A DNA stretch of 37,164 nucleotides from Desulfobacterales bacterium. Lineage in GTDB: Bacteria > Desulfobacterota > Desulfobacteria > Desulfobacterales > UBA5852. Under the pieces are notes generated by a model, which was given only the letters and a program-made list of their open reading frames with translations, was not told the DNA's origin and did not search any database. Below are positions 1 through 37,164 of the stretch, piece by piece; the stretch's first letter is position 1; each line of letters begins with the position of its first letter. A program made the translations under genes and the position numbers. Location of the stretch: positions 1-37,164 of the forward strand of contig JASJCV010000004.1 in NCBI GenBank assembly GCA_030065275.1, in the 5' to 3' direction.

Positions 1-69
1 TGAATCGAGGCGATGAATCCCAGACCAAATCAAGGCTCTCCGGTCCAGGAGACAGCGACGACATAAAAT

Positions 70-98
70 TTGTTACGTTATCGGCATCATTATATATT
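70..98 (+). promoter_or_regulatory. Putative sigma70 promoter upstream of PBP1A gene (TTGTTA-N17-TATATT)
   Basis: TTGTTA at 70-75, 17-nt spacer, TATATT at 93-98, in the AT-rich non-coding region upstream of mrcA. Confidence 0.4.
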
Positions 99-181
99 GT
101 CAAACGATTTATGGTGGCCTTTCTTGCCAATTGGAAAGGCATCTGATAGTTTAAGCCCATTCATGACGGTATCGACGGCTG

Positions 182-280
182 CGGCCGGCGTTCGCGCGCT
201 TTGATCATTCACCGTGCAGCACGACGGCGTCCGACATTGTCAATTGTGCCGCGGCCTTGGCCTCAACCACAACCGACCGT
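182..280. repeat. Imperfect palindromic repeat, copy 1 (5' of PBP1A gene)
   Basis: GGCCGGCGTTCGCGCGCTTT ... CGTGCaGCACG centre ... GCGGCCTTGGCCTCAACCA; arms closely match the copy at 2801-2928. Confidence 0.6.
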
Positions 281-386
281 CTCCGGTTGGACACGCGTTT
301 GTGCCTTCCACGAGGGCGACGGACAACACGCTAAGTTAAGGCCGGCCCAGGCACCGGGCGCCTTAAAGCGTACGAAGAACGAATCG

Positions 387-2792
387 ATGGCGGAATCAAA
401 CCAAAACAAGAAGATTGTCAAAAAGCGGGCCCGCAAATCACCGGGATCATGGCGACGGCGCCTGGTGCGCTGGTTTGCGGGCATCACTCTCCTAGTGCTG
501 GTGGCCGGCGGTCTGACCGCTGCAGGGTTCTTTCTGCACATTTCCCGGCAGCTTCCCAAGATTACGAGCCTGGCGGACTACCGGCCGTCTACCGTTTCGG
601 TGGTCTATGCCGATGACGGAGAGAAAATCGCCGAGTTCTACGAAGAGCGCCGCATCGTCCTGCCCTTGGAAGCCATGCCCGACATGCTCGTGGAAGCCTT
701 CCTGGCGGCGGAAGATTCGCGTTTCTACGAACACCGGGGCATCGATTTTGTCAGTATTGTGAGGGCATTTTTCAAAAATATCGAAGCCGGCGAGATCGTC
801 CAGGGCGGCAGCACCATCACCCAGCAGGTCACCAAATCCTTTTTCCTGACCCCGGAGCGCAGCTACAAGCGCAAACTCAAGGAGGCCATCCTGGCCTATC
901 GGATCACCAAGACCTTCAGCAAGCAGGATGTACTCTATCTTTATTTGAACCAGATCTACCTGGGGCACGGGGCCTACGGGGTCGAGGCGGCGGCCGAGAA
1001 CTACTTCGATAAATCGGTTGAAGATTTGAATCTGGCCGAATGCGCCATTCTGGCCGGTCTGCCCCAGGCGCCCAGCCGCTACTCGCCCTACCGCCATCCG
1101 GAACGCGCCCGCAAGCGCCAGCACTACGTGCTGAACCGCATGCAGGAGGAGGGATTCATCACGGCGGAGCAGGCCGAGGAAGCGCGCAGTGCGCCCTGGG
1201 ACATCAAACCGCGCCGCAACTGGTTTGCCGAAAAGGCCCCTTTCTACACCGAGCATGTCCGCCGCTACATCGAACAGAAATACGGCGCCGACGCCATCAA
1301 CCGTGAAGGCCTCAAGATTTTTACGGCCGTCAATCTCGCCATGCAGCACGCCGCCCGCGAGGAGATCGTCAAGGGGCTGCATGAGCTCGACAAGCGCCAG
1401 GGATACCGGGGGCCGCTGACGAACATTCCGGAGGTGGACCGCGAGGACTATCTGAAAACGCTGACCGTGGACCAGGCGGACAGGCTGGAAACCGGTGTGG
1501 AGCTCAAAGGGTTGGTCACCGCCGTGGACAACCGGGCCCTGGTGGTCAAGGCCGACCTGGGCGCGGCTGAAGGCCTGCTGGCCCTGGAAGATATGGACTG
1601 GGCCCGCAAGCCCGATCCGGACGTGGTCTACTGGGCCGCCAAGGTGAAGCGGCCGGGCAATGTCCTGCGGGTCGGGGACGTGATCCAGGTGCGTCTCAAG
1701 GCCGCGCCGGAGCAACCGGGAGAGCCCTGGCCGCTATCCCTCGAGCAGACACCGGTGGCCCAGTCTGCTCTATTGTGCTTCGAGGCCGAAACCGGGTTCG
1801 TGAAAGCCATGATCGGCGGGCGCAGCTTCGAGGAAAGCCAGTTCAACCGTGCCTTTCAGTCGCGGCGTCAGCCAGGCTCGGCCTTCAAGCCGCTCATCTA
1901 CGCCGCGGCCATCGACAAGGGGTATACGCCGGCCTCGATCATTCTCGACTCACCCATCGTGTTCGAGGACACCGAGCGGGACTTCACCTGGAAGCCGAGG
2001 AATTACAAGGAGAAATTTTACGGTCCCACCCGGTTGCGCGAAGCACTGGCCAAATCCCGCAACGTGGTCACGGTCAAACTGCTCAAGGACATCGGCATCG
2101 ATTACGCCATCGACTACAGCCGCAAACTGGGGATCCATTCCCACCTCAACCGGGATCTATCCATCGCTTTAGGCTCTTCCGGCGTCTCGCTTCTGGAGAT
2201 CGTCAACGCCTACTCGGTGTTCGTCAATAATGGCTACCGGGTCAAGCCGATTTTTGTCACCCGTATCGAGGACCGCGACGGCAATGTCCTGGAAGAGGCC
2301 CGTTCGGAAAAGGAGAAGGTCATCGAAAACACCACCGCGTTCATCATGAACAGCATGCTGGAGAGCGTGGTCAAAGAGGGTACCGGCCAGCGGGTCAAGG
2401 CCCTGAACCGCCCCGTGGCCGGCAAGACAGGCACCACCAACAACCTTTATGATGCCTGGTTCGTGGGGTACACGCCGGACTATATTACCGGGGTCTGGGT
2501 TGGCATGGACGAAGAGGCTTCGATGGGTCGCGGAGAAACCGGATCGCGGGCCGCAAGCCCGATCTGGCTGGCCTTCATGCAGAAAGCGATCGCCGCCAAG
2601 CCGGTCAAGGCGTTCGAGGTCCCCGACGGCATCGTCTTCTCCCGCATCGACGCGGAAACGGGTCTGCTCCCCATCCCGGAATCCACCGATACCATTTTCG
2701 AATGTTTCAAGGAAGGCACCGAGCCCACCGAATACACCAAACCACCGGATACGATCGCCGATCCGGAGGACTTCTTCAAGGCCGGCATGTGA
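387..2792 (+). CDS. mrcA: Penicillin-binding protein 1A (bifunctional transglycosylase/transpeptidase)
   Basis: Glycosyltransferase motifs EDSRFYEHRGID and GGSTITQQV; transpeptidase motifs SRNVVTVK and KTGTTNN; TM segment near N-terminus. The ORF opens at 201, but the first 62 codons look non-homologous and overlap a repeat; ATG at 387 (MAESNQNKK) is the likely start. Confidence 0.93.
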   Translation: MAESNQNKKIVKKRARKSPGSWRRRLVRWFAGITLLVLVAGGLTAAGFFLHISRQLPKITSLADYRPSTVSVVYADDGEKIAEFYEERRIVLPLEAMPDMLVEAFLAAEDSRFYEHRGIDFVSIVRAFFKNIEAGEIVQGGSTITQQVTKSFFLTPERSYKRKLKEAILAYRITKTFSKQDVLYLYLNQIYLGHGAYGVEAAAENYFDKSVEDLNLAECAILAGLPQAPSRYSPYRHPERARKRQHYVLNRMQEEGFITAEQAEEARSAPWDIKPRRNWFAEKAPFYTEHVRRYIEQKYGADAINREGLKIFTAVNLAMQHAAREEIVKGLHELDKRQGYRGPLTNIPEVDREDYLKTLTVDQADRLETGVELKGLVTAVDNRALVVKADLGAAEGLLALEDMDWARKPDPDVVYWAAKVKRPGNVLRVGDVIQVRLKAAPEQPGEPWPLSLEQTPVAQSALLCFEAETGFVKAMIGGRSFEESQFNRAFQSRRQPGSAFKPLIYAAAIDKGYTPASIILDSPIVFEDTERDFTWKPRNYKEKFYGPTRLREALAKSRNVVTVKLLKDIGIDYAIDYSRKLGIHSHLNRDLSIALGSSGVSLLEIVNAYSVFVNNGYRVKPIFVTRIEDRDGNVLEEARSEKEKVIENTTAFIMNSMLESVVKEGTGQRVKALNRPVAGKTGTTNNLYDAWFVGYTPDYITGVWVGMDEEASMGRGETGSRAASPIWLAFMQKAIAAKPVKAFEVPDGIVFSRIDAETGLLPIPESTDTIFECFKEGTEPTEYTKPPDTIADPEDFFKAGM

Positions 2793-2800
2793 GTGCCCAA

Positions 2801-2928
2801 CCAGAAAGGGCATCTTTTGGCCCAGGCCGGCGTTCTCGCGCTTTCGAAATCCTCGACGTAGCCTGAGCTACGCCTGCGGTTTCAAAAGCACTGCGGCCTT
2901 GGCCTGAACCAAAATCTACCCCTTCTGG
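2801..2928. repeat. Imperfect palindromic repeat, copy 2 (3' of PBP1A gene)
   Basis: Outer CCAGAAAGGG/CCCCTTCTGG, then TTTTGG/CCAAAA, GCTTTcGAAA/TTTCaAAAGC, central CGTAGcctgagCTACG. Confidence 0.75.
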
Positions 2929-3006
2929 AGGGGCAAAGTTTACCATTGACAGTTGAACGGGCGGCGGGCGGTCGAAGCGCGCACGCGCAGGCCGTTCTAA
3001 ACAAAC

Positions 3007-3046
3007 GCCATCGGCCGCACATCCAGTGAGGATGGCGGCCGATGGC
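3007..3046. terminator. Strong hairpin between convergent mrcA and usp, candidate bidirectional terminator
   Basis: GCCATCGGCCG cac ATCC agtga GGAT gg CGGCCGATGGC; only short T-runs flank it. Confidence 0.45.
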
Positions 3047-3123
3047 TTTGTGACGCATGGCGATGGAGGTGCCCGGTCCCGTGGGTTAACGCTACCGGGC
3101 GGGGTGGTGACCGGTAAACGATC

Positions 3124-3663
3124 TTATTTCTTGTCCGGAAGCCTGACCGAAAGCACGGGTATGCGGGATCTTCGGCTGACCCGGTTGGTGGTGCTGCCCA
3201 TCATGGTGTCCACAAGGGCGCCGCGGCCGTGGGTGCCCATGACGATCAGGTCGCAGTTTTTCTCCTCGGCCGTTTCCAAAATCTGGGCCACCGGGTTGCC
3301 CATCTTGATGACGGTTTCGTCCATGGCGACCTCGTGGTCGTTGGTACCCGGGCGCAGGTTCTGGCAGAAACGTTCCAGCACCTCGCGCACCATGCGGTTG
3401 CCGCGTTTCTTACCGGTCAGGGTCTTCCGGGTTTCATCCAGGTTGCGCTTCTTGATGGCCTCCCACTCGTCCGCACCGATATAACCCTCGACGCCGGCGT
3501 CGACATAGTCGGGGGTCTCGTCGATCACATGCAGGATGACGATCTGGGCGCAGTAGGTGTTGGCCAGGCTGACGGCGTAGGCCATTGCGTAGCGGGCATT
3601 TTCGGACAGATCGGTGGCGTAGAGAATGCGTTTGATTTCCACCGTGGGGATGGTCGTGTTCAT
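3124..3663 (-). CDS. Universal stress protein (UspA family, ATP-binding type)
   Basis: N-terminal RILYATDLSENARYAMAYAVSLA; C-terminal GTHGRGALVDTMMGST matches the GX2GX9G(S/T) ATP-binding motif. Confidence 0.92.
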   Translation of the reverse strand: MNTTIPTVEIKRILYATDLSENARYAMAYAVSLANTYCAQIVILHVIDETPDYVDAGVEGYIGADEWEAIKKRNLDETRKTLTGKKRGNRMVREVLERFCQNLRPGTNDHEVAMDETVIKMGNPVAQILETAEEKNCDLIVMGTHGRGALVDTMMGSTTNRVSRRSRIPVLSVRLPDKK

Positions 3664-3689
3664 GATGTCGTATCAGCTCCGCGTTGAGG

Positions 3690-5630
3690 TTATTCGGCCG
3701 TGGCGGCCGTCTTTTTGCCGAACAGGTTGCGGATCTGCTTCACCCAGATACCGCTCAGCAGGTAGGCGTAAATATAGGTGCCAAAAGCAATCAGCACGAA
3801 GGTAATCGCAATGTCCCGGCCGCTGCCGTTCAGGGAGAAGCCCGGCACGTAGCCGAACAGAAACGGCCCCAGATACAGGAATTTGGCAAATTTGAAAGAG
3901 GCGAAGGCCGTGCGCCACATGTTGGCTTTGGCGATGGTGGCCCCGGCAAAGGCCGCAATGCACACCGGCGGGGTGATGTTGGAGTCCTGGGAGAGCCAGT
4001 AGACGATCATGTGGGCGGCGATTTCGTTGACCCCCAAATGAATCAGAGCCGGCACCGCCACCACGGCCGTAATCAGATAGGCGGCCGTCACCGGAACCCC
4101 CATCCCCAGAATCAGCGAGGCCAGAGCGATCAGCAAAATGGTCAACCACAGCCGACCGGCCGCCATTTGAATGATGATGTCGGCGAACGTGAGCATGAGC
4201 CCGGAGTAGGTCAATACGCCGATAATGATGCCGATAACGCCGACGGTGGCGCCGATTTTCAAACTGCTTTCAGCGCCTTTGCGCGAGGCCTCGACGAATC
4301 GGATCAACTCGGATTTGACCTGAACGCCTCGCCGATGGCGAAAAAAAGCGATCGCCACCGATACAATGATACCCAGCACCAGGATGCCGTTGCCCGTCAG
4401 AAACGATCTCAATTTCTGCGCGGTGGCCGGGCTCATGGTGTCCGGGATGAGCGGTGCCAGCCAACTGCCGATCAGAATCAAGGCCATGATCCAGACCATG
4501 GCAAGATCGATTTTGGTGTCCATTGACTTGTGGCTGACCGCAACGCAGGTGGCCAGGCCGATAATCGCCGAATAGCCGGGAGAAAACCCGTACAGCATTA
4601 AAATGGTAATCACCACCAGCGGCGCGATGTACAGCCATTGCTCCTTGAGAATCACCATGGCGCTGTGTTCGCTTCTTTCGCCGACGATATTGTGCATTTT
4701 GGCTTCATAATGCACCATGACGAACACGCTGAACACGTACATCAGGGCCGGAAAAATCGCCACCAGCATGATTCGGGAATAGGGCTCCCCGGTTAATTCC
4801 GCCATGATAAAGCCGCCAGCACCCATGATCGGCGGCATGAACATCCCCGAGATCGAGGCCGCCGGCTCGATACCCCCGGCGATATGGGGCCTGAAACCGG
4901 CTTTTTTCATCATCGGTATGGTAAATGCACCGGTGGACACGGTGTTGGCGATGGCGCTGCCCGAAATGGAGCCGAACAGGCCGCTGGCGATGACCGAGAC
5001 CTTGGCCGGCCCGCCGACCCTGTGACCGACGGCCGCCAAGGGAAAATCAATAAAAAATCGCTGTGCGCCGCTGCTTTCCAGAAATGCGCCAAAGAGCACA
5101 AATAAGATCACGTATGTGGCCAGGACGTTGGCCATGATACCGAAGACACCGTCGCTTTTGTAAAAAATGCTGGTGCACAAGCCCGGAAAGCTGTCACCGG
5201 CATGGGCGACCAGATCGGGCATGTAAGCGCCGTAGACCCCGTAAAGCAGCAGCACCGTCCCCATGATGACGAACACCGTTCCGACCACCCGACGGGCCAA
5301 TTCGATACCGATGAGCACACCAATGACCGCTACGGCCTTGTCAAAGGGGGTTTCGGCGCCGGTTCGGTAGTTGATGGCTTCGAAATTAAGAATCCAGTAG
5401 CCAATGGAAAAAACCGACAACATGATCAGAATGTAGTCAATGACCCTGAAAAAAGTCTTGTTGGATTTATAGGTCAAAAAGATCAACACGTAGGTGATGA
5501 TCACATAAATGCCCCGGTGGAACTGGGTCGAGGCCGGTTGCAAAACGGCCGAATAGGAGTAAAAAAGGACCAGGAATACGGCAAGGATGTCGAATACGAT
5601 TTTTTCTACGTTATTGAGTTTCGCGTACAC
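3690..5630 (-). CDS. TRAP transporter permease, fused small+large (4TM/12TM) subunits
   Basis: 646 aa, many TM segments; GLFGSISGSAIANTVSTGAFTIPMMKKAGF and EPAASISGMFMPPIMGAGGFIMAELTG are typical of TRAP DctM-like fusion proteins. Confidence 0.93.
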   Translation of the reverse strand: MYAKLNNVEKIVFDILAVFLVLFYSYSAVLQPASTQFHRGIYVIITYVLIFLTYKSNKTFFRVIDYILIMLSVFSIGYWILNFEAINYRTGAETPFDKAVAVIGVLIGIELARRVVGTVFVIMGTVLLLYGVYGAYMPDLVAHAGDSFPGLCTSIFYKSDGVFGIMANVLATYVILFVLFGAFLESSGAQRFFIDFPLAAVGHRVGGPAKVSVIASGLFGSISGSAIANTVSTGAFTIPMMKKAGFRPHIAGGIEPAASISGMFMPPIMGAGGFIMAELTGEPYSRIMLVAIFPALMYVFSVFVMVHYEAKMHNIVGERSEHSAMVILKEQWLYIAPLVVITILMLYGFSPGYSAIIGLATCVAVSHKSMDTKIDLAMVWIMALILIGSWLAPLIPDTMSPATAQKLRSFLTGNGILVLGIIVSVAIAFFRHRRGVQVKSELIRFVEASRKGAESSLKIGATVGVIGIIIGVLTYSGLMLTFADIIIQMAAGRLWLTILLIALASLILGMGVPVTAAYLITAVVAVPALIHLGVNEIAAHMIVYWLSQDSNITPPVCIAAFAGATIAKANMWRTAFASFKFAKFLYLGPFLFGYVPGFSLNGSGRDIAITFVLIAFGTYIYAYLLSGIWVKQIRNLFGKKTAATAE

Positions 5631-5864
5631 TTTTTTACTCCCCCTGCGCTTCCGTTGACGATTCAGGCATTACGACGCCTTGGCCGGTTCGACCTTTTGA
5701 AGGCCTCTTGGTCCTGTGTCCGATAGCGTGAAGGTGATTGTCAAGAGCCGGCGCCTGAAACAAATACCGCTGACGGTCACGGCCAGCCGAATCGACGCAC
5801 GAAATCCGGTGCGATACCCACCATAGCACACCTTAGAAAAACCTAAATGATCTGGAACAGATGG

Positions 5865-5899
5865 GCGTGGGACATGGGTTGATTGCCCATATCCCACGC
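5865..5899 (-). other. Intercistronic stem-loop between TAXI binding protein and TRAP permease genes
   Basis: GCGTGGGA c ATGGG ttgattg CCCAT a TCCCACGC; no adjacent T-tract on the transcribed strand. Confidence 0.6.
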
Positions 5900-5952
5900 A
5901 GTTATTCAAGGTTTAATCACCGCAGGTGATGAAACCGGGGTGGGTAAGGCGT

Positions 5953-6930
5953 TTATTTCAGCATGCCCTTTTCTTTCCAGAATTTTTCGGCGCCGGGATG
6001 GAAGGGCGTGACAATGTTGGTGGCGCCGGTTTCAAGGCTCATGTTTTTAAACGTCTTTTTCTGGCCGACCATGTGTTTCAGCCCCTCGTCCGTGTAGATC
6101 GCGCTCAGCAGCTTGTAGACCACGTCCGCCGGCACATCGGCGTTGGCCACCCACAGGGCACTGTCCTGGAAGGAAGGTGAATCATAGTCGACACCCCGGT
6201 AGGTGCCGGCCGGAACGGCCAGTTTGCCGAAATAGGGGTATTTTTTGAAAAATCCGGAATTTTCGGCATCTTCTGCCAAGGGCAGCAAGGCGATGTCGTT
6301 GGTCTGGGCCGCCATGATGACCGCACCGCTGGGAAAGGCGGTAAACAGCCAGAAGGCGTCAAGCTGGCGGTTGCCGAATGCTGCCGCGGCGTCATTGTAG
6401 CCCATGGCGTTGCGTTCGATCTTGTCCCAGACCCCCATGTGCGTGAAAAAGAGCTCGCAGTTGGCAAAGGCGCCGGAACCGGCGTTGCCGACCCCCACCT
6501 TTTTGCCGGCCAGGTCCTTGACGCTTTTGATGCCACTGTCCGCGCGAACCACCAGTTGGGCCGGCGCACCGTACAGCCAGGCCACCGCCATGACGTTTTC
6601 ATATTTTTTGGTATCGTTTTTCATTTTTCCGTTGCGGCCGAGCCAGACGTGGCCCGAATAAACGGTGCTGAACTGCTGCCGACCCGCATCGGTTTTGCGC
6701 AGGTTTTCCACAGAACCGGCCGATGTTTGGGCCTTGACGGTTACACCCTCCCCAGCCAGAGCTTTGACGGGACTATAGACTTGGATTCCATTGGCCACGA
6801 CCTGAAAGGTCCCCCCGGCCGGTCCGCCGCCGAAAACGTACAGTTTGGCGGAAGCACTGGTCGAAAAACAAAACGCTATGGCGAAAAACGCGACCATTAC
6901 AGCTATCAGCGTAACATTTCTTGATTTCAT
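5953..6930 (-). CDS. TAXI family TRAP transporter solute-binding protein
   Basis: Signal peptide (MKSRNVTLIAVMVAFFAIAFCFSTSASA), FGGGPAGGTFQVVANGIQVYSP, AQTSAGSVENLRKTDAGRQQFSTVYSGH. ATG at 6930 preceded by GAGGAG; ORF track opens upstream at 6975. Confidence 0.93.
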   Translation of the reverse strand: MKSRNVTLIAVMVAFFAIAFCFSTSASAKLYVFGGGPAGGTFQVVANGIQVYSPVKALAGEGVTVKAQTSAGSVENLRKTDAGRQQFSTVYSGHVWLGRNGKMKNDTKKYENVMAVAWLYGAPAQLVVRADSGIKSVKDLAGKKVGVGNAGSGAFANCELFFTHMGVWDKIERNAMGYNDAAAAFGNRQLDAFWLFTAFPSGAVIMAAQTNDIALLPLAEDAENSGFFKKYPYFGKLAVPAGTYRGVDYDSPSFQDSALWVANADVPADVVYKLLSAIYTDEGLKHMVGQKKTFKNMSLETGATNIVTPFHPGAEKFWKEKGMLK

Positions 6931-7172
6931 GAAGCTCCTCCTCGGCAAAAGTTGATTAACAGATCGTAGGTTCACGTTCTTTAAATCAGGTTTCGATGTT
7001 CATTATTATTACACCGCCGTAAACCACCCCCTTTCCTGCCAGCAATGATGCGGCCAAATTGAAGCCTCATTGCGCGCGTCCCAGATTATAGAGCTGAAGG
7101 AAATTGTCAATGGGACTATTTCTGATTTTGATGTCAGAAATTTTCTTACAAAGGGGGAGTGGGAATATGAAT

Positions 7173-7811
7173 TTAAGTTTGGATCAATTGATTCTGGATG
7201 GCAAACCGCGATAATTGGGCATTGTTGCGAAGATTAAGTTTTTTAAGCAAACGGAAGCGGTAGGTGTCGACGGTTTTGATGCTAATGCCGTAGGCGGATG
7301 CAATTTCCCGGTTGGTATAACCCATGGCCAGACGTCGCAGGACCTGCAGCTCGCGCATCGAAAGGCTGTCCAGGGGCGTTTGCTTGTGGGTGCCGCGGGC
7401 AATGCGCAGCGCCAGCAGCTCGGCGGCTTCGTCGGTGATAAAGCGATGGCCCTTCAAGACTTTACGGATGGCCTCGACCAGCTGTTCCGGTGCGGACTGC
7501 TTGGTCAGATAGCCCATGGCGCCGGCTTCGATGGCGCGCACGATGTACTGGGCTTCCTCGTGCATGGTCAGGATGAGCACGGGCAGCTCTGGGTGGGACC
7601 CTTTGAGGCGTGTGATCACCTCCAGGCCATCGAAACCGGGCATGGATATGTCCACTACGGCCACGTCGGGCGCAGCGGTTTCGACCTGCCGGATGGCGTC
7701 TCGTCCGTCGGCGGCCTCGGCAACGACTTCCATGTCAGCGCTCTCCTCGACGATACGGCGCAATCCCTCCCGGACGATACTGTGATCATCCGCCAGCAGA
7801 ACTTTGATCAT
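7173..7811 (-). CDS. NarL/FixJ-type response regulator (REC + LuxR HTH)
   Basis: MIKVLLADDHSIVREGLRRI, DISMPGFDGLEV, LTMHEEAQYIVRAIEAGAMGYLTK, C-terminal LSMRELQVLRRLAMGYTNREIASAYGISIKTVDTYR. Confidence 0.96.
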   Translation of the reverse strand: MIKVLLADDHSIVREGLRRIVEESADMEVVAEAADGRDAIRQVETAAPDVAVVDISMPGFDGLEVITRLKGSHPELPVLILTMHEEAQYIVRAIEAGAMGYLTKQSAPEQLVEAIRKVLKGHRFITDEAAELLALRIARGTHKQTPLDSLSMRELQVLRRLAMGYTNREIASAYGISIKTVDTYRFRLLKKLNLRNNAQLSRFAIQNQLIQT

Positions 7812-10279
7812 GTCGGGTTCCTTCCTGTATCCATCAGAGGGACCTCCAATCGAATATCAGTGCCCTGTCCATGAGCCGACCAGACCCGTAAGCGACCTCC
7901 CACAAGGTTGGCGCGCTCTTTCATTCCGGCCAACCCGATCCCCTCGGACGCGGACGCACCATGGGGGTCGAAGCCTCGCCCATTATCCCTGACCCTTAGG
8001 ATGAGGTGCTCTCTCTCGGCATGCAGCCCCACCGAGGCCTTACTCGCCCGGGCATGGCGTACCGTGTTGGTCAGGGCCTCCTGGGCAATGCGGTACGCCG
8101 CCGTGGCCACCGCCTCGTTAATGACGGGCATGGCAGCGTGTTCGAAAGCGCAAACAATTTCCGATCGGCGCTCGATATCTGTGGTGTACCATTCCAGGGC
8201 CGCCACCAGGCCCAGATCGTCTAGAACGCCGGGACGCAGACGGATGGCCATCCCCCGGACGTCCTCGATATTTTTGTCGATCAGGCGACACATGTCGTGG
8301 GCGCGACGGGCAGCGGCAGGATCTCGATCTTCGAGCCGCTTGGCCATCCAGACCGAATCCATGCGCAGGGCCGTCAGCACCTGACCCAACTCGTCGTGCA
8401 GCTCGCGGGCAATGGCCGCCCGCTCCTTTTCCTGACCGGCCATGATGCTGGCCGACAGCCGCCGCAGCTGGTTCTGGGCCTTTTTGACCTCGGTGATGTC
8501 GGTGGATATTTCACATACCCCGCTGGCCTCGCCGTCCTCGCCGTAAAAGGGGAACTTGACCGAGAGGTAATCGTGAATGGTGCCATCGGGATGGGGCATC
8601 GGCTCTTCGAACTGGAACGAGCGTCTTTCGCGTACCACCTTGAGATCGTTTTCCCGGAACTGGCGAGCCACCGCCGGCGGAAAAAGATCGGTGTCGGTCA
8701 GCCCGCGGACTTCGTCATTCGATCGGCCCAGGATGGCCTCGAAGCGGGTGTTGATCAGGGTGTAGCGGCCGTCGCGATCCTTGATCGAAACGACGTCGGG
8801 GGTGTAGCGCAGAATGCCCGTGATTTCGCGCGTGCGCTCCTGGACCTGCTTCTCGAGCCCCCGGGTGTAGCGGCCCAGCTCCTCCTGGGCCAGCTGCAGC
8901 GCGCGCTCCGCCCGGTTGCGCGCGGTGACGTCGATCGAGACGGCCAGCGAGCGCACCGGCTTGCCGGTCTCGTCACGTTCGGCCACCGCCGAGAGCAGGA
9001 CGTCGATGACTTCCCCGTTGGCCCTGCGAAACTGGTAGGGAATGTCCTGGCAGATGCCGGTGCGGAAAAAATCCGGGATCACCGATTGCTCGGCGTAAAG
9101 GCGGGAGCTTTCGGTCAGAAAATCGGTCAGCTGGCGGCCGATCACTTCGTTGCGGCGATACCCCAGCGCCTCGAGCCAGAAGTCGCTGACGCTGACCAGA
9201 TGACCGCTGCTGTCGATGGAATGCAGCATGGCCGGGGTGTGATTGTAGAGGGAGCGGTAGCGCCGCTCGCTGTCGCCCAGCGCTTTTTGGACCTCCTTGC
9301 GTTTGACGATTTCCTGGCTGGCCTTCTGGTAAAGGAAAAAAACGGAAAACCCGATCAGGATGCTGGCCGTGAAGACCACCGGACCGGTAATGCGGATCAG
9401 CGGTTCGGACACCACCTTGGCAATGGCATCCAGACTGCGCAGATGGATAATGTCCCATCCGGGGTAGTTATCGATCCGGGTGCGGTTCATGAGATAACGC
9501 CGGCCCTTGTGATCCAGGACGTAGCGGTCGTCACGCAGTTTCAGCCCGGTCCAGCGCCAGGGGCCTTCGCCGAACTGCCGCGAGCGGGCAATGCCTGCGA
9601 TTTCCTCCCGGGATAGATCCCAGAGCAGCTGATAGCGCCATTCCGACCGGTTGGAGATGAAGATGACCCCCAGGGGGTTGGTGACCAGAATGATGTCTTC
9701 GGGGCCCAGACCGAGCTCTTCCTCGATCCGTTCGATGGGGGCCTTGACCACGACGACGCCCAGCGGAATGGTTCGGTTGGTCCCGTACACCGGGCAGCTG
9801 CTGTAAACGCCGCGAATCCCGGAAGTGGTCCCCAAGGCCAGGTATGTTGCGGGGGCATGCTGCATGGCCCTGGTGAAATAGGGACGGAAGTCGAAATTGT
9901 GACCGACGAAGCTGTCCCGGTCGTCGCGATTGCTCGAGGCGACCGTCAGGCCGCTGTGGTCCATGAGGTAGCAGACATCGGCTTCCAGATTCTGATTGAA
10001 ATGGTCCAGAACCTGGTTGGCATGGCCAAGCGGTGCCGGTCTGGGGTTTTCCAGGGCGCGCACAATTTCCGGAATGCCGGCCAAAACCCGTGCCGGTCGA
10101 GTATTTTCCGAGATCTTGGCGCTGAGATTGATGCGCAGCATCTCCACCCGGACCTCGGCCTGCTGTTCGGCCTCCAACAGGGCCGACTCCTTGAGGTTGT
10201 GGTAGTAGAGATAGCCGCCGATCGAGGTCGATAGAAAGGTCAGCAGCGATAAGACCATCAGGATAAGGCGTAGTCGCAT
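7808..10279 (-). CDS. Sensor histidine kinase: periplasmic DctB-like PDC/Cache sensor, two PAS domains, HisKA_3 and HATPase
   Basis: Two TM segments flanking a sensor with DSFVGHNFDFRPYF; PAS motifs; EKERAAIARELHDELGQVLTALRMD (HisKA_3); NTVRHARASKA and DNGRGFDP. 4-bp overlap with the regulator. Confidence 0.93.
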   Translation of the reverse strand: MRLRLILMVLSLLTFLSTSIGGYLYYHNLKESALLEAEQQAEVRVEMLRINLSAKISENTRPARVLAGIPEIVRALENPRPAPLGHANQVLDHFNQNLEADVCYLMDHSGLTVASSNRDDRDSFVGHNFDFRPYFTRAMQHAPATYLALGTTSGIRGVYSSCPVYGTNRTIPLGVVVVKAPIERIEEELGLGPEDIILVTNPLGVIFISNRSEWRYQLLWDLSREEIAGIARSRQFGEGPWRWTGLKLRDDRYVLDHKGRRYLMNRTRIDNYPGWDIIHLRSLDAIAKVVSEPLIRITGPVVFTASILIGFSVFFLYQKASQEIVKRKEVQKALGDSERRYRSLYNHTPAMLHSIDSSGHLVSVSDFWLEALGYRRNEVIGRQLTDFLTESSRLYAEQSVIPDFFRTGICQDIPYQFRRANGEVIDVLLSAVAERDETGKPVRSLAVSIDVTARNRAERALQLAQEELGRYTRGLEKQVQERTREITGILRYTPDVVSIKDRDGRYTLINTRFEAILGRSNDEVRGLTDTDLFPPAVARQFRENDLKVVRERRSFQFEEPMPHPDGTIHDYLSVKFPFYGEDGEASGVCEISTDITEVKKAQNQLRRLSASIMAGQEKERAAIARELHDELGQVLTALRMDSVWMAKRLEDRDPAAARRAHDMCRLIDKNIEDVRGMAIRLRPGVLDDLGLVAALEWYTTDIERRSEIVCAFEHAAMPVINEAVATAAYRIAQEALTNTVRHARASKASVGLHAEREHLILRVRDNGRGFDPHGASASEGIGLAGMKERANLVGGRLRVWSAHGQGTDIRLEVPLMDTGRNPT

Positions 10280-10418
10280 TCCGATTCTCCGGACGGCGGC
10301 CGGTGGGTGAGGACCGGCGGTTGCCGCCGATGACAGGGCATGCCTGACGCGTGTTTACGGCCGCGCGGGCCGAGGGCCCTCGGGACCTTGTCCGCTTACG
10401 GTTAGATGCAATAAGGCG

Positions 10419-11525
10419 CTAGCCGATGTCAACTTCCAATTGGTTGAGGAGCAGGGCCTCGTCACCGCTGATCCGCAGACGGGCCAGGTGGTACGTCTCC
10501 TCGAGATTTAGCCGATGTCGCCGCTGCGGGCCTGTCATCACCGAAAGCCGACGCGGGTTGACCCGGAGCGCGACGCAGGCGCCTGGGGAGGGCGCGGCCC
10601 CATCCAGCGCAGCGGCGGCCATGGTGTGGAAAACATGCCCCAAGACCCGCTCCCCGAAGGCCGGATGGTGTGGCCCGGCCAGAACCTTGGTGCCGTCGGA
10701 CAGACCGGGGCCGTCCTGAAGCCCCATACGGACGACGCGGATTCCGGCCGCCGTCAGCATCAGCCACATGCGGGCCACCAGATCGACGCTGGCTACGAGT
10801 GTGGGCGGTTGGTAGCGTCCGGCCTTGAAGTCGGCGGCCAGCGGGCTGCCCGCCAGCACCAGCGTGGGGTAGATGCGCACGAAGGCCGGTTCCAGGGCGA
10901 TAACGGCCTTGGTCGTGGCGATGGCCCGCTCGCGGGTGTCCCCTGGGAGGCCCGTCATGATTTGCAGGCCGATTTCGTAACCGGCCTGCCTAAGCCGGGC
11001 AACCGCCGTGGCCGTGTCGGCGGCCCGATGGCCCCGCCGCGACCGGGCCAGCACGCGGTCGTCCATGGACTGGACGCCGAGTTCGACGGTGCGGACGGGA
11101 TCGTCCCGGAGGAATGCCAGCCGGGTGGCGGATATCGTGTCCGGCCGGGTCGAAAACCGCAGGCTGTCGACGACGCCTCGCCGGACATAGGTGCTGGCCC
11201 AGTCGAGATGGCTGCGGAGTCGCTCCGGGGACAGGCCCAGAAAATTGCCGCCGTAGAAGGCCAGCTGGGTGGGCCCGCGACCCTGGCGCCGGTAGGTCAG
11301 AAACTTTTGGGCGGCCGCCTCCAAAACGGCCGTGGCGGCCTGGCCGGCCGGGCGGTCCGCAAGGACGGGCTGGTTGCAAAAAGCGCACTGATGCGGGCAG
11401 CCGGCCTGCGGAATAAAGAGCGGTATGACGAAGGGACGTTTGGCGCGTGGCGGCGGCCCGGCGGGGTCGGCGTAGCTGACCCGTGCGCCCCGCGGCCGAA
11501 TGCGGATGTGCAGGAGGTCGATCAA
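10419..11525 (-). CDS. Radical SAM protein, Elp3-like (no acetyltransferase domain apparent)
   Basis: PLFIPQAGCPHQCAFCNQ (CX3CX2C), GGNFLGL, TRPDTI, ELGVQSMDDRVL. TTG start at 11525. Confidence 0.85.
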   Translation of the reverse strand: MIDLLHIRIRPRGARVSYADPAGPPPRAKRPFVIPLFIPQAGCPHQCAFCNQPVLADRPAGQAATAVLEAAAQKFLTYRRQGRGPTQLAFYGGNFLGLSPERLRSHLDWASTYVRRGVVDSLRFSTRPDTISATRLAFLRDDPVRTVELGVQSMDDRVLARSRRGHRAADTATAVARLRQAGYEIGLQIMTGLPGDTRERAIATTKAVIALEPAFVRIYPTLVLAGSPLAADFKAGRYQPPTLVASVDLVARMWLMLTAAGIRVVRMGLQDGPGLSDGTKVLAGPHHPAFGERVLGHVFHTMAAAALDGAAPSPGACVALRVNPRRLSVMTGPQRRHRLNLEETYHLARLRISGDEALLLNQLEVDIG

Positions 11526-11531
11526 GGCCGC

Positions 11532-12227
11532 TCAGGTCGTGCCGGCCAGGGCCTGGAGGGCCTGCCGGGCCGCGTCCTGCTCGGCCGCTTTCTTGCTGCG
11601 CCCGATGCCGTGCACGCGCAGTTCCTGAAGGGCGAGCTCGACCTTAAATACCTTGTCATGGTCGGGCCCCAGGGCTTCCACGACGCGATAGACGGGCATG
11701 GTCTGCAGGTGATTTTGGGCGTGCTCCTGCAGGCGGCTTTTATAATCCGCGTCCGCCACCGCGGTCCCGGCGTCCTCGAAATGGAACGACAGCTGCGAGG
11801 CGATGACCTCAAAGGCGGCCTGGTAGCCGCCATCGAGATAAACCGACGCCAGGACGGCTTCGAGGGTGTCCGCAAGTATGGAAGGCTTTTCGCGGCCGCC
11901 GGTCTGGGTCTCACCCCGGCCCAGCCTCACGAAACGCCCCAGTTCGATCGTGCGCGCCACTTCCGCCAGGCTGACCTCGCTGACCAGTTGCGCGCGGGTG
12001 CGTGAAAGGTCACCCTCGTTCATCCGGGGGTGCTGTTGCATCAGTACATGCCCCACCACCAGGTTCAGCACGGCATCGCCTAAAAACTCCAGGGTTTCGT
12101 TGTCGCGCAGATCGCTCTGCGGGCTTTCGTTCACGAAAGAGCGGTGCTGGAGGGCCTCCCGCAGGAAGTGCAGGTCCTTGAAGCGGTAACCGAGGGCTTT
12201 CTGAAGGGTATCAAGCTCGCGGGGCAT
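11532..12227 (-). CDS. rnc: Ribonuclease III
   Basis: NETLEFLGDAVLNLVVGHVL signature, C-terminal dsRBD (DYKSRLQEHAQ...KKAAEQDAARQAL). Confidence 0.96.
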   Translation of the reverse strand: MPRELDTLQKALGYRFKDLHFLREALQHRSFVNESPQSDLRDNETLEFLGDAVLNLVVGHVLMQQHPRMNEGDLSRTRAQLVSEVSLAEVARTIELGRFVRLGRGETQTGGREKPSILADTLEAVLASVYLDGGYQAAFEVIASQLSFHFEDAGTAVADADYKSRLQEHAQNHLQTMPVYRVVEALGPDHDKVFKVELALQELRVHGIGRSKKAAEQDAARQALQALAGTT

Positions 12228-12257
12228 ACGCAGGCCTCAGATGGGGATGTCGCGCTG

Positions 12258-13181
12258 TCAGGTGCGCAACCGGCTGGTATTGGGTTCGCCTGTTGGACGG
12301 GTCGTCCGGTCCAGGCGTGACGTCAGGTCGGTGAAACAATCATAGGGCACGCTGAAGCTCCCGTCGCCGATCCCCAATTCGATATCGGGCGTGATGGCGC
12401 CGTGGAAATCCGTCCCACCGGTGGCCACCAGATCCAAATGCGCGGCCCAGGCCAGATAGGTTCGGGTTTGTCTTGGGCTGTGTTCCGGATAATAGGCTTC
12501 AATGCCCATCAATCCGCAGGATTGCAGGTGTCGGACCAGGTCTTCCAGACGCCATTCGCCCTCGGGGGCGACCAGTGCGGGGTGGGCCAGGACCGGCGCG
12601 CCCCCGGCACCGCGAATCAATTGGATCGCCGTTTCGCAGCCGATGCGATATTTATCGACATAGGCGGGTCGGCCGCTGCCCAGATAACGCTCGAAGGCCT
12701 CGTCGATGGTGGCGACCATCCCGTTGCGGAGCAGCCAAGCGGCAATGTGCGGCCGGCCGACCTGGCTATCCGTCGATTGTGCTTCCAGGTCGGCCATCGA
12801 AATGTCGATGCCGAGACGGTTGAGTTTGGCGATGATGCGGGGATTGCGGTCCTGGCGGGCGTTCTGAAGCCGTGCCAGGGCGTTCTGTAGATCCGTGTTG
12901 TCGGGATCGACGCCGTAACCCAAAAGGTGCAGGCTGCCCCCGCAGGGGAATCCATCCGGAGATGCCGTACTGATCTCGACGCCGCTGAGAAAGTGAAGGT
13001 CGGGGGGGAGGCCGTTGGTCACAACTGTTTGGACACCGGCCAGGGTATCATGATCCGTGATGGCAATGGCCGCGAGCCCGCACTGGCGTGCGCGGGCGAT
13101 AATCGCGGTCGGGGTCAGCGAGCCGTCGGAAGCCGTGGAATGAATGTGAAGATCGATATTCACATTGGAACTACAACCCAA
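12258..13181 (-). CDS. PHP domain phosphoesterase (YciV/RNase AM-like)
   Basis: NIDLHIHSTASDGSLTP, AIAITDHDTLAGV, VLAHPAL, GIEAYYPEHS, TGGTDFHG. Exact start uncertain (TTG 13181 or downstream GTG). Confidence 0.88.
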   Translation of the reverse strand: MGCSSNVNIDLHIHSTASDGSLTPTAIIARARQCGLAAIAITDHDTLAGVQTVVTNGLPPDLHFLSGVEISTASPDGFPCGGSLHLLGYGVDPDNTDLQNALARLQNARQDRNPRIIAKLNRLGIDISMADLEAQSTDSQVGRPHIAAWLLRNGMVATIDEAFERYLGSGRPAYVDKYRIGCETAIQLIRGAGGAPVLAHPALVAPEGEWRLEDLVRHLQSCGLMGIEAYYPEHSPRQTRTYLAWAAHLDLVATGGTDFHGAITPDIELGIGDGSFSVPYDCFTDLTSRLDRTTRPTGEPNTSRLRT

Positions 13182-13533
13182 GCGCTTTTTCCTGGGCCTC
13201 TTCCATGGTTTTGCATTCGATGCATTGGGTCGTGACGGGACGGGCCTTCAAGCGTGCAATCGAGATGTCTTCACCACAGGCTTCGCAGATGCCGAATGTG
13301 CCGTTGTCGATGCGGTCCAGCGCCTTTTTGATTTTCTTGATCAACTTGTGCTCGCGGTCGCGGATGCGCAGCATGAAGTTGCGCTCGGCTTCGAGAGAGG
13401 CCCGATCCGTAGGGTCGGGGAAATTCTCTTTTTGCGCTGTCATGCCGGAGACCGTGCTATCCGCCGAGCTCAGGAGTTCCTCCAGGCGATCACTCAGTCG
13501 ATTTCGAAAATACTCGATGTCTTTCTTTTTCAT
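13171..13533 (-). CDS. DksA/TraR-type C4 zinc-finger protein
   Basis: Coiled-coil N-terminus, IDNGTFGICEACGEDISIARLKARPVTTQCIECK (CX2C...CX2C). Confidence 0.9.
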   Translation of the reverse strand: MKKKDIEYFRNRLSDRLEELLSSADSTVSGMTAQKENFPDPTDRASLEAERNFMLRIRDREHKLIKKIKKALDRIDNGTFGICEACGEDISIARLKARPVTTQCIECKTMEEAQEKALGL

Positions 13534-13892
13534 TAGCGTGCCTTTTGATTCCTATATTTAAGCCCCATTTTAGGAAAAAAAAGCGAATAACACAACCGAT
13601 TCGGCTTGTAAAGCCATAAACAATGGCATTTTAAAGGAAAACGACGATTATATCCGATTTTTCCAGACCGCCGCTTTTTCCGTCCGGCGTCTGAAGTCGC
13701 AAGCAAAGACCAACGCAAATGACCACTTAATCCAATAATTACATAATAAAATAAGCACGATCTTGCGCTTAACCAGCCACGGGGCCGGTGTCCGCGTGTT
13801 CGGCGGCGGGTGGGGATTGCACGTTGTCTTTTCACAGGGACTGTAATAAAAGAGGCGACAGTTGCCGTGGTTGCTCGCCGCTGGTCGAGATG

Positions 13893-14080
13893 GGCCGGTG
13901 GCGGGCTGAAAAGGGAATACGGTGAAATTCCGTAGCGTTGGACCGGCGCTGTGAGCAAGGACCGACGCCGCATGAGCGCCCCGCCGGAAAGGGTCGGGGG
14001 CATGGCCACTGCCCGTATCAAAAGGGCGGGAAGGCGCGGCGTCAGGGATGATCTGCAAGCCAGAAGACCTGCCCGGCAGC
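13893..14080 (+). ncRNA. Cobalamin (B12) riboswitch
   Basis: GCCGGTGGCGGGCTGAAAAGGGAAtacGGTGAAAttCCgt...GCCACTGCCC...GGGCGGGAAGGC...GATGATCTGCAAGCCAGAAGACCTGCCCGGC matches the ordered conserved blocks, including the B12-box. Confidence 0.93.
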
Positions 14081-14110
14081 CCGTCGAGGAAGGATGTTGT
14101 CCGCTGAATT

Positions 14111-14147
14111 CCGTGTGTCGCGCCCCGGCGCGGGATGCGGTTTTTTT
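14111..14147 (+). terminator. Intrinsic terminator of the cobalamin riboswitch expression platform
   Basis: 30-nt near-perfect hairpin CCGTGTGTCGCGCC/GGCGCGGGATGCGG, then TTTTTTT; 73 nt upstream of the ThiC-family ATG. Confidence 0.82.
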
Positions 14148-14220
14148 ATGCCCGATCGCCTCCGCCCGCCGGCGCACCAAATGCTTCGATGACTGGTCAA
14201 CAACGGATGGGAGGTAAAGC

Positions 14221-15543
14221 ATGCAGACACAACTGGAATTGGCCCGCACCGGGGAGACTTCGGCGGCCATGCGCGCCGTGGCGGAGCAGGAAGGCCTGGC
14301 CGCCGAGACGGTCCGGCGCCGGGTGGCGTGCGGTGAAATCGTCATCCCGGGCAATCCGGCGCGTCCCCACCAGAAAACGGTGGGCATCGGTCGGGGGTTG
14401 CGCACCAAGGTCAACGCCTCGATCGGCACATCGTCCGATATCGTCGATATCGACCTCGAGGTGCGCAAGGCCCAGGTGGCGGAAAAGGAAGGGGCCGACA
14501 CCCTGATGGAGCTCTCCACGGGTGGCGATCTGGACCGGGTGCGCCGCGAGGTGCTGTCCCACTGCTGCCTGCCGGTGGGCAACGTCCCCCTCTACCAGGC
14601 CTTTTGCGAGGCGGCGCGTAAATACAGCAATCCCAACCGGCTGGACACGGAATTCCTGTTCGAACTGATCGAAAAACAGCTGGCGGACGGCATCGCCTTC
14701 ATGGCCATTCACTGCGGGATCAACCGCTACACCATCGACCGGCTGCGCCAACAGGGCTATCGCTACGGCGGCCTGGTCTCCAAGGGGGGCACATTCATGG
14801 TGTCCTGGATGGAAACCAACCGGCGGGAGAATCCGCTCTATGAGCATTTCGACCGGGTTTGCGCCCTCATGAAAAAATACGATGCCGTGCTTTCACTGGG
14901 CAACGGGATCCGCGCCGGCGCCATCCACGACAGCCACGACCGGGCCCAGATGGCGGAAATGGTGATCAATTGCGAACTGGCCGAACTGGGCCGCGAAATG
15001 GGCTGCCAGACCATGGTGGAGGGGCCGGGACACGTCCCCCTGGACGAGATCGCGGGCAATATCATGCTTGAAAAGCGAATGAGCGGCAACGCCCCCTACT
15101 ATGTGCTCGGTCCGCTGCCGGCCGACAGCGGGGCCGGCTACGATCATATCACCGCTGCCATCGGGGCGGCGAATGCCGCCCGTCACGGCGCGGATTTGAT
15201 CTGCTACATCACACCGGCCGAGCATCTGGCCCTGCCCAACGTGGAGGACGTTCGCGAAGGGGTGCGGGCCACGCGGCTGGCGGCCCACATCGGCGACATC
15301 GCCAAATACCCGGAGCGGCGCGAGCGCGAAAAAGCCGTGGCCATGGCGCGGCGAGACACGCGCTGGGCGGACCATTTCCAGCATCTGTTGTTTCCGGACC
15401 AAGCCCAAACAGTCCGCGCCAGCCGGGTCCCGGAAAACCGCCAGACCTGCACGATGTGCGGAGATTTCTGCGCCATGGAAAAGGGTATGGTGCTGTTTCA
15501 GCCCGATATCAGCGCGGCCAAAACGGCTCCGGCGAGAGAGTAG
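14221..15543 (+). CDS. bzaF: ThiC-family radical SAM enzyme; predicted 5-hydroxybenzimidazole synthase (BzaF-like) by context
   Basis: ThiC-family sequence (VNASIGTSSD, HCGINRYTIDRL, EGPGHVPLDEI, YYVLGPLPADSGAGYDHI, CTMCGDFCAM); short 440-aa form; downstream of a B12 riboswitch and upstream of cobT. RBS GGGAGG. Family certain; BzaF versus ThiC is inference. Confidence 0.75.
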   Translation: MQTQLELARTGETSAAMRAVAEQEGLAAETVRRRVACGEIVIPGNPARPHQKTVGIGRGLRTKVNASIGTSSDIVDIDLEVRKAQVAEKEGADTLMELSTGGDLDRVRREVLSHCCLPVGNVPLYQAFCEAARKYSNPNRLDTEFLFELIEKQLADGIAFMAIHCGINRYTIDRLRQQGYRYGGLVSKGGTFMVSWMETNRRENPLYEHFDRVCALMKKYDAVLSLGNGIRAGAIHDSHDRAQMAEMVINCELAELGREMGCQTMVEGPGHVPLDEIAGNIMLEKRMSGNAPYYVLGPLPADSGAGYDHITAAIGAANAARHGADLICYITPAEHLALPNVEDVREGVRATRLAAHIGDIAKYPERREREKAVAMARRDTRWADHFQHLLFPDQAQTVRASRVPENRQTCTMCGDFCAMEKGMVLFQPDISAAKTAPARE

Positions 15544-15618
15544 CCTTCGCCATGATTCGTGGTCGGTCATATCTTGCGGCCTCCGGGTGGCAAGATTGAT
15601 CTGATCTTATTTTAAGGT

Positions 15619-15649
15619 GTTACTTTTCTTACCGCTTGAGAAAAGTAAC
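15619..15649. repeat. Perfect 11-bp inverted repeat GTTACTTTTCT-N9-AGAAAAGTAAC
   Basis: Read directly in the gap between the ThiC-family gene and cobT. Confidence 0.75.
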
Positions 15650-15723
15650 CAATAACTAAAGAGCGTTGGTTTCCCCACGCTGAATAAAAGAAAAATTATA
15701 ATTTTTCATCGATAGGAGTCATC

Positions 15724-16785
15724 ATGGAACGGCTGCAAGCATGCATCAAGGCGATCACCCCGCCCGGCCGCAGGTGGCGCGAGAAGGCGCTGGAGCGGCT
15801 GCGGCAGCAGGCCCGCCCGGCCGGAAGCCTCGGCATGCTCGAGGACATCGGTGCAAGGCTGGCCGGCATTTTTCAAACCCTGGACGTGCGTCTGGAGCGC
15901 AAGGTGATCGTCACCTGTGCCGGCGACCACGGCATCTGCGAGGAGGGGGTAAGTCTGTTCCCTCAGGAGGTCACCCCCCAGATGGTCCATAATTTCGTCC
16001 GCGGCGGGGCCTCGATCAACGTGCTGGCCAGACATGCCGGGGCCGAGGTCCGGGTGGCCGATCTGGGGGTCGCTGAGGATTTCGCGCCGGACCTGCCGAT
16101 CTTCCACAAGAAAATTGCCAGAGGCACGCGTAATTTCTCCGCGGGTCCGGCCATGACGCGCACTCAGGCGGTGGCCAGCCTGGAGGCCGGTATCGATATC
16201 GTGGAAACCATTCTGGCTGAAGGCCCGGTCCAGCTTTTCGGCACCGGGGATATGGGGATCGGCAATACCACGCCCTCCACGGCCATCATCGCGGCCTATT
16301 CCGGCATGCGCCTCGAGGCCCTGACCGGGCGCGGTACGGGGATCGATGACGAGGGGCTGTTGCGCAAGCAGGCGGCCATCCACAAGGGGCTGCAGATCAA
16401 CCAGCCCGATCCTGCCGACGCCTTGGATGTGCTGGCCAAGGTGGGCGGTTTCGAGATCGGCGGCATCGCCGGTATCGTCATCGGCGCCGCCGCCCGGGGT
16501 ATCCCGGTGGTCTGCGACGGCCTGATCGCCACGGCCGGGGCCCTGATCGCCTGCGAGCTGGCGCCCGGCGCGCGCGAATACCTGTTCGCCAGCCATCGTT
16601 CAGTGGAGGTGGGCCACCGCTACATGCTCGACCACCTCGGGCTGGAGCCCCTGCTGGATCTGCGCTTCAGGCTGGGGGAGGGCACCGGCGCGGCCGTGGC
16701 CATGGAACTGATCGATGCGGCCACCCGCGTGCTGGCGGACATCAAGACGTTCGAGGAGGTGGCCATCGCCGATGCGCAGGGCTGA
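15724..16785 (+). CDS. cobT: Nicotinate-nucleotide--dimethylbenzimidazole phosphoribosyltransferase
   Basis: RPAGSLGMLEDIGARLAGI, VTCAGDHGICEEGVSLFPQEVTPQMV, FGTGDMGIGNTTPSTAI, RLGEGTGAAVAMEL (conserved catalytic Glu region). Confidence 0.96.
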   Translation: MERLQACIKAITPPGRRWREKALERLRQQARPAGSLGMLEDIGARLAGIFQTLDVRLERKVIVTCAGDHGICEEGVSLFPQEVTPQMVHNFVRGGASINVLARHAGAEVRVADLGVAEDFAPDLPIFHKKIARGTRNFSAGPAMTRTQAVASLEAGIDIVETILAEGPVQLFGTGDMGIGNTTPSTAIIAAYSGMRLEALTGRGTGIDDEGLLRKQAAIHKGLQINQPDPADALDVLAKVGGFEIGGIAGIVIGAAARGIPVVCDGLIATAGALIACELAPGAREYLFASHRSVEVGHRYMLDHLGLEPLLDLRFRLGEGTGAAVAMELIDAATRVLADIKTFEEVAIADAQG

Positions 16786-16810
16786 CGACCTGAAATGGCG
16801 GGGCTGACGC

Positions 16811-17395
16811 TCAGGCGGTCGGATTCAGGGCTTTCCAGCGCGCCACGAGCTCATCACGCGTGACAATGGCGGTGACGTCCGGCACATGCTGACGGATGTT
16901 GTCCAGCCCCCCTTCCTGGCGATCCACCAGGATCACGGCCTGGGCCACTGCCACCCCTTCGCTGCGGGCCCGTTCGATGGCTTTGATGGTGGAGCCGCCC
17001 GTGGTGGCCACATCGTCGATGATGGCCACCCGGTCGCCCGGGCTGATATCGCCTTCGATCCACTTGACGATGCCGTGGTCCTTTTGCGCCTTGCGAATCG
17101 AAAAGGCCTGCAGGGGTCGCTTTTCAAGCTCGGAGGCAAACGCCGTGGCCACCGCGATCGGGTCCGCCCCGAAGGTCAGGCCACCGACGCCCTTCAGATC
17201 CTCGGCCGTCAAGGCCTCGAGTACCAGATGCCCGATGAGAAACATGCCCCGCGGGCTCAGGCTGGTGGGCTTGCAGTTGACGTAAAACGAACTCATCTGG
17301 CCGGAAACCAGTTTGAACACCGGCTCCGGGCTGTACTGGAAGGATTTACGGCACAGAAGATCGATCAGTTCGGTCTTGGGCGTCATCGCGGTCAT
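16811..17395 (-). CDS. pyrE: Orotate phosphoribosyltransferase
   Basis: [29 protein letters not shown], PRTase motif [17 protein letters not shown] track opens at 17413; internal ATGs possible. Confidence 0.95.
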
Positions 17396-17496
17396 GAGTC
17401 TTTTTCCTTGCAAGGGCGTGGTGATTTCCGGACCGCCCCTCGGGGGTGTCGGCCGGACGAGTTGATTTAGGCCATCGATTTCGATATAAATTCGAT

Positions 17497-17555
17497 ATAA
17501 AAAAAGCCTCCACCAAATTGGAAGAAGCCTAGTTCATGGGTTTCAGTGGAGGCTT
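17497..17555 (-). terminator. Intrinsic terminator-like hairpin in the pyrE leader (minus strand)
   Basis: Minus strand: AAGCCTCCAC-N32-GTGGAGGCTT followed by TTTTT and an AT-rich stretch; lies about 100 nt upstream of pyrE with no upstream minus-strand gene nearby. Confidence 0.55.
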
Positions 17556-17724
17556 GAGCAAGGAAAACCGGGGACGGCACTCCCTGAACTCGGTTGCGTT
17601 TTAACAGTAAATCCCTGACGGGTCAATCGCTAAAGCCGCCAAACGCGCGCGGCGCAAGGGCTGACACGGATCATGCGAATGCAGCGCACCGCGCCGCCAA
17701 CCACCAGAGGGTAAGAACGCCGGC

Positions 17725-18414
17725 ATGAGCGAAACCAGCGCCAAGGCGGCGATTATCCGTCTGTTCCACGTCTACCGGCAGTACCACGCGAAAAATGCCC
17801 TCACCGATCTCACCCTGGATATCTACCGCAACGAATTTCTGTTCGTCACCGGCCCCAGCGGGGCCGGCAAAACAACCCTATTGAAATTGCTCTACCGCGG
17901 TGAAAAGGCCTCCGAGGGGCAGGTGCTGGTGGATGGCATCAACATTTCCCGGCTGGCCCGCAACCGGATTCATCTCCTGCGCCGCAAGTTCGGCATCATT
18001 TTCCAGGACTACAAATTGATCCCGACCCGCACGGTTCACGAAAACATCGCGCTCGTTCTGGAGGCGGCCGGCCGCAATGCCCGCTACGTCCGCAAGAAGA
18101 CGGCCAGTGTATTGCGCACCGTGGCGATGGAAAACCGCCAGAACGCCTACCCCCCGGCGCTATCCGGCGGTGAACAGCAGCGGGTGGCCGTGGCGCGGGC
18201 CGTCGTGGGCGACCCCACCATCATTCTGGCGGACGAGCCCACGGGCAGCCTGGACGCCAAATCCGCCAGCCTGATCATGGGGCTGCTCAAAGCGTTTCAC
18301 ACCCGGGGCGCCACTGTCGTCGTGGCCACCCACGACCGGGCCCTGATCCGCAGCATACCGGCCCGCGTCATCTATTTAAACGAGGGCCAACTGACGGCCG
18401 CGCCCACGATTTAG
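17725..18414 (+). CDS. ftsE: Cell division ATP-binding protein FtsE
   Basis: Walker [35 protein letters not shown]; followed directly by FtsX. Confidence 0.94.
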
Positions 18415-18439
18415 CGCTTCGGCAACCAGAGGAACGACG

Positions 18440-19321
18440 ATGCGATCGCTGCACCTCAAACGCGCTCTGCAGGACATTCGTCAGAATCGCCTGCTCAACG
18501 CCGTAACCATCAGTACGATTGCGCTTTCGATCCTGATCGTCAGTGCGGCCGTGCTCTTCTTCATCAACACGACCGATATGCTGGAGTCATGGCGCCGCGG
18601 CATCCGTATTATGGTCTACCTCGAAAACGATCTGGACAAGGCCCAGCGCCACGCTATCGAAGCCCGTATCGGCAAGGTCTACGGCGTGCAGACGGCCGAG
18701 TTCATTTCCAAGGAGACCGCTCTCGAGCGGCTCCGCGCCCAGATGCGGCGGCAGTCCTCCATTCTGGACGGGCTGGAACGCAACCCGCTCCCGGATGCCT
18801 TCGAAGTCCAGATGATCCCCACCGCACGCAACTGGGAAAAAGCCGAGGACGTGGCCGCGAAACTGGAGGCGCTCGCCGGGGTGGCCGACGTGGAATATGG
18901 ACAGCGCTGGGTGGAGCGGTTCGTCACGCTCTTCAGTCTTTTCCGGATGACGAGCTACGCCATGGGGGGGCTCTTTTTCATCGCCTCGGTCTTTATCGTG
19001 GGCAACACGGTGCGGCTCATCCTCTACTCCCGCCGGGAGGAGGTTGAGATCATGCGCCTGGTGGGCGCCACCGAACGCTTCATTCTGGCGCCTTTCTATC
19101 TTCAGAGCATGATTCAGGGGGCGCTGGGGGGAATTAGCGGTCTTGTGGCCCTCCTGATCATGTTTATGTTGATTCAGTCCAAAATACAGGCGGTTAGTGT
19201 CACCGGGCTCGTGAATCTGAGATTTCTGTCGCCCGGTCTGCTCACTGCCATCGTCGTTGCCAGTACCCTTGTCGGATGGTTGGGATGTCACCTTTCGCTC
19301 AAACAGTATCTAAAAGTCTGA
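18440..19321 (+). CDS. ftsX: Cell division permease-like protein FtsX
   Basis: RALQDIRQNRLLNAVTISTIALSILIVSAAVLFF, VYLENDLD, C-terminal FtsX TM region; next to ftsE. Confidence 0.94.
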   Translation: MRSLHLKRALQDIRQNRLLNAVTISTIALSILIVSAAVLFFINTTDMLESWRRGIRIMVYLENDLDKAQRHAIEARIGKVYGVQTAEFISKETALERLRAQMRRQSSILDGLERNPLPDAFEVQMIPTARNWEKAEDVAAKLEALAGVADVEYGQRWVERFVTLFSLFRMTSYAMGGLFFIASVFIVGNTVRLILYSRREEVEIMRLVGATERFILAPFYLQSMIQGALGGISGLVALLIMFMLIQSKIQAVSVTGLVNLRFLSPGLLTAIVVASTLVGWLGCHLSLKQYLKV

Positions 19322-20667
19322 CGGCGGCACTGCTCGGCGTCATCGTTCTGACGGGAATCCTCCCGGCGGCCGGCGCCGCCGAGCGCGAAGCCGTGGTGCG
19401 AGTCGAGCAGCTCAATCTGCGCCCGCAGCCCTCGTTGGAGGGCGAACCGCTCCACATCCTTCAGAAAGGCGATCGCCTGATCGTGCTGGAATCCTCGGAT
19501 AAATGGCTCAAGGCCGATTTTGACGATATCGTCGGCTATGTTCGCAATCACCCCCGCTATATCGACACGACCCTGGCCCTGGACCGGACCAGGTCCGATA
19601 AGCAGGCCGTCAATCAAGCGCTCAAGGAACACCGTCGGCGCCTGGCTGAAATGGCCGGCCAGGAAAAAAAGTTGATGGCGCGCCTTGAGGACCTGGCCCG
19701 GGCCATCGACCGCAACCGCCGCCAGGCGGCCTCCCTCAAAAAGGCGCTGGCGGCTTTGGATCGCCGAATCGCCCGGGTCCTCGAAGAGAGCCGCACGCTC
19801 GAGGATCGCATCGACCGCAACAGTGCGGATGTTTCCCGCCGCCTCGTGGCCCTCTACAAGCTCAACTGGTTGGGCGCGGCCAATCTGATGGCCTCGTCCG
19901 GCACGGTCAACGACATGGTGCAGCGCCGCAATGCGCTGGAGTTCATTCTGGACGCCGACGACCGCCAGCGCCGGCAGTTGGCCGCGGACCTCGACCGCTG
20001 GAACGACCTGCGCCGTGATTTGGAGACCCATCGCGACGAACAGCGCCGGCTCGAGCAGACGCGTCGCCAAAACCTCGACCGCCTGCATCATGAAAAGGTG
20101 CAGCGGGCGCTTTTGCTGCAGGACACCCGGAACATGCAGGCCCTGAAAGAGGCCGCCCTGGCGTCGCTGCAGGCCTCCGCCCGCGATCTCGATCGCACCA
20201 TCGACAGCTTGAGCCGCAGCAGTATCGTGGACGCGGCCCGGGCCGAGGCGCAGCCGGGTTCGTTCGGCCGGCTCAAGGGGTTGCTAAAGCCGCCGGTTCA
20301 AGGTAAAATTATTAATTTTTTTGGGCCCTTTAAAAACACCCGCTACAATATCACCAACTACCGTAGCGGAGTCGATATCCGGTCCGACCGGGGCGAGCCC
20401 ATTCACTCCGTCTCGGGGGGGCGCATCATTTATGCGGACTGGTTCAAAGGCTATGGCAACATGATGATCGTCGATCATGGTCACAGCTATTGCACGCTGT
20501 ACGCCCATCTGGAAGAGATGTTCAAACAGAAGGGCGAGGCGGTCAAAAGCGGCGAGGTCATCGCGACGGTGGGCGAGTCCGGGGCGCTCTCCGGTCCGGG
20601 CCTCTATTTCGAAGTCCGGCATCGCGGCAAACCCGAAGACCCCCAGATGTGGATGATCGAGGAATGA
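19276..20667 (+). CDS. envC: EnvC-like murein hydrolase activator (SH3b + coiled coil + degenerate LytM/M23)
   Basis: SH3-like VVRVEQLNLRPQPSLEGEPLHILQKGDRL, long coiled coil, GKIINFFGPFKNTRYNITNYRSGVDI...YGNMMIVDHGHSYCTLYAHL. Start overlaps the ftsX end. Confidence 0.88.
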   Translation: MVGMSPFAQTVSKSLTAALLGVIVLTGILPAAGAAEREAVVRVEQLNLRPQPSLEGEPLHILQKGDRLIVLESSDKWLKADFDDIVGYVRNHPRYIDTTLALDRTRSDKQAVNQALKEHRRRLAEMAGQEKKLMARLEDLARAIDRNRRQAASLKKALAALDRRIARVLEESRTLEDRIDRNSADVSRRLVALYKLNWLGAANLMASSGTVNDMVQRRNALEFILDADDRQRRQLAADLDRWNDLRRDLETHRDEQRRLEQTRRQNLDRLHHEKVQRALLLQDTRNMQALKEAALASLQASARDLDRTIDSLSRSSIVDAARAEAQPGSFGRLKGLLKPPVQGKIINFFGPFKNTRYNITNYRSGVDIRSDRGEPIHSVSGGRIIYADWFKGYGNMMIVDHGHSYCTLYAHLEEMFKQKGEAVKSGEVIATVGESGALSGPGLYFEVRHRGKPEDPQMWMIEE

Positions 20668-20693
20668 CGGCCCACCGCATCATAGAGGTTCAT

Positions 20694-20785
20694 ATGGTTT
20701 CGCAAAATGGTCGATAGACGCCTTGGGCCGCCCGGCAAGCGGCGAAAAGCGAGGGGCGACGCCATCGAAGGTTTTACGAAACCAT
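20694..20785. repeat. Imperfect palindrome in the envC-ctpA gap
   Basis: ATGGTTTCGcAAAAtggTCGATagaCGCC ... GGCGacgccATCGAaggTTTTaCGAAACCAT. Confidence 0.7.
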
Positions 20786-20819
20786 CAGGATCAAAAGGCT
20801 GGATCAAAAGGAGAAACGG

Positions 20820-22172
20820 ATGATAATCAAAACAAAGGGCGGGACCAAAATCTGGGTCATCCTGGCCCTGGCGGCCGTCGTCTGGACGGCCGGCAGCGCG
20901 GTGCTCGGCGCCGCCGGAAATGATGAAACCTACAAGGGCCTCAAACTGTTCACCGATGTGCTCGAAATCGTCACCCAGAAATATGTGGATGAGGTCGATA
21001 CCGGCGAAATTATACAGAAAGCCATTCAAGGCATGGTCCACAGCCTGGACCCGCACTCCTCCCTGCTGGCGCCGGAAGCCTACGAGGACTTGCGGATCGA
21101 CACCAAGGGCAATTTCACGGGCATCGGCATCCACATCACCCTGCGCAACGGCTTCGTGACGGTCATCTCGCCGATCGAGGGTACGCCGGCCTCCAAGGCC
21201 GGCATCCGGGCCCAGGACCGCATCGTGATGGTGGACGACAAGCGGGTCAACGACCTTCGCCAGGCGGTCCAGCTGATGCGCGGCCCCAAGGGCACCCCGG
21301 TCAAGGTCACGGTCATTCGGCAGGGAGAGCAAGAACCCCTCGAGTTCGAACTGGTTCGTGACGTCATACCGGTCAAGAGCATCAAGGCCCACGTGCTCAG
21401 ACCTGGGTTCGGCTATGTTTGGATCACCAATTTCACCGGCAACACCACCGAGGATTTTCTGGAAGCGCTCGAAAAAATCGAGTCCGACAGCGGCCCTTTG
21501 AAGGGCCTGGTTTTGGATCTGCGCAACAATGGCGGCGGCCTTCTGGAGGAATCTCTGGAAGTCTCGGACATTTTTATCGACGAGGGCGCCATCCTCTCGA
21601 TCAAAGGGCGCAATCCGGCCAATACCCGGGTGTTCAACGCTTCGCCCAACGAGGTCGAGCGCGACTACCCCATCGTGGTCCTGATCAACGGTGGCAGCGC
21701 CAGCGCCTCCGAGATCGTGGCCGGGGCGCTCCAGGACCACAAACGGGCCCTGATTCTGGGAACGACGTCTTTCGGCAAGGGGTCGGTCCAGACGGTCGAA
21801 TCCCTGCGGGACGGCTACGGTCTGAAACTGACCATCGCACGCTACTATACCCCCAACGGCCGCTCGATCCAGGCCAAGGGCATCGAACCGGATATCATCG
21901 TACCCTACAAGCCGCTGGAAGAGCCGGATGACGAAAATGGCGACGACGGCTTTCTCAAGGAGAGGGACCTGCAGAATCATCTGGATTCGGGCGACACCTC
22001 CGAGAAGAAAAAGACCCAGGACGAGGACAAGGCGAATGAGCAATCTGGCATCGGGGACGTCGAATTCCGCGTCAATCCGCTTGAAATGGAAAATCTCAGG
22101 CGCGACAACCAGATCATGCGCGCCCTGGATATTTTAGTCTCCTACAACCTGTTCAGCGGGCTCGATCATTAG
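20820..22172 (+). CDS. ctpA: S41 family C-terminal processing peptidase (CtpA/Prc)
   Basis: PDZ domain (GIGIHITLRNGFVTVISPIEGTPASKAGI), catalytic NGGSASASEIVAGALQD and GTTSFGKGSVQT; RBS AAGGAG. Confidence 0.95.
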   Translation: MIIKTKGGTKIWVILALAAVVWTAGSAVLGAAGNDETYKGLKLFTDVLEIVTQKYVDEVDTGEIIQKAIQGMVHSLDPHSSLLAPEAYEDLRIDTKGNFTGIGIHITLRNGFVTVISPIEGTPASKAGIRAQDRIVMVDDKRVNDLRQAVQLMRGPKGTPVKVTVIRQGEQEPLEFELVRDVIPVKSIKAHVLRPGFGYVWITNFTGNTTEDFLEALEKIESDSGPLKGLVLDLRNNGGGLLEESLEVSDIFIDEGAILSIKGRNPANTRVFNASPNEVERDYPIVVLINGGSASASEIVAGALQDHKRALILGTTSFGKGSVQTVESLRDGYGLKLTIARYYTPNGRSIQAKGIEPDIIVPYKPLEEPDDENGDDGFLKERDLQNHLDSGDTSEKKKTQDEDKANEQSGIGDVEFRVNPLEMENLRRDNQIMRALDILVSYNLFSGLDH

Positions 22173-22203
22173 CGGCACCGCCCGCGCCGACAACTCCCGC
22201 CCC

Positions 22204-22237
22204 GGTGCCGCGGCCGTCCGCCGCCGGCCGCGGCACC
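22204..22237 (+). other. Perfect 13-bp GC-rich hairpin just upstream of the polysaccharide deacetylase-like gene
   Basis: GGTGCCGCGGCCG - TCCGCCGC - CGGCCGCGGCACC; ends 14 nt before ATG 22251. Confidence 0.75.
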
Positions 22238-22250
22238 CGTGGTTGGCTCC

Positions 22251-23279
22251 ATGAGCACGCGACGCAAAAAGAAACCGGCGCCGGCCAAGCGGCGGCGGAA
22301 AAGCGCGAAAAAGAAACCGGCCCCGCGACAGATCCTGGCTAAGATCGGGATCGGGTTTGCGCTTCTGGTGGGTATTGTCTGCGGCGCCGGAGCATTGCTG
22401 TGGCACTATGCACCGCCTCCGGCGGCCCTTCCGGAGCAGGCGGCCAGGCCGAAGGCACCGGCGGCCAAACCCAAGGCGCCCCGAGTGGTGCGCACCGCAC
22501 CCAAGGTGTCCCCGGCCAAGCCCGCCAAACCGGTCTATGAAGTATTCCCCAAGAAAGAGATCGCCCGCCGGGCCCCCAAAGCGGCGCCCGTACCGGTACC
22601 CCGAGGCGGCCGGCCGCAAGTGGCCATCATCATCGACGACATCGGCTACGACCGCCAGTTGTTGAAGCAGTTGCTGGCACTCGATATCCCCCTGACGTTT
22701 GCGGTGCTGCCCCAGAGCCCGTTTTTTAAAAGTTCCGTCAAAGCCATCCGTGCCCGGGGCCGCGAAATCATGCTGCACCAGCCCATGGAGCCGGAAGAGT
22801 ATCCCCAGGTGGACCCGGGGCCCGGAGCACTGCTGGCAACCATGTCGCCGGATGATCTGATCGCTCAACTCAACCGCAACCTGGACGCCCTGCCCGGCGT
22901 CAAGGGCGTCAACAACCACATGGGCTCACGGCTGACGGCCGAATCAACGCGCATGTACCAGGTTTTCTCGGTGTTGAAGGAACGCCGCCTTTTCTTCGTC
23001 GACAGCCGTTCCACGGTAGCCACCGTGTGCCGGCCGTCGGCCCGCATGTTCCAGGTGCCGTTTGCCGAGCGCGACATCTTCCTCGACCATTTCCAGGAAG
23101 CCGGCTTTGTCCGCAAGCAGTTCAAGGCCCTCATGCGCGAGGCGGACAAACACGGGCAGGCCGTGGCCATCGGGCATCCCTATCCCGTGACGGTCGATGT
23201 TTTCCAGGAAGTCCTGCCGGCGCTCAGGAAGCGGGTGACCCTGGTGTCGGCCTCGGAAGTCGTCCGCGTCGAAGGCTGA
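22251..23279 (+). CDS. Divergent polysaccharide deacetylase family protein (YibQ-like)
   Basis: [52 protein letters not shown]-terminal basic/TM/Pro-Ala-rich linker. ORF track GTG at 22239; ATG 22251 also possible. Confidence 0.9.
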
Positions 23280-23342
23280 ACGCACCACCGGTTGCGGGCG
23301 GAAGCCAATGCAACATTTGTTTTTCCACACGAATCTGAACTC

Positions 23343-25100
<1,758 letters not shown>

Positions 25101-25301
25101 TTTAACGAAGCGACAGGCGCTTTGCTCTGCGCCAAACGGGCCCGGCAGCCATGGGTTGGTTCTGAAACGGCCGCTGGGGCCGCGTCCGAACTTGTCTGCG
25201 ACCCTCACCGAAGAAACGGGGCCTTCTTCCGGCATTTACCGTTTTGTCTGAATCAACCCTCGCAGTGGGCTGAATCGCGCCCGCTGGGGTCACATTTGAA
25301 A

Positions 25302-25934
25302 CTACGATTGGAGCCCCTTCGGATCGAATCGCGGCGCTGCGAAGCGGCCGGTCGGCCGATGGACGGCAAGGATGAAGGCGTTTTCCATCTGCTCGCGCCA
25401 GGAGGCGATCTCCGACCACCACCGGGCCAGCCTTGCAGGTGCTCCCGGCAGGCGGCGGGCGATCGACCGCCTCTGGTCCGGGCAGATGTACCAGGTGCAG
25501 ACCCAGGGGCGTGAAGTTCTCGGGAGGGCGCAGCCATTGGAGGTCAGATAGCGGCAGCGGCCCCACCAGTCTCCCCGCAGCTGGGCCGGCGGCGGCTCCC
25601 GGCCGCTCAGGTGGATAAGCAGCAGGTCCTTGAAATCCAGCCAGACCTTGGCGTCCAGGCAGCAGGGCCGCCGGCAGGTTTCGCAGGTGACGTCGGCCAG
25701 TTCATCGAACAGGTCGCCGGCCAGGTCATAGCGATGGATGATGCGCCCCGCCAGCGCTGCGGCGGCGTTTAGCTCGGCACGCGAGGCGGCGATGGTCCGT
25801 GTCAGGCTCAGCTGGCCCTCCCGCCAGGCCGCCGCTGAGGCCCAGGGGATCTCGCCGCCGATCGTTTCTTTCCGGGAAAAGACGGGATCGATCATGAAAC
25901 CGTATCCCGAATTGTCGCCCGTCACGCTTTCCAT
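25302..25934 (-). CDS. Hypothetical cysteine-rich protein, possibly YkgJ-like metal-chelating domain
   Basis: CETCRRPCC ... CRYLTSNGCALPRTSRPWVCTWYIC Cys pattern; no overlapping stronger gene. Confidence 0.6.
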   Translation of the reverse strand: MESVTGDNSGYGFMIDPVFSRKETIGGEIPWASAAAWREGQLSLTRTIAASRAELNAAAALAGRIIHRYDLAGDLFDELADVTCETCRRPCCLDAKVWLDFKDLLLIHLSGREPPPAQLRGDWWGRCRYLTSNGCALPRTSRPWVCTWYICPDQRRSIARRLPGAPARLARWWSEIASWREQMENAFILAVHRPTGRFAAPRFDPKGLQS

Positions 25935-26024
25935 GTCAGCATCTTATCACACGAACCGTTTCTTAGCGCGATCTTTCGGTCGACAAGAAAAGCATAAAGT
26001 ATCGATCGCTGATCAGAAGCGGTC

Positions 26025-26129
26025 GGATTGATTCCCAGGCCAGGCCGCAGCCCATCGTGGCACCGCAGGCGTAGTGCATCTACGCCGAGGACGCCCCCGT
26101 GGGCGAGAACGCCGCATGGGGTTCAATCC
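26025..26129. repeat. Imperfect palindromic repeat, copy 3 (overlaps the J-protein gene stop)
   Basis: Outer GGATTGAttCCC/GGGgTTCAATCC, inner GCCCATcGtGGC/GCCcccGTGGGC, centre GGCGTAGtgcatCTACGCC. Confidence 0.72.
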
Positions 26130-26863
26130 CGGCCACTGGGCGCCGGAATCGGTTGGACCCAACGATTGGTCATCCCATCATAGAACCACTTGTCCGGAAA
26201 TCCCCGGCGGCGATAATATGACGGGTTTTCGGTCCAGGCCATAAGGGACTCGTAGGCGTCGTGGATGCGGCGGAAGGCCTGGGCACTGCCGCCCAGGTCG
26301 GGGTGGTGGTGCTTGGCTTGCTCCCGGTAGGCTTTTTTGACGACCCGGCTCAGGTGATTGGAATTCAGGCTCTCGGGCGCAATTTTGAGGCGGGCCAGGC
26401 TCTTGGCTTTGACGGAAGGCCGGCAGCGCTCTTCGGGCATGACGTTGCGGACCGGGGTCGCCCCCTGGCGCGCCTGATTCAGCAGAAAGCGTGAGGCCAG
26501 ATATTTTTTGTTGGTGCGGCGGCGCTCGTCCCACCAGGCGTTGCCGAGCACGTTGGCCATGCGGCTGAAGGCGTCGGCGGGGGTGTCGCCAGGGCGGCGG
26601 GCATAGAGGTAGCTGTAAATCTCCCGCACCCCGTAGGGCAGGATGTCGAGCACAATGATGCGCTCGTCAAAGTGAAAGGTGGCGTAGCGGGTGTTGAGAG
26701 CCCTGAGGAGGCCGGTGCGCACATGGAGCTTGTAGCGCAGGCGCTGCCGGCAGGCCACCGAACAATACCGCCGTCGCCGGTGCATGCCCTCTCGGGTCCC
26801 GCAGGACAGGCAGGCGTTGCCGTTGGCGCGCGCGATCGCCCTGGCATTACGCGCCGGTGCCAT
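26123..26863 (-). CDS. J-domain protein with N-terminal zinc-finger-like Cys cluster
   Basis: C-terminal VVKKAYREQAKHHHPDLGGSAQAFRRIHDAYESL (HPD motif); N-terminal CLSCGTREGMHRRRRYCSVACRQRL. Confidence 0.82.
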   Translation of the reverse strand: MAPARNARAIARANGNACLSCGTREGMHRRRRYCSVACRQRLRYKLHVRTGLLRALNTRYATFHFDERIIVLDILPYGVREIYSYLYARRPGDTPADAFSRMANVLGNAWWDERRRTNKKYLASRFLLNQARQGATPVRNVMPEERCRPSVKAKSLARLKIAPESLNSNHLSRVVKKAYREQAKHHHPDLGGSAQAFRRIHDAYESLMAWTENPSYYRRRGFPDKWFYDGMTNRWVQPIPAPSGRD

Positions 26864-26988
26864 CGGGCTCTCCGCCGCCTACCGAATTTGAGGACGGTAA
26901 AGGTTTCATTTCACCCACCAATGTTTACTATTCTCTCCAGTCATCATTGGCCCCAGATAATAACTGACGTACGTATGCAAAATTTCAA

Positions 26989-27111
26989 GACGGTTCCGTA
27001 ATAAGTCCGAGAGCAAGGCTTGCAAGGACCGAGGAATGAGGCGTACTTCAGTACGCCGCAGTGACGAGGGCCGAAGCATAACGCCGCTATCGGGCGTATT
27101 ACGGAAGCGTC
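26989..27111. repeat. Imperfect palindromic repeat, copy 4 (immediately 5' of uvrA)
   Basis: Outer GACGgTTCCGTAATA/TATTACGGAAgCGTC; centre GGCGTACttcaGTACGCC; core CGAGAGCAAGGCTTGC...AGCATAACGCCGCTATCGGGC shared with 34055-34171. Confidence 0.85.
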
Positions 27112-27123
27112 ATAAAGGTAGAG

Positions 27124-30100
27124 ATGAACGAACCCGTTATCAAGATCAAAGGCGCTCGCCAGCACAACCTCAAAAACCTCGACCTGGAGATCCCCCTGCA
27201 GCGCTTTACCGTGGTCACCGGGGTCAGTGGATCGGGCAAGTCGTCCCTGGCCCTCGACACGCTCTATGCTGAGGGCCAGCGCCGCTACGTGGAAACCTTT
27301 TCGCCCTACGCCCGCCAGTTCATGGACCGCATGGACCGGCCGCGGGTGGACAAGATCACCGGCATTCCCCCGGCCATCGCCATCGACCGCAAGGATCCCG
27401 TGCGCACCTCCCGCTCCAGCGTGGGCACCATGACCGAGATCACCGACTATGTCAAAATCCTTTTCGCCCGCCTGGCCGTGCTGCACTGTGCCTCTTGCGG
27501 CCGACCGGTCGTGCCCGAAACCCCCCAGGCCATCTGGCAGCGGCTCCGGTCGCTGCCGGAGGGCGAGCGCCTGGTGATCACCTTCCCGCTGGCTGCCGGG
27601 CAGCTCGACGACGATGGCAGTCCGGCGGCCATCCGCCGCAGCCTGCGGCGCCTGGGATTCGATCGCCTTTTTCACGATGGTTCGGTGGTGGACATCGACG
27701 ACTGGGCCTTTGCGCCCGCAGATCCGCCCCCGGACGTGGTGGTCGACCGGGTCGTCCTGCGTCGCGACCGGCGCGAACGGACCATCGACTCGCTCGAGAT
27801 GGCCCTGCGGTTTGGCGGCGGCCAGCTGACGGTCTGGCCCTCTACGGGCCGGCGCCTGGATTTCAGCAGCCGCCTGTCGTGCGCCCGATGCGGCCTGGAC
27901 TTCAGTCCGCCGCTGCCCAACCTGTTTTCGTTCAACAGCCCCATCGGCGCCTGCGAAACATGCCGGGGCTTCGGCCGCGTGATCGATATCGACCTGGACC
28001 TGATCATTCCCGACCGCGGCCTTTCCCTGGCCGAAGGAGCAGTCAAACCCTGGGGCCGTCGCGATGCCGACAACCCGCGGGTGGAGTTCGACGACCTCAT
28101 GGCTTTCTGCCGCCGGGCCCGGATTCCCACGGACATGCCCTTCGGGCGGCTGAAGAAAAGCCAGCAGCGGGCGATCGTCGACGGCACGGACGACTACTAC
28201 GGGATCCGCGGTTTTTTCCAATGGCTCGAGACCAAAACCTATAAAATGCACGTGCGCGTGTTTCTTTCGCGCTACCGCAGCTACAATGCCTGTCCGGACT
28301 GCGGCGGCACACGCTTCAAGCCCGAAACCCTTCTCTACCGGCTGGCCGGGGAAAACATTGGCGCCATCTACGCCCTGAACATCGACGCGGCCACGACCTT
28401 TTTCGACGGGCTGGGCGACATTGCCCGCAACGAGGCCGACCGCCTGGTGCTGGACGAGGTTCGCGGCCGCCTGCGCTACCTCCAGGACGTGGGCCTGGGC
28501 TACCTCACCCTGGACCGCCAGTCGCGCACTCTTTCCGGCGGGGAGGTCCAGCGCGTTTCTCTGGCTTCGGCACTGGGCTCCTCGCTGACCAACACCCTCT
28601 ACGTGCTGGACGAGCCCAGCATCGGCCTGCATCCCCGCGACAACCACCGCCTGATCGGGATCCTCAAAGGACTGCGCAAACTGGGCAACACCGTGGTGGT
28701 GGTGGAGCACGACCCGGACATCATCCGCGCCAGCGACTACATCCTGGACATGGGTCCGCGGGCCGGGGAACAAGGCGGTGAAATCCAGTATTTCGGGCCC
28801 ACCACCGGCATCAACGGTTCGCTGACCGGGGACTATCTCCGGGGGGCGAAGACCATTGCCGTCCCGGACAGGCGCCGTTTGCCGGATGAGCGGCGGCTTA
28901 CGATCCGGGCCGCCGCCCAGCACAACCTGCAGGCCATCGACGTGTCCATTCCGCTGGGGCTCTTCGTGGTGCTCACCGGGGTGTCCGGCTCGGGCAAGTC
29001 CACCCTGGCGGAGGAGATCGTCTACCGGGCGCTCAAGAAGCACCTGGGCGATTCCCAGGGCCGCCCCGGCCGCCACCGGGCGCTCGAGGGCGCGGACCTG
29101 GTGGGCGACGTGGCCCTGGTGGACCAGCGCCCCATCGGACGCACCCCCCGGGCCAACGCCCTGACCTACACCAAGGCCATGGACCCCATCCGCCGCCTGC
29201 TGGCCGCCACCGACGATGCCCGCTCCCAGGGCTTCGGGCCGGGGCATTTCTCCTTCAACGTGGACGGCGGGCGTTGCGAGACCTGCAAGGGCGACGGGTT
29301 CGAGAAAATCGAAATGCAGTTTCTCTCGGACGTCTACGTGGCCTGCCCCGGGTGCAACGGGAAGCGCTTTAAACCTGAAATTCTGTCTGTGACCTACAAC
29401 GGCCGCAACGTGGACGAAATTCTCAACCTGACGGTGGACCAGGCCCTGGTTTTTTTCACCGACCGCCGGCAGATCACAGGCGCGCTGCGCCCGCTGGCGG
29501 ACGTGGGGCTGGGGTATCTACGCCTGGGGCAGCCGCTCAACACGCTTTCCGGTGGCGAGGCCCAGCGCCTCAAACTCTCGCGTTTCCTGGCGCCCCGCCG
29601 CACAACCAAAGCCGGCGGCGCTCCGCTGCTTATATTCGACGAACCCACCACCGGGCTGCACTTCGAAGACATCCGCATCCTGCTCAAGGCCATGCAGACG
29701 CTGGTGGACCGCGGCCACAGCGTGCTCGTGATCGAGCACAACCTGGACGTGATCAAGGCGGCGGACTGGATCATCGACCTGGGGCCGGGCGGCGGGGACG
29801 CCGGCGGCCGGGTGGTGGCCCAGGGCCCCCCCGAAGCCCTAGCTCGGGTCCGCGATTCCCACACCGGTCGATTTCTGGAGGCGGCGCTGGCGGCCGAAGG
29901 AAGGGACAGCGTCACCCGGACAGCGGCGGATGCGGTGGCCGAGGCGGCCGCCGCCTTCACGCCCGCCCCGGCGTCCGAAACGATCCACATCCGGGGCGCC
30001 CGGGAGCACAACCTGCGGAACCTGGATGTCGCCATCCCCCACCGGGAGTTGGTGGTGCTCACCGGCGTTTCGGGGTCGGGCAAATCCACCCTGGCCTTCG

Positions 30101-32451
30101 ATATTCTGTTCGCCGAGGGCCAGCGTCGCTATCTGGAAAGCCTGGCCCCCTACGTGCGCCAGTATATGAAAATCCTGGAGCGTCCCGAGGTGGATCTCGT
30201 CACCGGACTGGCGCCCACCGTGGCCATCGAACAGCGCATCAGCCACGCCAGCCGCCGCTCCACCGTGGCCACCCTGACCGAAATCTACCATTTCCTGCGC
30301 CTGCTTTACAGCAAACTGGGCAGCCAGCACTGCACCGGATGCGGGCGGGCCCTTACGGCCCAGTCGCCCGAGGAGATCCTGGCGCAGATCAACACCCGTT
30401 TCTCCAAGGGACCGGGATGGATCCTGGCCCCCAAGATTGCCGGGCGCAAGGGCTTCCACAAAGAGGTCTTCAGCCAGGCGCTCAAGAAGGGGATCAAGCG
30501 CGCCCGGGTGGACGGGGTGCTCACGGCCATCGAGGCGGGCATGGCGCTGAGCCGCTACCACGAGCACACCATCGAACTGGTGGTGGGCAGCCTGGCCGCC
30601 AAGGACCGGGCCGGCATCGTGGCCCAAGCCCTTGAGGCGGGCGACGGCAGCCTGATCGTGCTGCGGGGAAAGAGGGAAGAAATTTTCAGCCGCCACGGCG
30701 TCTGCCCGGACTGCGGTATCGGGCTCGAAAAACTCGATCCCCGCCTGTTCTCCTTCAACAGCCGCCAGGGGGCCTGTCCCCAATGCAACGGCCTGGGGCA
30801 AATCGGAGGCGAGGACGACGAGGGGCCGCGCGAGACCTGCCCGGCCTGCAAAGGCAGCCGCCTGCGCCCCGAGGCCCTGGCCGTAACGGTGCGGGGTCGC
30901 TCGATCTGGGACCTGGTCCGACAGCCGGCGCGGGCGCTGGCGGCCGAGCTCGGCCGTTGGCGTTTTCCCCGCCACCAGCAGGCCGTGGCGGCGCCGGTCA
31001 TGGCCGAAACCCTCTCCCGGCTGTCGCTGCTGAACCGACTGGGCCTGGGCTACCTCTCTCTGGGACGCAGCGGCGACACGCTATCGGGGGGCGAAGCCCA
31101 GCGGGTGCGGCTGGCGGCCCAGCTGGGCTCCAACCTCACCGGTGTGACTTATGTTCTGGACGAGCCCACCATCGGACTGCACCCGCGGGACAATGGCATC
31201 CTGGTGGACGCCCTCAAGGAGCTGCGCGACCGCGGCAACACCATCGTGGTGGTAGAGCACGACGAGGAGACCATCCGGGCCGCCGACACCATCATCGACC
31301 TCGGCCCCGGCGCCGGGGAACTGGGGGGGCGGATCGTGGCCCGGGGGCGTATCGAAGATCTTCGTAAAGCCCAGGAATCGATTACGGGCGCCTTTCTCGG
31401 CGCCGGTCACAGCGGCAATGGCTCGCGCCTGCGCCTGCGGCCCAAGACACCCCGCCTCAAAATCCACGGGGCGGCCGCCAACAATCTTCGGCGCATCAAG
31501 GCCGAGCTGCCGCTGGGCTGCCTGGTGAGCGTCACCGGGGTAAGCGGGTCGGGCAAGTCGTCGCTGCTTAAGGAGGTCGTCTACAGGAACCTGGCCAACC
31601 TTCTGGGCCGGCGCCACGATCCGGCCGGTGCCTGCCGGCGGGTCACCGGGTGGCAGGCCCTGGATCGCGTGTTGGAGGTGGACCACAGCCCCATCGGCCG
31701 GACCCCGCGTTCGGTGCCGGCTTCCTACGTGGGGTTTCTGGCCGACATCCGCAAACTCTTCGCGCTTACTCCGGAGGCCCGCGCCCGGGGCTACCAGCCC
31801 GGTCGCTTTTCCTTCAACCTTGCGGGTGGGCGCTGCGAAGCCTGCCAGGGCCAGGGCCACCCCAAGGTGGCCATGAGTTTCCTGCCCGATGTCTACGTGC
31901 CCTGCGAGATCTGCCGGGGCGCGCGCTTCAACACCGAAACCCTGGCCATCACCTTCCGGGGCAAGACGATGGCCGAGGTGCTGGGCATGACGTTTGCCGA
32001 GGCCCTGCAGTTCTTCCACGCCATCCCCAACATCCGCAAAGCCGTTCAGTTTGTCTGCGACATCGGCCTGGGCTACCTGCGCCTGGGCCAGCCCAGTCCG
32101 ACCCTTTCGGGCGGCGAGGCCCAGCGCATCAAGCTGGCCCGCCAGCTGGTCAAACCCGCCCGCGGCCACACCCTTTTCATCCTGGACGAACCCACCACCG
32201 GACTGCACCTGGCCGATGTCACCCGGCTGGTGGACGTCCTCCAGGATTTAGTGGACCGGGGCAACACCGTGGCCGTGATCGAGCACAACCTCGACTTTAT
32301 CGCGGCCTCGGACTATATCATCGACCTCGGTCCCGAGGGCGGCGACCAGGGCGGGACGATCGTGGCCGCCGGGCCCCCGGCGGAAATCATGCGCCAGACC
32401 CGAAAATCCCACACGGCCAAGGCCCTGAAGGCCCATCTTAAAAAGAAATAA
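27124..32451 (+). CDS. uvrA: Tandem (double-length) excinuclease ABC subunit UvrA with four ABC NBDs
   Basis: 1775 aa; four Walker A motifs (TGVSGSGKS), four TLSGGE signatures; two complete UvrA-like halves, the second starting near aa 952 ([18 protein letters not shown]). Zn-binding CX2C modules in both halves. Confidence 0.96.
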
Positions 32452-32472
32452 AATCATAAATGCTCTAATTGC

Positions 32473-32501
32473 TTGACAATCCGCCAATTCGCACGTAGTG
32501 T
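32473..32501 (+). promoter_or_regulatory. Putative sigma70 promoter (TTGACA-N17-TAGTGT) upstream of the DEAD-box helicase
   Basis: Perfect -35 hexamer at 32473-32478, 17-nt spacer, weak -10 at 32496-32501. Confidence 0.55.
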
Positions 32502-32548
32502 GCCCCACAACGTTACCGCTGTTCCAGGAGAAAACTGATTGCATTGTG

Positions 32549-32579
32549 AGCCCCGGAATGTTCCGGGGCTTTTCTTTTT
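32549..32579 (+). terminator. Intrinsic terminator in the helicase 5' leader
   Basis: AGCCCCGGAA tg TTCCGGGGCT followed by TTTCTTTTT; 32 nt before helicase ATG. Confidence 0.85.
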
Positions 32580-32611
32580 GAAGAGCACAACCCGAAGGAA
32601 TTTTGTAATAA

Positions 32612-33907
32612 ATGGATTTTAACACGTTTGATTTTCACCCCAAGGTGGCCGCCGGAATTGCCGCGGCCGGCTACACCACGCCGACCCCCATTCAGGTTCG
32701 GGCCATCCCTGAAGTGCTGCAGGGCCGCGATGTCATGGGCCTGGCCCAGACCGGCACCGGCAAGACGGCCGCGTTCGCGCTGCCGATTATAAACCGCCTG
32801 ATCAAGGGCCGCCGCGGGACGCTGCGCGCCCTGGTGGTGGCGCCCACCCGCGAGTTGGCCGAACAGATTCACGAATCTTTCCGCACCCTGGGCCGCAGGA
32901 GCGGTCTGCGCAGCAGCGCCGTCTACGGCGGGGTCGGCATCAACCCCCAGATCGACCGTCTGCGTCGCGGCGTCGATATCCTGGTGGCCTGCCCGGGACG
33001 CCTGCTGGACCACATCGAGCGCCGCACCGTCGACCTGTCCCGCCTCGAGGTGCTGGTGCTGGACGAAGCCGACCAGATGTTCGACATGGGATTTTTCCCG
33101 GATATCCGGCGCATCGTGGCCCGCCTGCCCAACGAACGGCAGACCCTCTTGTTTTCGGCCACCATGCCGGAGGAAATCAAGAAGCTCACCCGGGAGGTCC
33201 TGCGCCGGCCGGTCACCGTCCAGGTGGATCGCGTGGCCCCGGCCGCCACGGTCAGCCATGCTCTTTATCCGGTGGCCCCGCACCTCAAAACGGCGGTCCT
33301 GCTGGAACTGCTGCGGCACACCGACACCGGGTCGGTGCTCGTTTTCACCCGCACCAAGCACCGCGCCCGCACGCTGGGCCGCAAGCTCGAAAACGCCGGC
33401 TACCGTGCGGCCTCGCTTCAGGGGAACCTTTCCCAGAACCGCCGCAAGGCCGCGCTGGACGGCTTCCGGGACGGTAGGTTTCAAATGTTGGTGGCCACCG
33501 ACATCGCCGCCCGCGGCATCGATGTGAGCCAGGTTTCGCATGTCATCAACTACGATATCCCCGATACGCCCGAGGCCTACATCCACCGCATCGGCCGCAC
33601 CGGACGCGCGGCCCGCAGCGGTGATGCCTTCACCCTGGCCACCCCCGAGGACAACAGCATGGTGCGCAGCATCGAGCGTGTCCTGGGTGCCCCGCTGGAG
33701 CGCCGGCATCTTGAAGATTTCGACTACCAGCGCGCCGCCCCTCGGCGGAACGGTGAATTCAGCCGTCCGCCGCGAACGGCCTCCCGAAACCGCCGCCCCG
33801 CCTGGATAGGCAGGGGCACAAAGCCGGGTGCCGGCAGCGGGCGGCGGAGATCGTCTTCCCGGCCGCGCAAAGCCCGGCGAGGCAGCCTCCAGGCCGCCCT
33901 GGCCTGA
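32612..33907 (+). CDS. rhlE: DEAD-box RNA helicase (RhlE-like)
   Basis: GYTTPTPIQVRAIPEVLQGRDVMGLAQTGTGKTAAF, PTRELAEQI, VLDEADQMFDMGF, FSATMP, HRIGRTGRAARSGDA; Arg-rich C-terminal tail. Confidence 0.93.
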   Translation: MDFNTFDFHPKVAAGIAAAGYTTPTPIQVRAIPEVLQGRDVMGLAQTGTGKTAAFALPIINRLIKGRRGTLRALVVAPTRELAEQIHESFRTLGRRSGLRSSAVYGGVGINPQIDRLRRGVDILVACPGRLLDHIERRTVDLSRLEVLVLDEADQMFDMGFFPDIRRIVARLPNERQTLLFSATMPEEIKKLTREVLRRPVTVQVDRVAPAATVSHALYPVAPHLKTAVLLELLRHTDTGSVLVFTRTKHRARTLGRKLENAGYRAASLQGNLSQNRRKAALDGFRDGRFQMLVATDIAARGIDVSQVSHVINYDIPDTPEAYIHRIGRTGRAARSGDAFTLATPEDNSMVRSIERVLGAPLERRHLEDFDYQRAAPRRNGEFSRPPRTASRNRRPAWIGRGTKPGAGSGRRRSSSRPRKARRGSLQAALA

Positions 33908-33939
33908 ATCGCAGTTTCCGATTTGGCTGAACTTCCCTG

Positions 33940-33966
33940 AAAAAAGGGTGGCCATCCGGCCACCCT
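33940..33966 (-). terminator. Intrinsic terminator on the minus strand
   Basis: AGGGTGGCC ggat GGCCACCCT followed by TTTTTT on the minus strand; between rhlE and the minus-strand 98-aa gene. Confidence 0.65.
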
Positions 33967-34054
33967 GGTCGTTTGCAAACACGCGGGCCTGGCCCATCGG
34001 CGCCGGGCCTTCCGTGGGCACGCGGCTCCGTCCGAATTATTGAACGGAGCGGAG

Positions 34055-34171
34055 GGCAAAGCAAAAAGTCCGAGAGCAAGGCTTGCGAGTCCGGAGGAGT
34101 GAGGCGTACATCGTTACGCCGCAGTGACGACGGGCGAAGCATAACGCCGCTATCGGGCTTTTTGCTTAGCC
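34055..34171. repeat. Imperfect palindromic repeat, copy 5 (overlaps the stop of the 98-aa gene)
   Basis: Outer AAGCAAAAAG/CTTTTTGCTT; CCGAgAGCaaGGC/GCCGCTaTCGG; centre GGCGTAcatcgtTACGCC; high identity with 26989-27111 core. Confidence 0.85.
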
Positions 34172-34462
34172 ATCCCGGCGTTTAAAGCCGGTGAGCACCC
34201 ATACGGCTCCCCAGAAAGCAGCCACCGGCAGAACGCCCACGCTGGCGAACGTGACCAGGTCCCCTGCCCAGGGTTGGAGCCACAGCGCCGCGATGACCAG
34301 CCAGATCACCGATACAAACAGCGCCAGGCGCCACTTCCAGGGGATCTGCCTGATCTGGACCGGCGGTCTGGGGGTCTGTGCCGGGCGGGATACCATGCGG
34401 GGCAGGAAGAAGAGCACGATCACGATGAGGACCAGAACCAGAATTTCCTGAAGACCCGACAA
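34166..34462 (-). CDS. Small hypothetical membrane protein (98 aa, TTG start)
   Basis: Hydrophobic segments (ILVLVLIVIVLFFLP; LALFVSVIWLVIAALWL; VLPVAAFWGAVWVL); AGGAG upstream of TTG. Confidence 0.6.
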   Translation of the reverse strand: MSGLQEILVLVLIVIVLFFLPRMVSRPAQTPRPPVQIRQIPWKWRLALFVSVIWLVIAALWLQPWAGDLVTFASVGVLPVAAFWGAVWVLTGFKRRDG

Positions 34463-34640
34463 ATGCCGCTCCTTGGCATGTAATTAGATCGTGATCCGCA
34501 CAACCCGCCGATGGGCCGTGTTGGGGCGAGGTTCTATCGCAACCAGGCAGCAAGCACAACCCTTGGCCGGCGCGGGCGAGGAGCCGGCCTTTCATCCGCA
34601 TTGGAATCGCTATCGGAATCGCAATCGAATTATTTTGATT

Positions 34641-34786
34641 TTAGAACGTATCTCAAAATTAAGATTGGTGTTCCTGGCAAGGCATGAGGCTGGGTAAAAG
34701 CGGAGCATACAATCAGTATGTGAGTATTTTGAGCGGGCTCATAACACCGCCAGGGGCGCTTAGATTATTTTTAAGATGCGTTCTAA
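34641..34786. repeat. Imperfect palindromic repeat, copy 6 (divergent)
   Basis: Outer TTAGAACGtATCTcAAAA/TTTTaAGATgCGTTCTAA; CCTGGC/GCCAGG; centre CATACaatcaGTATG; shares GCAAGGC, CAGTAYG and CATAACRCCGC with copies 4 and 5. Confidence 0.72.
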
Positions 34787-35224
34787 TCAAAGGACGCTTT
34801 CAGAATCCTTCCTTGCGGCAATCGAATGGATTAAGAAATGAAACCAAAATAATTTCGCCCCGAAAAAACCGATCGGTGCCCATTATTGTAATCTGCGGCC
34901 AATGATATCCGTTCCTCGCGTCCTGTCGCCTTGGCACGCGAATACGGGCCCTCGGCCGCAGGCCGAGGCAAGTCGTTTCAATTTCTGGTTTTTTAGAAAA
35001 ATCGGCAATTGAGACTGCTTTTGGCGGTTCTTGGCGCCATAGCGTCATGGCGCGAGGTAACACCGTTGCCTGCTTCGCTGTTGTAAATCCCTGGAGCGCC
35101 TTTGCGACTCCGCGCGAGATCGGCTGCCAGCCGCTTTATTCCGGTCACATTACGCGAAATGGGCTCCGTGACGTGCCTCGATCCGGAAGCCCCCTCCTGG
35201 AATGGGCGGCCCATCCCCCGGGCG

Positions 35225-35881
35225 TCAATTCTGAACCTGACCATCCTGCAGCCTGATGATCCGTTGCGATCGCATGGCCAGTTCATTGTTGTGCGTCACC
35301 ATGACAATGGTCAACCCGCGGTCATGGAGCGCGGAGAGAAGATCAAATATCCTGTCACTGTTCTCCGTGTCGAGGTTGCCGGTGGGTTCGTCGGCAAAAA
35401 GCACCTCGGGATCGTTGACCATGGCCCTGGCTACCGCCACCCGCTGCATCTCTCCGCCGCTGAGCTGGTTGGGATGATGGCGGCGCCGGGAATCAAGGCC
35501 GATAAGACTAAGGAGCCGCCGGATTTTTTCTTCGTCGGCTTCCCGCCGTGCGAAAAGCAGGGGCAAGGTGACATTTTCATAAACCGAAAGACCGGGAATG
35601 AGATGAAACTGCTGAAAGACAAATCCGATTTTTTCCCGGCGTATCCGGACCAGCTCTTTTTCCGGGAGTTGGTCCACGGCCGCCCCGTCGATTTTCATGA
35701 CCCCCATGGACGGCTGGTCGAGACATCCCATGATGTGCAGCATGGTTGTTTTTCCCGAACCGGACGGGCCCACAACGGAAACAAATTCTCCTTTGCCGAT
35801 TTCCAGGTCAACCCCTCGAAGGGCGTGCACCGCTTCGGCACCGCGGACATAATTTTTTTGTATACCGTGAAGTTCTATCAT
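35225..35881 (-). CDS. ABC transporter ATP-binding protein (MacB/LolD-like)
   Basis: [57 protein letters not shown]. Confidence 0.94.
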   Translation of the reverse strand: MIELHGIQKNYVRGAEAVHALRGVDLEIGKGEFVSVVGPSGSGKTTMLHIMGCLDQPSMGVMKIDGAAVDQLPEKELVRIRREKIGFVFQQFHLIPGLSVYENVTLPLLFARREADEEKIRRLLSLIGLDSRRRHHPNQLSGGEMQRVAVARAMVNDPEVLFADEPTGNLDTENSDRIFDLLSALHDRGLTIVMVTHNNELAMRSQRIIRLQDGQVQN

Positions 35882-37035
35882 CCTTTAATGGCCTCGATGG
35901 GATTGATCTTGGATGCCTTCCAGGCGGGATATCCGCCGGCCAGCAAACCGACCGTCAACGAAAAAGCGATGCAGGCCAAGGCCAGCAGCGGCTCAAAGTG
36001 GATCATCTTGCCGGACGGCACATAGGGCATAAAATTGCGGACAAACCCCTCGATGATCCCTGCGGCAACGCTGGAAACAAAGATCCCGGCAACACCGGCG
36101 CAAGTCGTCAGCAGGAGGGTCTCTTTCATGATGATCCGGAAGATATCAAGCTTGGAGGCTCCTATGGCCCGCATCATGCCGATCTCCGGGGTGCGCTCGA
36201 ACACCGCCATCAGAATCGAATTCATGACACCGACCGCGCTGATCAGCATGGCGATAACGGCGATCGACATGCCCAAAACCTTGGCGGAGTTGGCGAGCGT
36301 GCCGAGACTGCGCATCACCTCGTTCATGGTGACAATCTGGATGCCCGGCACCTGCATGGCAAGCGCCTCGGTAACCTGATCCAGGCGATCCGGGGCCGCG
36401 ACCTTGACGCCGATGGCCGTGAGCCCGTCTCGCTTCTCAACGATCTCCTGCAACGCCCTGATGGGCATATAGACAAAGGCGTCCTCCTGGCTGCCTGTAT
36501 TGGCGATGATGGCCGCCACCCGGAAGCTGCGAGACCCGTAGCGGATCGTGTCGCCGATTTGAATGTTGTCATGCCCGGCGATTTCGGCACCGATGATCAG
36601 ACCATCATCATCCTCCGGCACAGCCCCTTTAAGCTGCCAACCCGGCTTGAGTGCGGAGACGTGCGCCATATCCATCCCGTGCACCAGGTCGAGCCGGTCC
36701 ATTTCCCGGTTTGCCAGTTGGGTGACGAGCATGGGGGAGGCCAGTTCGACGCCGCTGATTTTCCGGGCCGCATCGAGGGTCTCGATATCGATGAATTTGG
36801 GTGTCACCGCACCATGCAGGACCAGCGAGGCCACCTCATGGGGGCAGCCCGCGGGCACGATCATGAAATGAATGCCCGTCTTGCGCAATTCATTGTCGAG
36901 CCCTTGTTCAAAGCCCCGGTTGAAGGAAACAATGGAGAACAATACGGCCACCGAGGCGGCGATGCCGATCAGGGTGAGCATGCTCCGGATCTTGTGGCGC
37001 AGCAGATTGTTTACGGCGAGTTTTATGAAATCCAT
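35878..37035 (-). CDS. ABC transporter permease (MacB/FtsX-like)
   Basis: LAVNNLLRHKIRSMLTLIGIAASVAVLFSI, periplasmic MacB_PCD-like region, C-terminal FtsX-like TMs; 4-bp overlap with the ATPase. Confidence 0.92.
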   Translation of the reverse strand: MDFIKLAVNNLLRHKIRSMLTLIGIAASVAVLFSIVSFNRGFEQGLDNELRKTGIHFMIVPAGCPHEVASLVLHGAVTPKFIDIETLDAARKISGVELASPMLVTQLANREMDRLDLVHGMDMAHVSALKPGWQLKGAVPEDDDGLIIGAEIAGHDNIQIGDTIRYGSRSFRVAAIIANTGSQEDAFVYMPIRALQEIVEKRDGLTAIGVKVAAPDRLDQVTEALAMQVPGIQIVTMNEVMRSLGTLANSAKVLGMSIAVIAMLISAVGVMNSILMAVFERTPEIGMMRAIGASKLDIFRIIMKETLLLTTCAGVAGIFVSSVAAGIIEGFVRNFMPYVPSGKMIHFEPLLALACIAFSLTVGLLAGGYPAWKASKINPIEAIKG

Positions 37036-37164
37036 CAGAGTATCTGCACCCCCTGGGCGACGACCTGATAACCGTCCTCGGTCTTTATGACGGTGCCGGT
37101 CACCTTGGCTTTCCTGCCGACGGCCGCCGACAAACTGAAATCTGCCGGTTTGAGATTGACGAAA
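37035..37164 (-). CDS. C-terminal fragment of a further gene of the ABC operon (truncated by window)
   Basis: In-frame minus-strand reading ...VNLKPADFSLSAAVGRKAKVTGTVIKTEDGYQVVAQGVQIL*, stop overlapping the permease ATG (TGATG). Confidence 0.6.
   Translation of the reverse strand, partial: FVNLKPADFSLSAAVGRKAKVTGTVIKTEDGYQVVAQGVQIL

Follow-up and report, generated by a model that had tools for sequence, protein, structure and literature searches.

The anaerobic pathway to 5-hydroxybenzimidazole and its enzyme BzaF are already known (Hazra 2015 and Mehta 2015, as cited in PMC6461909). Geobacter sulfurreducens has bzaF together with cobT and makes Factor III (reviewed in PMC8123684). In this organism CobU is GSU3010, BzaF is GSU3005, and the product is 5-OHBza-cobamide (PMC7726332). 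Moorella thermoacetica carries the operon bzaA-bzaB-cobT-bzaC (PMC8123684). Shelton et al. found bzaF or bzaAB in 88 of 10,591 genomes, and BzaAB is reported in Seep-SRB1a (PMC10553843). A literature search returned no paper pairing bzaF with sulfate reducers.

Here we analyze a stretch of 37,164 nt from a Desulfobacterales bacterium (GCA_030065275.1, contig JASJCV010000004.1, positions 1 to 37,164), which is referred to as the window. On its plus strand a cobalamin riboswitch is followed by a hairpin with a U7 tract, an ORF of the ThiC superfamily and cobT. The features are as follows.

13850..14090, plus strand: cobalamin (B12) riboswitch aptamer RF00174, full-length match in Rfam
14111..14147, plus strand: hairpin and then U7, probably the intrinsic terminator in the expression platform of the riboswitch, from RNA folding
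14221..15543, plus strand: predicted bzaF, 5-hydroxybenzimidazole synthase, ThiC-superfamily radical-SAM protein of 440 aa, from PF01964, tree clade and residue fingerprint
15619..15649, plus strand: 11-bp perfect inverted repeat between bzaF and cobT, one match, 0 of 100 shuffles
15724..16785, plus strand: cobT, nicotinate-nucleotide:benzimidazole phosphoribosyltransferase of 353 aa, from TIGR03160

This order of elements on one strand had been proposed in the initial annotation and is borne out by Rfam, RNA folding, PF01964 and TIGR03160. The coordinates given there are right overall, but the start at 13893 lies about 40 nt inside the riboswitch. RF00174 is matched over its full length (1-189) with 74 bits against a gathering threshold of 31.5 (E 1.3e-16), and it is the sole riboswitch that Rfam finds across the entire 37-kb window. 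Between positions 13000 and 17400 no TPP or other riboswitch family is seen even at E<=1. The terminator hairpin (14111-14140) has 12 bp with one mismatch and is directly followed by U7 (14141-14147). It folds as an intrinsic terminator, with a z-score of only -1.4; a strict terminator scan does not list it, probably because of the internal mismatch. CobT scores 430.7 bits with TIGR03160, above the equivalog cut-off of 319.3. In agreement with the initial annotation, no thiamin-biosynthesis gene adjoins the pair, and the opposite-strand flanks carry DksA-type, PHP-domain and PyrE-like genes.

In many relatives cobT adjoins bzaF. The gap between the two genes is 180 nt in the window, 317 nt in G003 and 9 nt in the congener G004. 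Hairpin repeats of differing sequence are found between them in two congeners (window 15619-15649; L035:9005-9321), while in two other congeners the genes are adjacent or overlap, and the repeats are probable small insertions. We suggest that the inverted repeat of the window is probably such a small inserted repeat and not a functional part of the locus. Elsewhere in the window (27124-32451) a UvrA-like ORF of 1775 aa reads, as judged by eye, as a tandem double-length UvrA.

The 440-aa protein matches PF01964 with 583 bits. Four families of NCBIfam release 20 match it, with no BzaF model among them, and it exceeds the ThiC models (NF009895, 571 vs 410; TIGR00190, 518 vs 460). Passing these equivalog models speaks for a true ThiC that has become regulated by B12 and provides HMP-P to thiamin synthesis. 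However, all five of the other BzaF-type proteins scanned also exceed the cut-offs, hence the ThiC models do not discriminate BzaF from ThiC, and automatic annotation would probably call these proteins ThiC. Assignment as BzaB was considered and ranked low, with 502.2 bits against the 700-bit cut-off of TIGR04386. A PDB search for a BzaF structure at E<=0.001 gave ThiC matches only.

The phylogeny argues against a true ThiC. PF01964 separates the proteins of 58 relatives into two score classes, most at ~610-662 bits and the window type at ~561-592 bits. The same split is present in 13 genomes reached via named loci (633-663 vs 566-584 bits), and the two classes occur also in the family of a Geobacteraceae MAG. 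We built a maximum-likelihood tree of 86 proteins, with members of the Geobacteraceae syntenic slot described below included and GSU3005 and the Firmicutes BzaA/BzaB sequences absent. In it a clade of 41 rows (the window protein and 40 others) is split from 45 ThiC rows with a support of 100/100 and a branch length of 1.46, and E. coli ThiC is located on the side opposite to the window protein. The ThiC side also includes a few low-scoring proteins of relatives (L041, L043, L046, L049, and L050). Long branches may explain why these group with E. coli ThiC, but the BzaF/ThiC split is not affected. A second copy, belonging to the ThiC clade, is present in several relatives, among them G004, and in most named genomes, which also speaks against the true-ThiC reading. 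Copies of bzaF ~75-77% identical to that of the window are present in MAGs named Kiritimatiellia, Victivallaceae and Holophagaceae (L098, L100, and L107); these are either gene transfers or misbinned contigs. Among cultured organisms, Desulfosarcina alkanivorans and Desulfocicer vacuolatum carry the gene.

The two types are also preceded by different riboswitches. In 15 of 15 genomes of relatives with a window-type copy, RF00174 directly precedes this copy on the same strand. In further loci, where Rfam replaced a B12-box regular expression because the latter missed many real riboswitches, RF00174 is found upstream in 25 of 25 cases and directly upstream in 22; in L098, L101, and L105 it lies 1.4-2.5 kb upstream of bzaF on the same strand. 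ThiC-clade copies have a TPP riboswitch directly upstream in G004, G015, G048, and G050, and farther upstream in G022 and G052. No TPP riboswitch was found at window-type copies in the relatives scanned. The window protein thus differs from ThiC, with its TPP riboswitches and thiamin setting, in having a B12 riboswitch and a B12 setting.

Other genes are found next to cobalamin riboswitches as well. In the genome of the window a second one (L199:7271-9841, G000:C210) is followed by genes for a zinc-type dehydrogenase and a phosphoribosyltransferase of the TrpD family. G003 has this pair after a cobalamin riboswitch as well (L243:5130-7393), and in L076 a more distant pair (2412-4504) immediately precedes the bzaF riboswitch.

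The connection to the Geobacter enzyme is given by synteny. In Geobacteraceae the sister-clade gene (X) has its place in the order cobU-cobT-cobS-(cobC)-cbiA-X-cbiC-cbiD, and in four of the scanned stretches a cobalamin riboswitch stands at the beginning of the operon. The spacing of this slot matches that from GSU3010 (CobU) to GSU3005 (BzaF), and the gene order suggests that the slot gene is the same gene as GSU3005. Like GSU3005, the window protein is a single-gene ThiC-superfamily radical-SAM protein in a B12-biosynthesis setting with no adjoining tailoring genes, and by synteny it is linked to GSU3005 through the clade that it shares with the slot proteins. However, unlike in Geobacteraceae, where bzaF lies inside a large cob/cbi operon, in the window the riboswitch, bzaF and cobT form a two-gene unit with the corrin operon elsewhere. 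With the BzaA/BzaB systems of M. thermoacetica and Eubacterium limosum the window shares a ThiC paralog for 5-hydroxybenzimidazole (predicted for the window) and cobT in the operon, but those organisms need two proteins and their operon has bzaC (and bzaD/E).

To compare the residues of the two groups we used 107 BzaF-type and 74 ThiC-type proteins (181 in total) of Desulfobacterota and Geobacteraceae. Sixteen alignment columns separate the groups almost without exception. S67, E97, A162, K188, N228, A232, and S288 (window numbering) are invariant in all 107 BzaF-type proteins, whereas the ThiC-type proteins have N, D, T, R, D, P, and C in these columns with three exceptions (at column 97, at column 288 or a gap). 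Columns 162, 188, 228, and 232 sort all 181 proteins. In the alignments N228 of the window corresponds to D394 of E. coli and to the Asp of GDG in the Arabidopsis chain. In AtThiC the corresponding Asp383 is hydrogen bonded to N3 of AIR; the D383A variant forms no HMP-P and D383N has only partial activity (PMC11117688). Spacing agrees with the assignment of this column, as D383 and E422 are separated by 39 residues, like their counterparts in the aligned chain and N228 and E267 in the window; similarly, E413 and C474 of CcThiC are 61 residues apart, like E267 and C328. The aspartate required by ThiC to form HMP-P is replaced with asparagine in 107 of 107 BzaF-type proteins, which speaks against a true ThiC. 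N239 and R354 of E. coli (S67 and K188 in the window) are presumably also substrate contacts, as given in the UniProt annotation of ThiC.

At the same time the window protein retains what is common to ThiC: the fold family, the predicted AIR substrate, the active-site Glu and Cys, the metal-ligand histidines and the three-cysteine cluster motif. All 181 proteins have this Glu and the catalytic Cys, both of the metal-ligand histidines and the three cysteines of the cluster motif (C410, C413, and C417 of the C-terminal motif in the window). The catalytic and ligand residues are thus conserved while those of the substrate site are changed, and therefore the BzaF group retains the radical machinery and alters the substrate pocket. 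The N, R and D of the ThiC substrate site are S, K and N in the window, and these swaps at positions 67, 188, and 228 are fixed across the compared Desulfobacterota and Geobacteraceae proteins. We tentatively suggest that the Asn-to-Ser, Arg-to-Lys and Asp-to-Asn replacements could possibly be the switch that directs the AIR radical cascade from the pyrimidine of ThiC to the 5-hydroxybenzimidazole of BzaF. The spacing of the cluster cysteines, CX2CX3C in the window and CX2CX4C in plant and E. coli ThiC, does not serve as a further marker of BzaF, since CX2CX3C is found in nearly all of the short ThiC proteins from relatives too.

Thiamin genes of the genus bear on the same question. No second ThiC-family gene was found in the genome of the window (G000). 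At 81% completeness, the assembly may lack a separate thiC. The congener G002 (99% complete) also has the window-type copy only, and this is the other point that favors a true ThiC; G004, which is 7% contaminated, has both types. However, ThiG is not found over the cut-off in any of the five congeneric genomes, and thiamin synthesis from scratch is therefore unlikely in them. The initial annotation had named as refuting evidence a protein that clades with ThiC and is encoded by the single thiC in a genome prototrophic for thiamin. It is indeed the sole ThiC-family gene found, but it stands outside the ThiC clade, and the argument fails since the genus has no ThiG. Taken with the tree and the Asn, this makes a true ThiC very improbable.

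A bifunctional enzyme, forming both 5-hydroxybenzimidazole and HMP-P and thus replacing the missing ThiC of G000 and G002, would account for the lack of another ThiC in these two genomes, and the partial HMP-P activity of AtThiC D383N (PMC11117688) is in its favor. Nevertheless, we consider it just as improbable: control is by B12 and not by TPP, thiazole synthesis is missing too, and two TPP riboswitches beside transport genes in the genome of the window suggest uptake. These two are divergent and lie between an ECF-type double ATPase and an ABC permease (L052:5593-6078, G000:C260); divergent pairs occur also in G002 and G004. The transporters presumably take up thiamin or its pyrimidine. Hence, the identification of the ThiC-like gene of the window as bzaF and not thiC, already proposed in the initial annotation, is strongly supported by comparative evidence, namely phylogeny, riboswitch class in relatives, synteny with Geobacter, active-site residues, the lack of ThiG in the genus and the lack of any further ThiC in its most complete genome with low contamination.

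As for the product, the genome of the window has on contig C188 the genes cbiA, cbiC, cbiD, cbiET, cbiF, cbiG, cbiH, btuR, cbiP, cobU, and cobS, where cbiET, cbiF, and cbiH were identified by reading the sequence without a model. By its predicted gene content this anaerobic corrin operon is near-complete. It has no cobT, which adjoins bzaF instead. BzaD and BluB are not found over the model cut-off in any of 15 genomes, and Factor III, predicted earlier, is consistent with this and is the favored candidate for the product. The ligand might be modified further, to 5-methoxybenzimidazole or beyond, by a BzaC-type methyltransferase encoded elsewhere: the genome is 81% complete, the models searched were those of BzaD and BluB, and a BzaD-like protein close to the cut-off occurs in one relative. 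We regard this as unlikely, as no bzaC adjoins cobT in the window, BzaD is lacking over the cut-off in the 15 genomes, and G. sulfurreducens, which has both bzaF and cobT, produces 5-OHBza-cobamide (PMC8123684). The BzaD-like radical-SAM protein of that relative (L188, G054:C1:642801-644090) scores 407 vs 450 bits with TIGR04385, and a more modified benzimidazole may be made there.

We therefore consider it very probable that the locus is a B12-repressed bzaF-cobT unit for conversion of AIR to 5-hydroxybenzimidazole, with Factor III as the expected cobamide. The following sequence of events is proposed. When adenosylcobamide is scarce, the riboswitch would allow read-through of the terminator and thereby expression of bzaF and cobT. 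BzaF would then use SAM and its [4Fe-4S] cluster for the conversion of AIR to 5-hydroxybenzimidazole. CobT would transfer the latter onto the ribose phosphate from nicotinate mononucleotide. CobU and CobS, whose genes accompany the corrin operon on a different contig, would join the lower ligand to the corrin, presumably giving 5-hydroxybenzimidazolyl-cobamide (Factor III).

What is new here is the occurrence of BzaF members in sulfate-reducer-type bacteria, the compact two-gene arrangement and the residue test against ThiC. Which organisms can share a cobamide is determined by the chemistry of its lower ligand. As ThiC models catch BzaF-type proteins, the organisms carrying them may be assigned a thiamin synthesis that is absent, and the cobamide type may be missed. 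The fingerprint and the riboswitch class together give a direct means to re-sort such ThiC-labelled genes, and with the Asp-to-Asn change the split between ThiC and BzaF products becomes testable by mutagenesis.
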